Assembly: GCA_001717545.1 (NCBI GenBank)
Contig: CP017039.1
Span: 434,001-498,000, forward strand
Length of the DNA stretch: 64,000 nucleotides
Direction: 5' to 3'
Source of the DNA: Anaerolineaceae bacterium oral taxon 439
GTDB lineage: Bacteria > Chloroflexota > Anaerolineae > Anaerolineales > Anaerolineaceae
Both the position numbers and the translations under genes were made by a program. Numbering within the stretch: position 1 is the first letter of the stretch; each line of letters begins with the position of its first letter. The notes under the pieces are model-generated. The model saw only the letters and a program-made list of their open reading frames with translations, ran no database searches and was not told the DNA's origin. Shown one piece after another: positions 1 to 64,000 of this stretch.

Positions 1-608
1 GGGAGGCAGTTCGGCTGAACGGCGACCGGATTGCAGCAGCCGGAACAGGACGTATACGCCGTCGCCGTTATAATACTTGCCCAGACCGGAACCTGCCCGC
101 TGCAGCCGACGCCGAAGAGCTGACCGTTCGCCGAGCGCAGCATCCAATTCGATTTGAACGCGCCCGCGCTCATTGGGGCGACCATGCTCACGGAGATATC
201 AACGTACTTTCCGGGTGCGACGGCATGCGGAAGGCGGACCGCCTGAACCGAACCCAGCGCGGTTCCGGAAACGTAAACGAGCGCGAAATCCGTCGTCCAG
301 GTACAGCTTCCCGCGTTACGGATTCGCCAGGTTTTCGTGAACGCTTTCCCCGGGCTGATAAACGATCCGTCGGGAATCGTGACGTCACGGACGAATTCCG
401 CGCGGATACATGCGTTGAACGCGCACCCGGGCCCGTATCCGGTCCCATACCAGGAGCCCCAGGTTACCGGCGGCTTTTTCCCCAGCTCGCCGAACGGGAC
501 GAACCAATCCGATTGACGGCCCGGCGCGGCTTCGGCTGCCGCGCTGATCGTCAGCGTCAGAATCAGCGTTAAGACTGCTGTTATCCAAAAACGACGCATG
601 CGTTTCAT
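1..608 (-). CDS. Secreted NBR1-type Ig-like domain protein, partial (3' end beyond window)
   Basis: An open frame runs from an ATG at 608 to the window edge with no stop, so the C-terminus is missing. A strong Shine-Dalgarno AGGAGG lies just upstream. The N-terminus (MKRMRRFWITAVLTLILTL) is a signal peptide ending near AAAEA, so the protein is exported. From about residue 70 there is one Ig-like domain of the type first described in NBR1: VTIPDGSFISPG, then FTKTWRIRNAGSCTWT, an HAVAPG turn and ANGQLFGVG. Such domains are common in surface proteins of Anaerolineae and are thought to mediate protein contacts; no enzymatic motif is visible. The visible tail is Cys-rich (CSGCCNP). It is a paralogue of the protein encoded at 1128-1862 on the same strand. 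Confidence 0.85.
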   Translation of the reverse strand, partial: MKRMRRFWITAVLTLILTLTISAAAEAAPGRQSDWFVPFGELGKKPPVTWGSWYGTGYGPGCAFNACIRAEFVRDVTIPDGSFISPGKAFTKTWRIRNAGSCTWTTDFALVYVSGTALGSVQAVRLPHAVAPGKYVDISVSMVAPMSAGAFKSNWMLRSANGQLFGVGCSGQVPVWASIITATAYTSCSGCCNPVAVQPNCL

Positions 609-757
609 TCTCAACCTCCTGATTTCGTCGGGCCCATGAGCCGTCCGAATCTTTTCGCTCTATCACATTCGGTATCGTGCAAGAAATGCGCCGGATTGGC
701 GCGCCGGGTGGATCCCATTCAGCGGCGCATGGGCCGGTGCGAACGGAAAGAACGTTG

Positions 758-1067
758 AAGAGGCTGTCTCAAAACGAAGTTTGTTATAATAAAATTCACC
801 TTCTTGATCGTCAGTATATCGAATGACCCCCGTTCGGCCAAAGGTCTCTCGCTGCGCGCTAGGCCAGGAGGGGACCTCAATGCACTTGACTTTGGGTATT
901 TTTTTGTGGAAACCGGGGTTTTCCCCGGTTTCCACGCCAATTGCCCCTGTTTTCATCTCTGTTTTCTGCGCCATTCGCAAAAGCGGCGGCTATTCTCCAA
1001 TCAGAAGAACACTTGGACAATATTCACACTGAAAATTTAGAGATTCCGACTTTTGGGACACTCTCTT
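758..1067. mobile_element. Small non-coding element with imperfect terminal inverted repeats (MITE or IS remnant)
   Basis: The gap between the two Ig-like genes is bounded by a 17-base inverted repeat: AAGAGGCTGTCTCAAAA at 758-774 and TTTTGGGACACTCTCTT at 1051-1067, matching at 14 of 17 positions. Ends of the form GAGxxTGTCxCAAAA are seen on several insertion-sequence families. The interior of about 275 bases carries no convincing gene and holds a perfect 13-base stem with a TTTT loop at 906-935. No target-site duplication was found, so this may be a decayed element whose transposase is gone. Short frames here have no recognisable product. Confidence 0.45.
906..935. repeat. Perfect hairpin, 13-bp stem with TTTT loop
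   Basis: GTGGAAACCGGGG and its exact reverse complement flank TTTT. It lies inside the putative mobile element. No T-run follows on either strand at the right place, so it is not a standard intrinsic terminator; it may shield the element from outside transcription. Confidence 0.7.
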
Positions 1068-1127
1068 CCTCATAAAATTCGATTTGCGGCACGCTCGTTT
1101 CATACGTTTCTTCCAACGAAGACGGTT

Positions 1128-1862
1128 TTACCACCAGGGCGTGAAGTCCTGCCAGCCGTTTCCCCAGTTCCAATATGGATCCGACCAGTTCCAGTATGGG
1201 CCGTAATACCAGCCGCAGTATGGATCATACGGGTACCAGCCGCAGGAATAATCCGGGTACAACGGCTGCGAGACGGCGTAGGTCCGGATATCGGCGTAAA
1301 ACGCGACGGCGCAGTTCGATCCGACGCCGAAGGTCTGGCCGTTTTCCGCCTGAAGCTTGAAATTCGCGCGGTATGAACCCGAGGCCGACGGCGCGGTCAG
1401 TGTGACGGTGATATCGACCGTCTGGCCGGGCGCGACTGCGTGCGGAAGCGCGAACCAGCTTGGCGCGCCCATCTGCGTCCCGCCGGAAAAGATCACCTTA
1501 TAATTCGTCGTCCAGACGGTCGTCCCATTGTTGCGAAGGCGCCAGGTTTTCGTAAACGAAGTGCCCGGCGCGACGTAGGATCCGTCCGGAATCGTCAGGT
1601 CGGCGACGAACGACGCGCAGTTCGCCGAATAGCAGTAGGACGGTACGGTGCAGTTCTGCCACCCGTAGCAGTTGGGCTGGCAGCTCGCCGGCGCCTGAAC
1701 CGTTCCGGGGTACATCGGCGAAGTATTAACGAAAGGGTTCCCGGTATTGCTCGGGAGATTGTTCCAGGGATTGTTCCAGTAGTTCTGCGCGGAGACGATC
1801 CCCGCCGTCATGAGACTGACAGATACCAGGAGCATCAATAAAACGAAAAAACGCTTAGTCAT
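1128..1862 (-). CDS. Secreted NBR1-type Ig-like domain protein with Trp/Tyr-rich tail
   Basis: 244 residues. The ATG at 1862 is chosen over one further upstream because GAAAGGAG lies just ahead of it and the protein then opens with a typical signal peptide (MTKRFFVLLMLLVSVSLMTA, cleavage near VSAQ). A Asn/Pro-rich segment (NNPWNNLPSNTGNPF) leads into an Ig-like domain: LTIPDGSYVAPG, FTKTWRLRNNGTTVWT, HAVAPGQ, ENGQTFGVG. The last 45 residues are dominated by Trp, Tyr, Pro and Gly (GWYYGPYWNWSDPYWNWGNG), which is unusual and may bind carbohydrate or cell wall; that is a guess. No catalytic residues are visible. It is paralogous to the partial gene at 1-608. Confidence 0.85.
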   Translation of the reverse strand: MTKRFFVLLMLLVSVSLMTAGIVSAQNYWNNPWNNLPSNTGNPFVNTSPMYPGTVQAPASCQPNCYGWQNCTVPSYCYSANCASFVADLTIPDGSYVAPGTSFTKTWRLRNNGTTVWTTNYKVIFSGGTQMGAPSWFALPHAVAPGQTVDITVTLTAPSASGSYRANFKLQAENGQTFGVGSNCAVAFYADIRTYAVSQPLYPDYSCGWYPYDPYCGWYYGPYWNWSDPYWNWGNGWQDFTPWW

Positions 1863-2028
1863 AAGAATTTCTCTCCTTTCTGATAGATTTCCGCCCGATG
1901 ACCGGTTCGGATCATGGATTAACTCGTGCAAGTTTTATACTCAGATCCCGTTCCCCGCGTTCGCCGGATGACAGAAAGTTCTATTCAAAATACGAAATCC
2001 GCGCGAAAAAAGTTCCCGGATGGCCGGA

Positions 2029-2904
2029 TTATCGCTGATTCAGCAGTCGGGTCGTCAGATCGAGCGCGGCGAGCGCGGTTAAATTCCGGACCGGCCAGCC
2101 GTACGCTCGGAGCTCGTCCGCGACAAAGTCGCAGAATCGCGGCGAGCTCGCGCTTGGATGGGCGTTGTCGCCGCGCAGCCCATGATTCGGGAGCGGGCGG
2201 AAAACTTTCCAGAGATTGACGAGCGGAGCTTCAAACTCCGCCGCGATCCGCGCGATCGCGCGGTTGAACCCGTCGTCCTGATTTAAATCGTCCGCCTTCG
2301 TGAACAGGACCGGGACCGCGCCGGCGTCGATAACGGCCCGAACGACCGACCGGAGCGACGTTTCGAACGCGGGCAGTCCCCGGTAAACGTCGTTCGTCCC
2401 CACCGCGATCAGAACGATCGACGGCCGCCACAGGCGCAGCTCGCAGGCCGCCGCCGATTCGTCTTCAAGGCATTCGCCGTCCCCGTCCCAGCCCGGGCCG
2501 ATCAGGTCGCCCGCGACGAGCCCGTTTCGGGCAGCCTGCGAGCTACGCGCGAAGGAGCCCTGATAACGCTCGACCGTCCGTGCCAGGATCGGATACGCCC
2601 CGAGGTCGTACGCGTCCGCGCCTGAATCGAAACAGCCGAGGAAATACGTATGGATACTGTTGCTGTCGCCGAATTTCGAAAAGCGGGCCGGGTCGTTCCC
2701 GTTTTCGATCCCGGCGCGGTACAGCTCTTTCATCGCCGCGCTGATCTCCGTCGGAAAGAGCGGCGCGCTCCGCCAATCTTCCGCTTCAGGAACGATCGGC
2801 GGGACCAGCGTTCCGTCGGGCTCGTTCCGTGCGGCCGCCGCGCGCGAGACGCAGGCGGCGAAGGTGCAAACGACCCAGAAAAATCCGATTCCCTGAAGCT
2901 TCAT
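2029..2904 (-). CDS. Secreted SGNH/GDSL-type hydrolase
   Basis: 291 residues with an N-terminal signal peptide (hydrophobic to about residue 25; a Cys at the end of the hydrophobic core could be a weak lipobox). SGNH-family blocks are visible: FGDSNS carries the catalytic Ser of block I, AVGTND is block III with the Asn, and GDNAHPS near the C-terminus carries the Asp and His of block V. Family members are esterases or lipases acting on lipids, acylated sugars or other esters; the substrate here cannot be told. There is no Shine-Dalgarno sequence; a TAAAAT box ends six bases before the ATG, suggesting a leaderless transcript. Confidence 0.8.
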   Translation of the reverse strand: MKLQGIGFFWVVCTFAACVSRAAAARNEPDGTLVPPIVPEAEDWRSAPLFPTEISAAMKELYRAGIENGNDPARFSKFGDSNSIHTYFLGCFDSGADAYDLGAYPILARTVERYQGSFARSSQAARNGLVAGDLIGPGWDGDGECLEDESAAACELRLWRPSIVLIAVGTNDVYRGLPAFETSLRSVVRAVIDAGAVPVLFTKADDLNQDDGFNRAIARIAAEFEAPLVNLWKVFRPLPNHGLRGDNAHPSASSPRFCDFVADELRAYGWPVRNLTALAALDLTTRLLNQR

Positions 2905-2910
2905 GATGCG

Positions 2911-2916
2911 ATTTTA
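2911..2916 (-). promoter_or_regulatory. -10 box of probable leaderless promoter for the SGNH hydrolase
   Basis: TAAAAT on the minus strand is separated from the ATG at 2904 by exactly six bases, which places transcription start at or next to the start codon. No ribosome-binding sequence exists in between. Confidence 0.5.
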
Positions 2917-2960
2917 CCTGATTGCAGGGGTAAAAGGAAATTTCCGATCCGCGGGTTTGT

Positions 2961-2966
2961 TATAAT
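2961..2966 (+). promoter_or_regulatory. -10 box upstream of the ECF transporter operon
   Basis: A perfect TATAAT lies 54 bases before the first ATG of the ECF operon. The -35 region is poor. The leader of roughly 45 bases is too short for a known vitamin riboswitch, so the transported substrate gets no support from an upstream RNA element. Confidence 0.5.
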
Positions 2967-3020
2967 TGGCTCGGTTAGATTCGTCTAATAAAAAATCTGA
3001 ATCCAGTTGCGGAGGAAAGA

Positions 3021-3632
3021 ATGCAGAATCATATCTATGAAGAATCGCGCGGATTAACGATCCGGGATCTAATTACGATCGGAATCTTCAGCGCGCTCTA
3101 TTTCGTCTTTAACATGATCGGCGGGATGCCGTTTGGGATCAATCCCGTGCTGACGTTTTACCTGCCGATGGGCTGCGCGCTGCTCTGCGGCCCGGTTTAC
3201 ATGCTGCTGGTCGCCAAAGTGCATAAGCGCTGGTGTATTACGTTTTTAGGCCTGCTGATGGCGCTGATCGTTTTCGTAACAGGGATGCACTGGGGCATGG
3301 TCGTCGGTTCGATCGTCATGGGCGTTCTGGCCGATCTCGTCGCCGGCGCGGGCGGTTACCGGAGTATCCGGCTTGATATCCTGTCGTACGCGGTTTTTTC
3401 GCTCGGTTATACCGGAACGTACGTCGTCTATTTCCTGAATCGCGAATCCTGGATCGGCAGCATGCTGGATGGCGGGACGGAGCAGGCGTATATCGATACG
3501 ATGAACGCGTCGGCGCAGCCCTGGACGCTGCCGGTGATCCTGCTGGGGACGGCGGCGGTCGCGTTGCTGAGCGGCTGGCTCGGGAGCCTGCTGCTCAGGA
3601 AGCAGTTTGAGAAGGCCGGGATCGTCGGATGA
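3021..3632 (+). CDS. ECF transporter substrate-binding membrane component, MptD family
   Basis: 203 residues, almost entirely hydrophobic with about five to six membrane segments and a short cytoplasmic N-terminus (ESRGLTIRDLITIGIFSALYF), a pattern typical of the MptD/Trep_Strep family of putative S components. GGAGGAAAG precedes the ATG. The S component captures the small molecule (in related systems a vitamin or similar cofactor precursor) and is recruited by the energy-coupling module. The next two genes encode that module and follow with a 4-base overlap and then a 6-base gap, so the three form a complete dedicated transporter. The substrate is unknown. Confidence 0.8.
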   Translation: MQNHIYEESRGLTIRDLITIGIFSALYFVFNMIGGMPFGINPVLTFYLPMGCALLCGPVYMLLVAKVHKRWCITFLGLLMALIVFVTGMHWGMVVGSIVMGVLADLVAGAGGYRSIRLDILSYAVFSLGYTGTYVVYFLNRESWIGSMLDGGTEQAYIDTMNASAQPWTLPVILLGTAAVALLSGWLGSLLLRKQFEKAGIVG

Positions 3633-4342
3633 GCCGGCGGGTCTGGGCGTCAGGGCTGATCCGGCCGGACCCTCGGACGAAGTTCGCCCTGATCCTGATC
3701 TGCGTGATCGCCGCGACGATTGCGCCGTCGCTGAAGTATGAGCTGCTGGTCGTGGCCGCGGTCGCGGTCTTCGGCGCGCTGATCGGGAAATGGCGTTCGG
3801 CGCTGACGGGGCTGGCAGCTTACGCGTTGATTTACGCGCTGACGCTTTGGACCGTGGGAAACGTGTCGGGGCTTGCGCGCGGATTCCTGATGGCGTTTTT
3901 CGGGATCCTTCATAAGGTTTACCCTTGCGGGATGATCGCCGGGCTGGTGATCCGGACGACGAGGGTCAACGAGTTCCTGGCGGCGATGAACCGGTCGCGC
4001 GTTCCGAAGAAGATCGTCATTCCGATCGCAGTGATGCTCCGGTACCTGCCGGCGATCCGCGAGGACTGGGTCTCGATTCATGATGCGATGCGGCTGCGCG
4101 ACGTGAACCCGTCTCTGGCTGGGCTGATAACGAGGCCGCTGCTGACGGCGCAGTGCGTCTATGTTCCGCTTATGATGGCGGCGTCGAAAGCGGCGGACGA
4201 GCTGGCGATCGCGTCGCTGACGCGCGGGATCGAAAACCCGTCGCCGCGGACGAGCCTGATCGAGATTCGAATGGGAGCGGCGGATATCGCGCTGATCGGC
4301 GCGTTCGCCGCGGTTCTCGCCGTCGCGGCGGTCTGGAAATAA
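3629..4342 (+). CDS. ecfT: Energy-coupling factor transporter transmembrane protein EcfT
   Basis: 237 residues; begins inside the last codons of the S-component gene (ATGA overlap). It has four to five membrane segments (around residues 15-45, 50-75, 85-105 and at the C-terminus) and the cytoplasmic coupling region expected of EcfT/CbiQ proteins, including RSRVPKKIVIPIAVMLRYLP and the conserved AMRLRD stretch that contacts the ATPase. It links the S component to the ATP-binding protein encoded immediately downstream. Confidence 0.85.
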   Translation: MSRRVWASGLIRPDPRTKFALILICVIAATIAPSLKYELLVVAAVAVFGALIGKWRSALTGLAAYALIYALTLWTVGNVSGLARGFLMAFFGILHKVYPCGMIAGLVIRTTRVNEFLAAMNRSRVPKKIVIPIAVMLRYLPAIREDWVSIHDAMRLRDVNPSLAGLITRPLLTAQCVYVPLMMAASKAADELAIASLTRGIENPSPRTSLIEIRMGAADIALIGAFAAVLAVAAVWK

Positions 4343-4348
4343 CGCGGC

Positions 4349-5839
4349 ATGATTGAATTTGACAACGTTTCATTTTCTTATCCCGGTCAGCGGGAAGGCG
4401 GGCTGGATCGAATTAACCTGACCGTCGGCGCGGGCGAATGCGTTCTGCTCTGCGGAAGGAGCGGCTGCGGGAAGACGACGCTGACGAGGCTCGTTAACGG
4501 CGTTATCCCCGGATTCTATCGCGGCGAGTTCAGCGGGAGCGTCCGGATCGACGGGCGCGAGGTTTTTAAGACGCCGATGTTCGAGCTGGCGAAGCGGGTC
4601 GGCTCGGTCTTCCAGAATCCGCGGACGCAGTTTTTCAGCGTCGATACCGACAGCGAGATCGTCTTTGGGCTGGAAAACGAAGGGCTCGCGCGGCCGGAAC
4701 TGCGGGAGCGATTGGAACGGACGAGCCGGGATTTACAGCTCGCCCCCCTTCGCGGGAGAAGTATTTTTGAACTTTCGGGCGGCGAGAAACAGAAAATTGC
4801 GTTCGCCTCGGTTTACGCGATGAATCCCGACGTTTTCGTTTTGGACGAACCGTCGTCTAACCTCGATCTCCGTTCGATTTACGAGCTCAGGGAGCGGCTG
4901 CGCCGGGTCAAGGCGCAGGGAAAAACGATCCTGATCGCGGAACATCGGCTTTTCTACCTGCTCGATCTGGCGGATCGGATTGTTTATCTCGATCAGGGAA
5001 AGATCCGCTCGATTTTCAGCCCGTCCGCTTTTCGCGCGCTTTCGGCGGAGGCCCGGGCGGAAAAAGGACTGCGCGCGGTCGATTTATCCGAGGAGGGCCC
5101 CGCCGCGGTTCCGCAGGATACCGGGACGGGAGCAGGCGAAAAAGCGGCGCTGACGCTTCGCGGCGTTGGCGTCTCGTTTCAGGACCGTCCGCTTCTCGAT
5201 CGGATTAACGCGGAGGTCGGCCGCGGCGAGATCGTCGCGATCTGCGGCGAGAACGGGGCCGGGAAAACGACGTTCTCGCGCTGCCTTTGCGGGCTGTACC
5301 CGCTCCGGACGGGACGCGACGATGGTATTTTCCGGGAGGGGCGGCGGGCGGACGAGCGCGAGCGGCTGAAACGCTCGTTTTTCGTGATGCAGGACGTGAA
5401 TTATGAGCTGTTTGCGGAGAGCGTCGAAGCGGAATGCAGCTTTGGGATCCGGAATGCCGACGCGGCCGAGGTCGCGCTGACGCTGGAGAAGATCGGGCTC
5501 GCTTCTTTTAAGGATCGTCACCCGAATACGCTTTCCGGCGGCCAGAAGCAGCGCCTCGCGGTCGCGGTCAGCCGGATCAGCCGCAAAGAGCTTCTCGTCT
5601 TCGACGAACCGACCGCCGGGCTGGACTACGACGGCATGCGCCGGGTTTCGGCGCTGATCCGCGAGCTGGCCGGCGAGGGGAAGATCGTTTTCGTCGTGAC
5701 GCACGATTACGAGCTGATCTGTCATGCCTGCACCCGCGTTTTCCATTTCCAGTCCGGAACGCTGGCCGCCGATCTTCCGGTGACCCCCGGAACCGCGGCC
5801 CCGATCCGCGCGCTGCTGGGGATCGAGCGGGGGGAATAA
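4349..5839 (+). CDS. Fused ECF ATP-binding protein (two ABC domains)
   Basis: 496 residues with two complete nucleotide-binding domains in one chain, equivalent to EcfA and EcfA' joined. First domain: Walker A GRSGCGKTT (residues 36-44), Q-loop near VFQNP, signature LSGGEKQ (142-148), Walker B VFVLDEPSS (162-170), switch His in AEHR. Second domain: Walker A GENGAGKTT (300-308), signature LSGGQKQR, Walker B LLVFDEPTAG, switch His in VTHD. Both sites look catalytically intact. It supplies energy to the preceding EcfT and MptD-like proteins. The gene starts six bases after ecfT and is followed by a terminator at 5862-5894. Confidence 0.9.
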   Translation: MIEFDNVSFSYPGQREGGLDRINLTVGAGECVLLCGRSGCGKTTLTRLVNGVIPGFYRGEFSGSVRIDGREVFKTPMFELAKRVGSVFQNPRTQFFSVDTDSEIVFGLENEGLARPELRERLERTSRDLQLAPLRGRSIFELSGGEKQKIAFASVYAMNPDVFVLDEPSSNLDLRSIYELRERLRRVKAQGKTILIAEHRLFYLLDLADRIVYLDQGKIRSIFSPSAFRALSAEARAEKGLRAVDLSEEGPAAVPQDTGTGAGEKAALTLRGVGVSFQDRPLLDRINAEVGRGEIVAICGENGAGKTTFSRCLCGLYPLRTGRDDGIFREGRRADERERLKRSFFVMQDVNYELFAESVEAECSFGIRNADAAEVALTLEKIGLASFKDRHPNTLSGGQKQRLAVAVSRISRKELLVFDEPTAGLDYDGMRRVSALIRELAGEGKIVFVVTHDYELICHACTRVFHFQSGTLAADLPVTPGTAAPIRALLGIERGE

Positions 5840-5861
5840 AAAACGATCGGAATCAGTGTCG

Positions 5862-5894
5862 AGACGGCTCGGAATGAACGGGGCCGTCTTTTTT
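5862..5894 (+). terminator. Intrinsic terminator of the ECF operon
   Basis: AGACGGC at 5862-5868 pairs with GCCGTCT at 5883-5889, followed directly by a run of six T. It lies 22 bases after the last stop codon of the ECF operon, separating it from secA. Confidence 0.85.
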
Positions 5895-6117
5895 CGTCCT
5901 TCGCGTTCGATTTTCAGGAAAGCGTTCCTTACTGTGCGTTTCAGAATTTCTTTAATTTCCGGACGATCCGGCGTGACGGATCCTCAAAATGGGTCGCAAA
6001 GTGGTAAGATTCTATCCGATAGACAGGATCCGATCGATCATTCAGGCGGCGATCGCGGGACGGGAGCCGTTCCGCGGCTGGAAGCGGCCTCCGCGGAGAG
6101 AGAGAAATACAGGCAGC

Positions 6118-9100
6118 ATGTTCAATAAAATCAAGACAGCTTTGGGCTTAGACCCCATCCAGAAGAAACTCGACGATTTAATCGGAAAGGTTCCGGCGAT
6201 TAACGCGCTGGAGGAAGCGTTCGAAAGGCTGAGCGACGAAGAGCTCAGCGCCAAAACGGCGGAATTCCGTTCGCGTCTCGCGGACGGGGAAACGCTCGAC
6301 GAGCTGCTCCCCGAGGCGTTCGCGACGATCCGCGAAACGTCGAAGCGGGTCCTCGGGATGCGCCCCTACGACGTGCAGCTGATCGGCGGTATGGCGCTGC
6401 ACGATAAATCGATCGCCGAAATGCGGACCGGCGAGGGGAAAACGCTCTCCGCGACGCTTCCGGTCTACCTGAACGCGCTGGCGGGAAAAGGGGTCCACCT
6501 GATTACCGTTAACGATTATCTGGCGCGGCGCGACGCGCGCTGGATGGCGCCTGTTTATAACTTCCTGAACCTTTCCGTCGGCGTTTTGCAGATGGCGGCG
6601 CGGACGGAGAACGGGAAGAAGGCGTTCCTGGTCGACCTGACGGTTTCGTCGGTCAAGGAAGATCAGGACCGGCTGCGCATGGTCCCGCGGCGCGAAGCGT
6701 ACCTCGCCGATATTACGTATGGGACAAACGCTGAATTCGGGTTCGATTACCTTCGCGATAATATGACGATGAACTACGACGACCGCGTCCAGCGCGGCCA
6801 CGCTTTCGCGCTGATCGACGAGGTCGACAACGTCCTGATCGACGAGGCGCGGACGCCGCTGATTATCTCCGGGCCGGCCTCCGACGACGTTGAAATGTAT
6901 CATCGGATGGCGGCGATTATCCGGGAGCTGACCCCCGACGAATATGAGGTCAGCGAAAAGGATCATCAGGTCTATATCAACGACGCCGGGCTGGATCATG
7001 TCGAGGCGCTGCTGGGAATGACGCTCCGCGATCCGGCGCGGCCAGAGGAAATTACGCTGTGTCAGGAAGCGATCATGGGCTATATCGACCAGGCGCTGAA
7101 GGCTGAATTCCTGTATCATCGCAATAAAGAGTATCTCGTTCAGGGCGGGAAAGTCGTTATCGTCGACAGCTTTACCGGCCGGCTCATGCCCGGGCGGCGC
7201 TGGTCGAACGGGCTGCATCAGGCGATAGAAGCCAAGGAAGGCGTGAAAGTCGAGCCCGAAAACGTGACCTACGCGACGATCACGCTTCAGAATTATTACC
7301 GCATGTACGATAAAATCTGCGGAATGACCGGGACGGCGCTGACCGAAAAAGAGGAATTTTATAAAATATACGGGCTGGACGTGATTCCCGTTCCGACGAA
7401 CCTTGAATTCAGCGCGCGTCAGAAGAATTCCGAGCTGATCGAGCGGACGGCCAAAGACGAAACCGGCTTCAAATATACCTTCTACGCGCTGCGTTCCGAT
7501 CCGGAGACGCCGGTATATTTCAAGCGAAAGGATTACGAGGACGTTATTTATCAGAGCGAAGAGGCGAAATTCCGCGCGATAACGGTTGAGATTCTGCGCA
7601 ACTATATTCTCGGCCGTCCGCAGCTGATCGGGACGGCCTCGGTCGAGCATTCCGAATATCTGGCGTCGCGGCTGAAACCGGAGCCGCTGCGCCGGCTGAT
7701 CCAGCTGAACATGCTACGGCGGGTATGGATGATCAGGAATAAGATCGAATATGTGGAGTCGCCGATTAAGCAGTTCGACCCCTTCCGCAAGGCGATCGAA
7801 ACGATCGGCGCGAACGATATCCGGCCGTTCGCGCGCGAGCTGGGCGTCTCGCTGAACCCGGACGATCCGGAAAATAAGGCGTTTCTCCTTGCCGAATTCG
7901 AGCTGACCGAGAGCGAGTACCCGCGCTTCCTGGCGACGGTCGAAAGCGGTATCCGGCCGCAGGTCCTCAACGCGCGCAAGCATGACGAAGAAGGCATGAT
8001 TATCGCGCAGGCGGGCGCGTTCGGCGCCGTGACAATCGCGACGAACATGGCGGGGCGGGGCGTCGATATCAAGCTCGGCGGCGAGCTGGACGAGGCGACG
8101 CTGCGCGACGTGAACCGCGTTCTCGTTCATAGCGGCGTCGATCCGTATAACCTGACCAACGATGGGCGCTACGAGGAATTGAGCCGGTTGGACGAAGCCG
8201 ATTTCGGCGTTTACGAGGAGTCGGTCGCGCGCTTCCGGACTTATATTGAGAACATGCATAAGGTTCGCGAGCTGGGCGGGCTCCACGTGATCGGATCGGA
8301 ACGGCATGAGTCGCGGCGGATCGATAATCAGCTCCGCGGCCGCGCCGCGCGCCAGGGCGACCCGGGATCGTCGCGCTTCTTCCTCTCGCTTCAGGACGAA
8401 ATCGTCCGTCTTTTCGGCGGCGCGCAGGTGGAGAACCTGCTCAATCGCGTAAATCTTCTGGACGAGAGCGTCCCGATGGAGCATGGCATGTTCTCCCGGC
8501 TCATCGAGCAGTCGCAGGAACGCGTCGAAGGGTCCAACTTCGACGTCCGGAAGCATACGCTGGAGTATGACGACGTCCTCAACAGTCAGCGGAAACGGAT
8601 CTACGATCAGCGCGATCAGGCGTTCCTGAAAAAGGATCTCAGCGAAGATATTTACGATATTCTCGAAACCGATCTGGACGCGCGGCTCGAGAAATATGGC
8701 GAAGAAGAAAACTGGCAGCTGGCCGCTTATTTCGACTCGGTTCAGCCGCCTTTCGAAATCGACGGGAATTTCCTCCCGGCCTTCACGACGCGGCTCCTGA
8801 TTAACGAGCTGTGCCGGACGATCGCGTTTGACGGCTCCGAGGCGGACGTTCCTGTCACGCCGGAGCGCGAGGAAGCGCGCCGTGAAGCGATCCTTGAGGA
8901 GCTTCTGGCGCTGAGCCGGAAAGCGTTCGAGGCGGAAAATAAAATCGGCCTGGATCAGGCGGAGGACCTGATCGCGAACGCGCGCGCCGGTTTCGACGCG
9001 CAGTCAGACGAACGCCGCGCTAATTTCGAGTTGTTTGCCGAAGCGCTGGCGGACCGGCTGAAGAGCCGCGCCGAGAGCGAACGGGACGGCGAGATTCAAA

Positions 9101-10320
9101 CTCCGCTGCGCGGCCAGGACCTGCTCGCGGAGGCGGGGAGCTTCGCGCGGATCAACTTCCGCCTTTCTTCCGAGGATCAGCGCCTGCTGACAGATGGGGA
9201 CGAAACGGTTCTCGATAAACTTCGCGGGCAGATCGAATCGACGTTATTCACGGTTTTCACCGCCCGGACGCATCAGGCTTTTTTGAAGCGGCTGGGCGAC
9301 GATTACGTCCCGCCGGCGGAAACCCCCGAAAACTGGGAAGATTTCGGCGACGCGGTGATGAACGCCGTATCAGAAGGCTTCCTGAAGCGCGCCGATCGGC
9401 TTTTCGGGGAGCAGGATCAAATCCGCGCCGACCTGAACGCCGCGCTGCGGTCGATCCCGGGTGAAGCGCTGAGGTATGGGCTGAACGACAGGCAGTGGAA
9501 CGCGCTGCTGCGCGCCGCGGGGCAGGGAAAGCGGATCGCTTTCGACGCTAAAACGCATCGGAAAACGTCGGTCGCCTATACGCGCCTGAACTTTTTGTAC
9601 TACAGCGGGACGCTTCTCGACGGAAAATCGCGGCAGGAAATCCGCGATCTCGTCTGGGACCATTACCTGACGACGCTCGAACGGCTCCGCGCCGTCTTCG
9701 GCGAAATTGACTGGAAACGGCTCCGGAACCATTCGATCCCGCTGGATCAGCTCCGCGCGGAAACGCAGGCGCAGCTCAAAACGCTTCTCGGGGCGGACGT
9801 TTACGGCGGAATCGCCGCCCTCCCGCCGGCCGAGATTGACGAGGACTGCGTCGAAAAAATCAAGGATCATTCAGGCGGCCGGATCCAGAACGAAATCTGC
9901 CGGATGGTTATCCTGCGCGCGATTACCGATCAATGGGTCCATTACCTGACCGAGATTGAATCGCTCCGTGTCCGGATTTCGATGGAAGCCTACGCACAGC
10001 GGAATCCGCTCGTCGTGTATAAGACGCGGGCGGCGGAGCTGTTCAGCGAGCTGCTGAAAAATATCCGCCGCGCGGTTGTTGAACGGATCTTTATTACCGC
10101 GCCGACGCTGGGAATGCTGACCGCCAGCGAACGTGTCAGCCTGAACGAGCTCCGAAAGGATCAGGAGCGCGCGCTGCCGGCGGAGGAAGACCTGACGAAG
10201 GCTGAAGCGGACGAAGCGGAGGCCCGTCCGGAACCGGGCGGAAAACCGGAGGGCGGCGACGCGGAGGAGAAGCCGTCAACGGCAGCGCTGAAAAAGAAAA
10301 AGAAGAAGATGAAACGATGA
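6118..10320 (+). CDS. secA: Protein translocase ATPase SecA, greatly enlarged
   Basis: SecA drives preproteins through SecYEG with ATP. The ATG at 6118 gives a standard N-terminus (MFNKIKTALGLDPIQ) and a 1400-residue protein; most SecA proteins have 800-950. Walker A RTGEGKT has its Lys at 108, as in E. coli; the DEAD motif LIDEVD is at 232-237, about 25 residues late because of an insertion in NBD1. NBD2 carries about 95 extra residues between ASVEHSEYLASRL and NARKHDEEG. Motifs NMAGRGVDIKLGG and LRGRAARQGDPGSS follow; the usual GRAGRQGD reads RAARQGD. The helical scaffold starts at YDDVLN (about 816) but its second half (ITDQWVHYL) only comes at about 1265, implying some 300 inserted residues in the helical-wing region. 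The C-terminal Cys-rich zinc motif is absent and replaced by an acidic linker and a Lys-rich tail. It overlaps holB by four bases. Confidence 0.95.
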   Translation: MFNKIKTALGLDPIQKKLDDLIGKVPAINALEEAFERLSDEELSAKTAEFRSRLADGETLDELLPEAFATIRETSKRVLGMRPYDVQLIGGMALHDKSIAEMRTGEGKTLSATLPVYLNALAGKGVHLITVNDYLARRDARWMAPVYNFLNLSVGVLQMAARTENGKKAFLVDLTVSSVKEDQDRLRMVPRREAYLADITYGTNAEFGFDYLRDNMTMNYDDRVQRGHAFALIDEVDNVLIDEARTPLIISGPASDDVEMYHRMAAIIRELTPDEYEVSEKDHQVYINDAGLDHVEALLGMTLRDPARPEEITLCQEAIMGYIDQALKAEFLYHRNKEYLVQGGKVVIVDSFTGRLMPGRRWSNGLHQAIEAKEGVKVEPENVTYATITLQNYYRMYDKICGMTGTALTEKEEFYKIYGLDVIPVPTNLEFSARQKNSELIERTAKDETGFKYTFYALRSDPETPVYFKRKDYEDVIYQSEEAKFRAITVEILRNYILGRPQLIGTASVEHSEYLASRLKPEPLRRLIQLNMLRRVWMIRNKIEYVESPIKQFDPFRKAIETIGANDIRPFARELGVSLNPDDPENKAFLLAEFELTESEYPRFLATVESGIRPQVLNARKHDEEGMIIAQAGAFGAVTIATNMAGRGVDIKLGGELDEATLRDVNRVLVHSGVDPYNLTNDGRYEELSRLDEADFGVYEESVARFRTYIENMHKVRELGGLHVIGSERHESRRIDNQLRGRAARQGDPGSSRFFLSLQDEIVRLFGGAQVENLLNRVNLLDESVPMEHGMFSRLIEQSQERVEGSNFDVRKHTLEYDDVLNSQRKRIYDQRDQAFLKKDLSEDIYDILETDLDARLEKYGEEENWQLAAYFDSVQPPFEIDGNFLPAFTTRLLINELCRTIAFDGSEADVPVTPEREEARREAILEELLALSRKAFEAENKIGLDQAEDLIANARAGFDAQSDERRANFELFAEALADRLKSRAESERDGEIQTPLRGQDLLAEAGSFARINFRLSSEDQRLLTDGDETVLDKLRGQIESTLFTVFTARTHQAFLKRLGDDYVPPAETPENWEDFGDAVMNAVSEGFLKRADRLFGEQDQIRADLNAALRSIPGEALRYGLNDRQWNALLRAAGQGKRIAFDAKTHRKTSVAYTRLNFLYYSGTLLDGKSRQEIRDLVWDHYLTTLERLRAVFGEIDWKRLRNHSIPLDQLRAETQAQLKTLLGADVYGGIAALPPAEIDEDCVEKIKDHSGGRIQNEICRMVILRAITDQWVHYLTEIESLRVRISMEAYAQRNPLVVYKTRAAELFSELLKNIRRAVVERIFITAPTLGMLTASERVSLNELRKDQERALPAEEDLTKAEADEAEARPEPGGKPEGGDAEEKPSTAALKKKKKKMKR

Positions 10321-11312
10321 GTTTTGACGTTTACGGTCAGGATAACGCGCTTTCCGTTCTCCGCGGGCATCTCCGCCGCGGGGAAACCCGGCATGCCTAC
10401 CTTTTTCACGGCGCGCCGGGAACGGGCCGCCGGACGTTGGCGCTGCGGATGGCGATGGTTTTGAATTGCCTGAACCCGCCCGCGCCGGACGACTGCTGCG
10501 GGAGCTGCCGGATGTGCCGCCAGATTGCGGATATGCGTCATCCGGACCTGACGGTCGTTTCGACCGATACGCCCGGCGATATCCTGAAAATCGATGCGAT
10601 CCGCGATTTGCAGCATACGCTGACGCTAACGCCGTACGAGGCGAATTACCGGATCGCGATCCTGCTTCGTTTCGAGGAGGCGAATCCAGCTGCGCAGAAT
10701 GCGCTGTTGAAAACGCTGGAGGAGCCGCCGGAACGGGTGAAGCTGTTTTTAACGGCGTCGGCGGAATCGGCCGTGCTCCCGACCGTTCTGTCCCGCTGCG
10801 AGCCGGTCCGCGTTCGTCCGATGCGCGTGGGGGCGCTGATGGCGGCGCTGGGCGAGGCGGCGGACGGCGCTGACCCGGACGTCGTACGCCGCGCGGCGCA
10901 TCTTTCCGGCGGACGGGTCGGCTTTGCGAGAACGCTGATCGCTGATTCGGAACGGCTGGAAAAGTATGAGGCGGAGGCGAACGATTTTCTGGGCCTCTTC
11001 GCGCTGAATACGCGGGAGAGGTTCGCGTTTGCCGCCGCGTTCCGCGATACGCGGCGGCGGAGCGAGCTGCGCGCGCTGTTCCAGGTGTGGGAAACGGCGC
11101 TGCGCGATTTATTGCTTACTGCGGCGGAGGCTGACGAGCGGGAAGTCCCGCTGTCGTTTATCGCGCTGCGGGAGAGGATTCGGACCGCTGCGGCGGGGAA
11201 AACGCCTGAGTTTTATCGGGCGCGGCTGGAGGCGCTGCGCCGTGCGGCGCTGAACCTGAACGCGAACGTCAGCCCGCAGCTGGCGTTAGAGAATTTCCTG
11301 CTGCGGTTATGA
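10317..11312 (+). CDS. holB: DNA polymerase III subunit delta prime
   Basis: 331 residues, clamp-loader AAA+ fold. The P-loop is GAPGTGRRT, with Arg instead of the catalytic Lys, and the Walker B region reads ILLRFEEAN without the usual DEAD-type acids, so this is an ATPase-inactive delta-prime rather than DnaX. A zinc-binding cluster is present (CCGSCRMC with an earlier Cys), followed by NALLKTLEEPP and VLSRCEPV, the SRC motif that supplies the arginine finger to the neighbouring subunit. It starts within the last codons of secA (ATGA overlap), so the two are probably translationally coupled. Confidence 0.85.
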   Translation: MSFDVYGQDNALSVLRGHLRRGETRHAYLFHGAPGTGRRTLALRMAMVLNCLNPPAPDDCCGSCRMCRQIADMRHPDLTVVSTDTPGDILKIDAIRDLQHTLTLTPYEANYRIAILLRFEEANPAAQNALLKTLEEPPERVKLFLTASAESAVLPTVLSRCEPVRVRPMRVGALMAALGEAADGADPDVVRRAAHLSGGRVGFARTLIADSERLEKYEAEANDFLGLFALNTRERFAFAAAFRDTRRRSELRALFQVWETALRDLLLTAAEADEREVPLSFIALRERIRTAAAGKTPEFYRARLEALRRAALNLNANVSPQLALENFLLRL

Positions 11313-11333
11313 CGGGCGGCGCGGAAGCCGTGG

Positions 11334-11339
11334 TATAAT
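11334..11339 (+). promoter_or_regulatory. -10 box of tRNA-Arg(CCU)
   Basis: TATAAT, with TGG upstream, lies 17 bases before the mature 5' end of the tRNA. No good -35 box is visible. Confidence 0.5.
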
Positions 11340-11355
11340 CTTTCCGTCGTACCCT

Positions 11356-11430
11356 GCCTCGGTAGCTCAATTTGGACAGAGCAAAGCACTCCTAACGCTT
11401 AGGTTGAGAGTTCGAGTCTCTCCCGGGGTA
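11356..11430 (+). tRNA. tRNA-Arg (anticodon CCU)
   Basis: Cloverleaf of 75 bases including the discriminator. Acceptor GCCTCGG pairs with CCGGGGT (two wobble pairs), D stem GCTC/GAGC, anticodon loop CTCCTAA giving anticodon CCT, and T arm GAGAG-TTCGAGT-CTCTC. The closing pair of the anticodon stem is an A-C mismatch. CCA is not encoded. A run of six T follows at 11432-11437 and probably ends transcription. It reads the codon AGG. Confidence 0.85.
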
Positions 11431-11435
11431 CTTTT

Positions 11436-12278
11436 TTATCCTTTCTCGATCGGTACCCAGAGTTCCATTTTATAATCGCCGGCGTACATGTCGCCGTTTC
11501 CGTAGACCTCGAAATCAGGCGCGCCCGAATGACGATAGCCATGTTCCGGGAGGAACTCCTTCATGATAAACGCCCATCCCGCATGGATACAATCCGGAAT
11601 TTTTCCCATCAATTCGACGACGGCGTATTCGGTCTCCGGGACGCTGAGGATTTCCAGCCCCAGCGCTTTCGCGCGCTTCTCGTCCCGAACGTCGTATCCC
11701 GCCAGGTAATTCAGGCTGCTCGGGTCTTCAATTTCATAGCAGGCGCCGTAGCTCTGGCCGCTGCCGAGCGCTTCGAGCGTTTCTTTCGTGGCTTTCTCGA
11801 AGAGCCGGCCCCAGATTTTCGGGCATTCGCTCGATTCAATTCCTTTTGCTCCGATTCCGGCGATTTTGAAACCGGATTTCCGTTGAATTTTTACGTTCAT
11901 TTCATTTCCTCCATTGACGGTTAGTGATAATTTGAGTTTTGAATAGACTTTACCGTTCTTTCCTTTTCGAATTTCGGAAGGCGCGCAGCCATGGACCGCT
12001 TTGAACGCGACGGTAAACGCGTCGGCGGCGTCATATCCATACTTAACCGCGATATCAATGACCTTTTGATCTGTAGACAGGAGATCGAGCGCGGCCATTG
12101 TCATTTTCCGCCGCCGGATATACTCGCTGAGCGGGACCCCGGTCAGGATCGAAAAAATCCTGCTGAACATTGCGGCGGAATAGCCCGACAGCTCCGCGAT
12201 CTTTTTCGACTCGATTTCTCCGTCTAACGCTGCGTCGATGTAATCGATCGTCCGGTTAAAGGATTGGATAAGGTTCAT
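11436..12278 (-). CDS. AraC-family regulator with GyrI-like effector-binding domain
   Basis: 280 residues. An N-terminal AraC-type double helix-turn-helix (residues 1-110; SGYSAAMFSRIFSILTG and AVKYGYDAADAFTVAFKAVHG are the two recognition helices) is joined to a C-terminal GyrI-like or Bacterial-effector-binding domain (about 125-280; ending KMELWVPIEKG). In this architecture, as in the Rob/SoxS-related and BmrR-like regulators, the C-terminal domain senses small hydrophobic molecules such as drugs. GGAAGGAG precedes the ATG. It is convergent with the tRNA gene and no obvious target gene is adjacent, though rRNA-methyltransferase genes of the resistance type lie just upstream on the same strand. 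Confidence 0.85.
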   Translation of the reverse strand: MNLIQSFNRTIDYIDAALDGEIESKKIAELSGYSAAMFSRIFSILTGVPLSEYIRRRKMTMAALDLLSTDQKVIDIAVKYGYDAADAFTVAFKAVHGCAPSEIRKGKNGKVYSKLKLSLTVNGGNEMNVKIQRKSGFKIAGIGAKGIESSECPKIWGRLFEKATKETLEALGSGQSYGACYEIEDPSSLNYLAGYDVRDEKRAKALGLEILSVPETEYAVVELMGKIPDCIHAGWAFIMKEFLPEHGYRHSGAPDFEVYGNGDMYAGDYKMELWVPIEKG

Positions 12279-12446
12279 GTGCGTCTCCTTCCGTTTTTAT
12301 GGGACCTCCTTATGCCTGTAGTTTAGCGGATGCATCGTAAACGTTCCCGAGATTCTTTGTACGGGTTTTATCGGGTTGGCCCGTTTCAGGAGGAAACAGA
12401 TATCTTGTTGTTTTTCAGCGCGGATCGCTTCCTGGCGCTGTACAGT

Positions 12447-13928
12447 TTATTTCAGGCTGCGGACGCGCTCGCCGCTGACGACGCCGATCCCGATCGGAAC
12501 GCCGTTCCGATCCGTCAGGAACAGGTTCGTTCCCTTGGTTCGGACGCGATCGCCGCGTTGGAGCTCCTGTCCGCCCAGCCAGCGCTCGACTTCCGGCGGA
12601 TCGAGCGCGATTTTTTCCGCGCCGATCTGTCCCCAGACATGCGTCGTCCAGTCGAAGTCGGCGACCCAGCCGACCGATCGCCGGGACGCGATCCGCATCC
12701 CCATCGATTTCGCCGGCAGCTCGGCAAATTCGCTCAGGACCCGGTTCGGAACCGCCCAGACTTCTTCGTCCCGAAAAACCAGCGTGCCTTCCTTCGCCGC
12801 GACGTCGGCGGCCGCGTCATATCCGAACAGGTCCTCCAACGCCGCCGCGGTCTCGCGTTCTTCCGCCGCCGTTGGGAGGCGGCAGCCGCTTTTTGTAAAC
12901 GGACGGAACGCGGGCGGAGACGAAGCGTCCGGCGCGGATTCCTTTTTTATCAGCAGCGCGGCGAAAAAACCCGCCGTTTTAAAGCGATGCGGCCAGAGAC
13001 GGACGGCGCGTTCCGTTCTTTGATCGAGCGTCGTACTGCCGAACGCGCTGATTCCCGGCGCGGGGCGCGGAAGACGGCGATGAACGTCAAGAATATCGAT
13101 CGTCCTTCCAAACCGTTTGAGCGCGCTGTCGACGACGGCCTCGTCCTCCAGCGGGGACAGCGTACAGGTAGAATAAACGAGCTGCCCTCCCGGACGAAGC
13201 GCGTTCAGCGCCGCCGTCAGGAGCCGCGACTGACGTTCCGCCAGTGCCGCTTCTTCCCGTTCGCTGATCGGACGCATCGGATGCGAATCGATCGAGATCA
13301 GGCTTTGCATGCTGCATGGGGCGTCAAGCAGGATAAAATCGAACCGTTCGGGGAACCATTCGCCGATCCAGTCGCCCGAAAAATTCGTAACCAGCTGGTT
13401 CCTGGCTCCGTAATTCTTTAAGACTTTCCGGAGCGCCCCGATCCGTCCCGCGCTGGAATCGTTCGCGAGAATCAGCCCGCGGTCGCCGCTGGCGCTGACG
13501 AGGTGGGTCGTTTTTCCGCCCGGCGACGCCGCCATGTCCAGGATCAGCGGCTTTCCCGCGAAGACGGAATCCTCGACGAGCGAAACGGGGAGCATCGACG
13601 CGCTGTCCATGATATAAAACGCTCCTGCGCGATGTTCCACGGTCGTTCCCGGCGCAACCGCCGCCTCTGTTAACCGATAGCCGGAGGCGCAGAATTCAAC
13701 CGGGGCCGCGGTCCAGCCATAGCGCGCGGATAGATTGTCGATCGTCCCGAACGCGCTCTTCGCGGGGTTCAGCCGGATCGCGGGCGGAAGCGTCAGCGTC
13801 CGAGCCGCTTCACTCGCCGCCGCCCGCTCGTCTTCCGGGATCAGCCGCTCAAAGCGCGCGAGCATCGTTTCGGAAAGCGGCTCAGTCGGCGCGGCGCGGC
13901 GGGACGATCGTTTCGATTTTTCAGCCAT
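12447..13928 (-). CDS. RsmF-like 16S rRNA (cytosine-C5) methyltransferase
   Basis: 493 residues, close to E. coli RsmF (YebU, 479). A NOL1/NOP2/Sun methyltransferase core has SAM loop DMAASPGGKT (131-140), motif IV LDAPCS with Cys205 and motif VI YSTCTLSP with Cys255; these are the two catalytic cysteines of m5C RNA methyltransferases. After an Ala/Pro-rich linker, the C-terminal third (FLTDRNGVPIGIGVVSGER) resembles the PUA-like domain of RsmF. RsmF makes m5C1407 in helix 44 of 16S rRNA; the same target is likely but inferred. It starts 12 bases after the stop of a G1405-type rRNA methyltransferase and has no clear ribosome-binding site of its own, indicating coupling. Confidence 0.8.
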   Translation of the reverse strand: MAEKSKRSSRRAAPTEPLSETMLARFERLIPEDERAAASEAARTLTLPPAIRLNPAKSAFGTIDNLSARYGWTAAPVEFCASGYRLTEAAVAPGTTVEHRAGAFYIMDSASMLPVSLVEDSVFAGKPLILDMAASPGGKTTHLVSASGDRGLILANDSSAGRIGALRKVLKNYGARNQLVTNFSGDWIGEWFPERFDFILLDAPCSMQSLISIDSHPMRPISEREEAALAERQSRLLTAALNALRPGGQLVYSTCTLSPLEDEAVVDSALKRFGRTIDILDVHRRLPRPAPGISAFGSTTLDQRTERAVRLWPHRFKTAGFFAALLIKKESAPDASSPPAFRPFTKSGCRLPTAAEERETAAALEDLFGYDAAADVAAKEGTLVFRDEEVWAVPNRVLSEFAELPAKSMGMRIASRRSVGWVADFDWTTHVWGQIGAEKIALDPPEVERWLGGQELQRGDRVRTKGTNLFLTDRNGVPIGIGVVSGERVRSLK

Positions 13929-13940
13929 GCGGATCGCGGG

Positions 13941-14765
13941 TTATCGTTTCAGGACGTAAACAATTTCGTTTGGGTAACGGAGCTTCGTCGAATCCCAGCC
14001 GGACGCGCTCAGGATTGCGTCGTACTCAGTCTCGAAATCGACGCTGGAGGCCGCGCTTCCGGAACGTTTCGCTTTCGCGGCGGGAGCTGGAAACGAGACG
14101 ACCGCGAACGGGCTGCGGATTTCGTCGAAGACGCGCCGTCCCGCTCCCGTTTCGGAGCGCTCTAAAACCGGAATGATCTTCTGGATCAGGGTTAAATCAG
14201 CGTCGATATCCGGGGCCCCGTTCAGCAGGTTCCCCTGCAGCGCGGTTCCGGAAAGATCCAGGAACTGGAAAAAATCGTTGAGAAAATCGACGAGATCGAG
14301 CGGAAGATCGACCGCGGTGTAGTGAAGATCGCGGCCGTTGGGAATAAACGAAACGGCCGCGATCGGATTCAGGCCGCAGCCCAAATCCAGGATCGAACGA
14401 ATCGGCGGGAGGCCGCTGAAAATTTCCTGATAATAGCGGCGGATAAACGGAAGCCGCTCTTTCGACGAAGCGTGGCGGCGGAGGAAATCGGCGGCGTAAA
14501 GCTGCCGTTCCTCGACCGGGCGATCATGAATCGCGTGGTCGCCTAACTGGATCGCGAGGTCGCGATACGAGTCTTCCCCGACGCGGAACGCGTTGACGGC
14601 CTGATGAATGGCATGTTTAACCGATTTAAGGATTTCCTTTTCGTCCGAGCTGGCTTTCGCCGCGTTGGAGACGAGCCGCTCGATGAAGCTGAGATCGAGC
14701 TCGCGATAATTCTTCGTATGGGTAAGCCGCTCGACGAGTTCGGAGAAGTCCTGCGTGGGTTCCAT
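13941..14765 (-). CDS. 16S rRNA (guanine-N7) methyltransferase homologue, Arm/Rmt (FmrO) family
   Basis: 274 residues; the ATG at 14765 is preferred over one 21 bases upstream because AAGGA lies directly ahead. Family landmarks of the aminoglycoside-resistance methyltransferases are clear: a helical N-terminal domain, RHASSKERLPFI (98-108; HxSTRERL in ArmA/RmtB), SAM motif ILDLGCGLNP (125-134), LTLIQKIIPVLE (191-202), VVSFP (222-226) and a terminal YPNEIVYVLKR. Characterised members methylate G1405 at N7 in the ribosomal A site and block 4,6-disubstituted deoxystreptamine aminoglycosides. The Gly-rich stretch usually after VVSFP (SLGGRxKGM) is replaced by an Ala/Lys/Ser-rich segment, so activity or target may differ. 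It forms an operon with the downstream RsmF-like gene. No mobile-element signs surround it. Confidence 0.75.
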   Translation of the reverse strand: MEPTQDFSELVERLTHTKNYRELDLSFIERLVSNAAKASSDEKEILKSVKHAIHQAVNAFRVGEDSYRDLAIQLGDHAIHDRPVEERQLYAADFLRRHASSKERLPFIRRYYQEIFSGLPPIRSILDLGCGLNPIAAVSFIPNGRDLHYTAVDLPLDLVDFLNDFFQFLDLSGTALQGNLLNGAPDIDADLTLIQKIIPVLERSETGAGRRVFDEIRSPFAVVSFPAPAAKAKRSGSAASSVDFETEYDAILSASGWDSTKLRYPNEIVYVLKR

Positions 14766-14805
14766 TTTTTCCTTTCTTAGCAGCAATATTTTTTAACAGC
14801 AAAGA

Positions 14806-14822
14806 GCCCGCGGCGGGCGGGC
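14806..14822 (-). terminator. GC-rich hairpin after the thrC-thrB-LysM operon
   Basis: GCCCG-CGG-CGGGC forms a short GC-rich stem. On the minus strand it lies about 150 bases beyond the LysM gene stop and before the rRNA-methyltransferase gene, with only a weak T-rich stretch after it. It is a plausible but weak terminator. The rest of the 14787-14964 gap shows nothing else recognisable. Confidence 0.35.
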
Positions 14823-14964
14823 CATGAATCGTATGGCCTGAAATAATTCGGGCGATAATAAAGGCGGTTCCGCCGGTTCGTCCGCGGAGGTTTCGGCGGT
14901 TCTGCCGTTTTCTGATTTTTTCAGGATGCTGATAGCGGAGGTTGGTTTTTCCATGTCCGTTTTT

Positions 14965-15588
14965 CTATGGAATTGAAAGCGTCATTCCCGGAACGACCTG
15001 ATCCGCGGAGGTCAGTCCATTCTGAACCGCGATCGCTTCGGGGGTAACGTCGCCGTAAACGCAGGCGATACTGTAAAGCGTCTCGCCCGCGACGACCGGG
15101 TGCTGCGCCGGATGCGGCGCGGAAACGCGCTCGCCGTACCGGTCGCTTAGCCAATGGCTGTTCTGCGGCAGGATCAGGTTCTTTCCCGTCCCGATCAGCG
15201 CTTCGTTTTCATACGTGATTCCGTTCATTGAATACAGCTTGATCCAGTCCAGGTCATACCGGCGCGCGATGCATTTCGCCGTTTCGCCTTCCTGAAGCGT
15301 ATAGAAACCTGGCGAAGCGGCGCCTGATCCGAGCGTGGGGCTGGGGGCGGACGTTTCGCTTTCCGGCTCGTTCGCGGCTGGAAGAAGCGCGGGAGGAATG
15401 ACGCCCGGTTCCGGGGCGACGTTATAGCGGATCCAGACCTCTTTTGTCTCCTCAAACATGACCAACCGTTCGGTATTCGGCGTTGCGTTGGAAAGGGATT
15501 GGATTGGATCGGGGGTTGGCGCCGCTCCGCAGCCGCTCCCGATGAGCGCCAATCCGATCAGGAGACATCTCAGCTTCCGTGTCTTCAT
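14965..15588 (-). CDS. Lipoprotein with two LysM domains
   Basis: 207 residues. The signal peptide MKTRKLRCLLIGLALIGSGC ends in a lipobox (LIGSGC), so the protein should be anchored to the membrane by a lipidated Cys20. After a Pro/Ser-rich linker come two LysM modules: GFYTLQEGETAKCIARRYDL (about residues 97-145) and VVAGETLYSIACVYGDV (about 160-207). LysM binds N-acetylglucosamine polymers such as peptidoglycan. The start codon overlaps the stop of thrB by four bases, so it is translated from the threonine-biosynthesis transcript although it has no evident metabolic role. Confidence 0.85.
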   Translation of the reverse strand: MKTRKLRCLLIGLALIGSGCGAAPTPDPIQSLSNATPNTERLVMFEETKEVWIRYNVAPEPGVIPPALLPAANEPESETSAPSPTLGSGAASPGFYTLQEGETAKCIARRYDLDWIKLYSMNGITYENEALIGTGKNLILPQNSHWLSDRYGERVSAPHPAQHPVVAGETLYSIACVYGDVTPEAIAVQNGLTSADQVVPGMTLSIP

Positions 15589-16514
15589 TTCGTCTCCTTG
15601 TCCGCAACGATCGCCGCGCCTTTGGCTGTTGGACTTAGAATAAACGTCTCGGCTTCTGTTCCGGTTTTGGTGCAGGCCTCCGCCATCGCTTCGAGAACCG
15701 GCTCGATCGGCTGCATACTGAACGCGATCAGGGATGGCCCCGCTCCCGACACGGCGCAGCCGGCCGCTCCGGCCTTTTTCGCGGCGGCGAGGATCTCGCG
15801 TCCTCCCGGGATCAGCGCCAGGCGGTACGGCTGGTGAAGCCTGTCGCGCATCGCGAATTCAAGCGTCGTTTCGTCGCCGCCGCAAAGCGCGGACAGCAGG
15901 AACGGAATCCTCTGGAGATTGAAAACGGCGTCGGCGAGCTCGACCCGCTTCGGGAGCGCGTTCCGCGCGTCCTCCGTCAGGATCGTCATCTTCGGCTTCA
16001 ATATCGCGATTTTCCAGTTCTCGATCGGGTATGAAACGATCAATGTCCCTTCGCCTTCGCCGCCCACCGCGCCGACCGTCAGTCCGCCTATCAGCGCCGC
16101 GGCGATATTATCCGGATGACCTTCGAGGCGGGTCCCAGGATCGACGAGTTCCGGCTGAGGAAGATGAATCCCCATCGCTTCGTTTGCCGCGACCAGTCCG
16201 CAGGCGATCGCCGCCGCGCTCGACCCCAGCCCGGACGCGGGCGGGATCCGGTTCCGGAGATGGAGCCGGACGGCGGAAGGCGCGGTTTTCCCGTTCTCTT
16301 CGCAAAGCAGCCTGAAACTTTTCAGGACCAGGTTCTCCTCTGGCGACGCGCTCAATGGAACCGCGTACCCCTCCTGCGTCACGGTCGTTTCCGAAACGTC
16401 GAACGAAAACTCGACCTCGTTCCAGAGATCGAGCGCCAGCCCGAAGGCGTCGAAGCCGGGGCCTAAATTCGCCGTTGTCGCCGGCGCGCGGACGGTAAAG
16501 GCCCTTCTGTCCAC
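15585..16514 (-). CDS. thrB: Homoserine kinase
   Basis: 309 residues, typical of ThrB. It phosphorylates homoserine with ATP, the penultimate step of threonine synthesis, in the cytoplasm. GHMP-kinase signatures are present: PATTANLGPGFDAFGLAL at the N-terminus, the ATP loop PPASGLGSSAAA (91-102), and the C-terminal GCAVSGAGPSLIAF. It follows thrC by two bases and overlaps the LysM lipoprotein gene by four, so thrC-thrB-lysM is one operon on the minus strand. Confidence 0.93.
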   Translation of the reverse strand: MDRRAFTVRAPATTANLGPGFDAFGLALDLWNEVEFSFDVSETTVTQEGYAVPLSASPEENLVLKSFRLLCEENGKTAPSAVRLHLRNRIPPASGLGSSAAAIACGLVAANEAMGIHLPQPELVDPGTRLEGHPDNIAAALIGGLTVGAVGGEGEGTLIVSYPIENWKIAILKPKMTILTEDARNALPKRVELADAVFNLQRIPFLLSALCGGDETTLEFAMRDRLHQPYRLALIPGGREILAAAKKAGAAGCAVSGAGPSLIAFSMQPIEPVLEAMAEACTKTGTEAETFILSPTAKGAAIVADKETK

Positions 16515-16516
16515 GG

Positions 16517-17575
16517 TCAGAGTCCCTTCATGATAAATTGGTAAATCCGATCGAAGTCAACCGGGAGCCGAGTCGGCGCGGGGGCGCGCTGCGTAATAAT
16601 ATCGGGGTCCTTCATGCCGTGCCCCGTGCAGATTACGACGACGCGTTTCCCGCTGACGTTCAGCGATCCGGATTCAAGCTGCGCCCTGAGCCCGGCTAAT
16701 CCGGCGGCGGACGCGGGTTCGACCCAGATCCCGGCGGCGGCGAGCGCCTTCTGTGCGGCGAGAATCTGGTCGTCGCTGACGGCGATAATCTTCCCGCCGG
16801 ATTCTTCGGCGGCGGCGAGCGCCTGCTCTCCGCGGGCGGGGTTCCCGATCCGGATCGCGGTCGCGATCGTTTCCGGATTCTCGACGACGTGGCCTAAAAC
16901 GAGCGGAGCGGCCCCGGCCGCCTGAACGCCCAGGATTTCCGGGAGTCCGGTTTTCCGTTCCGCGTTGTACTGACGGAAACCGGCCCAGTATGCGGTAATG
17001 TTTCCTGCGTTCCCGACCGGAAGGCAGAGTAAATCCGGAGCGCCCTCCAGCGTGTCGCAGATCTCAAACGCTGATGATTTCTGGCCTTCGATCCGATACG
17101 GGTTCAGCGAATTGACGAGTTCAATATCGCTTTTCTGGCTGATTTCAACGACGAACGAAAGCGCGTCGTCGAACGAGCCGGGAATTTGAATAATTTCAGC
17201 GCCGTAAGCGAGCGCGCCGGCGAGCTTTCCGGTCGCGACCTTCCCGTCGGGGATCATGACGATTGCGCGCAGCCCGGCGCGGTTCGCGTAAGCGGCCGCC
17301 GACGCGGACGTATTTCCCGTCGAGGCGCAGATCACCGTCTTTTTCCCATTCGCTTTCGCCATCGTCAGCGCGACCGTCATACCGCGGTCCTTGAACGATC
17401 CGGTCGGGTTCATCCCGTCGAATTTAACGAAAAGCTCGAAGCCGCCGCCGAGACGCGCGGCGATTTCAGGAACGGGAATCAGCGGCGTATCGCCCTCCAG
17501 CAGCGTTACCGGCTCGATCTGCGTTGGAAGGTCTAAATATTTTCGATAACGATGAATGATTCCGCGGTAGGTCAT
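16517..17575 (-). CDS. thrC: Threonine synthase
   Basis: 352 residues, the short bacterial type of PLP-dependent threonine synthase, which converts O-phosphohomoserine to threonine. The PLP lysine is Lys62 in NPTGSFKDRGM; the phosphate-binding turn is LPVGNAGNITAYW, and EPASAAGLAGL near the C-terminus is also characteristic. It is the first gene of the thrC-thrB-lysM operon. Upstream (17576-17714) a TAGAAT-like -10 sequence is present on the minus strand but no attenuator was recognised. Confidence 0.93.
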   Translation of the reverse strand: MTYRGIIHRYRKYLDLPTQIEPVTLLEGDTPLIPVPEIAARLGGGFELFVKFDGMNPTGSFKDRGMTVALTMAKANGKKTVICASTGNTSASAAAYANRAGLRAIVMIPDGKVATGKLAGALAYGAEIIQIPGSFDDALSFVVEISQKSDIELVNSLNPYRIEGQKSSAFEICDTLEGAPDLLCLPVGNAGNITAYWAGFRQYNAERKTGLPEILGVQAAGAAPLVLGHVVENPETIATAIRIGNPARGEQALAAAEESGGKIIAVSDDQILAAQKALAAAGIWVEPASAAGLAGLRAQLESGSLNVSGKRVVVICTGHGMKDPDIITQRAPAPTRLPVDFDRIYQFIMKGL

Positions 17576-17714
17576 GATTCAATACTCCAGCTTCCTGCAA
17601 GGTCAAAACACGGGAATCGGTTGGATTCGCGCGTTTCAGTTTAGTCTATTCTACTCGAAAAACGAGGGGAATCCGCTTTGACCCGGCGAAGGCCTGCGGG
17701 ATGGCTGGCGCGGC

Positions 17715-18575
17715 TCATGAATCTTCGGCGCGGGCGTCGGCCCTGCTGGCGACGTCCTCAATCAGTCTTGAAAGGTCAACCGCGTTTTTGGGGGTGATAA
17801 CCGGTTTCCCCGTTTCTTTCTCCAGCGTTTCTTTCGCTACCTTCGCTACGTTGCCGCCGCGTTTCGCGACCTGAATATGTTCCTCGATTTTTTCCGGATG
17901 ATCCGCGTTCGTGATATCTTTCGTCGCGGCCTCTGCAAGCATGTTCAAAATCAACTCTGTGGTCGACATATTGTCCCGCAGATTTTCTTTTTTCAGGTTT
18001 TTGAATTCTTTATACTCTCTCGTTGTCATTCCACTCCAGGCTCTCGATATTTCGTTTGTCAGGATTGCGTATTCTTTGCCTTCTTTTACGCCGTGATCCT
18101 GCCATGCGTCGGTCAGCTCTTTCCGGACCTGAATCGCCTGGAGCCGCTGATTGATCCACTCCCGGGAATAACCTTTTTCGAGATATGTCTGCAAAGCCCG
18201 TTCAATCGTTATCTCCGGATCGATGATTTCGTCGATGCGTTCTTTCCCGACCTCCGCCAGCCACATTTTGAATGGTTCCGCTTTCGGCGAGGGAATGGAT
18301 TGGATGATTCGAAAGATCCCTTGCATGTCCGCGACGTCGGTACGATACAGCTTTCCGTCTTTACGTGATTTCAGTTTCAGTTGGCTACAATTTGTAGCCG
18401 ACTCATTCCCTTCTTTTTTCAGGCGCGTTTTCAGGACGCTCCAATATTTCCTTGGGTTAGCGCTTTCGGTTAATATTTCAATAATATCAACGACGCTGAA
18501 AAACCATTCCTCTTTTTCCCGGTCCCAGACTGAACGGATGCTCTTGCCTTCAAAGTGTTTAATTTCGTTATCCAT
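17715..18575 (-). CDS. BRO-family antirepressor / DinD-like protein
   Basis: 286 residues. The ATG at 18575 (MDNEIKHFEG) has GGGAGG upstream and is preferred to a start 87 bases earlier. The N-terminal part (about 10-115) is a BRO-N DNA-binding domain (VWDREKEEWFFSVVDIIEIL, ATNCSQLKLKSRDG-like loop). The C-terminal half resembles the DinD/phage-antirepressor family (EISRAWSGMTTREYKEFKNL, LRDNMSTTELILNMLAEA, AKRGGNVAKVAKETLEKETG). Such proteins are usually encoded in prophages or other mobile islands, where they counteract repressors; no phage gene is adjacent here, so it is an orphan. A perfect 17-base palindrome lies inside the gene at 18383-18399. Confidence 0.8.
   Translation of the reverse strand: MDNEIKHFEGKSIRSVWDREKEEWFFSVVDIIEILTESANPRKYWSVLKTRLKKEGNESATNCSQLKLKSRKDGKLYRTDVADMQGIFRIIQSIPSPKAEPFKMWLAEVGKERIDEIIDPEITIERALQTYLEKGYSREWINQRLQAIQVRKELTDAWQDHGVKEGKEYAILTNEISRAWSGMTTREYKEFKNLKKENLRDNMSTTELILNMLAEAATKDITNADHPEKIEEHIQVAKRGGNVAKVAKETLEKETGKPVITPKNAVDLSRLIEDVASRADARAEDS
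18383..18399. repeat. Perfect palindrome GGCTACAA-T-TTGTAGCC within the BRO-type gene
   Basis: Eight-base arms around a single T. It coincides with the codons for the conserved ATNCSQ stretch of the protein, so it may be a by-product of coding or an internal binding site for the protein itself. Confidence 0.5.
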
Positions 18576-18868
18576 CTGACTGCCTCCCTTTTTTTTGTAT
18601 GGATTGTTTCCTGCCAGACGTATCAGGTCCGAAGAGTTTTCGACGCCGGTTGGGAACGTCATCCCTCCGATCGATTCATGATTTGCCGCTGCGGATTGGG
18701 GCAGGGTTTGCGGGTTCTGCCGTGCTGTCGGTTAATTTTACAGTATTTTTATCCATGCCGCGCCGGGTCATCAGCCGGCGGCCGCGTTTGAGCGCAGTCC
18801 GGTTGAACGCGGTATGATTGATCTGACGGCAGGGACCTGGCGCGATTATCTTTCAAGGAAAATGATTC

Positions 18869-19786
18869 ATGCTGAACGAGAATAACGAAATTTGGATGAA
18901 TGGGGAGTTCGTCCCGGCGGAGCGGGCGGTCGTCCCGTTCTTAAATAACACGCTGCATTACGGAATCGGTTTTTTCGAAGGCCTCCGCGCTTATCAGACT
19001 GATCGCGGCGTTCAGATTTTCCGTCTCCGCGACCATATCCGCCGCTTATTCGAGAGTATTAAAATCGGCGGCGTCGTTCCGCTCCGCTTCAGCGAAGACG
19101 AAATTTCCGAGGCAACTCGGGAAACCGTGCGGCGGAACCGGCTGGGGGACGCGTATATACGGCCGCTCGCTTATTTCCAGGGCGATCATTTGGGAATGAG
19201 TATCACGCAGGGCGAGCTCAAAATCGGGATCGCGGCGTGGAACTGGCCGTCGTTATTCGACGAAGCGGCGATTCGCCGCGGCTTATCCGTCTGCGTCTCG
19301 TCGTTTTCGCGCATGTCGCATAACGCTTTCCTTTTAAAAGCGAAAGCCTGTGGGAACTATGTCAATTCGCTCTACGCGCACCATGAAGCCGTAACGAACG
19401 GGTATGACGAAACGGTTCTTCTCGACGGGCAGGGGTATGTTTCCGAATGTTCCGGGGAAAATATTTTCATCGTTAAAAACGGCGCGATCCTGACGCCTCC
19501 GCCGGCGACGATCCTCGAAGGGATTACCCGCGACAGCGTCATGACGATCGCCCGGGACTTTGGCTATTCGGTAAACGAAGGCATGATCGCTCGCGACATG
19601 CTCTACACTGCCGACGAGGTATTCCTGACCGGGTCCGCGGCCGAGGTCAACGCGATCACGTCGGTCGACCGGCGGACGATCGGTTCCGGCATGATCGGCC
19701 CGGTCACTGCGGAGCTGCGCGCCGCGTTTATCCGGACGATTCGCGGAAAAGGGACCCGTTCCGTGGAATGGTGCGACTATATATAG
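18869..19786 (+). CDS. ilvE: Branched-chain amino acid aminotransferase
   Basis: 305 residues, class IV PLP aminotransferase. It performs the last step of valine, leucine and isoleucine synthesis, transferring the amino group from glutamate. Features include LHYGIGFFEGLRAY near the N-terminus, the PLP lysine (Lys159) in KAKACGNYVNSLYA, SGENIFIVKNG and FLTGSAAEVNAI. AAGGAAAA lies upstream of the ATG. It is a single gene; the 293-base gap before it (18576-18868) contains no recognisable gene or RNA. Confidence 0.93.
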   Translation: MLNENNEIWMNGEFVPAERAVVPFLNNTLHYGIGFFEGLRAYQTDRGVQIFRLRDHIRRLFESIKIGGVVPLRFSEDEISEATRETVRRNRLGDAYIRPLAYFQGDHLGMSITQGELKIGIAAWNWPSLFDEAAIRRGLSVCVSSFSRMSHNAFLLKAKACGNYVNSLYAHHEAVTNGYDETVLLDGQGYVSECSGENIFIVKNGAILTPPPATILEGITRDSVMTIARDFGYSVNEGMIARDMLYTADEVFLTGSAAEVNAITSVDRRTIGSGMIGPVTAELRAAFIRTIRGKGTRSVEWCDYI

Positions 19787-19862
19787 GAAAGGCTTCGCAA
19801 CCGACTGTCGCCGGATATTAGAATTCGGAATTTAAATATACATCAGATATTCTGACTCCCTT

Positions 19863-20966
19863 TTATTGCGCGTACGCCGGTTGGGGGACCGGATCGGTCG
19901 TCAGGATCATCCCCGCCGCCATCGTTTCGTACAGCTGCCCGATCAGGTATTTTTTTCCTTCGAAAAACGTCCCGCCCTGATTCCCGATCAGGATTTCCAG
20001 CGGCGGAACGATCACGTTCGCGGCGCTTCCCGCGCTGATATCGGTGAACGCCGTTCGCAGCGTCGTTTCCAGGTCGATCCGGACGCCGCCGAGCCAGTTC
20101 CCGTTCCAGTCGGCAGGCTTATCGCCTGCCGTCAGGACGCTGTAGCCGAGGTCGTTCGCCGCGGTCAGGAGCTCGGTCGATTTCGCGGCGTCGGAAACGA
20201 AGAGCGTATTAATCGGTCCGACGGAAAATTCGGATAAGCGTCCGATCCAGTCGGACGGCGCGGCCGCGCCCGGAAGCGTTATCGTCAGCGGGTAAACCGT
20301 ATACGGCGCGATGATCGCCTTGCACGGGCCGCAGAAATAGCGCATCCCGTTTCGAAAGATTTCGGCGCTGCGTTCTCCAAGGAACGGATCGTCCGAAGGG
20401 AGAAGCGCTCCCCCGCGCCAATCGCGGGCGGTCAGGCCGACCGCGAATCCGGCGAGGTAGGTTTCAAACGTCGGGTCATAGCGGATCGAATAAACGTTAG
20501 CGCCCGTTTCGGCGGGTTTCCCAAGGACGGCGATCCTGAGAGACGGATGCGCCGCGGCGATATCCGCTAATCCCTCCGGCGGCGCCGGGAAGAATAAGAG
20601 CGAATCGCTGTCGTTAAGGCTCGACGACGCGGAAAACGCGTCGGTTTCATGAACGAGAAATGGGAAATCCGCTTCATTAAATATCGCGCGCAGCTTCTCC
20701 AGCAGCGCCTCGTGGATCCCGCCGGTAACGAAAGTCAGTTCATGCCGTTCCGGAACGGCGGTCGCGGTCGGATCGGGCGTAATCGCCGCCGCGGTTGCGG
20801 CCGCGGCGGCGAATTCGGCGGTTATGGTCTGCTGCGCTGACTGCACGGGGTCCGGCGCGGTTGGCGTGTTGCAGCTCGCCATGAAAATCAATCCGATCAG
20901 CGCAATCATCCCGCGGAATAGAACGGCGGTTCGGCGGTTCGGTTGGCGGTTTTCTTCGGTTTGCAT
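19863..20966 (-). CDS. Lipoprotein with BMP/PnrA-like periplasmic-binding domain
   Basis: 367 residues counted from the ATG at 20966. The N-terminus (FRGMIALIGLIFMASC) ends in a lipobox, giving a membrane-anchored lipoprotein. An Ala/Thr-rich linker (residues 40-65) precedes a domain resembling the basic-membrane-protein family: ELTFVTGGIHE, a two-lobed binding fold, YDPTFETYLAGFAVGLTARD and IRIDLETTLRTAF-like strands. BMP proteins such as PnrA bind nucleosides for ABC uptake; no transporter genes adjoin this one, so its ligand and role are open. The gene is convergent with ilvE and divergent from the SH3-repeat gene. Confidence 0.65.
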   Translation of the reverse strand: MQTEENRQPNRRTAVLFRGMIALIGLIFMASCNTPTAPDPVQSAQQTITAEFAAAAATAAAITPDPTATAVPERHELTFVTGGIHEALLEKLRAIFNEADFPFLVHETDAFSASSSLNDSDSLLFFPAPPEGLADIAAAHPSLRIAVLGKPAETGANVYSIRYDPTFETYLAGFAVGLTARDWRGGALLPSDDPFLGERSAEIFRNGMRYFCGPCKAIIAPYTVYPLTITLPGAAAPSDWIGRLSEFSVGPINTLFVSDAAKSTELLTAANDLGYSVLTAGDKPADWNGNWLGGVRIDLETTLRTAFTDISAGSAANVIVPPLEILIGNQGGTFFEGKKYLIGQLYETMAAGMILTTDPVPQPAYAQ

Positions 20967-21048
20967 GCAGATTCCCTGTTCTTTGAAAGTAATGATCGTA
21001 CTGTGACCTGCCCTCAGGGAGCGGTCAATCTGCACGATTATCTTGTAT

Positions 21049-21054
21049 TATAAT
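21049..21054 (+). promoter_or_regulatory. -10 box of the SH3-repeat gene
   Basis: TATAAT sits about 94 bases before the proposed TTG start at 21148. It argues against translation starting at an upstream TTG at 21043, which would overlap the promoter itself. Confidence 0.5.
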
Positions 21055-21147
21055 TTAGCGCAGGTCTTTGGACCGGGTCTGTCTGATGGGAATGATACCC
21101 GACATGCGCTGGAAACTGTCGGGTTTTGGTTTGCGAAGGGGTCTGAC

Positions 21148-24100
21148 TTGAACGAAACAGAATTTGATTCCAAGGCGCGCGAACGCTATCGCCGGAGGGG
21201 GATTTTCGGTAATCCGGATACGCCGAAAAAGGTCTATTTAAACGAACTGGCGCATCGGCTCACGCCTTCGATCGGCGATTTTGCGCTGATTTTGTTTTGC
21301 GGTGTTTTGATGTCGGTTGCGATCTGGTTCAACGTTCCGGTTCTCCTGGTTCCGGTTCTCGCCTTCTTCCCGTTTATGGGTTCGTTTTTTGGTTTCCTGC
21401 TGGGGTTGACGGCGGGATCGTTTCGCTTCGCCGCGAAGGCGTTCGCGAACCTGCTGATTCTGATGGCGCTGTATTTTGTCGGGTTGTACCTGATCGGGAC
21501 GGCGGCGAAGGGGTTCAATCTCTCCGCATCGCCGTTCTTCGGCGCGTTTTTGCAGCCGTCCGCGCTCCTGCTGTTCGCCTGCGCTGTTTGCGTCTTCTTT
21601 TCAGTGACGCGGCTTGTCGTCTGGAAGGAGCGGATCCCCGAGTCCTTCTCGACGGCGGCGTTTGCGTCGGTCTGGCTTCCGGCAGGCGTCGCGGGGTTCA
21701 TGTTCGGATCAGGGAGCGTCGAAATGGCGACGGGCGCGCTGCGGACCGCTTTGATGGGGTTTGCGGTGAATCTCGCGGTGACGCTGATCGCGCTGTACCT
21801 GCATCGGTTATTTACAGCCAAACCGGCCGCGATCGTTCTTTCGCTGACGCTGTTGGCCCTGTCGGCTGGATGGGTCTTCCTCTGGCGTGGGCCCGTTCTC
21901 GTCAGCGCGGGAGATACGATCGCTGCGATCCGCGCCCGCCTGAAAGCCGGGTCGGTCGAACTCGTCCCGGACGTTTCGCCGAATTCGATTGTGGATTTGA
22001 ACGGCGTGGGAACGTTGTCCGCCGCGGCGGGGGACGCAACGCTTCAGCCCGCTGGCACGGATCGTGAATCCGATTCTATGGCGGAAGCGACGGCGCGGCC
22101 GACCGTCGAAACGACGACAACGACGGTTTCCCCGTTCCCGACCGACGCTCCGGCGACGTTAGCCCCGCCGGAAAAAACGGTCGATTCGACGACGTATGAA
22201 ATGACGCGGTCGAGCGTTCAGGAAAAATTCGGGATTAAATTCCCGACGGGTTCAGGGAGCGGCGAAACGCAGGCCCCTGCGGCGAGCGAGACTTCGGCTC
22301 CATCGGCGACCGTCACAAAACTGGCGACGCTGACGAAGGAGCCGACCGTAACGGCGACGGCCGAACCGAGCGCAACCGCGACAGCGACCGCGACCGCGAC
22401 CGGTACGGCGACGCCTGTTCCGACGGCGACGCCGGTTCCGCCGACGCGCGCGTTCGTTCCGACGATTACGCCAACGCTGACGCGGACGCTGCGCCCGACG
22501 GCGACGGCGACGGTAACGTTTACCGCAGCGCCGCCGGTCAACTACGCGGTTGTGCATGTTGAAAACGACGTCGGCGTTCTCGTTCGGCTCAGCCCGGAAT
22601 TTAACGCCGTGGTGATGAAATCGGTCCTGAATGGATCGCTGTTGGAGCTGATGGGCGAGGAACGCGAGCTGCCTTATAACGCGTTTACCTGGGTCAGGGT
22701 CAGGACGAACGACGGTTACGTCGGATGGGTTGGGAAAAATAACCTGATTTACCCGGACGGAGGGACGATTACGCCGACGGTCGTTTCGCGCGCGACGCCC
22801 GATCCGGCGACGGAGTTCCCGAAAGCTGATCTGGCTCCGTCGCTCCCAGAGATTTCCAGGACGAAGTCGCCGATTCAGACTCCGGAGCGGACGGTCAGCG
22901 CCGTGGAAGGGAAGTACGCGATCGTTCAGTCTCAATCGGAGATCGGCGTCCTGCTTCGCGTCAACCCTGAACGGAGCGCCGACGTGATGAAATCGATCCT
23001 GAACGGGAGCCGGATTGAATTAACCGGGCGCGAGCGGACGACGGAGTCGGGCGATTATATCTGGGTTCAGGTTCGGACCGAGGATGGGTTCGTCGGCTGG
23101 GTCGGGAGGGAAGGACTGACCTTCCTGAGCGACTCGATCGAGCCGGCCGCGGTCGTCGCCTCAACCAGGCCGACCGCCGCGCTGACGCTCCTCCAACCGG
23201 AGATTACTTCTACGGTGGAGCCCCTTGAAGAAGAAACAACAACGACCGCGATCGCTTCGGGAAAGTACGCGGTCGTTCAGTCTCAGACGGAAATCGGCGT
23301 TCTCCTTCGCGTCAGCCCGGATCATCAGGCTCAGACCATGAAGTCGATCCTGAACGGGAACCGGGTTGAGCTGACTGGCGAGGAACGGCGGGCGACGGTG
23401 CGAAACGTCGCCTGGGCTCAGGTCCGGACTGAAGACGGGTATGTCGGCTGGGTTCCGAAGGAGGGCCTGACCTTCCCGGATCAGGCGGACGCGCGACCGG
23501 CGGCGACCGCTCTTATTGTCCGGGCGTTATCGCCGACTCCTGCTCTGTCTTTGGATAACGCAGGCAAAACGACCGCGGTTGCTTCAGGGAAGTACGCGGT
23601 CGTTCAGTCTCAGACGGAGATCGGCGTCCTCCTCCGCGTCAGTCCGGATCGCGGCGCTCAGGTCATGAAATCGATTTTAAATGGGACGCGGATCGAATTA
23701 ACCGGAGAAGAACGCGCCGCGACGGCGCGGAACGTCGCCTGGGTTCAGGTTCGGACCGAGGACGGTTACGTTGGCTGGGTCGCGAGAGAGGGCCTGATCC
23801 TTCCGGGCGGCGCGGTCGCGTTCGTTCCGACGGTCGTCCCGAGTCCGGTCGTTTCGCCGCGTCCGACGATCGTTCCGACGGTCGTTCCGGACCCGGTTGT
23901 TTCGGAGCTTCCGACGGCGGTTCCGACGTTCCTGGCGACGGAATCGACGCGGCCGTCGCCGACGTTCCCGGCAACCGTCGAATATGCGACCGTTCGGAAC
24001 GAGCTGGACGTTGGTACGCTGATCCGAGAGGGGCCGGATTGGAATTCGGTGGTGAAAATGTCGGTTCTAAACGGGGATCAGGTGGCGCTGACCGGGGTCG

Positions 24101-24486
24101 AACGGAAGAGCCGCTCCGAGAGGACGTATTGGATCCAGGTTCGAACGGTCGATGGATATGTGGGCTGGGTCCCGCGGGAGGTGCTGCGCTTCGCGAACGA
24201 GCCTGTCCCGACGGTTGTTCCGACGCGCGTACCGGTCGCGATCTTTTCCGGCGAGTTGGTCGATTACGTCATTGTCAACGCCTCGGATCAGCCGGGCGTT
24301 TACGTCCGCCTTGATCCGACGATGTTCGGAACGGTTCGGAAGGCTATTCTGAATGGGTCGCTGGTCGAGCTGGTTCGGGGCGAGGACGAACTGACGGCTG
24401 AGGGCCTGACCTGGGTTAAAGTCAGGACGACGGACGGACTGGTCGGGTGGGTCGGGAAAGAGACCCTGATCTATCCGGAACGATAG
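21148..24486 (+). CDS. Large membrane protein with six bacterial SH3 repeats
   Basis: 1112 residues when started at TTG 21148, which has AAGGGG seven bases upstream; no in-frame ATG occurs before the first membrane helix. Residues from about 45 to 270 hold six or seven membrane helices. A long Thr/Pro/Ala-rich region (TATATATGTATPVPTATP) follows, then six SH3-like repeats of about 74 residues beginning at roughly 22540, 22910, 23263, 23590, 23980 and 24262. Each reads like YAVVQSQTEIGVLLR, MKSILNG, ELTGEER and ends VRTEDGYVGWVxKEGL. Bacterial SH3 domains commonly bind peptidoglycan peptides, so the protein is probably a cell-wall-binding membrane anchor. The genome strand context gives no operon partner; a bidirectional terminator follows. 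Confidence 0.8.
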   Translation: MNETEFDSKARERYRRRGIFGNPDTPKKVYLNELAHRLTPSIGDFALILFCGVLMSVAIWFNVPVLLVPVLAFFPFMGSFFGFLLGLTAGSFRFAAKAFANLLILMALYFVGLYLIGTAAKGFNLSASPFFGAFLQPSALLLFACAVCVFFSVTRLVVWKERIPESFSTAAFASVWLPAGVAGFMFGSGSVEMATGALRTALMGFAVNLAVTLIALYLHRLFTAKPAAIVLSLTLLALSAGWVFLWRGPVLVSAGDTIAAIRARLKAGSVELVPDVSPNSIVDLNGVGTLSAAAGDATLQPAGTDRESDSMAEATARPTVETTTTTVSPFPTDAPATLAPPEKTVDSTTYEMTRSSVQEKFGIKFPTGSGSGETQAPAASETSAPSATVTKLATLTKEPTVTATAEPSATATATATATGTATPVPTATPVPPTRAFVPTITPTLTRTLRPTATATVTFTAAPPVNYAVVHVENDVGVLVRLSPEFNAVVMKSVLNGSLLELMGEERELPYNAFTWVRVRTNDGYVGWVGKNNLIYPDGGTITPTVVSRATPDPATEFPKADLAPSLPEISRTKSPIQTPERTVSAVEGKYAIVQSQSEIGVLLRVNPERSADVMKSILNGSRIELTGRERTTESGDYIWVQVRTEDGFVGWVGREGLTFLSDSIEPAAVVASTRPTAALTLLQPEITSTVEPLEEETTTTAIASGKYAVVQSQTEIGVLLRVSPDHQAQTMKSILNGNRVELTGEERRATVRNVAWAQVRTEDGYVGWVPKEGLTFPDQADARPAATALIVRALSPTPALSLDNAGKTTAVASGKYAVVQSQTEIGVLLRVSPDRGAQVMKSILNGTRIELTGEERAATARNVAWVQVRTEDGYVGWVAREGLILPGGAVAFVPTVVPSPVVSPRPTIVPTVVPDPVVSELPTAVPTFLATESTRPSPTFPATVEYATVRNELDVGTLIREGPDWNSVVKMSVLNGDQVALTGVERKSRSERTYWIQVRTVDGYVGWVPREVLRFANEPVPTVVPTRVPVAIFSGELVDYVIVNASDQPGVYVRLDPTMFGTVRKAILNGSLVELVRGEDELTAEGLTWVKVRTTDGLVGWVGKETLIYPER
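22540..24483 (+). repeat. Six tandem coding repeats for SH3 domains
   Basis: Units of about 222 bases separated by Thr/Pro-coding linkers. Units three (about 23263-23484) and four (about 23590-23811) are the most alike, sharing KYAVVQSQTEIGVLLRVSPD at protein level and long identical DNA runs, which points to recent unit duplication. Units one, five and six are more divergent. Confidence 0.8.
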
Positions 24487-24502
24487 AAAAAAGGAAATAA
24501 AA

Positions 24503-24542
24503 AATCCAAATGGAGCGTTCAGCGCCCAATTTGGATTTTTTT
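24503..24542. terminator. Intrinsic terminator after the SH3-repeat gene
   Basis: AATCCAAAT at 24503-24511 pairs with ATTTGGATT at 24529-24537, followed by a T-run and preceded by an A-run, so it can work in both directions. It separates the SH3 gene from lexA. Confidence 0.8.
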
Positions 24543-24611
24543 GATCCGTATTTCGGTGGGATCAGGAGAACGACGCGGTTTTCGGATTTTCCGGAAAGCC
24601 CGGGTTTTCCC

Positions 24612-24640
24612 TTGACGGCGAACAGTTGTTCTGATATAGT
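24612..24640 (+). promoter_or_regulatory. lexA promoter
   Basis: TTGACG (24612-24617) and TATAGT (24635-24640) are separated by exactly 17 bases, an excellent housekeeping sigma-factor promoter. The SOS box occupies the spacer. The start codon follows 56 bases later with GGAGAGG ahead of it. Confidence 0.8.
24619..24632. promoter_or_regulatory. Putative LexA operator (SOS box)
   Basis: CGAACAGTTGTTCT contains GAACA-GT-TGTTC, matching the GAAC-N4-GTTC core of the Bacillus-type LexA box with five-base perfect arms. Its position between -35 and -10 of the lexA promoter implies autorepression. Confidence 0.75.
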
Positions 24641-24695
24641 TTTAGAAACAGACGATGGATTCCGCTGTCCATGGCGGGGTCGAATGGAGAGGATT

Positions 24696-25388
24696 ATGCC
24701 ACGACACAGTAAGCTCATGAGCGATCGTCATCGCAGGATTATGGAGTTTCTTGAAGCGTATCAGAACAAGAATCAGTACGCGCCGTCGATTCGCGAAATC
24801 GGCAACTATATTAACGTCAATTCAACGTCGCTGGTCGATTACTACCTGCGTCAGCTGATTGATATGGGCTATCTCGAACGCGATAACCGGATTTCACGTT
24901 CAATTCGCATGATCAAGCCGTATCGCGAGGAAGGCGGGCCTCGCCCGGTTCTCTCCTACTCGAAACAGGACGTGCTGCGTTTCCAGATTCTGGGGCGGAT
25001 CGTCGCCAGCGCGCCGATCCCGGTTCCGGGGTCGGATCTGGCCTATTTCGACGAGGAATCGTACGTCGAGATCCCGCGGCGGATGCTCCCTGCGAACGAG
25101 AAAGAAAGCGAGCTTTTCGTTCTCGAGGTCTCCGGCGATTCGATGGTCGACGCGATGATTAACGATGGCGATAAGGTCGTCTTCCGTCATACGAATAAAG
25201 CCAATAACGGCGATATGGTCGCGGTCTGGCTGACGAAAAACGATGAAACAACGCTGAAATATTATTATCGCGAGGCAGGCCGGATCCGGCTTCAGCCGGC
25301 GAATCCGACGATGGGGCCGATTTATATCGACGATCCGGAACAGGTTCAGATCATGGGGAAAGTTGTGATGGTCATCCGCAGTGTCTGA
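24696..25388 (+). CDS. lexA: LexA repressor
   Basis: 230 residues. It represses SOS genes and cleaves itself when activated by RecA. ATG at 24696 follows GGAGAGG; an upstream in-frame ATG would start inside the terminator and promoter region. A winged helix-turn-helix occupies residues 8-72 (APSIREIGNYINVNSTSLVD). The catalytic Ser149 (SGDSMVD) and Lys188 (TLKYYY) of the serine-lysine protease domain are present. The scissile bond, normally Ala-Gly, aligns with Ala104-Ser105 in GRIVASAPIP, an uncommon variant. The stop overlaps the start of a glycosyltransferase gene by eight bases. Confidence 0.93.
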   Translation: MPRHSKLMSDRHRRIMEFLEAYQNKNQYAPSIREIGNYINVNSTSLVDYYLRQLIDMGYLERDNRISRSIRMIKPYREEGGPRPVLSYSKQDVLRFQILGRIVASAPIPVPGSDLAYFDEESYVEIPRRMLPANEKESELFVLEVSGDSMVDAMINDGDKVVFRHTNKANNGDMVAVWLTKNDETTLKYYYREAGRIRLQPANPTMGPIYIDDPEQVQIMGKVVMVIRSV

Positions 25389-26553
25389 TCCGATGGACGC
25401 GGATCGGGCGCTGCCGCGCCTGGCTATCGTCTCCTCGCTCTACCCGCCGCATTTAGGCGGCGTCGAACGGTACACGGCTTCGCTGGCGCGTGCGTTAAGC
25501 GGCCGGTTCGCGGTTGACGTCTTCTGCCTGAATACGGAGCGGCAGCCCGCTGAAATCGCTGACTGCGGAGTTACGGTCCGTTATCTTCCCTGTATTCCGG
25601 CGTTCGGGGGACGGCTCCCGCTTCCGACGATCGGCGCGCTCCGAGCGTTCGAAGGCTGGATCGACCGGCTCGCGCCGGCGGCGGCGGTCATTCAGACGCG
25701 GCTGTATCCGCTGAACGCGTTCGCGGTCCGCGCGTTCGCGAAGCGGCGGGTCCCGACGCTGACGATTGAGCATGGGACTGGGTATATCGATTTCCATTCG
25801 GCGGTTTTTAATCGCCTCTGGCGGTTGTACGAACGGCTGCTGACCGGCGTCTTTCGCCGCAGCGGCGCGTCGTTTTACGCCGTGTCGCGCGCGGGGCTGG
25901 ACTGGCTCGCGAATTTCGGGCTTCAGGGCGCGGGAGTTCTTCCGAACGGCGTTTCGCTGGCCGATTCGGGGATCGCTGCGAAGGGGATGCGGTCGGAGGT
26001 CGGCGTTTCAGACAGGGATTTCCTGATCGTTTTCGCCGGACGGCTCCTTCCGGAAAAAGGCGTGTTTGATCTCGCCGCGGCGGTCCGGTCGCAGAACGAC
26101 CCCTCCGTCCGCCTCGTTTACGCCGGGGGCGGCGATTCGCGGACGGAGGCGCGGCTGCGCGCCGAACCATCGGTCCCGTTCGTCGGCTCTCTTTCGCATG
26201 ATCGTTGGCTCGGGCTGCTGCAGGAAAGCGACCTGCTCTGCCTGCCGACGTGTTACCCGGAGGGCCTGCCGACGGTTATTCTTGAAGCGGGGTTGGCTGG
26301 GGTCCCGGTCGTCGCGTCTCCCGCCGGGGGGATTCCCGAAGTCGTCGAGGACGGCGTATCGGGACGGATCGTTCCCGCCGGCGACGGCGAAGCGCTGACG
26401 GCGGCGATTCGAGATCTGCGGACGGACGCGGGACGGCGCGCTGCCTTGGGCGCCGCGCTCCGAGACAGGGTTCGCGCTGGGTATACCTGGGATCGGATCG
26501 CTGAAAAAACGGCGGCGGCGATCGATCGGATCCGTTCTGAAGCGCTCCGCTGA
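25381..26553 (+). CDS. Glycosyltransferase family 4 protein
   Basis: 390 residues from a GTG at 25381 that overlaps the end of lexA; ATG 25393 is an alternative start. GT-B fold: N-terminal SSLYPPHLGGVERYTASLARAL, then the nucleotide-sugar-binding half with FAGRLLPEKGVFDLAAAV, LCLPTCYPEGLPTVILEAG (the E-x7-E motif) and a GGIPEVVEDG loop. Enzymes of this family add sugars to lipid or polysaccharide acceptors at the cytoplasmic face. Co-transcription with lexA would place it in the SOS response, which is unusual for a glycosyltransferase. Confidence 0.85.
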   Translation: MSDPMDADRALPRLAIVSSLYPPHLGGVERYTASLARALSGRFAVDVFCLNTERQPAEIADCGVTVRYLPCIPAFGGRLPLPTIGALRAFEGWIDRLAPAAAVIQTRLYPLNAFAVRAFAKRRVPTLTIEHGTGYIDFHSAVFNRLWRLYERLLTGVFRRSGASFYAVSRAGLDWLANFGLQGAGVLPNGVSLADSGIAAKGMRSEVGVSDRDFLIVFAGRLLPEKGVFDLAAAVRSQNDPSVRLVYAGGGDSRTEARLRAEPSVPFVGSLSHDRWLGLLQESDLLCLPTCYPEGLPTVILEAGLAGVPVVASPAGGIPEVVEDGVSGRIVPAGDGEALTAAIRDLRTDAGRRAALGAALRDRVRAGYTWDRIAEKTAAAIDRIRSEALR

Positions 26554-26566
26554 GCCGCTTTTTGGT

Positions 26567-28048
26567 TTACGGCTGCGCCGGGGCGTTTGAATTATTGATG
26601 ATATGCTCCCCGAGCGGAATCGCGTTCAGCCGTTCGATCGGGAGCCGGATCGTAAAGACCGTCTGGACGCCCGGTTCGCTTTCGACTGAGATTTCGCCCT
26701 GATGCGCGAGGATAATATCGCGGGTGATGGTCAGCCCGACGCCCATTCCCTGAATATAGCGTTTTTTGTTGGATCCGCGGTAAAACGGCTCGTAAATATT
26801 CGGAAGGTCTTCCGGCTGGATCCCGACGCCATGGTCAACGACCGATATTTCAATCACGCCGTTGGAGAGCGTGGCGCGGAGCATGGCCGATTGGCCGGCT
26901 GACGAGTATTTAATCGCGTTGTTGAGGAGGTTCCCCAGCGCCTGATGCATCCGGCGTTCGTCCATGTGGATCGCGGGCATGTCTTCGTCGATTTCATAGG
27001 TAAAATCGATATCTTTTGTTTTCATGAACTCGGCCCAGTACGTTACCAGTTCTGTCAGCCATTCGCTGGTGTTGACGCTGCGGATAATATACAGGACTGT
27101 CGGGTCGCCGCTCCCGCGGAGGAGCGACAGGTCGTTAACGAGAAGCTCGAGGCGGCGAATTTCGTTTTTCATTCCCCGAAGCAGGTCGTTCGCCAACCGT
27201 TCGTCCTTCATCGCGCCGTGCCGCAGCGCGTCAGTCGCGCTCGAAAGGCCGCCTAATGGCCGCCCGAGCTCATGGCCGAGGTAAGAAAGGAGCTTGCGGC
27301 GGCTCTGTTCCGATTCGTCTAACTGGCTGGAGAGCGTGTTAAACGCGTTGGAGAGGCGGCTGAGCTCGGGCGGGCCGGAGACCGGAAGCGGTTGGTTGCG
27401 GACGCCGGTCGACAGGTCGAAAATTGCGTCGGTCGTCTGCGACAGGCGCTGCTCGATCCCATGCGACGTGAAGAGCGCCAGGAAGACGGCTAAAATCGCT
27501 CCGGCGATCAGGATGATCATGATCCGGAGCTTCAATCCGCCGAGCATGTTGTCAAAGTACTGCGACGGGATTCGCAGCCGGATCATCCCCAGCGGAACTT
27601 TCGAATTGCTCATGACGGGGACGACGATCTGGATATCCGATCGGCTCAGCGGGCTGGTCGGGACGGAGCTGATCGGGTTCTCCGCTGCGCCGGGAATTGA
27701 AGACACCTCAGCCAGCGGAAAATTCAGCGGTTGATAATGGTATTCGTTATCGCTTCCGGCAAGAAAGCGGAAGTTCCTGTCGAAGAGAATGACGCCTGAG
27801 ACGAGCTCAGAACGGATTTCGTTGATCATGCGCTCGGCGGCGGCGGGATTTTCCCAGACCGTCGGGTTTGAATCGGCGTAATCGCGAATCATCTGCGATT
27901 CATTGAAAATTAATTGCCGAAGGTCGTTGACGACGATCTGCATCTGCATCGCGTAATAGACGGAGGCCGCGACGAGCGGTACCGTCGCGAGAATCGGGAG
28001 CACGTGGCTCAGGATAATTCGATATTTCAGCCGGTTCAATCGGTACAT
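26567..28048 (-). CDS. Sensor histidine kinase (HAMP, HisKA, HATPase)
   Basis: 493 residues. Two membrane helices (about 11-33 and 174-195) frame an extracytoplasmic sensor domain, followed by a HAMP linker, a dimerisation domain with the phospho-accepting His259 in YLGHELGRPLGGL, and a HATPase domain with N box LGNLLNNAIKYS, G1 VVDHGVGIQ and G2 GMGVGLTI. It sits six bases after a response-regulator gene on the same strand, forming a two-component system. The stimulus is unknown. The H box has Gly where most kinases have Ser before His and Gly for Arg after HEL, a minor deviation. Confidence 0.9.
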   Translation of the reverse strand: MYRLNRLKYRIILSHVLPILATVPLVAASVYYAMQMQIVVNDLRQLIFNESQMIRDYADSNPTVWENPAAAERMINEIRSELVSGVILFDRNFRFLAGSDNEYHYQPLNFPLAEVSSIPGAAENPISSVPTSPLSRSDIQIVVPVMSNSKVPLGMIRLRIPSQYFDNMLGGLKLRIMIILIAGAILAVFLALFTSHGIEQRLSQTTDAIFDLSTGVRNQPLPVSGPPELSRLSNAFNTLSSQLDESEQSRRKLLSYLGHELGRPLGGLSSATDALRHGAMKDERLANDLLRGMKNEIRRLELLVNDLSLLRGSGDPTVLYIIRSVNTSEWLTELVTYWAEFMKTKDIDFTYEIDEDMPAIHMDERRMHQALGNLLNNAIKYSSAGQSAMLRATLSNGVIEISVVDHGVGIQPEDLPNIYEPFYRGSNKKRYIQGMGVGLTITRDIILAHQGEISVESEPGVQTVFTIRLPIERLNAIPLGEHIINNSNAPAQP

Positions 28049-28054
28049 AGCGGA

Positions 28055-28750
28055 CTAATCCAGTTTTGAGTTGAACTTGTAGCCGACGCTGCGGATCGTC
28101 TGAATTCGGTCCGGATGGTCCGGGTCTTTTTCGATTTTGGACCTGAGCCAGCGGATATGCACGTATAATACCTGCGGCTCGCCGGTATATTCTGCTCCCC
28201 AGACGCGTTTCAGGAGCGTGTCGGTACTGAGGACCTGATCTGCGTTGAGCGCGAACGCGGTCAGCAGGTCGAATTCCTTGGGCGTCAGTTCGAGCAGGAC
28301 GCCTTTGAGCGTTGCGGTATGCTGCGTGAAGTCGATTTCGAGGTCGCCGACGGATAACGACCCTTCCATCGGTTCGTTCCCGGGTTTTTCGTGCCGGCGG
28401 AGGACCGCCTTGATCCGCGCGAGGAGGACTTCGAAGTCGAACGGCTTCGTGATATAGTCGTCGGCGCCGGCGTTCAGGCCCGTGATCTGGTCGCTTCCGG
28501 AACGTCGCGCGGTCAGGAAGATGACCGGGATGTTCTGGTGCTTTTGGATTTCGCCAATCGCGTCCATCCCGTCCATTCCGGGGAGCCCGATATCGAGGAG
28601 GATGATATCCGGTTTGTCGATCTGGATCATGGCGATCGCGTCTTCGGCGCTTTCCGCCGTGTTGGTGATCATGCCGCTCTGTTCCAGGTTGAACGCCAGC
28701 GACCGGCGCAGCAGGACGTCGTCATCGACGATGAGAATTTTATATGACAT
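28055..28750 (-). CDS. OmpR/PhoB-family response regulator
   Basis: 231 residues. The receiver domain has the acidic pocket DDD (9-11), phospho-acceptor Asp53 in LLDIGLPGMDG, Thr80 and Lys102 in TKPFD. A C-terminal winged helix (about 130-231; LTPKEFDLLTAFALNADQVLS-type helix, LYVHIRWLRSKIEKDP, IRSVGYKF) binds DNA. It is the first gene of the pair with the histidine kinase. A ribosome-binding AAGAGGAA lies ahead of the ATG. The 231-base gap upstream (28751-28981) separates it from a divergent glycosyltransferase gene and should hold both promoters. Confidence 0.92.
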   Translation of the reverse strand: MSYKILIVDDDVLLRRSLAFNLEQSGMITNTAESAEDAIAMIQIDKPDIILLDIGLPGMDGMDAIGEIQKHQNIPVIFLTARRSGSDQITGLNAGADDYITKPFDFEVLLARIKAVLRRHEKPGNEPMEGSLSVGDLEIDFTQHTATLKGVLLELTPKEFDLLTAFALNADQVLSTDTLLKRVWGAEYTGEPQVLYVHIRWLRSKIEKDPDHPDRIQTIRSVGYKFNSKLD

Positions 28751-28969
28751 AGCAGTTCCTCTTTTCTCCGCCGCGGCTTTCCCCCGGCGGGTCTCTGATC
28801 AGTTTATGAAATTAATCATAATCGTAAAGTGAGGATTCTGCGGTCGGAATCTGGTAAAGTTTGCCTTAATTCAACTTATTCCCGTCATGGATCGCGGCGC
28901 TGATACCCGTCGGGGATGGCGTTTCAGTTTTTATTCCTGCCCGCGCTGGTTCAGATTATTGAATCAAAG

Positions 28970-28975
28970 TAAAAT
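28970..28975 (+). promoter_or_regulatory. -10 box of probable leaderless promoter for a glycosyltransferase
   Basis: TAAAAT followed by exactly six bases and then the ATG at 28982; no Shine-Dalgarno can fit. The arrangement is identical to that at the SGNH hydrolase gene. Confidence 0.5.
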
Positions 28976-28981
28976 TCAGTC

Positions 28982-30133
28982 ATGGCTGAGGTTCATCGCA
29001 TTCTTTTATTCGGGTCGCAGATTACGACCGGCGGGGCGCAGCGCGTCCTGCTGGATCAGGCGGACTGGTTCCAGTCGCGCGGCTTCGCCGTTTCGGCGGT
29101 TTTTTATTATGACAAGGACGGGCTTTTACCGGACTGGCGGCGGAGGTATCCGTTCCCGATTACGGTTTTATCCGTTTATCGGAAAGGGGAGGGGATCAGG
29201 AATTCAGCGGCGCTTCCGGCGGCGATCGGCCGTTTCCGCCGTCTTCTTCGTGAATTTCATCCGGACGTTCTCGAAACGTTTACGCATGACGCGAATATTC
29301 TTGGCATGGTCGGCGCGGCGGGCCTCGGGGTCCCCGTTCGCGTCGCGGCGCATCACGGCCAATTCGCCCGGCTCGGAAGGGGGAAGAAAACGCTTCATCG
29401 CCTGATCGTCAACGGACCGCTGACTTCGGTTTGCGTCTGCGTATCGGAACGGGCGCGGAACCAGGCGATATCCGAGGGGATCCGCGCGGATAAGCTCGTC
29501 GTTATCGAAAACGGCGTTCGCCCGATCCGCCCGGACGCGGCGGCGCGGGCTTCGCTTCGGAGCGCGCTGGGCGTTCGCGGAAAGCTGATCCTGACGGTTG
29601 GCCGGCTCGTCCCGGAAAAGGCGCAGGAGCTCCTGATCGACGCGATGGCCGCGCCGCCGCTTTCAGGGCTGAACGAGGACCTGACTCTGGCGATCGCGGG
29701 GGAGGGGCCGCGGCGCGCGTTCCTGACAGAGCGGATTCGCGAACGGGACGTTTCGGACCGGTGCGCGCTGCTGGGGAACCGGGACGATGTCCCGGCGCTC
29801 CTGAACGCGGCGGATTTGTTCGTTCTGTGCTCCCGGACGGAGGGTATGCCGATCGCGATGATGGAAGCGATGTCGCTGGGGCTCCCGGTCATCGGGACGG
29901 ATCTGGAAGGAATCCGCGCGCTGATCGGGGAGGACGCCGGGCGGATCGTCCCGGTTGACGACGCGGACGGGCTCGCGGAAGCGATTCGACGGACGGTTTC
30001 GGACGCGGACGAGGCAATGAAGATGGGCGTGCGCGCGGCGGAACGGATCCGCGGCGCGTTTACGCTTGAAACGTCGCTGACGCGTTATCTCGGGCTTTTT
30101 CGGGAGCTGCGTTCCGGGAAAGAGGATGGATAA
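28982..30133 (+). CDS. Glycosyltransferase family 4 protein
   Basis: 383 residues, GT-B fold. N-terminal LLFGSQITTGGAQRVLLDQADWF is the acceptor-side Rossmann start; the donor half carries ILTVGRLVPEKAQELLIDAM, ALLGNRDDVPALLNAADLFV and SRTEGMPIAMMEAMSLGLPV with the E-x7-E motif. It likely builds a surface glycan, together with the sugar-phosphate transferase and nucleotide-sugar dehydrogenase encoded a few kilobases downstream. The start codon has a -10 box six bases ahead and no ribosome-binding site. Confidence 0.85.
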   Translation: MAEVHRILLFGSQITTGGAQRVLLDQADWFQSRGFAVSAVFYYDKDGLLPDWRRRYPFPITVLSVYRKGEGIRNSAALPAAIGRFRRLLREFHPDVLETFTHDANILGMVGAAGLGVPVRVAAHHGQFARLGRGKKTLHRLIVNGPLTSVCVCVSERARNQAISEGIRADKLVVIENGVRPIRPDAAARASLRSALGVRGKLILTVGRLVPEKAQELLIDAMAAPPLSGLNEDLTLAIAGEGPRRAFLTERIRERDVSDRCALLGNRDDVPALLNAADLFVLCSRTEGMPIAMMEAMSLGLPVIGTDLEGIRALIGEDAGRIVPVDDADGLAEAIRRTVSDADEAMKMGVRAAERIRGAFTLETSLTRYLGLFRELRSGKEDG

Positions 30134-30138
30134 AAAAA

Positions 30139-30163
30139 CGCCGGACGCGCGCGGCGGTTTTTT
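30139..30163. terminator. Bidirectional terminator between glycosyltransferase and trpS
   Basis: CGCCG (30139-30143) pairs with CGGCG (30152-30156), followed by six T and preceded by seven A. It can end both the plus-strand glycosyltransferase and, from the other side, the minus-strand trpS transcript. Confidence 0.75.
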
Positions 30164-30214
30164 CGCCGTGAGACGGTCCCTTTTTTCAGCGTTTTTTATC
30201 AGAAGCTCATGAAA

Positions 30215-31213
30215 TCAGGGCTTTACGATCCCGATCGCGTCTCGGACTTCGGCGATCGTAGCGTCGGCGATCGCGCCGGCGCGGCGCGCGCCGTCTCGAA
30301 GCGATTCCCAGACACGATCGGAGTTTTTCGCCAGCTCAGCGCGCCGTTCCCGAAGCGGCGCTAACGATGCGTTCAGGTTGGCGGCTAATTTTTTCTTGCA
30401 GTCGACGCAGCCGATCCCGGCGACGCGGCATTCGCGGTCGATTTCCGCGCAGAGCTCCGGCGGAGAGAAGACTTTATGAAACGCGAACACGTTGCAGATA
30501 TCCGGATTCCCCGGATCGCTGCGCCGGACGCGGTTCGTATCGGTGACCATCGAGCGGACGCGCTTTTCAGTCGTCTTTTCGTCAGCGGCGATCTCGATGT
30601 CGTTGTCGAGGCTCTTGCTCATCTTGTTAACGCCGTCGGTCCCGATAATTTTCGGCGTAGCCGTGGCTTTCATTTGCGGTTCGATCAGGACGTTTGTCCG
30701 GTACCGGTAGTTGAACGAGCGGACGATTTCGCGCGCAAATTCGAGATGCGGCGCCTGATCGATTCCTACCGGTACGAAATCGGTTTTGAAGAGAAGGATA
30801 TCCGCGCTCATGAGGACCGGGTACCCGAGCAGTCCGTAATTGACGTTCTGCGGATGCATCCGGACTTTCTCCTTGAACGTCGGAAGATCGGTCAGCTTCC
30901 CGACCGCGACGACCATCGATAAATACGTATGCAGCTCCATGACCTGAGGAACGTGCGACTGGATAAAGACGATCGACTTTTCCGGATCGATTCCGGCGGC
31001 GAACCAGTCCAGCGCCATTTCGAGGCAGTTCTCTTTCAAGCCCTGTGTCGTTTCGATCGTCGTTAACGCGTGAACGTCGGCGATCGCGTAGATGGACTGG
31101 AAATCGTTTTGCAGCGCGACATAATTCTGGATCGCGCCGAGATAGTTGCCGATGTGCTGCCGTCCTGTCGGGCGCGCGGCGGAGTATACACGAGCCGGTC
31201 GTTGGGTTTCCAT
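30215..31213 (-). CDS. trpS: Tryptophanyl-tRNA synthetase
   Basis: 332 residues counted from the ATG at 31213, which has AGGAAAGAAG upstream; a TTG nine codons earlier is a less likely start. Class I aminoacyl-tRNA synthetase charging tRNA-Trp. The HIGH-type motif is PTGRQHIGN (15-23) and the KMSKS loop is NKMSKSLDND (near 197). Also visible are YPVLMSADIL and VPVGIDQAPHLEFAREI, typical of bacterial TrpS. Single gene; divergent from the sugar transferase at 31310. Confidence 0.95.
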   Translation of the reverse strand: METQRPARVYSAARPTGRQHIGNYLGAIQNYVALQNDFQSIYAIADVHALTTIETTQGLKENCLEMALDWFAAGIDPEKSIVFIQSHVPQVMELHTYLSMVVAVGKLTDLPTFKEKVRMHPQNVNYGLLGYPVLMSADILLFKTDFVPVGIDQAPHLEFAREIVRSFNYRYRTNVLIEPQMKATATPKIIGTDGVNKMSKSLDNDIEIAADEKTTEKRVRSMVTDTNRVRRSDPGNPDICNVFAFHKVFSPPELCAEIDRECRVAGIGCVDCKKKLAANLNASLAPLRERRAELAKNSDRVWESLRDGARRAGAIADATIAEVRDAIGIVKP

Positions 31214-31284
31214 AAAGCGGTTTTCTTCTTTCCTGACCAATTCTTCTTTCGATTTGAATCGAATCCCATCGAGTAAAATTGTAT

Positions 31285-31312
31285 TATAGTATCGTCGCGG
31301 TATGGAAATATG
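31285..31312 (+). promoter_or_regulatory. -10 box and three-codon minigene before the sugar transferase
   Basis: TATAGT at 31285-31290 is followed after 11 bases by ATG-GAA-ATA-TGA at 31302-31313, whose stop overlaps the real start codon (ATGA at 31310). If transcription begins about seven bases after the -10 box, the mRNA starts some four bases before the minigene, suggesting termination and re-initiation. The same layout recurs at 54346-54373. Confidence 0.4.
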
Positions 31313-31930
31313 AAAAGAACGCGTAATCCATTATCCAAACGTTTATTTGACCTGATCGCTGTGGGGGTTGGGATGATTTTCGCGCTGCCGGTTATGGGCG
31401 TGGTGGCGCTTCTGGTCCGGCTGAAGCTGGGGCGTCCCGTCCTCTTCCGGCAGCAGCGTCCCGGGCTGAACGGCGAGATTTTTACGCTGTGTAAGTTCCG
31501 GACGATGCGCGACGCGGTCGATCGGGAGGGAAAGGCGCTTCCCGACGCGGAGCGGCTGACGCCGTTTGGAAGAAAGCTGCGTTCGACGAGCCTGGACGAG
31601 CTGCCGGAACTGTTTTCGGTCCTGAGCGGGGAGATGAGCCTGGTTGGGCCGCGGCCGCTCCTGGTCCGTTACCTCGGCCAGTACAGCCCTGAACAGATGC
31701 GCCGGCACGAGATGCGTCCCGGGATAACCGGCTGGGCGCAGGTGAACGGGCGCAACGCGCTGAGCTGGGAGGAAAAATTTGCGCTCGACGTCTGGTACGT
31801 GGACCACTGGTCGTTCTGGCTGGATCTCCGGATCCTGTGGCGGACGGTCTGGAATGTCGTTCGGCGCGAAGGGATCAGCGGCGGCGGGGAAGCGACGATG
31901 CGCGAGTTTATGGGGTCCGGCGATTGCTGA
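31310..31930 (+). CDS. Undecaprenyl-phosphate sugar phosphotransferase (bacterial sugar transferase family)
   Basis: 206 residues; small, PglC/WcaJ-core type with one N-terminal hydrophobic helix (LIAVGVGMIFALPVMGVVAL). Conserved stretches: FRQQRPGLNGEIFTLCKFRTM, STSLDELPELF, EMSLVGPRP and RPGITGWAQVNGRN. The Asp-Glu pair in LDELP is the catalytic dyad. These enzymes transfer a sugar-1-phosphate from a UDP-sugar to undecaprenyl phosphate, the first membrane step in capsule or glycan assembly. Neighbouring glycosyltransferases and a UDP-sugar dehydrogenase fit that pathway. Confidence 0.88.
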   Translation: MKRTRNPLSKRLFDLIAVGVGMIFALPVMGVVALLVRLKLGRPVLFRQQRPGLNGEIFTLCKFRTMRDAVDREGKALPDAERLTPFGRKLRSTSLDELPELFSVLSGEMSLVGPRPLLVRYLGQYSPEQMRRHEMRPGITGWAQVNGRNALSWEEKFALDVWYVDHWSFWLDLRILWRTVWNVVRREGISGGGEATMREFMGSGDC

Positions 31931-31994
31931 ACGGTCCGCACGGGACCTTCGCAGCGTTTTTCTCTTTCCCCTATCTTTCGCGGGTTATTTCGAT

Positions 31995-32000
31995 TAGAAT
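31995..32000 (+). promoter_or_regulatory. -10 box close to the phosphodiesterase start
   Basis: TAGAAT is followed after five bases by GTG at 32006, a near-match to the leaderless layout. If leaderless, GTG 32006 rather than ATG 32024 would be the start codon. Confidence 0.35.
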
Positions 32001-32005
32001 GGTTC

Positions 32006-33310
32006 GTGATTGAGACCGTATTTATGAAAATCGATTTATCCGCAGCAGCGATTCAAGCGTTCACCCGACCGCGGGCGCGCCTGTCCTACTGGGACGAGGC
32101 GCACGTTTTCCCGCGCTATGACGGCTGGAGCGTCGCTAATCTGGCGGCGTCGGTCGCGGTCTGGCTCGGCGTACAGCCCGGCCCGGAGCAGCTTCCGCCG
32201 CTTCAGGAAGCGAGCGTCTTTGGGTCGGAATTTGATCATGTGGTAATCGTCCTGATCGACGGGGTCGGCGATGCGCAGCTGCGTTGGCTTCGCACGGTCA
32301 TTCCGGATAACCCGTACTTCCGTCGGATCGAGGACGAGGGCGTCGAAACCCGGTTGACGAGTATCGTGCCTTCGTCGACGGCGGCGGCGACGACGTCGAT
32401 CTGGACGGGCGTTCCCGCCGGGCGGCATGGGCTGATCGGATATGATACGTTCCTGAAGCAGTATGGGCTGGTCGTTAATTTTCTGACTTATTCGCCGGTT
32501 TCGCTGATGTCGAAATCCGGACTGATCGAGTTGACGGGAAAGCCGGCTGAGGAGATGATTGACGCGGAGACGATGGGCGAGGTCCTGACGCGGCAGGGAA
32601 TCGCGTCGCGCTCTTACCTTCCGATCGCGATTTCCAGCAGCTGTCTGACGCGGGCGCAGATGCGCGGTTCCAGGGTTGTTCCCTATCGTGGGTTCGCGGA
32701 TCTCTTCGCTTCCGTTTATGAGACGATGAGCGCGGAGGCGGAGCGGCGCAGTCTGGATTTTATTTATTATAACGATATCGACACCTATAATCACCTATAC
32801 GGCATGACCAACGAACGCGTCCGGCAGGGCGTCGACGAATTCCTGGCCGATCTGGATCGCCTGATCGCGCGGCTCCGCGCTGGGAAAATCGGTCGGACGC
32901 TGGTTCTGCTGACCGCGGATCATGGACATATCCCGACGACGCCGGATCCGTCGCGCGACATGAAAAATCAGCCGGACCTGATCGATACGCTGACGCTTCG
33001 TCCGACGGGCGAGAACCGGCTGACCTATTTTTATCCGAGAGCGGGGAAGGTTGAGACGTTTCTCCGCGAGATCGCAGGAAAATATCCCGGCGAGTTCTCG
33101 CTCGTTCCTTCGGAAACGTTCCTGGCCGACGGCTTTTTCGGCCCGCCCCCGTATCATCCGGACGTTCGCAATCGGATCGGCGAGTATATCGCGATTGCGC
33201 ATGGGAATTCGTTTTTATGGTGGAACCCTCGTCCCGACCGGCTCCATTCGCGTCACGGCGGATTAAGCGCGGAGGAGATGATCGTACCGTTAATCGGCTG
33301 CCGGGTGTAA
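32006..33310 (+). CDS. Alkaline phosphatase superfamily protein (nucleotide pyrophosphatase/phosphodiesterase type)
   Basis: 434 residues from GTG 32006; ATG 32024 is the alternative and would remove six residues. Two-metal hydrolase fold: metal ligand Asp85 in VLIDGVG, nucleophile Thr125 in VPSSTAAATTSIWTG, then YNDIDTYNHLYG, TADHGH, and a C-terminal SRHGGLSAEEM with the last His ligand. Related enzymes split phosphodiesters, pyrophosphates or phosphoglycerol groups. No signal peptide is visible, so the protein is probably cytoplasmic. It lies between surface-glycan genes, but its substrate is unknown. Confidence 0.8.
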   Translation: MIETVFMKIDLSAAAIQAFTRPRARLSYWDEAHVFPRYDGWSVANLAASVAVWLGVQPGPEQLPPLQEASVFGSEFDHVVIVLIDGVGDAQLRWLRTVIPDNPYFRRIEDEGVETRLTSIVPSSTAAATTSIWTGVPAGRHGLIGYDTFLKQYGLVVNFLTYSPVSLMSKSGLIELTGKPAEEMIDAETMGEVLTRQGIASRSYLPIAISSSCLTRAQMRGSRVVPYRGFADLFASVYETMSAEAERRSLDFIYYNDIDTYNHLYGMTNERVRQGVDEFLADLDRLIARLRAGKIGRTLVLLTADHGHIPTTPDPSRDMKNQPDLIDTLTLRPTGENRLTYFYPRAGKVETFLREIAGKYPGEFSLVPSETFLADGFFGPPPYHPDVRNRIGEYIAIAHGNSFLWWNPRPDRLHSRHGGLSAEEMIVPLIGCRV

Positions 33311-33346
33311 CGGCTCGCCTGTGCCGCCGCGTATGGAGGAAAGCGC

Positions 33347-34648
33347 ATGAACCAACCCTTTCATATTACCGTGATCGGTCAGGGATACGTCGGACTGCCG
33401 CTGTCGCTGAGTTTTGCAATGAACGGCGCGGCGGTGATCGGCGTTGACGCGAATGAGAAAATTGCCGCGGACTTGAAACGCGGACGGACGGCGCAAACGG
33501 AAGCGTTCAACGGTCGGACGATTCGCGAAATCCTTCGGGAAGAGAGCGAGCGCGGAACGTACCGGGTAACGACGGACGGAGCCTCCGCGGTTCGCGAATC
33601 GAACGTGATCGTCCTGACGGTCGGACTTCCGGTCGATTCCTCCGGCGCGCCGGATTACAGCGCTTTTGAAAGCGCCTGCGCCGTGATCGGCGGGAATCTT
33701 CGCCGCGGCTCGCTGGTCCTGATTCGAAGCACGGTCGTTCCCGGAACGACGGAAGCTTATTGCAGGCCGATTTTCGAACGGCTTTCGGGACTGCGCGCCG
33801 GAGAAGGATTTTATCTGGCCTACGTTCCCGAACGGATCGCCGAGGGGAAGGCGTTCGAGGAATTCCGGACGATGCCGACGCTGATCGGCGCGGCGGACGA
33901 AGCGTCCCGACGTTTCGCCGAGGCGGTTATCCGCGTCAACAGTACGGCGGAAATCATCCATTCCCCGTCCATTATCGCAGTCGAGACGGCGAAGGTGCTG
34001 GAAAATCTTCAGCGCGACGCGAATATCGCGATCGTCCAGGAATTCGCGCGTTTCGCAGAAACGGCGGGGATCGATACCTTCGAGGTTATCCGCCTCGCGA
34101 ATTCGCATCCGCGCGTTCAGCTGCTCTCCCCGGGACCGGGCGTCGGCGGTTACTGTATTCCGAACGCATTCTATTACCTGAACGCGAAAGCCCGGGTGCT
34201 GGGCCTGGAACTGCCGCTGCTGTCGTTAGCGAGGCAACAGAATCAATCCATGCCGGAGGTGATCGTTGACAAGACGGCGGCGCTCCTGAGCGCGGTCGGA
34301 AAATCGCTGGAAGGCGCGCGCGTCGCCGTGATTGGGCTGGCGATGAAGGACCAGTCGCCCGACGACCGGCTCAGCCCTGCGGTTGCGATCTGCGAAGCTG
34401 CGATCCGGCGCGGCGCGGAGGTCTCGGCTTACGATCCGAACGTCGCGTCGGCGTATCCGTTCAAGGCCGGAACGCTGAAAGAAGCCTGCGCCGGGGCGGA
34501 CGCGCTGCTCGTCCTGAATACGATCGCGCCGGAGTTCGATCCGTTATCCGAAGCGGACGCGCTTCGGGAGAACGTCGTCGTTCTCGATACGCGCGCCAAC
34601 GTAGACGCGGCGAGGCTTCCGAAATCGGCGCTGTACTGGAAGATCTGA
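33347..34648 (+). CDS. Nucleotide-sugar dehydrogenase (UDP-sugar 6-dehydrogenase, WecC/Ugd type)
   Basis: 433 residues; GGAGGAAAG precedes the ATG. The NAD-binding Rossmann motif is GQGYVGLPLS (9-18); the central helix carries ETAKVLENLQRDANIAIVQEFA and the catalytic Cys270 lies in GVGGYCIPN. The C-terminal UDP-binding domain has IGLAMKDQSPDDRLSPA. The spacing and the PNAFYYL continuation resemble UDP-N-acetyl-mannosaminuronate or UDP-N-acetylglucosamine dehydrogenases more than UDP-glucose dehydrogenase. It makes uronic acid sugar nucleotides for surface polysaccharide. Confidence 0.88.
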   Translation: MNQPFHITVIGQGYVGLPLSLSFAMNGAAVIGVDANEKIAADLKRGRTAQTEAFNGRTIREILREESERGTYRVTTDGASAVRESNVIVLTVGLPVDSSGAPDYSAFESACAVIGGNLRRGSLVLIRSTVVPGTTEAYCRPIFERLSGLRAGEGFYLAYVPERIAEGKAFEEFRTMPTLIGAADEASRRFAEAVIRVNSTAEIIHSPSIIAVETAKVLENLQRDANIAIVQEFARFAETAGIDTFEVIRLANSHPRVQLLSPGPGVGGYCIPNAFYYLNAKARVLGLELPLLSLARQQNQSMPEVIVDKTAALLSAVGKSLEGARVAVIGLAMKDQSPDDRLSPAVAICEAAIRRGAEVSAYDPNVASAYPFKAGTLKEACAGADALLVLNTIAPEFDPLSEADALRENVVVLDTRANVDAARLPKSALYWKI

Positions 34649-34662
34649 GCGGACGGCGCGGC

Positions 34663-35526
34663 ATGACGCAGCAGCAGGGCGCCGAAGCGATTTTACATGA
34701 CGCGTTTTCTTCGGAACCGGCGGGGAACCGGCCGGAACGGAGCCGCGAGGTCAGGGTCCGGAAGGATTTTTCTGAGGCGGATCAGGCGCTTCATCTGGCG
34801 GTATCGTTGGGGACGATGCTGCTCGTTAACGGCGCGGAGATTAATCGGGTTGAGGATTCGATGCGCCGCGTTTTAGCCGCCTATGGTGCGATCGAACCGG
34901 AGGTCTTCACGATCTCCTCCTGTATTATCGTTTCAGTTTTGCAGGAGGGAGGGCAGGCGACGACGCGGCTCAAACGGATTACGTCACGTTCGACCGACAT
35001 GGAGAAGTTCGCGCGGCTGAACGCGCTCAGCCGCCGGCTCGTTCGCGAGAAACCTCCCTACGAGGAGGCGATCGCCGCGCTGAACGAAATCCTGAAAACG
35101 CCGGCGTACCCGCCGTTTGTCAGCGTCTTCGGCTTTTTTATCGCCGCCGGAATGTTCACGATGCTGTTCGGCGGCGCGTGGCGGGACGGTCTTTTTTCCG
35201 GTTTCTGCGCGCTGACCGCATGGTTCGTCGTTTTTGTCGCGATGCGGCTGCAGCTGCATCCGTTCTTACGCAATATTGTTGTATCCGGACTGTCGGCTTT
35301 TTTAGCCGGCGCGTTTCATCACGTTTTCCCGGACGCGAAGATGGACCTGATTATTATCGGAACGTTCATGCTTCAGGTACCGGGCGTCCTGATGACGAAT
35401 GGGGTCCGCGATATCTTATCGGGCGATTATATCGCCGGGTTCTTGTCGCTGATGGAAGCCGGAATGGTCGCGATCGCGATGGCGATCGGAGCAGCGTTTG
35501 GCCTGTCGCTGGTTGGGTACCTGTAG
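34663..35526 (+). CDS. Threonine/serine exporter, large (ThrE N-terminal, YjjP-like) subunit
   Basis: 287 residues. After a hydrophilic N-terminus comes the ThrE cytosolic motif region (LAVSLGTMLLVNGAEINRVEDSMRR) with the characteristic GAEInRVEd sequence, then about five membrane helices. Together with the next gene it makes a split ThrE-type exporter, as YjjP and YjjB do in E. coli, moving threonine, serine or small organic acids out of the cell. It starts 14 bases after the nucleotide-sugar dehydrogenase and 37 bases before its partner. Confidence 0.85.
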   Translation: MTQQQGAEAILHDAFSSEPAGNRPERSREVRVRKDFSEADQALHLAVSLGTMLLVNGAEINRVEDSMRRVLAAYGAIEPEVFTISSCIIVSVLQEGGQATTRLKRITSRSTDMEKFARLNALSRRLVREKPPYEEAIAALNEILKTPAYPPFVSVFGFFIAAGMFTMLFGGAWRDGLFSGFCALTAWFVVFVAMRLQLHPFLRNIVVSGLSAFLAGAFHHVFPDAKMDLIIIGTFMLQVPGVLMTNGVRDILSGDYIAGFLSLMEAGMVAIAMAIGAAFGLSLVGYL

Positions 35527-35563
35527 ACCGGCGTTGGAGCGAAAGGAATAAAGGACGGGCGGT

Positions 35564-36082
35564 ATGACGGGAATCTGGGAAGGAATGCTGTACGCGTACG
35601 CCGCCTGCTTTTCGTTTGCTCTGCTGTATAACCTGCGCGGGCGGCGGCTTTTTCTGACGACGCTTGGGAGCGCGTTCAGCTGGGGGCTGTACCTGCTCCT
35701 TGAAGATCGGATTCATCCGCTGATCCTGACGTTCCTTTGCATGACGGTCGTCGCGACCTACGCGGAAATTATGGCGGTCGTCGATAAATGCCCGATGACG
35801 GTGTACCTGATCGTCGGTTTTTTGCCGTTCGTTCCCGGAGCCGGACTGTATTACACGATGAAATATCTGGTCGACGGGGATATTCCGGCGTTCTTTTCCA
35901 AAGGGCTGCACACGCTGGGAACGGCGCTGGCGATGGGGGTTGCCGTTGCCGTCGTGCTGTACGGGTTTAACACGATCCAGCGGATCAAACGCTTCGCTGC
36001 GGACCTGAAAGAAAGATCCGGCCTGCGGAAAGCCGAAAAAAGCGGCGCGGTTAAGTCAGGAAAATCCGGATCAGCGCGATAA
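35564..36082 (+). CDS. Threonine/serine exporter, small (YjjB-like) subunit
   Basis: 172 residues, four to five membrane helices, ThrE_2-type: ATYAEIMAVVDKCPMTVYLIVGFLPFVPGAGLYY is the diagnostic stretch, with GLYYTMKYLVDGD following. It completes the transporter with the YjjP-like protein just upstream. Its last 32 bases overlap the end of the convergent TraX-like gene on the other strand. The C-terminus is Lys/Ser-rich. Confidence 0.85.
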   Translation: MTGIWEGMLYAYAACFSFALLYNLRGRRLFLTTLGSAFSWGLYLLLEDRIHPLILTFLCMTVVATYAEIMAVVDKCPMTVYLIVGFLPFVPGAGLYYTMKYLVDGDIPAFFSKGLHTLGTALAMGVAVAVVLYGFNTIQRIKRFAADLKERSGLRKAEKSGAVKSGKSGSAR

Positions 36083-36824
36083 TCGTCAAATGCGCCGGGT
36101 AGAAAATATAAAAGAACCATTTCGGAAAATGTCCGCGCTTTCCAGCTTCGCCGTTGTAGAAAAGGAGCAGGAAAAACGGGATCAGGTACCCGAGCGAATC
36201 GTATTCTCCGTAAATGAAAGCCTCAACGTCGAAAAAGCCCAGATAAAAGAGGCTCCAGAACGGATCCAGGAAATAGTCGGCTATGTTGAAGCTGAAGACG
36301 GCAAAGATCAGGTACCCGGCGAGCTGATTCTTTCGGTTCCCGTAAAAGAAATCCAGTATCAGCATCATCGGAACGCAGAAGCTTCCGCCGTCCATGGGCA
36401 CCGTCAGGATCATCAGCGCCAGAATTACGGCGATTTTCAGCCAGAGGCTGCGGATCGTCCGCGCGGCGTGAACCGCGACGACGCCGAAGAAGATCGTGAA
36501 AATAACGTTCAGCCGCAGCGCCCTGAACGTATCGCTGAACCCGTACATGAAGGGCAGGTAGCTGATCAGCGCGAAAACGAAAAGCCGGGTCAGGTATTTT
36601 TTCAGGTCCCTTGTATGATGGTACCCTTCGACCGCGGCGAAAAACATGATCGGCGCGGTGGTCCGGCCGATTCCGTCCAGAACCCTGTATAGCGTCGTCG
36701 AATCGTCGAGAAACGCGACTGCGGCGTGATCGATGACCATGGCGGCGATCGCGATGTATTTCAGCGCGTTGAGCGAAAGCCCCTTTTTCTGCGTTTCCTG
36801 GATCAGGATTGTTTCGCTGTTCAT
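36051..36824 (-). CDS. TraX-family integral membrane protein
   Basis: 257 residues with about eight membrane helices. The N-terminal signature LSLNALKYIAIAAMVIDHAA with GRTTAPIMFFAAVEGYHHTRD matches the TraX family (first known for acetylating F-pilin; many chromosomal homologues have no link to conjugation and belong to the wider acyltransferase-3-like group). Nothing around it points to conjugation, so acylation of a surface glycan is an equally likely role. A minus-strand TATAAT lies about 46 bases upstream (36870-36875). Confidence 0.75.
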   Translation of the reverse strand: MNSETILIQETQKKGLSLNALKYIAIAAMVIDHAAVAFLDDSTTLYRVLDGIGRTTAPIMFFAAVEGYHHTRDLKKYLTRLFVFALISYLPFMYGFSDTFRALRLNVIFTIFFGVVAVHAARTIRSLWLKIAVILALMILTVPMDGGSFCVPMMLILDFFYGNRKNQLAGYLIFAVFSFNIADYFLDPFWSLFYLGFFDVEAFIYGEYDSLGYLIPFFLLLFYNGEAGKRGHFPKWFFYIFYPAHLTIIALIRIFLT

Positions 36825-36869
36825 GTCCGGTTCTGCACTCCCTGCTTCCGCCTGTGTCGGCGAATGAGG

Positions 36870-36875
36870 ATTATA
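36870..36875 (-). promoter_or_regulatory. -10 box of the TraX-like gene
   Basis: TATAAT with GGG upstream on the minus strand, 45 bases ahead of the ATG at 36824. Confidence 0.45.
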
Positions 36876-37093
36876 CCCGTTCTTATCGGAGGACCGGCGC
36901 CGGACGCGCAGCGGCGGCGTTAATGTATTTCTAACGCATGTTCAGGATAAAGTTTGACGCGGCTTTGGTAGAATAAATTCGGAATGAAAAGATTAAACGG
37001 GCGGCTTTCGCCTGTTTGTCCGGACAGGGCCGCATGGCCGGCTGCCCGGAACGGTACCTGGACCCGATCCGCCGCGGCGCGAAAGGGACTTCA

Positions 37094-37111
37094 TTATGAG
37101 AGAAAGACGTT
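37094..37111 (+). other. Five-codon minigene (M-R-E-R-R-stop) directly before clpC
   Basis: ATG-AGA-GAA-AGA-CGT-TAG ends three bases before the clpC ATG at 37115. It has a better Shine-Dalgarno (AAAGGGAC) than clpC itself, and three of its five codons encode Arg. It may be a leader peptide coupling or limiting clpC translation. The rest of the 36825-37114 gap carries the TraX promoter and no gene. Confidence 0.35.
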
Positions 37112-37114
37112 AGC

Positions 37115-39634
37115 ATGAGCGGAATTCATCAATTCACTGAACGGGCGCAGCGCGTTTTAAGTTACGCGACCCGCGAGGCGGCGAACGCGAAGGCGCCGAT
37201 GATCGGCACGGAGCATTTGCTGGCCGGGCTGCTGCTCGTTGAGGATTCGACGGCGGGAACAGTTCTCGCCGACCTGAATATCACGATCGACGCGGTGCGC
37301 GAATGGTTCCCGAAGGTTCGGGAGCTGGACGCGATGCATCGCATGGAAGAATTTGCAGGAGAGGACGGAAAGCTTTCGCTCGCGGTTCAGAACGTACTGC
37401 GTCGGGCGATTATGCTTTGCGGAAGCGCGAACGAAAAACAGGTTTCGACCGAATTCCTCCTGAAAGCGCTTCTCCAGAGTCCGGAATCGCACGCGATCCG
37501 GATCTGCGAACGGCTGGGGGTCCGCGCGAATCAGATTCGCCTCCATCTTGACCGTATTTTACGCGAGGGCGAACGGCCGAAACGAGCGGCCGCGCCGGTC
37601 GAAACGGCCGCGTCGGTTCATCCCGCCCGTCCACAGGGCCGGGCGAGTGAACGGAAAAAGGGCGATTCGCCGCTGATCGACCAGCTGTCCGTCGATCTGA
37701 CCGCGAAGGCGGCGGCGGGAAAACTCGACCCGGTCGTCGGCCGAAAGACCGAGATCGAGCGCCTGATTCAGATTTTAGCGCGGCGGACGAAGAATAATCC
37801 GGCGCTGATCGGCGAACCGGGCGTCGGAAAGACGGCGATTGTCGAAGGCCTTGCGCAGGCAATTATCCAGGGCCTCGTCCCAGCGCAGCTGCTGAATAAG
37901 CGCGTTCTCCAGCTTGACGTTGGATCGATGGTCGCGGGAACGATGTACCGCGGGCAGTTTGAAGAACGGATGAAGCGCGTGATCGAGGAGCTGAAGACGA
38001 CGGAAGCGATCCTGTTTATCGACGAAGTGCATATGCTCGTCGGGGCGGGCTCGTCGGGTTCCGCGGTCGACGCGGCGAATATCCTGAAACCCGCGCTTTC
38101 GCGCGGCGAGATTCAGATTATCGGGGCGACGACAACGAACGAATATCGAAAGAATATTGAAAATGACGCGGCGCTCGAACGGCGTTTCCAGCCGATTCAG
38201 GTTTCCGAACCGACGCCGGAAGAAGCGGTTGAAATTCTGAAAGGGCTGCGGACCCGTTACGAGGATCATCACCAGCTCCTGATCAGCGACGCGGCGGTTG
38301 AGGCGGCTGTGAAGCTGTCGGTTCGCTACGTTTCGGATCGGTTCCTTCCGGATAAGGCGATCGACCTGATCGACGAAGCCGCTTCGCGCGTTCGTTTATA
38401 TAAGAATCCGGCGGCGGCGCGTTCGAATGATCTGATTTCGATGCTCCGCGATACGCGGAAACAGATTCACCTTGTCAGCGAAAAAGGCGGAAGCGAGAAT
38501 TTGACTTCTCTTCGTGAAACCGAACGTCAGCTTGAAGCGGATATCGTCGAGCTGAACCGGACCTGGGACCGGGCGGAAGCGCCGGAGCTCAGCGCCGAAG
38601 ATATCGCTGAGGTGATTTCAATGTGGACCGGGATTCCGCTGACGCAGCTCGCCGAAAGCGAATCCGACCGGCTGCTGCAGATGGACAGCGAGCTGAAAAA
38701 GATGATCATCGGTCAGGACGAGGCGATTAACGCGATTTCCTCCGCGGTTCGCCGTTCGCGTTCCGGGCTGAAGGATCCGAACCGGCCGATCGGCTCGTTC
38801 ATGTTCTTAGGCCCGACGGGAGTTGGGAAGACCGAGCTGACGAAGGCGCTGGCGAAGTACATGTTTGGGAGCGAGGAAGCGCTGATTCAGATCGACATGT
38901 CGGAGTTCATGGAGCGGCACGCGACTTCGCGGCTGACCGGGGCGCCTCCGGGATACGTCGGGTTTGACGACGCCGGTCAGCTCACCGAGGCGGTCCGCCG
39001 CCGTCCCTATTCGATCGTCGTTTTCGACGAGCTCGACAAGGCGCATCCGGAGGTTCAGAATATCCTGCTCCAGATCATGGAAGAAGGGCGCCTTACCGAC
39101 GCGCATGGGAAGAAGGTTGATTTCCGCAACACGATCATTGTCATGACGTCGAACGTCGGCGCGGAGCTTATCCGGCGGCAAACGTCGTTCGGGTTTACGC
39201 TGGATTCGGACGCGGCGGACGGGGAAACGGGGAATTATGAGGAGATGCGGCGGAAGCTTCTGGACCAGCTGAAAAAAGCGTTCCGTCCCGAATTTATCAA
39301 CCGCCTCGATAACGTTATCGTCTTCCGAACGCTTTCGATGGAAGACATGCGCCGGATTACCGAGATGGAGATCGAGAAGCTGAACCTGCGGCTCGCGGAT
39401 CAGGGGCTGCGCCTGATCGTCAGTCCGGAAGTTGTTGAAAAGCTGACGCGCGAGGGGTATGATCCGGAGATGGGCGCGCGTCCGATCCGCCGCGTTATCC
39501 AGCGAGAGGTTGAGGACAAGCTGGCGGACGCGCTGCTGGCGAACGGTTATCCGGCGGGAACCGAGCTGTATTTTACGTTGGACGACGCGGAAAACCTGGT
39601 TATCCTTCCCGGTCTTCCTGAACCGGTTCTCTGA
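37115..39634 (+). CDS. clpC: ClpC-type Clp protease ATPase
   Basis: 839 residues. Clp_N double repeat (about 1-150; FTERAQRVLSYATREAANAK), first AAA+ domain with Walker A GEPGVGKTAIVEG and Walker B LFIDEVHMLVGAG, a short coiled middle region without a clear UVR motif, and second AAA+ domain with GPTGVGKTELTK and VVFDELDKAHP. The SFGF tripeptide region after QTS matches the ClpP-docking loop, so it likely feeds ClpP; no clpP lies in the window. It unfolds damaged or tagged cytoplasmic proteins. Monocistronic; a long GC-rich hairpin follows at 39644-39679. Confidence 0.92.
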   Translation: MSGIHQFTERAQRVLSYATREAANAKAPMIGTEHLLAGLLLVEDSTAGTVLADLNITIDAVREWFPKVRELDAMHRMEEFAGEDGKLSLAVQNVLRRAIMLCGSANEKQVSTEFLLKALLQSPESHAIRICERLGVRANQIRLHLDRILREGERPKRAAAPVETAASVHPARPQGRASERKKGDSPLIDQLSVDLTAKAAAGKLDPVVGRKTEIERLIQILARRTKNNPALIGEPGVGKTAIVEGLAQAIIQGLVPAQLLNKRVLQLDVGSMVAGTMYRGQFEERMKRVIEELKTTEAILFIDEVHMLVGAGSSGSAVDAANILKPALSRGEIQIIGATTTNEYRKNIENDAALERRFQPIQVSEPTPEEAVEILKGLRTRYEDHHQLLISDAAVEAAVKLSVRYVSDRFLPDKAIDLIDEAASRVRLYKNPAAARSNDLISMLRDTRKQIHLVSEKGGSENLTSLRETERQLEADIVELNRTWDRAEAPELSAEDIAEVISMWTGIPLTQLAESESDRLLQMDSELKKMIIGQDEAINAISSAVRRSRSGLKDPNRPIGSFMFLGPTGVGKTELTKALAKYMFGSEEALIQIDMSEFMERHATSRLTGAPPGYVGFDDAGQLTEAVRRRPYSIVVFDELDKAHPEVQNILLQIMEEGRLTDAHGKKVDFRNTIIVMTSNVGAELIRRQTSFGFTLDSDAADGETGNYEEMRRKLLDQLKKAFRPEFINRLDNVIVFRTLSMEDMRRITEMEIEKLNLRLADQGLRLIVSPEVVEKLTREGYDPEMGARPIRRVIQREVEDKLADALLANGYPAGTELYFTLDDAENLVILPGLPEPVL

Positions 39635-39643
39635 GAAAAGCTG

Positions 39644-39679
39644 GAAGGCGCGCTTCAGAATTGTTTGAAGCGCGCCTTC
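39644..39679. terminator. Perfect 14-bp hairpin after clpC
   Basis: GAAGGCGCGCTTCA pairs exactly with TGAAGCGCGCCTTC around an eight-base loop, nine bases after the clpC stop. No T-run follows, so it may act as a Rho-assisted terminator or 3' stabiliser. Confidence 0.6.
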
Positions 39680-39838
39680 GGTAACGGGAAGATTTCCTTC
39701 CTGGCCCCCTTCCTTTTTCTGAAAAGGGCGAAAAGCCTTTACAACTGCCTGAATCCCTACTAAAATTGAAGAGCTGTTAAAAATTTTATAGTTAATGAAC
39801 GTGCGGCAGCAGATCACCGAGAAAAAAAGGAAAAAAGC

Positions 39839-41905
39839 ATGAAAGAATATGAATCCAAAGATATTCGCAACGTCGCGCTCATCTCGCACAGCAGTTCGGG
39901 AAAGACGATTTTAACGGAAGCGATGCTGAAATTTACCGGCGCGATTTCGCGTCTTGGCCGGGTCGAGGACGGAACGACGGTATCCGACTTTGACGACGAA
40001 GAAAAACGCCGGACGATCTCGCTTTACACTTCCGTTATTCCGGTGGAATTTGACCAGAAAAAGATCAATTTCTTAGATACTCCCGGCTATACGGATTTCG
40101 TCGGCGAGATGATTTCCGCGCTGAAGGTTTCGGACGCTGCGGTTATCCTTCTCGACGCTGTCTCCGGGACCGAAGTCGGGACCGAGATCGCCTGGAAAAA
40201 GGCGAATGAATTCGGACTTCCGCGGATGCTCCTTGTTTCGAAGATGAACCGTGAAAACGCCGATTTCGATAAAGCGATTCAATCTTTCCGCGCTTTTGCG
40301 AAAGACGCGCATCTGGTCAAGATGCAGATCCCCTGGGGGGAGCAGGCGAATATCCAGGGCGTCATCGATATTTTATCGATGAAGGCCTATGGAAAGGATA
40401 ATAAACCGGTCGATATTCCGGAAGCGTACCGCGCTGAGGCGGAGACGCTGCGCGCCGAATTGATGGAAGCGGCGGCGGAAGGCGAAGACGCGTTAATGGA
40501 AAAATTTTTTGAAACGATGGAACTCAGCGACGACGAGATCCGCCGCGGTTTCGCGAGCGGGGTCAAGTCCGGCGCGCTGGTTCCGATTTTATGTTCGGCG
40601 GCGAACGAAGGCGTCGGCATCCTTCCGCTCCTCGACGCGATTCAGAACCTTTTCCCGACTCCGCTCGAAGCGAAGCCGGTTCTGGCGCTGAATAAGGACG
40701 ATCAGGAGATCTCCGTCGCGATTGGAGAAAAAGGTCCGCTTGTCGCTTATGTCTGGAAAACGACCGCCGACCCCTTCGTCGGGAAGCAGACGTTCCTTCG
40801 GGTGATCAACGGCAAGATGACGTCCGACGCCCGCGTCTGGAACTCGACGCGCTCGTTTGAAGAGCGTTACGGGAATTTGATGATTCCCTGCGGGAAAGAG
40901 ATGGCCAATGTTAAGACCGTCTCGGCGGGGGATATCTGCGCTGTGGCGAAACTGACGGAAACGGTTACCGGGGATACGTTCTCGGATAAGGCGAATCCGC
41001 TCCGGATCCTTCCGCCGGCGTTCCCGAAGGCGCTTTTCCGCGTCAGCGTCCATCCGAAGACGCAGGCGGACTCGACCAAGATCAGCGCGACACTGACGCG
41101 CCTCTGCGAAGAGGATATGACGCTGCACTGGGCGAACGATCCGGATACGAAGGAAACGATCATGAGCGGCCTGGGCGATCAGCATATCGACGTCGTGATC
41201 CGCCGCGCCGAAGCGAAGTTCCAGGTTAACCTGCTGATCCGGGAGCCGAAAGTTTCCTACAAAGAAACGATCACCCGCGAAGGGCAGGCGATGTACCGGC
41301 ATAAGAAGCAGTCCGGCGGTTCGGGACAGTTCGGCGAGGTTCACCTGCGCATTAAGCCGAACCATGAAAGCGAATTCGAGCTCACGAACGATATTTTCGG
41401 CGGCGCGATTTCCGCGTCGTATATCCCGGCGATCGAGAAGGGGATCCGAAACGTCATGAAGGAAGGCGTTTTAGCCGGCTTCCCGATTCATAGTATTTCC
41501 GTTTCGGTTTACGACGGCAAGGAACATCCGGTCGACTCGAAGCCGATTGCCTTCGAAACGGCAGGGCGCGAAGCGTTCAAGCTGGCGTTCGCCGAAGCCG
41601 GCCCGGTTCTCGAAGAGCCGATCTGCATGGCGAAGATCGTCGTTCCCGAGGACAACATGGGCGATATTATCGGCGACCTGAATACGCGCCGCGCCCGGAT
41701 CATGGGAATGGACACGGATCACGGCGAATCGACGGTGACCGCGATGGTCCCGCTGGCGGAGATGATCCGGTACACGACGCAGCTGCGCTCGATGACCGGC
41801 GGTCGGGGAACGTTCGATCTCGAGATTCAGAACTACGAAGTCGTCCCGCCGCATATTACTCAGGAAGTTATCGCCGCGCGCGCGAAAGACAAGAAGGAAG
41901 AATAG
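39839..41905 (+). CDS. Elongation factor G-like GTPase (EF-G2 type)
   Basis: 688 residues with EF-G domain order, but with an atypical G1 motif: ISHSSSGKT (15-23) in place of the canonical AHIDAGKTT. G3 is DTPGYTDF (80-87), G4 is VSKMNREN rather than NKxD, and G5 is CSAAN. Domain IV (KQSGGSGQFGEVHLRI) and the C-terminal domain V are present. This is the EF-G paralogue seen in many bacteria (for example in Thermus), whose role in translation is not settled. A canonical fusA is not in the window. GGAAAAAAGC precedes the ATG. Confidence 0.85.
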   Translation: MKEYESKDIRNVALISHSSSGKTILTEAMLKFTGAISRLGRVEDGTTVSDFDDEEKRRTISLYTSVIPVEFDQKKINFLDTPGYTDFVGEMISALKVSDAAVILLDAVSGTEVGTEIAWKKANEFGLPRMLLVSKMNRENADFDKAIQSFRAFAKDAHLVKMQIPWGEQANIQGVIDILSMKAYGKDNKPVDIPEAYRAEAETLRAELMEAAAEGEDALMEKFFETMELSDDEIRRGFASGVKSGALVPILCSAANEGVGILPLLDAIQNLFPTPLEAKPVLALNKDDQEISVAIGEKGPLVAYVWKTTADPFVGKQTFLRVINGKMTSDARVWNSTRSFEERYGNLMIPCGKEMANVKTVSAGDICAVAKLTETVTGDTFSDKANPLRILPPAFPKALFRVSVHPKTQADSTKISATLTRLCEEDMTLHWANDPDTKETIMSGLGDQHIDVVIRRAEAKFQVNLLIREPKVSYKETITREGQAMYRHKKQSGGSGQFGEVHLRIKPNHESEFELTNDIFGGAISASYIPAIEKGIRNVMKEGVLAGFPIHSISVSVYDGKEHPVDSKPIAFETAGREAFKLAFAEAGPVLEEPICMAKIVVPEDNMGDIIGDLNTRRARIMGMDTDHGESTVTAMVPLAEMIRYTTQLRSMTGGRGTFDLEIQNYEVVPPHITQEVIAARAKDKKEE

Positions 41906-41937
41906 TTTTCTTTCCTGCGGAAGACGATTGAACGAAC

Positions 41938-41961
41938 GGGGCGGCTGATTTGGGCCGCCCC
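41938..41961. terminator. GC-rich hairpin between convergent EF-G-like and ppk2 genes
   Basis: GGGGCGGC (41938-41945) pairs with GCCGCCCC (41954-41961). No T-run follows, but its position between two convergent genes suits a bidirectional terminator. Confidence 0.6.
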
Positions 41962-42048
41962 GCAAAATATCGCTGAAAGCCAGGCGCGGAAAATCTCCGG
42001 GAGACATCCTTTCTCTGATACGCGCCGGGTTCTTTTTTATTAATCCGA

Positions 42049-42900
42049 TTAATAAACTTCCGGAACGAACGTCTGGTCCGTCATCGGCGGGCGGACGTAC
42101 CCGGTATCTTTCTGGCGTGGGGGCAGGACGAGTTTTTCCGGCGTCAGGTCTTTATACGGGATCATGCTCAAAAGATGATGAATACAGTTCAGGCGCGCTT
42201 TCTTTTTATTATCCGCTAAGACGACGTACCAGGGCGAATTTTTCGTGTCGGTAAACTTGAACATTTCGTCTTTCGCGCGCGAATAATCGACCCAGCGCGA
42301 GCGCGCTTCAAGGTCCATCGGCGATAATTTCCAGCGGCGGGTCGGATCGTTGATCCGGTCCTGGAAACGGCGTTCCTGTTCGTTATCGGAAACGGAAAAC
42401 CAGTACTTGATCAGGATGATTCCCGAGCGGATCAGCATATTTTCAAATTCCGGGGTCGAGCGGTAAAACTCGGTGACCTGTTCGTCGGTGCAGTAGCCCA
42501 TGACGCGTTCGACGCCGGCGCGGTTATACCACGACCGATCCATCAGGACCATCTCGCCGGCGGAGGGCAGGTGCGCGACGTAGCGCTGATAGTACCATTG
42601 GGTCTTCTCTTTTTCGGTTGGGACCGGAAGCGCGACGACGCGAACGACGCGCGGGTTGAGCGTTTCGGTAATGCGCTTGATGACGCCGCCTTTCCCTGCG
42701 GCGTCTCGCCCTTCGAAGATGACGATCACGCGCAGACCCTTCTCCTTGATCCATCCCTGGAGCTTGACGAGTTCGATTTGCAGCTTGGCGAGTTCTTTTT
42801 CATATTCGCTGTTGGACAGCGGCGGGAGTTTATACGGCGAGCCTTCGTCGGCTTCATAATGCTTCTTCTGTTTCTTTTCCTCTTTGCTTTCTTTTCCCAT
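42049..42900 (-). CDS. ppk2: Polyphosphate kinase 2
   Basis: 283 residues, the class I single-domain size. It transfers phosphate between polyphosphate and nucleoside diphosphates in the cytoplasm. Walker A FEGRDAAGKGG (62-72), the downstream lid and Walker B region DRSWYNRAGVERVMG (121-135), and TRRWKLSPMDLEARSRW are all conserved. The N-terminus is highly charged (KESKEEKKQKK). AAGGAG lies about 15 bases before the ATG, within a leader that can fold into nested hairpins (42934-42970). Confidence 0.92.
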   Translation of the reverse strand: MGKESKEEKKQKKHYEADEGSPYKLPPLSNSEYEKELAKLQIELVKLQGWIKEKGLRVIVIFEGRDAAGKGGVIKRITETLNPRVVRVVALPVPTEKEKTQWYYQRYVAHLPSAGEMVLMDRSWYNRAGVERVMGYCTDEQVTEFYRSTPEFENMLIRSGIILIKYWFSVSDNEQERRFQDRINDPTRRWKLSPMDLEARSRWVDYSRAKDEMFKFTDTKNSPWYVVLADNKKKARLNCIHHLLSMIPYKDLTPEKLVLPPRQKDTGYVRPPMTDQTFVPEVY

Positions 42901-42933
42901 GATTTGCCTGCTTTCTCCTTGTGATGACTGAGG

Positions 42934-42970
42934 ACGCTGTCGGCGGAAAGCCGACGATCTTTGACAGCGT
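42934..42970 (-). repeat. Nested inverted repeats in the ppk2 leader
   Basis: ACGCTGTC (42934-42941) pairs with GACAGCGT (42963-42970), while GTCGGC (42939-42944) pairs with GCCGAC (42950-42955). The two stems share bases and cannot fully coexist, as in a switch. They lie 34 bases upstream of the ppk2 ATG. The remainder of the 42901-43190 gap holds only promoter sequence for the divergent kinase. Confidence 0.5.
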
Positions 42971-43175
42971 TAATCATACATTCATCCATCGCTCCGGTCA
43001 ATGACAAAACGGGGGTAATTTCGAATTCATCCCTCTTTCAATCGCGATACGACGCTTCACGCGCTTCGACGTTCGCAGGGATTGGCCCGGGGGCCGGCGC
43101 GGCGTATCCCTTCGCCCTTCCCCATGCGTTCGGGATCAGGGCCGATTTGCTCTGCCGCTCCTTTTAATAATACAG

Positions 43176-43181
43176 TAAAAT
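43176..43181 (+). promoter_or_regulatory. -10 box of the GAF histidine kinase gene, probably leaderless or near-leaderless
   Basis: TAAAAT lies nine bases before ATG 43191 and no Shine-Dalgarno is present, so the leader is at most two or three bases. Confidence 0.45.
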
Positions 43182-43190
43182 AAACTTACA

Positions 43191-44858
43191 ATGGAACGCA
43201 GTGGGACGGCAGCTTTTCGTGAAGAGGACGAATTCATCGTCGATCTGTTGACGGTTCTGAACGAGCTGTCGATTGATTCGCTGCTGAACGGCGTATCGGT
43301 GAAATGCTGCAATATGATTAACGCGACGTATTGTATCGCCGGGCTGACGAACGACGTAGGGGGATTCGAACGCGTCGCGGTTTACGGCTTTACCGCGAAC
43401 GAGCTGGCGCGGATCAAGCTCACCCCGAATCATCCGGTCGTGATCCGCGATCTGGCGTCGGATACGCCGCTGAACCTGACGTCGAAAAAAGAAATCGCAG
43501 CGCTGACCGCGTTCTTCCCCGAAAAGTTCCCGCGGATTTATTCGCTGCTGTACTTACCGCTGACGGTTGACGGGACGAAGCGCGGCGCGATGATCCTGAT
43601 GAATAAAATTGGCGGCGGGGGTTTCAGCGATTCCGATATGCGCCTGATGCGCCTGGCGGAACGGATCGTCGTGACCGGGATGCGAAGCGTTACTTCGTAT
43701 GAAAAAGTCGCGGCGCGCGAAGAAGAAATGACGCATCGATACGATAATTTAGCGCTCCTGAACGAATTATCCAAGATTTCAACCTCGCGGCGCGACGATC
43801 TTGAAAGCCTCGTCGATACGACGATGGATACGATTATGACGACGCTCGATATCGACGTCGGAGAATATTTTTATCAGGACGCGAAGAACGGGAATTACAG
43901 GCTGCTGTATAAACGGGGTCATAAGCTCTCTCGCAGTATTCTCGGGTTCACGGAGGTGACGCCCGGACAGGGGCTCGTCGGCGAAGCGATCGCGAAAAAG
44001 ACGCCGTACGTTTTGAAAGCGGACGAACTTGACGTTGTAAACGGGAGTAAAGCGACGCAGGTCCGGTTGAATTATGTTATTATTCTGCCGCTGTTGACGC
44101 CGGATACGGTGATCGGCGCGATCTGTCTGGGGACGCGGCTGCTGACCGATCCGCCGACGATGGACGAGCGGTTCCTGACTTCGGTTGGAAGCTATTTTTC
44201 TCTCCTGATCCAGGAATTCCTCCTGCTTCGCGAGCGGAACCAGACGGCGATCCTCGAGGAGCGGAACCGGATCGGAATGGATTTGCATGACGGCGTAATC
44301 CAATCGATCTTTGGCGTCGGCTTATCGCTTGAGCATGTCCGGATCACGGTCAAAGACGATCCGGAGGCGGCGAGCGAACGGATTCAGGACGCGATCCAGG
44401 CGCTGAACGCGACGATTCGCGATATCCGTTCTTATATCATGAACCTGAAACCGGCGCGGTTGACGAACGAGAACCTGATTCAGAGCATGCGCAGGTTGGC
44501 CAACGATTTTTATTCGAATACGTTCGTCCCAGCGGAATTCAGATCGGAGATTGAGGATATCGACCGCCTGTCGCCGGAGCATGTCAACGTGTTTTATATG
44601 ATCTGCAAGGAGACGCTGGCGAATATCGCGAAACATGCGCACGCGCAGAGCGTCGCCGTCCGGTTTTACGAGAATGAGCATGATTATGTCCTGACGATTA
44701 AGGACGACGGCGTTGGGTTTGACGACAGGGCGGGACGAAAGCCGACGTCGAACGGAATTACGAACATGACGCAGCGGGCGAAAAGCCTGAACGGGATGCT
44801 CCTGGTTCAGTCGCAGCCGAATCAGGGAACGACGCTTTCGGCGCGGATCCCGAAATGA
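43191..44858 (+). CDS. Cytoplasmic GAF-domain sensor histidine kinase (NarL-partner type)
   Basis: 555 residues without membrane helices. Two GAF-like sensory domains (about 25-175 and 190-345) precede a HisKA_3 dimerisation domain with His366 in EERNRIGMDLHDGVIQSIFG and a HATPase with CKETLANIAKHA, DDGVGFD and GITNMTQRA. Kinases of this type pair with LuxR/NarL-family response regulators; none is encoded nearby, so this is an orphan kinase. GAF domains may bind small molecules, haem or an iron-sulphur cluster. Divergent from ppk2. Confidence 0.88.
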   Translation: MERSGTAAFREEDEFIVDLLTVLNELSIDSLLNGVSVKCCNMINATYCIAGLTNDVGGFERVAVYGFTANELARIKLTPNHPVVIRDLASDTPLNLTSKKEIAALTAFFPEKFPRIYSLLYLPLTVDGTKRGAMILMNKIGGGGFSDSDMRLMRLAERIVVTGMRSVTSYEKVAAREEEMTHRYDNLALLNELSKISTSRRDDLESLVDTTMDTIMTTLDIDVGEYFYQDAKNGNYRLLYKRGHKLSRSILGFTEVTPGQGLVGEAIAKKTPYVLKADELDVVNGSKATQVRLNYVIILPLLTPDTVIGAICLGTRLLTDPPTMDERFLTSVGSYFSLLIQEFLLLRERNQTAILEERNRIGMDLHDGVIQSIFGVGLSLEHVRITVKDDPEAASERIQDAIQALNATIRDIRSYIMNLKPARLTNENLIQSMRRLANDFYSNTFVPAEFRSEIEDIDRLSPEHVNVFYMICKETLANIAKHAHAQSVAVRFYENEHDYVLTIKDDGVGFDDRAGRKPTSNGITNMTQRAKSLNGMLLVQSQPNQGTTLSARIPK

Positions 44859-44916
44859 GCCTTGTCCGGGCGCGGGATTTTCGAGAGGGGCCTTTTTTGC
44901 CTCAGGACTGGAAGGA

Positions 44917-45690
44917 ATGATTTTGAACCGAAACCAAGTAAAGACAACATATTCCGATAAAGCGGCGCTGCGCGGCGAGCCGTCTTACGTCTGGCGCGCC
45001 GGTCAGGAGCGTCGGATGCGCCTGATTCTTGAAGCGGCGCAGGGGCGGGAACAGGGCGTTATTCTGGAGGATGGCTGCGGCGTTGGGATGTACCTGACGC
45101 GGCTGGCGCGGACGGCGAAACTCGCGGTCGGGTTGGAGGTCGAGCGTGAGCGGGCGATCGAGGCGCTGGGGTTGATCCGGGGGACTTCCGGCGCGGTTAT
45201 CAACAGCGTCGGGGAAGAGCTCCCGTTCCCTTCCGACAGCTTCGACCTGATCCTCAGCCACGAAGTCATCGAGCATGTCGTCGACGACCGGCGCTGTATC
45301 GCTGAAATCGTGCGGACGCTGAAACCGGGGGGGCGGCTCGTTTTATTCTGCCCCAATCGCGGGTACCCGTTCGAGACGCATGGGATTTACCGCCGCGGGA
45401 CTTATGAGTTCGGGAACAAGCTGTTTGTGAATTACCTTCCGCGTCCGCTGCGCGACCGGCTGTGTCCGCATGTTAACGTTTATACGGATGGCGACCTGAG
45501 GAAGCTTTTCGCGGGGCTCCCGGTCCGTTTCGTCCGGCGGACGGTTCTTTTCGGCGCGTATGATAACCTGATCGCCCGTTTCGGCCCGTTCGCGAAGGCG
45601 CTGCGCGCCGCGCTTCAGGCGCTGGAGAAAACGCCGCTGCGCTTCTTCGGCCTGTCGCATTTCTGGGTCGTTGAAAAGATTCAGGACTGA
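44917..45690 (+). CDS. Class I SAM-dependent methyltransferase
   Basis: 257 residues; GGAAGGA precedes the ATG. SAM motif ILEDGCGVGMYLTRLA, acidic strand end VGLEVE, motif IV DLILSHEVIEHV and KPGGRLVLFCPN are typical of UbiE/small-molecule methyltransferases. The C-terminal half (LFVNYLPRPLRDRLCPHVN) is like proteins from surface-glycan clusters that methylate sugars, but the substrate is not shown. Its stop is five bases from the start of the DUF3990 gene, so the toxin-like cassette may share its transcript. Confidence 0.8.
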   Translation: MILNRNQVKTTYSDKAALRGEPSYVWRAGQERRMRLILEAAQGREQGVILEDGCGVGMYLTRLARTAKLAVGLEVERERAIEALGLIRGTSGAVINSVGEELPFPSDSFDLILSHEVIEHVVDDRRCIAEIVRTLKPGGRLVLFCPNRGYPFETHGIYRRGTYEFGNKLFVNYLPRPLRDRLCPHVNVYTDGDLRKLFAGLPVRFVRRTVLFGAYDNLIARFGPFAKALRAALQALEKTPLRFFGLSHFWVVEKIQD

Positions 45691-45694
45691 CGCT

Positions 45695-46216
45695 ATGTAT
45701 GTAAGACTGTATCATGGCAGCAACGCAGAAGTACGCGTCCCGGAAATTCTGGTCTCGAATCGGTCGCTGGATTTTGGTTCCGGTTTTTACGCGATTTCGA
45801 GCTGTGATCAGGCGCAGCGATGGGCGGAATTGCAAACCGGACGGCGGAAAACCGGCGTTCCAACCGTCAACGTTTATGATTTCGATTTGGAAAAGGCTGC
45901 GAATCTGGCGGTTCGACGGTTTGAAACGGCGGATGGCTCGTGGCTGAACTTTGTCGCGGAGAATCGAAAAAATATTTATAACGGGGTGAAATATGATATT
46001 GTCATCGGTCCGGTTGCGAACGATATTACGATGACCGTTATCAGCGATTATATAGCGGGCTCGATCAGCGAGGAAACGGCGTTGATCCTGCTCAAGCCGC
46101 AGCGCTTAACCGATCAGTACGCTTTTCTGACGGTTCGAGGTCTTTCCGCGTTTCGATTTATTGAGGTAAAAAATTATGATAAAACGCACGCGAGCTTCAA
46201 TTCTACAGAATTTTGA
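45695..46216 (+). CDS. DUF3990 protein, putative ADP-ribosyltransferase-type toxin
   Basis: 173 residues; ATG 45695 (MYVRLYHGSN) has AGGA eight bases upstream. DUF3990 hallmarks are clear: LYHGSN with His7, LDFGSGFYAISSCDQAQRWA with Tyr32, DGSWLNFVAENR, YDIVIGPVAND and TDQYAFLT with Gln141. These fit the H-Y-[E/Q] triad order of ADP-ribosyltransferases, a superfamily to which DUF3990 has been assigned. It is followed by two small genes with overlaps of 41 and about 17 bases, the last of the DUF3791 family, a frequent partner. The likely role is a toxin in a toxin-antitoxin or defence cassette; the target is unknown. Confidence 0.75.
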   Translation: MYVRLYHGSNAEVRVPEILVSNRSLDFGSGFYAISSCDQAQRWAELQTGRRKTGVPTVNVYDFDLEKAANLAVRRFETADGSWLNFVAENRKNIYNGVKYDIVIGPVANDITMTVISDYIAGSISEETALILLKPQRLTDQYAFLTVRGLSAFRFIEVKNYDKTHASFNSTEF

Positions 46217-46442
46217 TCCGGAGGTCGCTGAGCAGATCGCGAAGAGCCGCGCGATTCCGCTGATGGACGGGCTGCGCCTCTTCCTGAATTCGGAGACGCA
46301 TGAAATGCTGGTCGACGACAGCCTGAAGCTCTGGTATTTCAGTCCGCTGGTTCTGTACGACATGTGGGAAAACGAGATCGCGACCGGCGATCCGCGGAAT
46401 TCGCTTTATTTACGGGGTGACGAAATTGGACAAAGAATTTAG
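46176..46442 (+). CDS. Small protein between DUF3990 and DUF3791 genes, candidate antitoxin
   Basis: 88 residues, ATG 46176 with GAGG eight bases upstream. No named family is certain. The protein is helical and charged: a start IKRTRASILQNF, a central ALEAF-like helix (MDGLRLFLNSETHEMLVDD) and aromatic SPLVLYDMWENEI. Proteins of this shape are common next to DUF3791/DUF3990 genes. It starts inside the toxin-like gene and ends inside the next one, so the three are translated together, as expected for an antitoxin or adaptor. Confidence 0.65.
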   Translation: MIKRTRASILQNFDPEVAEQIAKSRAIPLMDGLRLFLNSETHEMLVDDSLKLWYFSPLVLYDMWENEIATGDPRNSLYLRGDEIGQRI

Positions 46443-46635
46443 ATTTTTTACCTGCCTGCTCGAAAGCTACGCCGCGTATAAAGATACGACCGCGGGCGCG
46501 GTTCTCAAGACCCTCGACGAAAAGAATCTGACCGACTTCGTATACAGTATGTACGAAATGTACCATTCCGAAGCGATCGAAAACGCGTTTATGGATCTGG
46601 ACAGTCTGATCGAAACCGGGAAGCCAGCCTGGTAA
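46426..46635 (+). CDS. DUF3791-like small protein
   Basis: 69 residues from TTG 46426, which has GGGGTGA at ideal distance; GTG 46417 is an alternative start. The sequence FRFFTCLLESYAAYKDTTAG, LTDFVYSMYEMYHSE and ENAFMDLDSLIE follows the DUF3791 pattern (a helical protein ending in a short acidic helix). DUF3791 genes usually accompany DUF3990 genes, supporting a conserved three-gene unit. The gene overlaps the preceding one by 17 bases and is 25 bases from miaB. Confidence 0.6.
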   Translation: MDKEFRFFTCLLESYAAYKDTTAGAVLKTLDEKNLTDFVYSMYEMYHSEAIENAFMDLDSLIETGKPAW

Positions 46636-46660
46636 CGAAACGAAGGGAAAATAAGGCCGC

Positions 46661-48034
46661 ATGAAATATCATATCTGGACCGAAGGCTGCCAGATGAACG
46701 TCGCCGATTCGCAGCGCTTAGCGTCGGCGCTCGAGAAGCTCGGTTACCAGTACAGCGAAATTATCGAAGAGGCGGACGTCATTGTCCTGAACACGTGCAT
46801 GGTCCGGCAGAGCGCAGAGGATAAGGCGCTGGGGCGGCTGAGTTCGTTGAAGCCGGTGAAATTAAAGAATCCGGACCTGATCCTGGGGCTGATGGGCTGC
46901 ATGGTCGGATATCGCGACAACGCCGAGATCCGGAAGCGGCTCCCTTACGTCGACGTTTTCGCGCCGCCGTCGAATCCGAAACCGATTATCGATTATCTTC
47001 TCGAAAAGGAATATGTCGGCGATCGGGCGGACGGGAAGGAATGGGCGCTCCCGGCGGTCTGGAACCCGGCGCAGCTGACGCTTCCCCGTCGGGAGCGCAA
47101 TCGGGCGGTCGGCGCGTACGTTCCGATCGTTTACGGCTGTTCGCATGCCTGCGCGTACTGCATTATTCCGTATAAACGCGGGATCGAGCGCAGCCGCGAT
47201 CCGCAGGAAATCCTCGATCATGTCGAGTCGTTAGCCGCCCAGGGGATCACCGAGATCACGCTCCTTGGCCAGATCGTCGATCGCTATGGGCTGGACGATT
47301 CGGCGTACCCAACGCTGGCGGGACTGCTCCGCCGGATTCACGCGGTCGAGGGGATTCGCCGGATCCGCTTCCTGACGAGCCATCCGAATTACCTGACGGA
47401 CGAGCTTCTGGAGGCGGTTCGCGACCTGCCGAAGGTCATGCGCCATATCGAGGTTCCGGCCCAGGCGGGTAACGACGACGTTTTGAAAAGGATGCGCCGC
47501 GGGTACGGCGATCAGGCGTATCGCGCGCTGGTCGATAAAATCCGCGCGACGGTCCCGGGCGTTTCGATCGGGACGGATATTATCGTCGGGTTCCCCGGCG
47601 AAACCGAGGCGCAGTTCGAAGATACGCTCGCGCAGCTTCGGGATTTGAAACTCAACGTCGTTCATTTAGCCCGTTATTCGCCGCGGATGGGGACGCTTTC
47701 GGAGAGAACGATGCCCGACGACGTCGGCGAGGAAGAAAAATGGCGCCGCTTCCGCGCGGTCGAGGAGCTTCAGGAGGGGATCGCCGCCGAGCTTCATTCG
47801 CGTTTCCTTGGCCGGACGGTCGAAGTCCTTTTTGAAGAAAAGAAGCGGGACCGCTGGGTGGGCCGGACAGAGAATATGGATCTCGTTTATGCTGAGAGCG
47901 AGAGCGACCTGACCGGCCGGTATCTTCCGGTCCGGATCGATTGGACCGGCCCCTGGACGATGATCGGGACGGTTATTTCGTCCGAACGACCGGACGGAAA
48001 GGCGGCGCAGCGGGATGCGGGAAAATCAGGTTGA
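46661..48034 (+). CDS. miaB: tRNA-2-methylthio-N6-dimethylallyladenosine synthase
   Basis: 457 residues, radical-SAM methylthiotransferase that adds a methylthio group to i6A37 in tRNAs reading UNN codons. The N-terminal UPF0004 domain has cluster cysteines Cys10, Cys46 and Cys80; the radical-SAM CxxxCxxC is Cys160, Cys164 and Cys167 in YGCSHACAYCIIPYKRG. A C-terminal TRAM domain (VEVLFEEKKRDRWVGRTENM) binds RNA. It overlaps mutS2 by 20 bases; miaB-mutS2 and the next lipoprotein gene look like one operon. Confidence 0.93.
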   Translation: MKYHIWTEGCQMNVADSQRLASALEKLGYQYSEIIEEADVIVLNTCMVRQSAEDKALGRLSSLKPVKLKNPDLILGLMGCMVGYRDNAEIRKRLPYVDVFAPPSNPKPIIDYLLEKEYVGDRADGKEWALPAVWNPAQLTLPRRERNRAVGAYVPIVYGCSHACAYCIIPYKRGIERSRDPQEILDHVESLAAQGITEITLLGQIVDRYGLDDSAYPTLAGLLRRIHAVEGIRRIRFLTSHPNYLTDELLEAVRDLPKVMRHIEVPAQAGNDDVLKRMRRGYGDQAYRALVDKIRATVPGVSIGTDIIVGFPGETEAQFEDTLAQLRDLKLNVVHLARYSPRMGTLSERTMPDDVGEEEKWRRFRAVEELQEGIAAELHSRFLGRTVEVLFEEKKRDRWVGRTENMDLVYAESESDLTGRYLPVRIDWTGPWTMIGTVISSERPDGKAAQRDAGKSG

Positions 48035-50426
48035 CGAAAAGTCGATCCGGACGCTCGGATATGGGGAAGTCCTGTCGCGGCTCGGCCGTTACGCGTCTTT
48101 TTCCGCGTCGGCGCGGCTGGCGGAAATGCTGCGCCCCGGGACCGACGACGAAACGGTTCGGCGGAATTTAGCGCGGACGACCGAGGCGCGACGGCTCCTC
48201 AGCGTTAACGACGCGTATCGGTTGGGCGGCTGCGTCGATTTTCGTCCGGCGCTCCTGACGGCGCGGAAAGGCGGAACGATCGAAGCGAAGGCGTTCGTCG
48301 ATATTGCGGCGACGTTAGCGGCCGCGCGGGACGTCCGGAATTCGCTCCTGGCTCACGCGGATACGTACCCGTTGTTGGCGGAGACGGTCGGGGAGATGAT
48401 CCCGCCGGTCGGCATGATCGAGCGGATCCATCGGACGGTCACCGAACGGGGCGACGTTCTCGACAGCGCGTCCGACGCGTTGGCCTCGATCCGCCGGGAA
48501 ATCCAGGTCGCTTACGGACGGCTCCTGGACCGGCTCCAACGGCTCTTGCGCGACGCGCGGTATGCGCCGATGATCCAGGAGGCGATTATCACGCAGCGCA
48601 GCGGGCGTTACGTGATTCCGATCAAGGCCGAATATAAGAACCAGCTGAAATCGATTGTGCATGATCAATCCGCAAGCGGGCTGACGCTTTTCGTCGAACC
48701 GCTCGCGACCGTCGATTTGAATAACGCGTATTACGAGCTCCAGCTGCGCGAGCGCGACGAGGTTATCCGAATCCTGCATGAATTGACGATGTTCCTTGCG
48801 GATTATGCCGAACCGCTGGAACGCGTCGTCGAGCGGCTCGCCGAGCTCGATTTTATTTTCATGCGCGCGAAGTATGCGGACGCGATCCGCGCGGTCGAAC
48901 CGGAAATCGTTCCCTTTGCGAAAGGAACGAACTTGCCGGTGATCCGGCTGTACGAAGCGCGTCATCCGCTCCTTCCCCCTGAGCGGGTCGTGCCGATCGA
49001 CGTCGCGGTCGAACCGGGAATTTTTTCGGTCGTGATTACCGGACCGAATACCGGCGGAAAGACGGTTTCGCTGAAAACGGTAGGCCTGATGATCCTCATG
49101 GCGCAGTCGGGGCTGCATATCCCGGCGCAGTCGGGCTCGGCGCTTTCGGTTTTCCAGAACGTTTTCGCCGATATCGGCGACGAGCAATCGATCGAACAGT
49201 CGCTCTCGACATTTTCCGGGCATATGACGAATATTATCCGGATCCTGCGGTCGGCGACGGCGAAAACGCTCGTCCTGATCGACGAGCTGGGGTCGGGGAC
49301 CGATCCGGAAGAAGGGGCGGCGCTGGCACGCGCGATCCTGGAATACATGATCGAAAAGCATATCCCGAATTTCGTCGCGACGCATTTTTCCGACCTGAAA
49401 GCGGCCGCGCACGCGACGGCGGGCGCGATTAACGCGTCGATGCAGTTCGATTTGAAGACGCTTCGGCCGACTTACCGGCTGATCATCGGAATCCCGGGGC
49501 GGTCGAACGCGCTGATGATCGCGAAACGGCTGGGGCTGGCGCCGTCGATCCTGGAATCGGCGGAACGGACGGTCGCGCCGGATTCAACCTCGGGCGCAGA
49601 CCTGTTGGACGAGATTAACCGGCTGCATGAGCTGGCGCGGCGCGCGCGTTCGCAGGCGGATCGCGCGCGATCGCTGGCGGAGAACGAACGGCGCGAATGG
49701 GAACGAAGAATCGAGGAGGTCGAAAACGAAAAAGAACGGATCCTGAACGAGACGTACGCCGAAACGCAGTCTGAATTGGCGTCGCTGCGCGATGAGATTG
49801 CCCGGCTCAAACGAGCGTACGTTAACGCGCGGCTGCCGCTGGATTCGATTCGTGAGCTCGAAGGCGGCGTGCGCGCGATCCGTGAGGAAGAAAAGAAGGT
49901 TGAGAAAGCGATCGGGAAAACGGCCGCGAAGACGTCGCGGGCGCTCCTGAAGGACCGTCCGTTCAGGGTGGGACAGAAGGTTCGCGTCCTTTCGCTCGGT
50001 TCCGAGTCGCTGGCGACGCTGTCAGCGCTGAATGGCGATGACGCCGAGGTTCAGCTGGGCATGATCCGGCTGCGGATTCCGGTCAGCAGCCTGCGCCATC
50101 CAAATCAGGACGACGAGGACCCCGTTCCGGCGCGGCCGCCTTCGGAGAAGGCTCCTTCGCCGGTCTTTCATCCGTCTCCGGGACTGGAGCTGGATTTACG
50201 CGGGATGAACGGCGAGGAGGTCGTCGCGCCGCTCGAAAAATATCTGGACGACGCGTCGCTGGCGGGGATGCCGTTCGTTCGGATTATTCATGGCAAGGGG
50301 ACGGGAAAGCTTCGTCAGGCTGTCCGGCAGATTTTAATGAGTTCGCCGCTGGTGAAGATGATCGAGCGCGGAAAAGACGCTGAAGGCGGCGAGGGAGTTA
50401 CCGTTGCGGTTCTTCGGGGCGATTAA
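48015..50426 (+). CDS. mutS2: Endonuclease MutS2
   Basis: 803 residues. MutS-like core and ATPase domain with Walker A GPNTGGKTVSLKT (about 343-355), STFSGHM, LIDELGSGTDPEEGAAL and THFSDLK, a long coiled coil (about 530-640; KEERILNETYAETQSEL-like), a small KOW-like region, and a C-terminal Smr nuclease domain (LELDLRGMNGEE, IIHGKGTGKLR). It lacks the mismatch-recognition domain of MutS. MutS2 suppresses homologous recombination and acts on collided ribosomes in other bacteria. Confidence 0.93.
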   Translation: MRENQVDEKSIRTLGYGEVLSRLGRYASFSASARLAEMLRPGTDDETVRRNLARTTEARRLLSVNDAYRLGGCVDFRPALLTARKGGTIEAKAFVDIAATLAAARDVRNSLLAHADTYPLLAETVGEMIPPVGMIERIHRTVTERGDVLDSASDALASIRREIQVAYGRLLDRLQRLLRDARYAPMIQEAIITQRSGRYVIPIKAEYKNQLKSIVHDQSASGLTLFVEPLATVDLNNAYYELQLRERDEVIRILHELTMFLADYAEPLERVVERLAELDFIFMRAKYADAIRAVEPEIVPFAKGTNLPVIRLYEARHPLLPPERVVPIDVAVEPGIFSVVITGPNTGGKTVSLKTVGLMILMAQSGLHIPAQSGSALSVFQNVFADIGDEQSIEQSLSTFSGHMTNIIRILRSATAKTLVLIDELGSGTDPEEGAALARAILEYMIEKHIPNFVATHFSDLKAAAHATAGAINASMQFDLKTLRPTYRLIIGIPGRSNALMIAKRLGLAPSILESAERTVAPDSTSGADLLDEINRLHELARRARSQADRARSLAENERREWERRIEEVENEKERILNETYAETQSELASLRDEIARLKRAYVNARLPLDSIRELEGGVRAIREEEKKVEKAIGKTAAKTSRALLKDRPFRVGQKVRVLSLGSESLATLSALNGDDAEVQLGMIRLRIPVSSLRHPNQDDEDPVPARPPSEKAPSPVFHPSPGLELDLRGMNGEEVVAPLEKYLDDASLAGMPFVRIIHGKGTGKLRQAVRQILMSSPLVKMIERGKDAEGGEGVTVAVLRGD

Positions 50427-51234
50427 CCGCGGTCGAATCGTTCGCTTCCTCCGCGCGGCGGGGCTCGGCGCGCTGGCGGTTTTTGCCGGCTGCGCCCCGG
50501 TTCAGATTCGCGTTATGGTTGACGTGACGCCGACCGAAATCGCCTTGCCCGTGGCGACTGACGCGCCGAGCCCTTCGCCTTCGGTCGTCTGGTTTCCCCC
50601 GACCGCTACGCCGCTGCCGCTGTTTACGCCGACGGCGGTCCCGACGGAGGACCGCTTGGGTGAATTGGGGACGCCTTACGTCGCCGACGGTTTCGCCCCG
50701 GGGAACGGATGGGCGACGCGGCGTGGCCCCGACGGGAACGTGACGCTGACCGACGGAGGGGAATTGACGCTGTCGATGCCTGGGGAGGCGGCGCGGCTGG
50801 TCGCTTATAATAAAATTCCGGCTTACCGAAGATATTACCTGAGCGTGGATGTGACGCTGTCGTTCTGTTCGTATTTTCAGGACGGATACGGGATCCTTTT
50901 CCGGGTCGAAACGATCGAGCGAAGCGAACATTCGGCGCAGCTGCGTTTTAACTGCCTGGGGCAGACCCAGTTCCTGCGCGGCAGCGGCGGTAAGCTCTCG
51001 CCGTTGAGCGACTGGGCGGCGAACGGGAAAATACGCCCCGGCGCCCCGCAAAAATTCACCGTCGGGCTGCGCGTCGACGGCGAATCGGTCGAGTTATATT
51101 TAAACGGCGTTTTTCAGTATGAAATCAGCGATCCGTCGAGCGAGTCGGGAGGGATCGCGCTCATCGCGGAAACCTCCGGCGTCGCCCCGCTGACCGTCAG
51201 CTTTTCAAATCTTTCAATCGTTCGGCTTCGCTGA
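50404..51234 (+). CDS. Lipoprotein with concanavalin-like (LamG/DUF1080-type) domain
   Basis: 276 residues from TTG 50404, chosen because GAGGGAG lies six to seven bases upstream and it gives a clean lipoprotein signal (GALAVFAGC). A Pro/Thr-rich linker (residues 35-75) leads to a beta-sandwich domain of about 190 residues (GFAPGNGWATRRGP, YYLSVDVTLSF, YGILFRVE, FTVGLRVDGESVELYLNGVF, GIALIAETS) that resembles carbohydrate-binding lectin-like folds. It overlaps mutS2 by 23 bases and its 3' end overlaps the convergent membrane-protein gene by 38 bases. Confidence 0.7.
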   Translation: MRFFGAINRGRIVRFLRAAGLGALAVFAGCAPVQIRVMVDVTPTEIALPVATDAPSPSPSVVWFPPTATPLPLFTPTAVPTEDRLGELGTPYVADGFAPGNGWATRRGPDGNVTLTDGGELTLSMPGEAARLVAYNKIPAYRRYYLSVDVTLSFCSYFQDGYGILFRVETIERSEHSAQLRFNCLGQTQFLRGSGGKLSPLSDWAANGKIRPGAPQKFTVGLRVDGESVELYLNGVFQYEISDPSSESGGIALIAETSGVAPLTVSFSNLSIVRLR

Positions 51235-51808
51235 CTTCTTCTTTGGTCGGACGCCGCCGGACGCGCTTGAAGAGGCGCTCGATCGACGGAATGAAGAGCA
51301 TGACCAATCCGATCGCCGTGACGCATTCGCCGACGACGACGCCGTCGGATTGCAGCGGGCCGAAGAACGGGACGCCGGGGAGCGGATGCGACCCGATGCC
51401 GAAGACGTCGGCCATGCCGGTGAAGAGCGAGATAACGAATCCGGTCCAGACGAACCGGATCCCGAAGCTGGAAGTCAGCGATTCAGGATAACGGCGGAAA
51501 AAACTGCGGTTACAGTAATATCCGCCGCCGCACATCAGACCCAGCCCGAGGATGATCACCGCGGTTTGGACGAAGCCGATGACCGGGCTCCGGTCCAGTC
51601 CGAAAAAGGACGGCTTCGCCCCGAGGATCAGGATTAAATAACCGATCACGGTCATCCAGACCCCGATTCGGAACAGGGTGGAATGATGCGGAAGCTCGAC
51701 AGCGCGGATCGCTTCCTGCGGATCGTAGGGTTCGGGCCGGTCAAGGACATAAGAGGCTTTCTTTTTCTGTTCCGCGGACGCGCTTTCCGCCGCTCTTTCG
51801 CTGTTCAT
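51197..51808 (-). CDS. Hypothetical membrane protein with four helices
   Basis: 203 residues. A charged N-terminus (ASAEQKKKASYVLDRP) precedes four membrane helices (about 47-66, 78-97, 115-135 and 160-178) and a basic C-terminal tail (FKRVRRRPTKEEVSEAERL). No family was recognised. Its ATG overlaps the stop of the dipeptidase gene by four bases, so it is the last gene of a minus-strand operon. Confidence 0.7.
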   Translation of the reverse strand: MNSERAAESASAEQKKKASYVLDRPEPYDPQEAIRAVELPHHSTLFRIGVWMTVIGYLILILGAKPSFFGLDRSPVIGFVQTAVIILGLGLMCGGGYYCNRSFFRRYPESLTSSFGIRFVWTGFVISLFTGMADVFGIGSHPLPGVPFFGPLQSDGVVVGECVTAIGLVMLFIPSIERLFKRVRRRPTKEEVSEAERLKDLKS

Positions 51809-52881
51809 TGAAAAGCTCCTTTTTCCAGGATTCGCTGCCAGTTGGCATGGCAGATTTTCGCGATATCGCTCGGTTCATATCCGCGTTTCGCTAAGACCGC
51901 GCGGATCTTCCCCAGCCCGCCGATATTGTTCATTTCATAAGGAATCGACGGATAGCCGAATCCGCCGTCGAGATCGGTCCCGATCGCGGCGTGATCCGCG
52001 CTGCCGGCCAGTTGGCAAATATGGTCGATATGATCGGCGAGGGTATCGAGGGTCACCAGGCGCCGGTCGTCGCCGGTTCTCCATTCGCTGTTCAGAAAGA
52101 AATTGCAGGGGACGACGCCGATAACGCCGCCCCGTTCGATCATCAACCGGATCGTATCGTCATGCAGCAGGCGCTGGTTCCGGGGGCGACGGAGGAGCGA
52201 GATGCAGTTACAGTGCGAAGCGATGACGACGCCGTCGTAGCGTTCGATCGCGATTTCGGCGCTTTTTTTATTCATATGCGAGACGTCGAGGATCAGGCCG
52301 CGGCCGCTCAGCGCGTTCAGGAGGTCGTATCCCGCCGCGGTAAAGCCGTCCGACGGGTCGTTCATTCCCCCGCCGCACCAGCGTCCCCCCGCCCAGACCG
52401 GACCGACGATTCGCAGTCCCGCTTCAATATATTCGTCGAGATCGGAAAACGAGCGGAGCCCTTCCGTCCCTTCCATCAGCGGGACCAATCCGATCGGCGC
52501 GGGCTCTCCCTGATCCAGCGCGCTGACGAGGGCGTCGTATTCGGCTCTTGTTCGGAGGAGCCTGAACTTTCCGTCGGGATCGTCGTTCCAGCGACGGTAA
52601 AAATCGAGCTGCGCCAGCGCGGCGCGGTGGAACTCGTCGCCGTTTCGATATTGGACCGCGGGGATCGGATTGTCCGGCCCGTCCGCGATTTTTTCAAGGA
52701 AAACTGTCGGGAAGATAATCCCGATTCCTGCTTCGCGGTATTCGGGGTATCCGAGGGTGATCCGGTTCGTCGGATCGTCGGGCTCGGCCGCGCGCGCGGC
52801 TGCAACCGGACGCTTGTAGTCGCGACAATGCAAAATCGCCTCGCAGGCAATATCCTGATGTCCGTCAATTATCCACGTCAT
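51805..52881 (-). CDS. Membrane dipeptidase family (M19) peptidase
   Basis: 358 residues. Zinc-dependent renal-dipeptidase-like fold: IDGHQDIACE supplies the first His and Asp, LMEGTEGL the bridging Glu, DVSHMN and ASHCNC the later His ligands, and GTDLDGGFGYP the Asp. These enzymes cleave dipeptides, often with a D-residue, and could recycle wall peptides. No signal peptide. A minus-strand TATAAT stands six bases before the ATG, so in addition to read-through from upstream it may have its own leaderless transcript. It overlaps the next gene by four bases. Confidence 0.88.
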   Translation of the reverse strand: MTWIIDGHQDIACEAILHCRDYKRPVAAARAAEPDDPTNRITLGYPEYREAGIGIIFPTVFLEKIADGPDNPIPAVQYRNGDEFHRAALAQLDFYRRWNDDPDGKFRLLRTRAEYDALVSALDQGEPAPIGLVPLMEGTEGLRSFSDLDEYIEAGLRIVGPVWAGGRWCGGGMNDPSDGFTAAGYDLLNALSGRGLILDVSHMNKKSAEIAIERYDGVVIASHCNCISLLRRPRNQRLLHDDTIRLMIERGGVIGVVPCNFFLNSEWRTGDDRRLVTLDTLADHIDHICQLAGSADHAAIGTDLDGGFGYPSIPYEMNNIGGLGKIRAVLAKRGYEPSDIAKICHANWQRILEKGAFQ

Positions 52882-52887
52882 ATCCAG

Positions 52888-52893
52888 ATTATA
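52888..52893 (-). promoter_or_regulatory. -10 box of probable leaderless promoter for the dipeptidase
   Basis: A perfect TATAAT on the minus strand, exactly six bases before the ATG at 52881. It overlaps the last codons of the preceding phosphoribosyltransferase-like gene. Confidence 0.5.
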
Positions 52894-53395
52894 CCGCGTT
52901 GAGGACGAGTTTTCGTCCGCGTCCGCCTTCCCAGGGATAGACGATCCAATTCGACGTTACCGCCGCGTAGAAATCGGGTTTCAGGTCGGGAAAGAGGTTC
53001 CACGCAGCGTTATAGTGAAGCACGGCGGTAAACGCTTCCCCGCCGCTTCCGGCGACGCGGCTCCGGACGGTCGAGATACAGCGCCCGGTCCCCCAGGCGC
53101 TCCCGACAATCAGGACAGTCTTCCCGTTAAAGGATTCGTCGTCGGGGAAAGCGCGGATCTTCGGCCAGGAGGCTAACTTTGGGTCGTGCATCTGACGTTT
53201 CAGCTCAAATTCCTTTCGGTTCTCGATCGAGGCGATCTGGACCTCGTCGATCCTGAGCGCTTCGGCGAGGATCCCGCCGGGAACGATCCCACCCGGATTC
53301 AGCGTCAGGAGAACGTCGATTTCACGGTCGATCTGAGAAACGAGATGATCGATCAGCGGGTCGATTTCCGTCCAGGGAAGGAGCTCACGCTGCAT
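52889..53395 (-). CDS. Phosphoribosyltransferase-like protein
   Basis: 168 residues counted from ATG 53395 (MQRELLPWTEIDPLIDHL); a longer upstream frame would run through the nitroreductase gene. The fold resembles type I phosphoribosyltransferases of the COG2236 group: LTLNPGGIVPGGILAEAL is the first loop and KTVLIVGSAWGTGRCI corresponds to the PRPP loop. In active enzymes two acidic residues stand at the end of that strand; here they are Gly-Ser, so PRPP chemistry is doubtful. It overlaps the end of the nitroreductase gene by 11 bases. Confidence 0.65.
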   Translation of the reverse strand: MQRELLPWTEIDPLIDHLVSQIDREIDVLLTLNPGGIVPGGILAEALRIDEVQIASIENRKEFELKRQMHDPKLASWPKIRAFPDDESFNGKTVLIVGSAWGTGRCISTVRSRVAGSGGEAFTAVLHYNAAWNLFPDLKPDFYAAVTSNWIVYPWEGGRGRKLVLNAV

Positions 53396-53912
53396 AGTAG
53401 ACGCGTCCGTTTTTCCGCGGGGCGGCTTTCGGCCTGTCGCCGTCGATATATCCGATCGCGCAGTGGCCGATGCCTTCCCATTCGCCTTCGACGCCAAGGT
53501 CGGCAAGAAGCTTTTTATATCCGGCGGTTTCGAATTCTTCTTTGGCGCGGTTGATCCAGATACTCCCGAGCCCGAGCGAATGCGCCGCCAGCATCAGGTT
53601 GCCCAGGACGAGGCTTCCGTCGTAGACGCGGAGCGGCCAGTTCTTATCCGCCAGGACGATCAGGATGACCGGGGCGCCGTAGAAGGGGTCGAACCCCTCT
53701 TCCCAGCCGCCGATTTTGCGGTTGTCGTCGGAAAGTCTGGCTCTGAGTTCCGGGTTGGTTACGGCGACAATGATAGTCGACTGCCTGCCTTTGCCGCTCG
53801 CGGCGTACAGCCCGGCTTCGATGATCTGATCGATGTCCGCTTTGGACGGCGGATCCGCTTTGAATTTGCGGATGCTGCGGCGTTCCTGGATTGCTTTGAG
53901 AATTTCGTTCAT
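53385..53912 (-). CDS. Nitroreductase family protein
   Basis: 175 residues from ATG 53912, with AAGGA upstream. FMN-dependent nitroreductase fold: AIQERRSIRKFKADPP at the N-terminus binds the flavin phosphate, then DQIIEAGLYAASGKGRQ, LVLGNLMLAAHSLGLGSIWI and a C-terminal AIGYIDGDRPKAAPRK. Such enzymes reduce nitro compounds, quinones or act as general oxidoreductases. First gene of the minus-strand operon ending with the membrane protein. The open frame continues upstream through a gene remnant but without good start signals. Confidence 0.85.
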   Translation of the reverse strand: MNEILKAIQERRSIRKFKADPPSKADIDQIIEAGLYAASGKGRQSTIIVAVTNPELRARLSDDNRKIGGWEEGFDPFYGAPVILIVLADKNWPLRVYDGSLVLGNLMLAAHSLGLGSIWINRAKEEFETAGYKKLLADLGVEGEWEGIGHCAIGYIDGDRPKAAPRKNGRVYYAA

Positions 53913-54003
53913 GATTTTTGTTCCTTTACTGATGAGCTTTGTTTCCTGATTCTCTTTATTAATCGCTGTTTCTGTTGTTTTTAGCGTATCAAGGCTGGCT
54001 CTT

Positions 54004-54207
54004 TCAACCTGCGAAAGCGTTTCGCCCTGATATTTTCGGCACTCTTTTTTCGTTTTTGGGGTCATAATCGACGCCCGTTGCGGATAGACCCAGAACCTGT
54101 CGATATAACAATTTTTCGAAGGAGCGGATGTCGCGGATTCGGTCTGAAAGTTCCCCGTTCCAGTCATTTTCCATCGATCTGTTCCTCATGTCATGCGCCT
54201 TATTCAT
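54004..54207 (-). pseudogene. Possible remnant of a RhuM-family gene
   Basis: A short frame encodes ELSDRIRDIRSFEKLLYRQV and then TGVDYDPK, which resembles the C-terminal part of RhuM-type proteins (DIRASEKxxYQK...DYDP). It breaks at A-rich codons: in the next frame the sequence continues as TPKTKKECRKYQGETLSQVE up to the nitroreductase start. No intact start or ribosome-binding site. RhuM-like genes are often on mobile islands, so this may mark an old insertion. The remainder of 53913-54345 is non-coding. Confidence 0.35.
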
Positions 54208-54345
54208 TGTGTCCCATACTTATCAAACGCCGTTCTCTATCTGGAGCTTACGCCGGCGAACTTCCTAATTAAATTATACGCGATCGAAGGGCGGTTCCCC
54301 GGCCCCGATTCCGGCGACGCGGGGAATTTCGCGCCGGCCGGCTGG

Positions 54346-54373
54346 TATAATGATTCCAGGTATGGATGTATGA
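54346..54373 (+). promoter_or_regulatory. Promoter -10 and three-codon minigene before the beta-lactamase-fold gene
   Basis: TATAAT (54346-54351), preceded by CTGG, is followed ten bases later by ATG-GAT-GTA-TGA (54362-54373), whose stop overlaps the real start codon at 54370 as ATGA. It closely mirrors the arrangement at 31285-31313, including the shared GGTATGGA sequence. Confidence 0.45.
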
Positions 54374-55851
54374 ATCGTAGAAATTCACTGTCGATTTTAC
54401 GCTGGGTGGCGTTGGGGCTGATCTTTATTTCGGTCCTGATTCTGGGCCGGCAGCTGATGCTCTACAGCCGGATGCGCGCGCTGCTCCCGCCGGGACTGAC
54501 GATCGGCGGCGTTCCGGTCGGCGGACTGAACGGGACGGAAGCGGGCGAACGGCTTGTCCGCGCGTATGGGATCCCGATCGAGCTGATTTACGGCGGATCG
54601 GTTATTCAGGTCCGTCCGTCCGCGGTCGGGTTCAGCCTGAATATCGAGACGATGCTGGCGGCGGCCGATTTACAGCGGATCACCCGCAATTTCTGGCTGG
54701 GGTTCATGGATTACATGTGGAATAATCTCCCCGTTCCGCAGCCGGTCCCGCTGTCCGCGACGATCTCGCAGGAACGGCTCCGCGACTACTTATCCAACGA
54801 AATCACCCCGCGTTACGATATCCCGGCGCGCGAACCGATCCCTGATCCGGAAACGAACCGCTTTACCGCGGGCGAGCCGGGGACATCGCTCGATATTGAA
54901 CGTTCAATTCGGCTTATCGAGGAAGCGCTCCGGTCTCCGACGGACCGTTCGGTTATCCTCCCGTATAACCGGACCTCCCCGACGCAGGCGTCGGATCAGA
55001 ACCTTCAGTATATCGTTAGGCAGATCATTGACGATCATGGTTTCGAAGGCGTCGCCGAGTTTTATATTCTCGACCTGGATACGCGGAAGGAAATTTCGTT
55101 CGCGGTTTCGGGCGGTGAACCGATCGCGCCGGATATTTCGTTTACCGCCGCGTCGACGATTAAGATCCCGATCATGGTTTACCTGTTCCTGAATTATGAT
55201 CAGCCGCTTCCGGCGGCGCTGAATCAGGCCCTGAAGCAGATGATTGAAGTGTCCGAAAATGGACCGGCCGATTCGATCCTGCAATCGATCGGCGGGGATT
55301 TAGCTCCGGTCGCGTTTACCGACGATTTCCTGAAGCAGCTCGGGTTGAAAAATACCTTTTTAGGCGGATATTTTTATATCGGCGCGCCGTTACTCGCGCA
55401 GTATGAAACGCCGGCGAACCAGCGTACCGATATCGATACCAATCCGGACCGTTATAATCAGACGACGCCGACTGAAATTTCGATGATTATCGACGATATT
55501 TATCAGTGCGCGGCGTTCGACGGCGGGACGTTTCGGGCGGTTTTTGGCGAAGCGATCCAGCAGTCTGAATGTGTAAAGATGCTGGAGGAGCTGTCGACGA
55601 ATAAAACGGCGGTCCTTCTCGAAGCCGGGATCCCGGAAACGACGCGCGTTGCGCATAAACACGGCTGGATACTGGAGACCGACGGACTGATCCATGGGAT
55701 TTCCGACGCGGGGATCGTTTATTCGCCGAGATCGACGTATATTTTTACCATGTTTTATTGGAGCGAAGCGCAGTTAGCTTTCGATCCGACGAATATTCTG
55801 GCGGCGGATATCTCCGGCGCAGTGTATCAGTTTTTCAACGCGGCGGAGTAG
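54370..55851 (+). CDS. Membrane-anchored class A beta-lactamase-fold serine hydrolase
   Basis: 493 residues starting at ATG 54370; the upstream frame would cross the promoter. One N-terminal membrane helix (about 11-30) is followed by a YoaR/VanW-like peptidoglycan-associated domain (LTIGGVPVGGLNGTEAGERL). The C-terminal half has the class A serine hydrolase motifs Ser262-Thr-Ile-Lys265, SEN (295-297) and KHG (430-432), plus TTPTEISMII. The active-site set is complete. Linked domains suggest a wall-directed transpeptidase-like or carboxypeptidase-like enzyme rather than a secreted antibiotic-hydrolysing enzyme; this is inferred. Confidence 0.8.
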   Translation: MNRRNSLSILRWVALGLIFISVLILGRQLMLYSRMRALLPPGLTIGGVPVGGLNGTEAGERLVRAYGIPIELIYGGSVIQVRPSAVGFSLNIETMLAAADLQRITRNFWLGFMDYMWNNLPVPQPVPLSATISQERLRDYLSNEITPRYDIPAREPIPDPETNRFTAGEPGTSLDIERSIRLIEEALRSPTDRSVILPYNRTSPTQASDQNLQYIVRQIIDDHGFEGVAEFYILDLDTRKEISFAVSGGEPIAPDISFTAASTIKIPIMVYLFLNYDQPLPAALNQALKQMIEVSENGPADSILQSIGGDLAPVAFTDDFLKQLGLKNTFLGGYFYIGAPLLAQYETPANQRTDIDTNPDRYNQTTPTEISMIIDDIYQCAAFDGGTFRAVFGEAIQQSECVKMLEELSTNKTAVLLEAGIPETTRVAHKHGWILETDGLIHGISDAGIVYSPRSTYIFTMFYWSEAQLAFDPTNILAADISGAVYQFFNAAE

Positions 55852-55898
55852 AGCGGTTCGCCGCCGAACGAAGCTATAGAAGGGAATAAAAAGTAGTT

Positions 55899-58800
55899 AT
55901 GAGCGAGAAGAATAGATTCGAAGCCGATGGGATGGAACGGCGGCTCGACGGATTGGATCGTCCGGTATTCCGGGCATTTCCGGCTTTTTCCTGGGAGAAG
56001 CTGCTGATCGCGTTGATCGTGATTGTCGCGGTGATCAGCCGGTTCGCGATCTTGGGCGAACGCGTCATGTCGCATGACGAAGTGAATCATGTCGTCCCGG
56101 CATACACGCTGTCAACCGGCGGGGGCTATGCTCACGATCCGGTAACGCACGGGCCGTTCCAGTTCCACATGTTAGCGCTGTCGTACTTCCTTTTGGGTGA
56201 CAATGATTTCGCGGCGCGCGTCCCTGCGGCGCTGTTCTCCGTCGCCGCGGTCCTGGTCGTTTTATTCGGCTACCGTCGCTATCTCGGACGGACCGGCGCG
56301 CTGATTGGCGGGCTGATGATGACGATTTCGCCGCTGATCCTGTTTTACGGCCGGTACACGCGAAACGAAGCGTTTATTGAATTGTTTATGGTTCTGACGC
56401 TTTGGACGACGCTTCGCTACCTGGAGAAGCGGGACGAAAAATCGCTCCTGATTCTGTCGGCGGTGACGGCGCTACAGTTCGTCACGAAGGAAGTCTCGTA
56501 TATTTACACGGCGCAGCTGTTGATTTTCTGTGGAATTTTGTTCCTTGGGGATGTCTGGAGGCTGCGCTGGGATTCCGACGGTGAGAAGCTGCGGAAGATG
56601 GGGATGATCGCGCTGGCGGCGTTTTTCGCGCTTCTCGGCGCGGCGCTTCCGAAGCTCCTGGGCGGAGAGGGCGATCCGACGACGGCGATAAAACTGGCGT
56701 CGCTGGGGGTCGCTGCGTTCGGCGGATTGATCCTGCTTTTCGTGATCGTTTCGACGGTCCGGAAATTCAGCTGGAAACCGTTCCGCGACATGCCGTCGTT
56801 TGACCTGATCGTCTTTGTTATGGCGCTGATCCTGCCGCAGTTAACCGCGATGCCGGTATCGCTGGCGGGATGGGACCCGCTGGATTATTCGGCGAACGGG
56901 ATGCTGAAGACCGGCGCTGTGATGACGGTTTTATTCGCTCTGTCAATCGCGGTCGGGGTCTGGTGGAACCGGCGCGTCTTTTTACGCGGCGCGATGATCT
57001 TTTACCTGATTTATCTTGTCTTTTATACGACGATGTTTTCGAACGGGCAGGGTTTCTTTACCGGTGTTGTCGGCTCGTTAGGTTACTGGCTTTCGCAGCA
57101 GGAAGTCAAGCGCGGCGGGCAACCGCTTTATTACTACGCGGCCGTGATTCTTCCGATTTATGAATTCGCGGCGCTGTTTGGGACGATACTGGCGATCCGG
57201 TTCGGCTTGAAGCGCCGAAGTTTTTCCGGTCGGCCCGGCGCGGAGCGCGTTTCAGAAACGATCCGCAAGGCAGGGATCTCCGCGCCCGAAGAAACGGCCG
57301 GCGACGATTCGCGGGAGAGCTTTTTCTCGTTGGTTGAGATTTCCGGAGAGGAGGCGCGGGCGGCGGAGGTCGAGGCGGTCGAGATCGATCCTTCCGACTA
57401 CGGCGCTCTCGAATCGGCGCTGATCGGCGAAATCGATTCGCTGGAGCCGGCGGAGATCCCGGTCCCTCCGGCGACGGTTCCCGCGCTGGCGCTGTTCCTG
57501 TATTGGGGGCTGACGGCGCTGATCGCGTATTCGATCGCTGGGGAAAGGATGCCCTGGCTGGGAGTTCATATTGCGCTGCCGCTGGTTTTATCCGGTGCGT
57601 GGGGTTTCGGGTATCTTTTTGAAACGCTTGATTGGAAAAAGCTGATGAGCGCGGAGGGCGGCGCTGCGGCGGCGCTGACGATTGTCGCGCTGTACGCGCT
57701 TGGCGGCGTTCTTTCGCCGTTCGGGACCGGGCTGGCGCCGTTTGCGTCGACCGATCTGGCCGGGCTTAAAGCGACGGGGCTGTTTGCCTGTTCGGCGGTC
57801 GCGCTTGTCATTTCAGGGTTTTACCTGGTACGGACGCTGCGCAGGATGGGCGGGAAGTCGGTCTCCGGGTTTTACGCGCTGTTCATCGGAATTGCGCTCC
57901 TCGTTCTCCAGGCGCGAACTGCGTTTCAATCCTCGTTCGTCAACTATGATCAGGCGAACGAGTACCTCGTGTACGCGCATTCGAGCGCGGCGCCGAAAGT
58001 CGTTTTACGCGAAATCGAGGAAATCGCCGCACGGACCGGCGTCGGGAAGGCAATTCGTGTCGCGTACGATAACGACGCGCGTTATCCTTACTGGTGGTAT
58101 TTCCGCGATTATACGCAGAAGCTCGATTTTAACGAAGCCGCGACGCGGACGCTTCGCGACTACGATATTATTATCGCCAACACGGCGAAAGACGCGAAGC
58201 TCCTCCCGATCGTCGGCGACGCTTATTATCGATCCGAGTATATGCGGCTGTGGTGGCCGAATCAGGATTATTTCAGGGTAACGCCGGGCGGCGTCTGGAA
58301 CGCGATCGTCAATCCGCAGATGCGCCGGGCGATTCTCGATATCTGGCTGGATCGGGATTTCGGGCGGTACGCGAAGCTCGTCGGTTCCGGCTCTATGTCG
58401 CTGGAGACCTGGGAGCCGTCGGCGAAAATGGTCGTCTATATGAAGAAGGACCTGCTGCGGCGGATGTGGAAGTATGGCGACGCGGCGGCGACGGTCGACG
58501 AAGGCGGAACCGCGTCGTTCCCTGACGAGAAATTTACCCCGCTGAACCCGGTTTTTTCGTTCGGCGAGGCGGGAACCGAGCCTGGAAAGCTGAACCGGCC
58601 GCGGAACCTGGCAATCGCGCCGAACGGGGACGTGTACGTCATGGATACGGATAACGAACGGGTCGACGTTTTTAACGGCGAGGGTGTCTTCCGATTCAGC
58701 TTTGCGAACGAGGATCACGGCGGATTTAATCAGGCCTGGGGAATCGCGATCGACGAAGACGGTTCGGTTTTCATCGCCGATACCTGGAACCACCGCATGC

Positions 58801-59405
58801 TGAAATTCAGCGCGGCCGGCGACTACGAGCTGGAATGGCTCGCGAACGATCCAACCGGCGCGACGATCAGTTTCTACGGACCGCGTGGGGTTGCGATCGA
58901 CGGCCGGGGGCGCGTATATGTTACCGATACCGGGAATAAGCAGGTCATGATTTACGACCGCGAGGGAAAGTTCTTATCGAAATTCGGGAGCGTTGGCCTT
59001 GGTCCGGGCGAGTTCGACGAACCGGTCGGGATCGCGGTTTTCGCGGATCAATATCTGGCGGTCGCCGATACCTGGAACCAGCGGGTTCAGGTCTTCGATA
59101 TCAGCGGCGAAACGGTCCTGCCGGCGCCCGTGTACGCGTTCGAGGTCTTCGCCTGGTATTCGCAGTCGATGGACAACAAGCCGTATCTTACCTTTACGCC
59201 GAAAGGGAACCTGCTTTTCAGCGACCCGGAGGCCGGGCTGGTCTGGGAGTACAGTGTCAGCGGGGAGCTTATCCGATCGTTTAACGGCGCGGGCGGCGGA
59301 ATCGACATGCTGTCGATGCCGGTGGGCCTGGCGACGGATCGAGATGGGGCGGTCTGGCTCGTCGACGCGCTGGGAAACCGGGTGAATCGGTTTATCCTGC
59401 CGTAA
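55899..59405 (+). CDS. TIGR03663-type membrane glycosyltransferase fused to an NHL beta-propeller
   Basis: 1168 residues. The N-terminal half is a polytopic GT-C-type protein (about 13 helices) of the PMT/ArnT-like TIGR03663 (Agl23-associated) group, with catalytic acids in RVMSHDEVNHV (Asp60, Glu61) and TRNEAFIELFMVL. A hydrophilic loop (about 430-520) interrupts the helices. After a segment reading YAHSSAAPKVV and WWYFRDYTQ comes a C-terminal NHL propeller (about 885-1168): repeats such as LNRPRNLAIAPNGDVYVMDT, WGIAIDEDGSVFIADTWNHR and YGPRGVAIDGRGRVYVTDTG. It probably transfers a polyprenyl-linked sugar to an exported acceptor recognised by the propeller. Confidence 0.85.
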   Translation: MSEKNRFEADGMERRLDGLDRPVFRAFPAFSWEKLLIALIVIVAVISRFAILGERVMSHDEVNHVVPAYTLSTGGGYAHDPVTHGPFQFHMLALSYFLLGDNDFAARVPAALFSVAAVLVVLFGYRRYLGRTGALIGGLMMTISPLILFYGRYTRNEAFIELFMVLTLWTTLRYLEKRDEKSLLILSAVTALQFVTKEVSYIYTAQLLIFCGILFLGDVWRLRWDSDGEKLRKMGMIALAAFFALLGAALPKLLGGEGDPTTAIKLASLGVAAFGGLILLFVIVSTVRKFSWKPFRDMPSFDLIVFVMALILPQLTAMPVSLAGWDPLDYSANGMLKTGAVMTVLFALSIAVGVWWNRRVFLRGAMIFYLIYLVFYTTMFSNGQGFFTGVVGSLGYWLSQQEVKRGGQPLYYYAAVILPIYEFAALFGTILAIRFGLKRRSFSGRPGAERVSETIRKAGISAPEETAGDDSRESFFSLVEISGEEARAAEVEAVEIDPSDYGALESALIGEIDSLEPAEIPVPPATVPALALFLYWGLTALIAYSIAGERMPWLGVHIALPLVLSGAWGFGYLFETLDWKKLMSAEGGAAAALTIVALYALGGVLSPFGTGLAPFASTDLAGLKATGLFACSAVALVISGFYLVRTLRRMGGKSVSGFYALFIGIALLVLQARTAFQSSFVNYDQANEYLVYAHSSAAPKVVLREIEEIAARTGVGKAIRVAYDNDARYPYWWYFRDYTQKLDFNEAATRTLRDYDIIIANTAKDAKLLPIVGDAYYRSEYMRLWWPNQDYFRVTPGGVWNAIVNPQMRRAILDIWLDRDFGRYAKLVGSGSMSLETWEPSAKMVVYMKKDLLRRMWKYGDAAATVDEGGTASFPDEKFTPLNPVFSFGEAGTEPGKLNRPRNLAIAPNGDVYVMDTDNERVDVFNGEGVFRFSFANEDHGGFNQAWGIAIDEDGSVFIADTWNHRMLKFSAAGDYELEWLANDPTGATISFYGPRGVAIDGRGRVYVTDTGNKQVMIYDREGKFLSKFGSVGLGPGEFDEPVGIAVFADQYLAVADTWNQRVQVFDISGETVLPAPVYAFEVFAWYSQSMDNKPYLTFTPKGNLLFSDPEAGLVWEYSVSGELIRSFNGAGGGIDMLSMPVGLATDRDGAVWLVDALGNRVNRFILP

Positions 59406-59436
59406 AAGAGAGGGGTTTCCCCTTTCCTGGTTAAAA

Positions 59437-59461
59437 AAATAGAGCGGGTCGCGTCCGCTCT
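59437..59461 (-). terminator. Minus-strand intrinsic terminator
   Basis: AGAGCGG and CCGCTCT (59441-59447 and 59455-59461) form a seven-base stem; on the minus strand it is followed by seven T. It would end transcription coming from the tRNA-Arg(GCG) side. Confidence 0.65.
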
Positions 59462-59488
59462 ATAAAAAGTTTAACGTAAACTTTTTAT
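59462..59488. repeat. Perfect AT-rich hairpin
   Basis: ATAAAAAGTTTA and TAAACTTTTTAT (59462-59473 and 59477-59488) flank ACG. It adjoins the terminator hairpin. Confidence 0.65.
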
Positions 59489-59525
59489 GCTGGGTATTAT
59501 AGACGCTAAGCCGTAATCTGTTACG

Positions 59526-59549
59526 ATGTCATAGTCAAATGTATGACAT
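59526..59549. promoter_or_regulatory. Operator-like palindrome
   Basis: ATGTCATA-N8-TATGACAT, perfect eight-base arms, in an intergenic region. The spacing is that of a dimeric helix-turn-helix regulator site. The regulator is unknown. Confidence 0.5.
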
Positions 59550-59614
59550 TCGTCTCGTTTTTGTCAGTTGAAAAAGTAGATGCGACCAAGGATTGCAGAA
59601 AAGCTGAAGCTTAG

Positions 59615-59932
59615 TTGTATTTATCAGGTAAGAAAGAGAGATGCGTTAACTTTGGCAATTTGCCTATTAAAAACCCTGATCATAATCAGCTGGTAGAAAA
59701 TACAGAAGAAGTCAGTGCCGGAATTTTGGCTGTGTTGAACGATCCGGATTCGCCGTCCAACGTTATCAACGAAGCGCTTAAACCGATAACCACGCAAATT
59801 ATCCCTGTTTCTGAAACATCTGCGCGATTACTTTATTCGCTTCCTGTGGAAGCTGTGAAATTATCGTTGCGCCCTCGGAGGAGCTCGAATCCCCAGCCTT
59901 TTGCTCCGCAAGCAAACGCTCTATCCAATTGA
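59615..59932 (+). other. Doubtful open frame, possible gene remnant running into a tRNA
   Basis: A frame of 105 codons from TTG 59615 reads plausibly in the middle (VENTEEVSAGILAVLNDPDS, SNVINEALKPITTQIIPVSE) but its last 60 bases are the antisense of tRNA-Arg. No ribosome-binding site and no family match. It may be the fragment of a gene truncated at the tRNA, which would be a typical integration spot, or not coding at all. The whole 59406-60109 gap has lower GC than its surroundings. Confidence 0.2.
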
Positions 59933-59943
59933 GCTACGAGGGC
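59870..59943 (-). tRNA. tRNA-Arg (anticodon GCG)
   Basis: Cloverleaf of 74 bases with a perfect seven-base acceptor stem (GCCCTCG/CGAGGGC), D stem GCTC/GAGC, anticodon stem TTTGC/GCAAA with loop TTGCGGA giving anticodon GCG, and T arm GGGGA-TTCGAGC-TCCTC. CCA is not encoded. It reads CGC. Confidence 0.9.
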
Positions 59944-59967
59944 CTGCCCGTAAATCAAGCAAGTAGA

Positions 59968-59996
59968 AATATACCCCACTCCCCGGAAAAAGTCAA
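59968..59996 (-). promoter_or_regulatory. Promoter of tRNA-Arg(GCG)
   Basis: On the minus strand TTGACT (59991-59996) and TATATT (59968-59973) are separated by exactly 17 bases; the -10 ends 24 bases before the mature tRNA. Confidence 0.75.
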
Positions 59997-60109
59997 ATTC
60001 CGCCGATGAAGAGGTTCGTCATGGATTAAAGATGTCAATTGTTACTTGAAATTTCCGCACGGATAAAAGTAAGATAAATGTAAAAATATGCGGGCGGATT
60101 TGCAGCTTT

Positions 60110-61117
60110 ATGAAAAAAATTACAATTACGGATATCGCGGCACGTGCGGGCGTTTCGATCGCGACCGTTTCCAGAGTTATGAACGATCAGGACAACGTTT
60201 CCCTGAAGACGAAAACGCACGTTATCGAGACGATGGCGGCGATGAATCTCGAAATCCCGGAAAAGATCAAAAGCGGGCTGCCGTTAAAACTCGGCATGGT
60301 CGTTTCCGGATATGACAGCGCTTCGCCGGAATCGAGTTTTTTCTATGAAGTCGTTTCCGGCGCCGGTTTCGAGGCCGATCGGCGGCACGCGACTTTTTCC
60401 TTCACCCCGATTCTCGGCGGGAGCCCGTTTGAATCTGAGCTTCTGAAAAGGGGCGATTTAGACGGACTGATCGTCGCCGGCGTTCCGATTCCCGACAACG
60501 TGATCAGGAAGATCAGCGCGTATCCGTTCCCGACCGTTTTCATCGGGCGGTACCTCGAGTACGAAGAGCGCTTGAATTACGTGACGCCGGATAACGTCGG
60601 CGGCGGGAGGATTGCTGCGAAATATCTTTACGAATCGGGTCATCGCGAAATTTGCATCCTGAACGGATCGGAAAGTCTTAACGTTTTTCGCGATCGGATC
60701 CTCGGGGTTCAGGAAATCCTGTCGCAGCGGCTGGAAATATCGATTATGACCCAAAACAGCTTCAACGAAGACGCCGGCTATGAGGCGATGGCGGAGGTTC
60801 TCGCGCGGAAAAAGGTCCCAACCGCGGTTCTGGCGCTGTCGGACTGGATGGCGATCGGCGCGCTCCGGGCGATCCGGGACGAGGGCCTCCGCGTCCCGGA
60901 CGATATTTCGGTCATGGGTTTTTCGGATCTTCCCGTGACCGGAATCCAGTCGCCGCCGCTGACGACGATTCATATTCCGCAGCGGAGGCTCGGAACGCTG
61001 GCGGTTCAGCTGCTGATTTCGTTGATTCATAAAAATCTTTTGGGTCCTGTCGGGATGGTCATTCCGCTTGAGTTAGTCGTTCGCGGCTCGACAAAACCGC
61101 TTGGAGCGCGCGCATGA
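60110..61117 (+). CDS. LacI-family transcriptional regulator
   Basis: 335 residues. The N-terminal headpiece (ITDIAARAGVSIATVSRVMN) is a LacI helix-turn-helix with hinge helix near residue 50; the rest is a periplasmic-binding-protein-like sensor (LDGLIVAGVPIPDNV, AAKYLYESGHREICILNG, RVPDDISVMGFSDLP). It probably represses the sugar-uptake operon that follows it directly: the stop overlaps the next start by four bases. There is no good ribosome-binding site before the ATG and no typical CG-centred LacI operator was found upstream. Confidence 0.9.
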   Translation: MKKITITDIAARAGVSIATVSRVMNDQDNVSLKTKTHVIETMAAMNLEIPEKIKSGLPLKLGMVVSGYDSASPESSFFYEVVSGAGFEADRRHATFSFTPILGGSPFESELLKRGDLDGLIVAGVPIPDNVIRKISAYPFPTVFIGRYLEYEERLNYVTPDNVGGGRIAAKYLYESGHREICILNGSESLNVFRDRILGVQEILSQRLEISIMTQNSFNEDAGYEAMAEVLARKKVPTAVLALSDWMAIGALRAIRDEGLRVPDDISVMGFSDLPVTGIQSPPLTTIHIPQRRLGTLAVQLLISLIHKNLLGPVGMVIPLELVVRGSTKPLGARA

Positions 61118-62454
61118 ACCCGTATCAGACGATCGTCTGCGGCGGGGGACCGTCCGGAATCACGGCCGCTTTAGCTTCGGCGCGGAACGGCGCTCAGACG
61201 CTCCTGATCGAGCAATGCGCTTTTTCCGGCGGGTCATCGACGAACGCGCTCGTTTATCCCTGGATGTCGTTCCATGATTCCCGAGGGAATCAGGTCGTCG
61301 GCGGAATCGGTCAGCAGATCGTATCCGCGCTGGTCGAGCGCGGCGGTTCCCCGGGTCACGTTCGCGACACGATCGGATTCGTGTCTACGGTTACGCCGTT
61401 CGACGCTGAAATCTATAAGCGGCTGATCGACGAGCTGCTCGCGGAGGCGGGCGTCGACGTCCTGTATCATACGCGCCTGATCGGCGCGGAGGTCGAGGGA
61501 GATCAGGTTCGTTCGATTCAGGTCGCGAATCCATCGGGGATAACGACGCTCAGCGCCGAGCTGTATATCGATTCGACCGGGAACGGCGATCTCGCCTGGC
61601 TCGCCGGAAACCCGTTTTATATGGGCAGGAAAACGGATGGGCTGACGCAGCCGATGACGATGAATTTCGTTCTGGGCGGCGTCGATCTCGATGAGGTCAG
61701 ATCGTATCTTGTTGCGCATCCCGACGAATTTTTTTCCGGGAGCCTGATTTCCGAACTCGACCGGATCCCGCTGACCGGCGTCTCGGGCTTCTTCAGGCAC
61801 TGGGCGGAGCACGGACCGAAGTCGATTCCGCGCGATCGTCTCCTCTTTTTCGTCGGACTGAACCCCGGCGAGGTCTCGGTTAACACGACGCGGGTCATCA
61901 AACGCAGTGGAACGGACGCGCGTGATCTGACCAGCGCCGAACGGGAAGGCCGGCGGCAGGTAGCCGAGCTGATCGAGTTCGTCCGCGAATATATCCCCGG
62001 CTTTTCCTGTTCGTTCCTGAGCCATACCGCGCCGGGGATCGGCGTCCGAGAGACGCGGCGGATGAGCGGACGGTATGTCCTGAGCTCAGCGGATATCGTC
62101 CGCTCGCGCCCATTCGCGGATCGCATCGCGCATTCCGGCTATCCGCTGGATCTTCATGATCCGACCGGGAACACGCTGGCTTATCAGGAAATTCAGAACG
62201 GCCTGGCGTACGATATCCCATATCGGTGCCTGCTGCCGCTGAAAATAAAAAACCTGCTGCTGAACGGGCGCTGTATTTCGGTGACGCATACCGCCTTTTC
62301 CTCAACGCGAGTGACCCCCAGCTGCATGGCGATCGGTCAGGCGGCGGGGACCGCGGCGGCGCTTTCCGTCCGGGAGAAAAAGAGCCCGGCGGATCTTGAC
62401 GTTCGTAAACTTCAGGACCGGCTCGTCCGTCAGGATGCCGTCCTGAGGCCTTAG
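61114..62454 (+). CDS. FAD-dependent oxidoreductase (FAD-dependent oxidoreductase 12831 type)
   Basis: 446 residues. N-terminal FAD dinucleotide motif VCGGGPSGITAALASARNG, an ESG-like second flavin motif in LIEQCAFSGGSSTNALVYP, and a C-terminal flavin-closing segment ACMAIGQAAGTAAAL. Proteins of this group are often encoded next to carbohydrate ABC transporters and LacI regulators, where they are believed to oxidise sugars or sugar acids, although the substrates are mostly unproven. It sits between the LacI gene (four-base overlap) and the sugar-binding-protein gene (26-base gap). Confidence 0.85.
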   Translation: MNPYQTIVCGGGPSGITAALASARNGAQTLLIEQCAFSGGSSTNALVYPWMSFHDSRGNQVVGGIGQQIVSALVERGGSPGHVRDTIGFVSTVTPFDAEIYKRLIDELLAEAGVDVLYHTRLIGAEVEGDQVRSIQVANPSGITTLSAELYIDSTGNGDLAWLAGNPFYMGRKTDGLTQPMTMNFVLGGVDLDEVRSYLVAHPDEFFSGSLISELDRIPLTGVSGFFRHWAEHGPKSIPRDRLLFFVGLNPGEVSVNTTRVIKRSGTDARDLTSAEREGRRQVAELIEFVREYIPGFSCSFLSHTAPGIGVRETRRMSGRYVLSSADIVRSRPFADRIAHSGYPLDLHDPTGNTLAYQEIQNGLAYDIPYRCLLPLKIKNLLLNGRCISVTHTAFSSTRVTPSCMAIGQAAGTAAALSVREKKSPADLDVRKLQDRLVRQDAVLRP

Positions 62455-62480
62455 TTTTTCTTTTTGGGAAGGAGAAAAAA

Positions 62481-63785
62481 ATGAAGAAAAAAAAGTTGTT
62501 GTTGGTTTTATGTTCGGTTGTTCTCGTTCTCCTGATCGGGGCGATCGTGGTTTCGGCGGAGGACGCCGGCGAAATCATGGACGCGGAGCCGGTCGGCGAT
62601 GGGAAGCTGACGGTCTGGGTCGCGGGAAACACCCCTGATATTCAGGAAGCCTTCAATCAGGTCATTGAAAATTTCAATCAGAACAACCCGAAATTTTCCG
62701 TGACCGTCGAATTCATTCCCTGGGGCGATCTTTCGACGAAGCTGACGACCGCGTTGTCGGCGAAGGTTGGCCCTGATTTGTTTATGCATGGCGTCGCGGC
62801 CAGCGCCGGCTTCATGGGTAAGGACCAGATCGAAGACCTGACGCCGTATTTTGAGGCGCTTCCGGATCAGGACGATTTTCTCGCCAACCTGATTTCCGCC
62901 GGGAGCGTCGATGGGAAGCTGGCGATGATGCCGGTTCAGGTTACCAATTACATGCTGATTTACCGGAAAGATCTTTACGAGGAAGCCGGACTCGATCCCG
63001 AAAATCCGCCGGCGACCTGGGAAGACCTCGCCGCGGCCGCTGAAAAGCTGACGAAGCGCGACGACCTCGGAATTACCGTCGCAGGGCTGCAGCTTCCCGT
63101 TGAGGGCGCGGACGTTGAAATGGCCTACCTGCCGATCCTGCGGTCGATGGGGGGAGATTTATTATCCGACGATTTTAAAACGGCGGCGTTTAATTCCCCC
63201 GAGGGGTTGAAAGCGCTCCGTTATTATCTCGATTTATTTGAGGTTCATCAGGCTTCGTCGTTGACGCCGCTCCCAGGCGATCCGACCGTTCCTCCGATTG
63301 CCCGCGGTTCCGCGGCGCAGGTTATCTCCGGACAGTTCAGTCTGGCGCAGATTAAAACCGCTTCGCCGGAACTGTATTCGCAGGTCGCCGTCGTCGCTCC
63401 GCCCGCCGGGGAATCCGGAAAGCCGTCTACGATGTCGTCGTTTTCGGGTTTCATGATGAACGCCGCAAGCGAGCGTAAAGAAGACGCATGGACGCTGATG
63501 CGGCATATTGTCAGCCCGACGAGCCTGACGATTATCGACGGGAGTTCGCTTTTCCTTCCGCCGCGGAAATCGCTTCAGTCCGCGCCGTTTATTACCGACG
63601 ACCCGCTTTTCGAAGCGTTCGCGCTCGGTCTCGAATACGGCGCAGGGAATCCGAATATTCCGGCCTGGGTCGAAGTTCGCAATACCATGGTGGAACATCT
63701 TGTTTCCGCGCTGAACGGTCAGTCAACCGCCGAAGAAGCGCTTCAGGCCGCGGAAGAAGCGGTCAATAAGGTCCTTTCGCAGTAA
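62481..63785 (+). CDS. Sugar ABC transporter substrate-binding protein (family 1)
   Basis: 434 residues, GGAAGGAG upstream. The signal peptide (KKLLLVLCSVVLVLLIGAIV, cleavage near VSAED) has no lipobox, so the protein is secreted or held otherwise. The mature chain shows the extracellular solute-binding fold of maltose-type transporters: LTVWVAGNTPDIQEAFNQVI, FIPWGDLSTKLTTAL, PQVTNYMLIYRKDLYEEAGL-like strand and PPATWEDLAAAAEKL. It captures a carbohydrate for the permease encoded next. A strong hairpin lies between the two genes. Confidence 0.92.
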   Translation: MKKKKLLLVLCSVVLVLLIGAIVVSAEDAGEIMDAEPVGDGKLTVWVAGNTPDIQEAFNQVIENFNQNNPKFSVTVEFIPWGDLSTKLTTALSAKVGPDLFMHGVAASAGFMGKDQIEDLTPYFEALPDQDDFLANLISAGSVDGKLAMMPVQVTNYMLIYRKDLYEEAGLDPENPPATWEDLAAAAEKLTKRDDLGITVAGLQLPVEGADVEMAYLPILRSMGGDLLSDDFKTAAFNSPEGLKALRYYLDLFEVHQASSLTPLPGDPTVPPIARGSAAQVISGQFSLAQIKTASPELYSQVAVVAPPAGESGKPSTMSSFSGFMMNAASERKEDAWTLMRHIVSPTSLTIIDGSSLFLPPRKSLQSAPFITDDPLFEAFALGLEYGAGNPNIPAWVEVRNTMVEHLVSALNGQSTAEEALQAAEEAVNKVLSQ

Positions 63786-63805
63786 AACGAACGGTTCAGA
63801 TTTTA

Positions 63806-63839
63806 CGGCTTCGGGCGTGGGTCGCCGCGCTCGAAGCCG
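63806..63839 (+). repeat. Hairpin between binding-protein and permease genes
   Basis: CGGCTTCGGGCG (63806-63817) pairs with CGCTCGAAGCCG (63828-63839), with one G-T pair and a ten-base loop. Similar intercistronic hairpins in binding-protein operons stabilise the upstream mRNA and lower downstream expression. Confidence 0.6.
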
Positions 63840-63852
63840 GCCTGGATGGATC

Positions 63853-64000
63853 ATGATCAAAACGCTATCACGCGGCGCGGCGAAAAAACCGCTCAGCCAG
63901 AAGACAAAACGGACTCTTTGGGGCTATCTCTTCGTATCGCCCGCCCTGATCTACTTCCTGATCTGGGTGTTTTTACCGGTTGCCGCGTCGTTCGCGCTGA
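63853..64000 (+). CDS. Sugar ABC transporter permease, partial (5' end only)
   Basis: Starts at ATG 63853 and runs off the window after 49 codons. The N-terminus MIKTLSRGAAKKPLSQKTKR is basic and is followed by a first membrane helix (WGYLFVSPALIYFLIWVFLP), the usual opening of MalF/UgpA-type permeases. It follows the substrate-binding-protein gene and should form the transport channel with further genes beyond the window. Confidence 0.8.
   Translation, partial: MIKTLSRGAAKKPLSQKTKRTLWGYLFVSPALIYFLIWVFLPVAASFAL

Follow-up and report, generated by a model that had tools for sequence, protein, structure and literature searches.

The window, meaning the whole 64,000-nucleotide stretch of Anaerolineaceae bacterium oral taxon 439 that was analyzed (GCA_001717545.1, CP017039.1:434001-498000), lies within a single 2,945,494-base contig. 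The initial annotation had placed two methyltransferase genes here, separated by 12 bases, and the open reading frames were found at exactly these coordinates on the minus strand. The features of the locus are listed below, counted from the first letter of the window; TGT2 and FmrO-B are genes that occupy the indicated places in related genomes.

12447..13928, minus strand: RsmF-like (NOL1/NOP2/sun) m5C methyltransferase gene, 493 aa, ATG start, assigned from profiles, PDB matches and the orthologues of relatives
13929..13940, minus strand: 12-base gap between the FmrO and RsmF-like genes, the place of FmrO-B in relatives
13941..14765, minus strand: FmrO/Arm/Rmt-family methyltransferase gene, 274 aa, a diverged clade A orthologue, assigned from profiles, AlphaFold/Foldseek, tree and residue table
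14766..14964, minus strand: 199 bases between the LysM and FmrO genes, the position of TGT2 in relatives (gap to the in-frame TTG start, 178)
14965-15588, minus strand: LysM-domain lipoprotein-like gene (context)
15585-16514, minus strand: thrB (context)
16517-17575, minus strand: thrC (context)

The gene at 13941..14765 begins with ATG, has a plausible ribosome-binding site (AAGAAAGGAAAAA) ahead of it, and is the only FmrO gene in the host genome. Its 274-residue product carries the three landmarks from which the initial annotation had recognized the family, RHASSKERL, ILDLGCGLNP and VVSFP, and both profile searches and structure comparison confirmed that assignment. The Pfam FmrO profile (PF07091) matches with 116.5 bits (cut-off 27; E 1.7e-33) over positions 3-255 of its 255, and the generic NCBIfam Rmt model matches with E 4e-43; the score on the latter, 147.6 bits, is below the equivalog cut-off of 250, as it is for every FmrO protein tested from relatives (161-221 bits). 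All Rmt sub-models match as well, those for RmtB to RmtH more weakly than the generic one. In a sequence search of the PDB, Sgm was the best match (E 9e-26), followed by RmtF, RmtC, RmtB and ArmA. The AlphaFold model of the protein (39 window and locus sequences) has a mean pLDDT of 90 and a pTM of 0.88, and the first 16 PDB matches returned by Foldseek comprise Sgm, Rmt and ArmA structures only, with Sgm (TM-score 0.84/0.88), RmtC, RmtB and RmtF fitting best. The protein shares its fold and SAM site with the plasmid enzymes ArmA and RmtB-RmtH, to which it is about 22-25% identical by this comparison. The SAM-site residues D127, G131, N133, P134 and D153 are retained, as are the core residues H98, E103, R104, K196, E202, P226 and E267; in comparison with ArmA, RmtB, RmtC, RmtF and RmtH, the motifs D-x-G/A-C-G-L-N-P and H-x-S-S/T-x-E-R and the core K/E/P residues are all present. 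Together with the tree described below, these data show a predicted methyltransferase of the FmrO/Arm/Rmt fold that is orthologous to an old Chloroflexota FmrO clade, clade A.

The downstream gene encodes the only PF01189 (RsmB/F family) protein of the host genome, and the close pairing with an RsmF-family gene described in the initial annotation was borne out by the 12-base gap and the domain matches. The protein matches PF01189 with 123 bits, passes the cut-off of the RsmF N-domain PF17125 by a small amount (36.3 against 34), and contains both catalytic cysteines, in DAPCS and STCTL; its best PDB match is YebU/RsmF (E 2e-49). The N-terminal domain and the two cysteines are shared with RsmF/YebU, which makes m5C1407, and with Thermus RsmF. 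It differs from these enzymes in its weakly matched C-terminal part (PF21150 and TruB-C_2 at E 0.02-0.07, under their cut-offs), in its co-inheritance with FmrO, and in scoring 242 bits on the RsmF equivalog model, for which the cut-off is 588. Because of this last value, we only infer that the enzyme would methylate C1407.

Upstream of the pair, the order thrC-thrB-LysM is the same in six genus-mates, and genus-mates with a full operon have the same three genes upstream; this shared context marks vertical inheritance of the locus. No mobile-element genes were found among the immediate neighbors searched. A chromosomal origin, as the initial annotation had proposed, is therefore well founded on the 2.95 Mb contig, the synteny within the genus and these neighbors. 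The host genome contains neither TGT2 nor FmrO-B, and no remnant of either was found in the window, in the intergenic region 14766..14964 or in the 12-base gap. Two further genes of the window are of separate interest. The plus-strand frame at 5989-10320, SecA-like by sequence reading, encodes 1443 aa with a lysine-rich C-terminus and exceeds the usual SecA length. The minus-strand gene at 17715-18662 (315 aa) weakly resembles DNA damage-inducible protein D at its C-terminus; its GC3 of 0.56, against 0.70-0.77 in its neighbors, makes it possibly horizontally acquired.

The relatives place this pair in a larger arrangement. We searched 61 related genomes (G000-G060), 37 of them from the same family (NCBI family Anaerolineaceae); here and in all further genome searches, each species was represented by one genome, in many cases a draft assembly. 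The FmrO family occurs in 33 of the 37 family genomes, mostly as two adjacent copies, within an operon of the order TGT2 > FmrO-A > FmrO-B > RsmF. Its genes mostly overlap by 4-8 bases, which suggests translational coupling; neighbor genes were delimited by simple longest-ORF logic, so that misassigned starts make some gaps and overlaps inexact. The RsmF orthologue lies directly 3' of FmrO-B in most relatives. Where the operon is split, as in a few genera, one part holds TGT2 and FmrO-A and the other FmrO-B and RsmF. RsmF orthologues (E <= 3e-84) are present in exactly the 33 family genomes that carry FmrO, and the family's remaining four genomes, two of them 96% and 99% complete, lack FmrO, RsmF and TGT2 alike. 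Co-inheritance of all four genes rules out a chance adjacency of the window genes. As judged from gene order and orthology, the window pair is a reduced remnant of the TGT2 > FmrO-A > FmrO-B > RsmF operon conserved in the family. One of the two proposals of the initial annotation, an intrinsic decoding-site operon, is supported, more by the relatives than by the window, where the pair is incomplete through loss of TGT2 and FmrO-B.

By their tree and residues, the FmrO proteins form two old paralogue clades. The 39 members of clade B group with a support of 1.0. The window protein falls within its genus group in clade A (support 0.978), which is also joined by the actinomycete enzyme Sgm (0.955), and the plasmid-borne Arm/Rmt enzymes cluster by themselves with weak support (0.77). 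On this topology, the ancestral reservoir of the resistance family that the initial annotation had also suggested is no more than a possibility. Residues invariant in Arm/Rmt are retained in clade A. In clade B the SAM site is preserved, but the K-x-x-P-C-L-E of clade A mostly reads K-E-x-x-R-x-E and the glycine position of K-G-M is a gap. FmrO-B therefore likely acts on another target or as a helper.

The Arm/Rmt enzymes are known as acquired, mostly plasmid-borne enzymes, and rRNA methylation serves self-protection in aminoglycoside-producing actinomycetes (PMC9311965). The window gene could be an acquired aminoglycoside-resistance determinant that became fixed on the chromosome, and its membership of the Arm/Rmt superfamily and the position of the self-resistance enzyme Sgm in clade A would be in keeping with this. 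We consider it highly improbable, given that the orthologues in the 33 of 37 family genomes share the same locus and neighbors, that the protein forms one vertical clade with its genus-mates, that no mobile-element gene lies beside it, and that it is only about 22-28% identical to the plasmid enzymes. Synteny, distribution and phylogeny contradict a mobile resistance gene. The system probably represents intrinsic decoding-site modification and not acquired resistance. Its nearest solved relatives by sequence and fold, the Sgm/FmrO enzymes, confer G1405 self-resistance in aminoglycoside-producing actinomycetes; the window gene differs in standing outside an antibiotic-producer setting and in an operon with RsmF, joined in relatives by TGT2 and another FmrO gene.

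The window copy of FmrO-A has diverged unusually. It is 32-37% identical to the proteins of genus-mates, and RsmF in the same comparison is 46-53% identical; in other genus pairs at a similar RsmF distance, FmrO-A identity is about 45-49%. Among nearly invariant positions, 11 of 20 are changed. The loop S-L-x-G-x-x-K/V-G-M that follows (V/I)SFP is kept by Sgm, ArmA, the Rmt enzymes and the compared clade A relatives, including class members without TGT2. In the window protein it is replaced by AAKAKRSGS (residues 229-237; sequence PAPAAKAKRSGS), a replacement that the initial annotation had noticed and that proved peculiar to this protein among those aligned. Residues 231-240 are the least confident part of the AlphaFold model (mean pLDDT 51). 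Met-245 of RmtC, which lies within the S-L-x-G-x-x-K-G-M loop, has reportedly been implicated in gripping the flipped G1405; we assign a role to the lost loop from its conservation. The closest genus-mates of the set (L039-L042; G004-G006 and G013) show the reverse of the window genome, with FmrO-A about 91% and RsmF about 78% identical over seven pairs.

Such changes could mean that the window FmrO-A has lost catalysis, either decaying or acting purely in RNA binding, and that the RsmF-like gene alone modifies rRNA. The faster divergence (35% identity with genus-mates, where 45-49% would be expected), the 11 changed positions, the loss of the loop that clade A shares with Sgm and Arm/Rmt, and the lost operon partners all point in this direction. 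The open frame, with its normal codon-position GC and start site, the retained SAM-site and core residues and the confident SAM-methyltransferase fold predicted by AlphaFold speak against it, and we regard the loss of catalysis as quite unlikely. Pseudogene decay in particular is unlikely in view of the frame, its codon-position GC and the SAM site. With the SAM site and core intact and the frame open, the gene is probably still used; with TGT2, FmrO-B and the conserved loop gone, its activity is probably reduced or changed. We thus regard it as probably an intact, constrained gene of altered activity. The initial annotation had described a G1405 enzyme, of which the family membership stands and continued methylation of G1405 is weakened: since the otherwise conserved loop is missing, we find it somewhat doubtful that the window protein still makes m7G1405. 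For FmrO-A of the relatives, the same product is fairly likely.

The first gene of the relatives' operon, TGT2, is a second tRNA-guanine-transglycosylase paralogue. It scores about 300 bits on PF01702, against about 500 for canonical Tgt, and 281-293 bits on the Q_tRNA_tgt equivalog model, whose cut-off is 306.75. Canonical Tgt is encoded elsewhere in almost all genomes that carry TGT2. All 48 TGT2 sequences form one clade (0.98), apart from the canonical Tgt of their lineage and from Z. mobilis Tgt. Full-length homology to bacterial Tgt (2ash, E 2e-61) extends to the nucleophile D280, to D102, to the guanine contacts D156, Q203, G229 and G230 and to the zinc ligands, all retained in at least 97% of the 48 (Z. 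mobilis numbering). TGT2 differs from bacterial Tgt in its separate clade, its linkage to rRNA methyltransferases and an altered pocket, with V45, L231, A232, V233, G234, E235 and M260 changed in all or nearly all sequences. The first five are replaced by D, W, P, L and D, nearly without exception, and E235 mostly by G or S. We read TGT2 as a putative working transglycosylase for another base or another RNA, and its gene neighborhood points to rRNA as a candidate substrate.

A convincing QueC was found solely in G020 (132 bits) among G000-G060, the other listed matches being short and weak (20-30 bits). A simple model in which TGT2 inserts preQ1 into rRNA thus lacks support, and the near-absence of QueC implies that the base used by TGT2 would be salvaged or a different one. 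Queuosine in this order, in which canonical Tgt is present nearly everywhere, probably derives from base salvage. One genome, G045 (91% complete; locus L061, G045:C180), has TGT2 and gave no hit for canonical Tgt; TGT2 may be the only transglycosylase there, unless the assembly has missed the canonical one.

Beyond the family, FmrO was found in 106 and TGT2 in 70 of 396 sampled genomes of the class. All 70 TGT2 genomes contain FmrO (Fisher p 2.9e-51, a value that ignores the relatedness of the genomes), and in 55 of them FmrO lies <=400 bp downstream of TGT2. The other 36 FmrO genomes of the class have no TGT2, which is therefore dispensable for FmrO to persist. TGT2 and FmrO are paired in about a dozen families, and the named loci, found by alignment of TGT2-specific segments, extend this pairing to Ktedonobacteria, Armatimonadota (Chthonomonas) and one Poribacteria MAG; a scan of genome contigs with the window protein alone gave no matches, probably because the patterns of this diverged copy are too specific. 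Cultured carriers are Leptolinea, Levilinea, Ornatilinea, Bellilinea and Dictyobacter. Among 79 named TGT2 loci, RsmI lies directly upstream in 22, an RsmF orthologue within 3.5 kb downstream in 35, and RsmE, on either strand, no more than about 5.5 kb downstream in 23; the names RsmI and RsmE come from reading the cluster sequences, aided for RsmI by a profile match in the host genome. RsmI also accompanies TGT2-FmrO in Armatimonadota and the Poribacteria MAG. In known bacteria, RsmI (C1402), RsmF (C1407) and RsmE (U1498) modify bases near G1405, and Arm/Rmt enzymes interfere with RsmF or RsmI in E. coli (PMC12406665).

We consider it likely that an intrinsic operon for modifying the 16S decoding center was inherited vertically and that the two window genes are its remnant. 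In the relatives, FmrO-A of clade A, with the residues invariant in Arm/Rmt, would make m7G1405, the RsmF-like enzyme would make m5C at or near C1407, FmrO-B would hit another target or assist, and TGT2 would exchange a base in the same rRNA region. The operon may serve to tune decoding or the maturation of the subunit, and aminoglycoside insensitivity would be a by-product. In the window organism, TGT2 and FmrO-B would be gone and the remaining FmrO-A would act without the conserved loop. The host 16S gene has the usual helix 44 nucleotides G1405, U1406, C1407 and A1408, which permit modification and prove little about it, this target sequence being nearly universal. A mutated target site was considered and rejected: the host and the 19 other genomes whose 16S gene is complete all have a normal helix 44.

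The part played by TGT2 is the most tentative element, and we lean slightly away from its acting on the same rRNA. The fuller version of the proposal, which we hold with similar reserve, makes the ancestral operon a dedicated decoding-center system in which TGT2 would swap a 16S base or remove a methylated guanine and FmrO-A and FmrO-B would differ in specificity, together with RsmF and often RsmI. One possibility is that TGT2 strips 7-methylguanine by transglycosylation and so reverses FmrO. If the fuller version is true, base exchange by TGT2 would be the first such chemistry in rRNA, and the window organism would show what remains once the transglycosylase and FmrO-B are lost.

An ancestral operon acting on tRNA would account for TGT2 more conventionally. 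TGT2 would then modify another position or base, FmrO-A and FmrO-B would be tRNA methyltransferases, and the adjacent rRNA-modifier genes would reflect the clustering of translation genes. To our knowledge, all RNA-acting TGTs characterized so far act on tRNA, and TGT2 retains their catalytic aspartates and zinc site. However, the neighbors are specifically the helix 44 modifiers RsmI, RsmF and RsmE, characterized members of the FmrO family act on 30S subunits, and canonical Tgt is already encoded elsewhere in nearly all these genomes. We judge a tRNA operon unlikely and retain the decoding-center reading.

The occurrence of FmrO throughout a lineage, on the chromosome and in one operon with RsmF and a transglycosylase paralogue, points to a possible housekeeping role of G1405 modification and to possibly older roots of this resistance family beyond antibiotic production. 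It raises the testable questions of whether the decoding sites of these lineages are constitutively modified and insensitive to aminoglycosides and whether transglycosylases act on rRNA. It also carries a warning for annotation, in that FmrO matches in such genomes do not equate to acquired resistance. Our literature search, mostly of openly accessible journal papers, returned no report of the FmrO/Arm/Rmt family in Chloroflexota/Anaerolineae or of a transglycosylase acting on rRNA; given this coverage, novelty is only weakly evidenced.

Several loci depart from the common arrangement. In Brevefilum-like Anaerolineaceae (L184-L197 and L044), the RsmI gene before TGT2 encodes a divergent second paralogue with EEF or EER for EDTR; in Chthonomonas, Thermoflexus and Roseilinea, the RsmI before TGT2 resembles canonical RsmI. 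A Synechococcaceae MAG (L232) has TGT2 without an adjoining FmrO. Genus g171 of family f52 (for example L152, L156 and L157) keeps FmrO-A and has no TGT2, genus-wide, and several of its loci encode a conserved protein of about 160-170 aa directly upstream of FmrO.

Follow-up and report, generated by a model that had tools for sequence, protein, structure and literature searches.

Two questions are raised by this locus: whether a membrane glycosyltransferase and an NHL propeller encoded in one open reading frame (ORF) constitute a genuine protein, and what the propeller might contribute to such an enzyme. The gene lies in the window, the whole 64,000-nucleotide stretch analyzed here, and its product begins with a GT-C membrane half followed by an alpha/beta domain; a weak linker then leads to an NHL propeller of six blades at the C terminus (Table 1). 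The domains themselves are known, but their combined architecture was not found in print, a search of open-licence PMC articles having returned no relevant paper on a GT-C/NHL fusion.

The ORF is uninterrupted, and its single match in its own genome is to itself. Glycosyltransferase and NHL parts share one ORF in 80 of 80 named loci (best-segment identity 35–54%; in one of these, L100, the ORF breaks inside the propeller). Homologues of full length are encoded by the cultivated Anaerolineaceae Flexilinea flocculi (L031, 1162 aa) and Thermanaerothrix daxensis (L048, 1170 aa). Because both parts occur in one ORF across loci, a chance or frameshift fusion and an assembly artefact are ruled out, and the fusion proposed in the sequence-only reading stands. 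Fused homologues are spread through Chloroflexota (25 of the 39 family bins examined), and the fusion is thus widespread in one bacterial phylum rather than peculiar to a single genome. The other 14 bins showed propeller-less forms only, so that in some lineages the core enzyme, and with it the core reaction, can do without a propeller. These assignments used custom profiles and thresholds; an ORF cut by a region end (L214; gt 50, mid 102, nhl 269 bits) fell below the 100-bit glycosyltransferase threshold, so that 59 of 60 regions were counted and bin f35 stands outside the 39. Separate genes in relatives would have spoken against a functional fusion, yet in the 27 regions with propeller-less forms only (276 kb fetched in total) the propeller profile matched no ORF of its own, and a separate NHL partner gene was rejected within them. 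In the genome studied here, the fusion protein is the sole NHL-repeat match at E up to 0.01.

In tandem pairs, a single copy has kept the propeller. A quick tree was built from 57 fused and 15 unfused sequences, the 72 that were left of 83 after removal of near-copies; it needs five changes between the two forms, and its starred branches force at least three, its root being arbitrary. In contrast, the invariant residues shared among the aligned propellers (Table 1) favor one propeller lineage. Plasmid sequences searched with two TIGR03663-type proteins gave no match, and TIGR03663 was absent from the three plasmid records scanned.

The protein belongs to NCBIfam family TIGR03663 (E 4.5e-67; 227 bits against a curated cut-off of 126.25), which is known but poorly understood. 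By this cut-off it is in the same family as Agl23 of Haloarcula hispanica; it is itself bacterial and bears a propeller. Members of TIGR03663 are defined by DE, HGP, and Arg residues that do not vary in the N-terminal part and by occurrence in the same genomes as TIGR03662/DUF2298. The N-terminal hallmarks are present: in an alignment of 83 rows, four propeller-less forms among them, D60, E61, H84, G85, P86, R107, R152, and R155 are each at least 90% conserved. Neither the Agl23/TIGR03663 identity nor the DUF2298 partner had figured in the sequence-only reading.

Since a fold search with the whole protein listed propeller matches only, residues 1–866 were modelled again alone (pLDDT 90.8, pTM 0.89). 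We read this model as having about 17 membrane helices plus a 180-residue domain predicted to lie outside, and its fold matches include ArnT (5f15; Z 28.8, rmsd 3.6 over 440), ALG12 (Z 26.1, rmsd 3.3 over 431), AglB (Z 26.0), and Pmt4 (9i5l; Z 25.0, rmsd 3.8 over 372). Judged by the model, the membrane half is a GT-C fold, as had been supposed. A profile search of PDB sequences with this half gave just one, chance-level, match (E 0.71). The closest match, tied by Z with STT3, is ArnT, which transfers undecaprenyl-phosphate-linked aminoarabinose to lipid A; identity is 13% in the aligned part, and the fusion protein is larger and carries the propeller. Likeness to the PMT O-mannosyltransferases (Pmt1-Pmt2, Pmt4) extends to sequence profiles, with PMT_2 (E 2e-19, residues 84–242; 70.8 bits against 26.1) and PMT (29.8 bits against 22.7) both over their gathering thresholds. 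Unlike eukaryotic PMTs, for which the MIR domain is a feature, the fusion protein has a propeller and no Pfam MIR match at E up to 1. The glycosyltransferase half is also bigger than the term GT-C alone suggests.

Most of the strongly conserved loops are on the predicted outer face, together with the propeller. Mean identity is 0.64 for HDE...HGP, 0.81 for RYxRN, 0.70 for TTxFTN...RGQP, and 0.77 for AGEKMPWL, and all four loops share one predicted face with the C terminus. Per residue, lysine plus arginine amounts to 0.06 in outer loops, against 0.24 in inner loops when the variable loop is set aside and 0.16 when it is counted. Under the predicted topology, D60 and E61 are situated in the loop expected for the catalytic acid of GT-C enzymes, and it is by analogy with those enzymes that we take the loop acids as candidates for catalysis. 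Conservation is not restricted to the outer face: a predicted inner loop, YRRYLG (residues 125–130), is well kept too, at a mean identity of 0.72.

Table 1. Features of the fusion gene and its upstream neighbor, in window coordinates. The 74 propellers compared come from part of the loci with identical copies removed and are not independent events; gapped means uncovered.
Feature	Position	Strand	Basis
Class A beta-lactamase-like serine hydrolase, hydrophobic N-terminal stretch	54193..55851	+	Beta-lactamase2 E 7e-17
TIGR03663 (Agl23-family) GT-C protein fused to NHL propeller, 1168 aa	55899..59405	+	ORF, profile matches
Membrane GT-C half, residues 20-681	55956..57941	+	Model; ArnT, STT3, ALG12, Pmt4 matches
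H59-D60-E61, first outer loop, candidate catalytic acids	56073..56081	+	Each at least 90% conserved, 83 rows
H84-G85-P86 motif, first outer loop	56148..56156	+	At least 90% conserved
RYxRNE motif, residues 152-157, second outer loop	56352..56369	+	R152, R155 at least 90% conserved
TTxFTN...RGxQP outer loop, residues 377-409	57027..57125	+	W397, R405, Q408, P409 invariant, 83 rows
Variable loop, residues 440-528, predicted cytoplasmic	57216..57482	+	Mean identity 0.13, low pLDDT
AGExMPWL motif (own AGEKMPWL), residues 547-554, outer loop	57537..57560	+	E549, W553 invariant, 83 rows
Alpha/beta domain, predicted outside, residues 682-860	57942..58478	+	DSSP of model; mean identity 0.44
W733-Y734-F-R736 motif, alpha/beta domain	58095..58106	+	W733, Y734, R736 invariant in 83 rows including four propeller-less
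Weakly conserved linker, residues 861-880	58479..58538	+	859-873 pLDDT <50; mean identity 0.13
Six-bladed NHL propeller, residues 881-1168 (288 aa)	58539..59402	+	NHL matches; TRIM3, PknD folds
G994-P995-R996, blade start	58878..58886	+	Identical in 72/74 propellers, other 2 gapped
E1041, start of next blade after GPR	59019..59021	+	Identical in 72/74, other 2 gapped
W1086, propeller tryptophan	59154..59156	+	Identical in 72/74, other 2 gapped

The NHL profile matches the propeller in four stretches (E 1.1e-30; 104.5 bits against a cut-off of 20), and the model places 24 strands within residues 886–1166, that is, six four-stranded blades. Fold matches are to the NHL domains of TRIM2/3, Thin, and PknD, with TRIM3 (7qrw) at Z 37.7. 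Mean identity is 0.41 for the propeller, near that of the alpha/beta domain; NKPY, present in its own family, is not kept phylum-wide in the propeller comparison. The extent of about 280 residues first proposed holds, and so, as a prediction, does a position outside the membrane, on the face shared with most conserved loops, where the propeller is probably hung on the outer side of the membrane enzyme. A fixed contact between the two halves fared less well: the linker is poorly predicted and hardly conserved, and a fixed geometry between propeller and active site therefore gains no support. The protein O-glycosylation, glycan sensing, and acceptor recognition first suggested are hypothetical roles.

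A partner is suggested by genome content. At a line of E up to 1e-20, chosen by us, 128 of 201 Chloroflexota genomes have both TIGR03663 and DUF2298, two have TIGR03663 only, three DUF2298 only, and 68 neither, so that the two are nearly inseparable; matches short of the line are TIGR03663 in G108 and G148 (near 1e-16) and DUF2298 in G053 (5.7e-16). Both also match in two control archaea, Haloferax volcanii and Methanosarcina acetivorans, with DUF2298 over its cut-off in each and TIGR03663 over its cut-off in two of four matching controls. A DUF2298 gene lies on the same strand within 2.5 kb of the family gene in 41 of 60 regions and is not a neighbor in 19 (ten DUF2298 genes served as seeds, of which L153, L154, and L155 were confirmed afterwards by a PF10060 match at the same places). 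The genome studied here has two DUF2298 genes, both over the TIGR03662 cut-off and about 1 Mb from the fusion gene, preceded by LPG_synthase_TM, GDP-mannose-dehydratase-type, GT4, methyltransferase, and PMT_2-like genes.

The reading that we prefer, at a probability of roughly 0.5, is an Agl23/TIGR03663 transferase that depends on a polyprenyl-phosphate sugar and works outside the membrane. The membrane half would bind the polyprenyl-phosphate-linked sugar and transfer it on the external side of the cell membrane, D60 and E61 being the likely catalytic acids; the WYxR domain may help to build the acceptor site; and the propeller, outside on its low-confidence linker, would dock an acceptor or partner protein near the active site and may thereby help the enzyme find its modification target. 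The fusion protein and DUF2298 (TIGR03662) would act in one pathway. Computation establishes the family, the folds of the models, the fusion, the motif conservation, and the DUF2298 link, from which sidedness, sugar transfer, the lipid donor, docking, and the acceptor are inferred. Counted in favor of a transferase were the TIGR03663 cut-off, the GT-C fold, the motif loops on one face, the lysine and arginine bias, the conserved propeller, its standing as the genome's sole NHL-repeat match, and the DUF2298 link; counted against it were the reported flipping by HhAgl23, the conserved inner loop, the propeller-less bins, the weak linker, the distance of the genome's own DUF2298 genes, and the regions without a DUF2298 neighbor.

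Reported flipping by Haloarcula Agl23 makes a flippase the serious rival. HhAgl23 is the one relative for which we found a biochemical test: the purified protein is reported to have moved lipid-linked M5GN2 (Man5GlcNAc2) across liposomes, and HhAgl23 to have suppressed a yeast rft1 deletion (PMC11182771). The protein studied here could then flip polyprenyl-linked sugars, or be associated with a flippase that does so, and its propeller would recruit the transferase using the flipped lipid, a role that DUF2298 could fill; NCBIfam labels TIGR03663 "flippase activity-associated." We consider this doubtful, as the modelled fold is of the GT-C transferase type and acidic residues are conserved on the predicted outer face, as catalysis would predict.

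Less probable still is an STT3-like oligosaccharyltransferase that takes the place of STT3 and moves a lipid-linked glycan en bloc to protein, with the propeller binding polypeptide. STT3 (8pn9) does match the membrane-half model at Z 28.6, but with rmsd 7.3 over 448, and the listed STT3/PglB/AglB chains range from 5.1 to 7.5 against 3.6–3.8 for ArnT. No STT3 exceeds its cut-off in the genome studied here, where the fusion protein itself gives the sole match at E up to 1, with 13.8 bits and thus under the PF02516 cut-off of 24.5. As in STT3, AglB, and PglB, the last helix is followed by a domain that carries an invariant aromatic motif, and this WYxR recalls the WWDYG of STT3, but residues 732–738 read WWYFRDY. 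Least probable is a propeller that senses envelope state and regulates the transferase, by analogy with PknD of Mycobacterium tuberculosis, a membrane kinase rather than a sugar transferase, with a sensor NHL propeller outside, which the PDB title names an extracellular domain: the fold match (1rwi; Z 30.0, rmsd 2.5 over 248) and the low-confidence linker would suit it, but none of ten recurrent neighbors scanned is a regulatory gene, and the tandem pairs are equally consistent with docking.

An extension of the preferred transferase reading, which we regard as improbable, is that STT3-less Chloroflexota (the absence being that in the genome studied here) glycosylate surface proteins through a two-part apparatus, DUF2298 and an Agl23-type enzyme whose propeller would read the protein acceptor, as a distinct kind of protein-glycosylation system. 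For bacterial TIGR03663 members, open-licence PMC articles yielded no demonstrated substrate, acceptor, or catalysis, and the biochemistry that we found for TIGR03663 or DUF2298 is one archaeal flippase report (PMC11182771). A fused propeller with invariant residues opens a way to the missing acceptor or partner, since it can be produced alone and used to fish for what it binds. Should that prove to be protein, a glycosylation route that has received little study could be tested in a major environmental phylum.

The fusion gene does follow a serine hydrolase gene, as first noticed, on the same strand and ending 47 bases before its ATG. As a partner in the core system the hydrolase was rejected, since most loci lack it: a same-strand upstream homologue occurs in 18 of the 80 loci having at least 2 kb upstream, a count of loci and not genomes (L002 and L159 come from the same genome). 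In all, a hydrolase homologue is upstream in 22 other loci and is the next gene in 17.

The fusion of a glycosyltransferase to an NHL propeller proposed by the sequence-only reading is encoded by one uninterrupted open reading frame, whose protein matches only itself in its own genome (2.95 Mb, one contig). It exceeds the cut-offs for PMT_2, PMT and NHL (Pfam) and for TIGR03663, the NCBIfam Agl23 family (227 bits against 126.25), and its best named relative is in Flexilinea flocculi (Anaerolineaceae). The gene does follow a beta-lactamase-like serine hydrolase gene, as had been noted, and an upstream counterpart occurs in only a minority of relatives. A Peptidase M19 gene also lies nearby, and an inverted repeat 33 bases 3' of the fused gene resembles a terminator on the minus strand; such sites are no more frequent than in shuffled sequences.

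Features of the window, the modelled protein and regions fetched from other loci
Feature	Location	Detail
Peptidase M19 (membrane dipeptidase family)	window 51805-52881 (-)	E 7.5e-50
Serine hydrolase	window 54193-55851	
Fused gene	window 55899-59405 (+)	1168 aa
Nine-pair inverted repeat	window 59439-59463	
GT-C fold match, ArnT 5f15	residues 1-866	Z 28.8, rmsd 3.6 over 440
GT-C fold match, human OST-A chain A 8pn9	residues 1-866	Z 28.6, rmsd 7.3 over 448
GT-C fold match, ALG12	residues 1-866	Z 26.1, rmsd 3.3 over 431
GT-C fold match, AglB 3waj	residues 1-866	Z 26.0, rmsd 5.2 over 420
GT-C fold match, Pmt4 9i5l	residues 1-866	Z 25.0, rmsd 3.8 over 372
Propeller fold match, TRIM3 7qrw	residues 881-1168	Z 37.7, rmsd 2.1 over 267
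Propeller fold match, PknD 1rwi	residues 881-1168	Z 30.0, rmsd 2.5 over 248
Third GT-C-like gene	L152:6801-8579	110 bits to TIGR03663, under cut-off
Third GT-C-like gene	L153:8330-10258	
Third GT-C-like gene	L154:10410-12185	
Third GT-C-like gene	L155:10629-12380	
PMT_2 match with DUF2298	L154:14536-18999	single 1487-aa ORF
Own-genome likely glycan run	L170:2-11326	C1:1487001-1498325
DUF2298, plasmid pNP95	L218:7569-9824	

The constituent domains are already known, and it is their joint architecture that is phylum-wide; we found no paper on it in the open-licence PMC literature. Whole-protein queries gave matches in 251 of 301 Chloroflexota genomes, the weak ones possibly being other NHL or glycosyltransferase proteins, and TIGR03663 matched in 168 of 201 genomes (above cut-off in 129). 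The chief interest lies in the highly consistent yet little understood pairing with DUF2298 (TIGR03662 in NCBIfam), which NCBI's original family note reportedly already records. At E values up to 1e-20, 128 of the 201 genomes carry both families, two TIGR03663 only, three DUF2298 only and 68 neither (Fisher p 3e-47, uncorrected for kinship), and each of the five single-family genomes has a weaker match to the other family. In 41 of 60 regions a DUF2298 gene is found no more than 2.5 kb from the TIGR03663-type gene and in its orientation, and in several of these a third GT-C gene sits between the two. Open frames of 1400-2770 aa contain many of the DUF2298 matches listed.

In the own genome, LPG_synthase_TM, GDP-mannose-dehydratase-type, GT4, methyltransferase and PMT_2-like genes (the last scoring just below cut-off) precede two tandem DUF2298 genes in an operon-like run that is likely an extracytoplasmic glycan locus. 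On the Pseudobutyrivibrio xylanivorans plasmid pNP95 (Bacillota), DUF2298 stands among polysaccharide genes, with O-antigen-ligase, GT2 and epimerase genes nearby, and a search of the plasmid for TIGR03663 found none. For Chloroflexi bacterium 44-23, a table in PMC8756737 lists PMT2 genes with DUF2298 next to them.

The full-length AlphaFold2 model (79 sequences; mean pLDDT 89.5, pTM 0.79) ends in a six-bladed propeller, and residues 1-866, modelled separately (pLDDT 90.8, pTM 0.89), match GT-C enzymes, in keeping with the fold first proposed. We divided the model by eye, from DSSP, into 17 membrane helices, with loop sides set by alternation from an N-terminus taken as inner. Inner loops contain 0.24 lysine plus arginine per residue, or 0.16 if variable loop 440-528 is counted, against 0.06 for outer loops, as the positive-inside rule expects. 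Under this division the motifs HDE, HGP, RYxRNE, TTxFTN...RGxQP and AGExMPWL, the alpha/beta domain and the propeller are all predicted to lie on the outer face, which agrees with the propeller's earlier placing outside the membrane. One conserved motif departs from this pattern: YRRYLG 125-130, with a mean identity of 0.72, forms a loop predicted to be inner. The remaining inner loops average 0.13-0.27, and outer loops 255-261 (0.10) and 610-619 (0.26) are poorly conserved. W397, R405, Q408, P409, E549, W553, Y692, W733, Y734, R736 and Y791 are invariant across 83 aligned glycosyltransferase halves, of which four come from propeller-less forms.

Three things lead us to favour a lipid-linked-sugar transferase that would act on the outer side of the membrane: the fold, the conservation of acidic residues on the predicted outer face, and the glycan genes found around DUF2298. 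Direct biochemistry on the Agl23/TIGR03663 family points to lipid-linked sugar flipping: purified H. hispanica Agl23 is described in PMC11182771 as moving M5GN2-PP-phytanol in liposomes. The transferase and flippase readings can both hold. An STT3-like role is retained as a further rival because the own genome has no STT3 above cut-off.

For the propeller, the only NHL-repeat match of its genome (E up to 0.01), docking is the best interpretation, since it is predicted outside, conserved, loosely tethered and missing in some lineages. Its mean identity to the query (0.41) is close to that of the alpha/beta domain (0.44), against 0.13 for linker 861-880. Of 74 propellers, 72 carry GPR 994-996, E1041 and W1086 unchanged and the remaining two are gapped at these sites; GPR and EP sit at the starts of NHL repeats, so their conservation may partly reflect fold rather than function. 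A TIGR03663-type gene exceeded our own threshold in 59 of the 60 regions, which we chose from TIGR03663 or whole-protein matches with a partial bias to tandem ones; these represent 39 family-level groups, 19 with only the fused form, 14 with only the propeller-less form and six with both, as tandem pairs in which one copy bears the propeller. Such pairs suggest paired subunits or split acceptors. A quick, arbitrarily rooted tree of 72 sequences requires three or more switches of propeller state along its supported branches. Tandem pairs with a single propeller were seen at loci L141, L142, L143, L144, L146, L147, L207 and L208.
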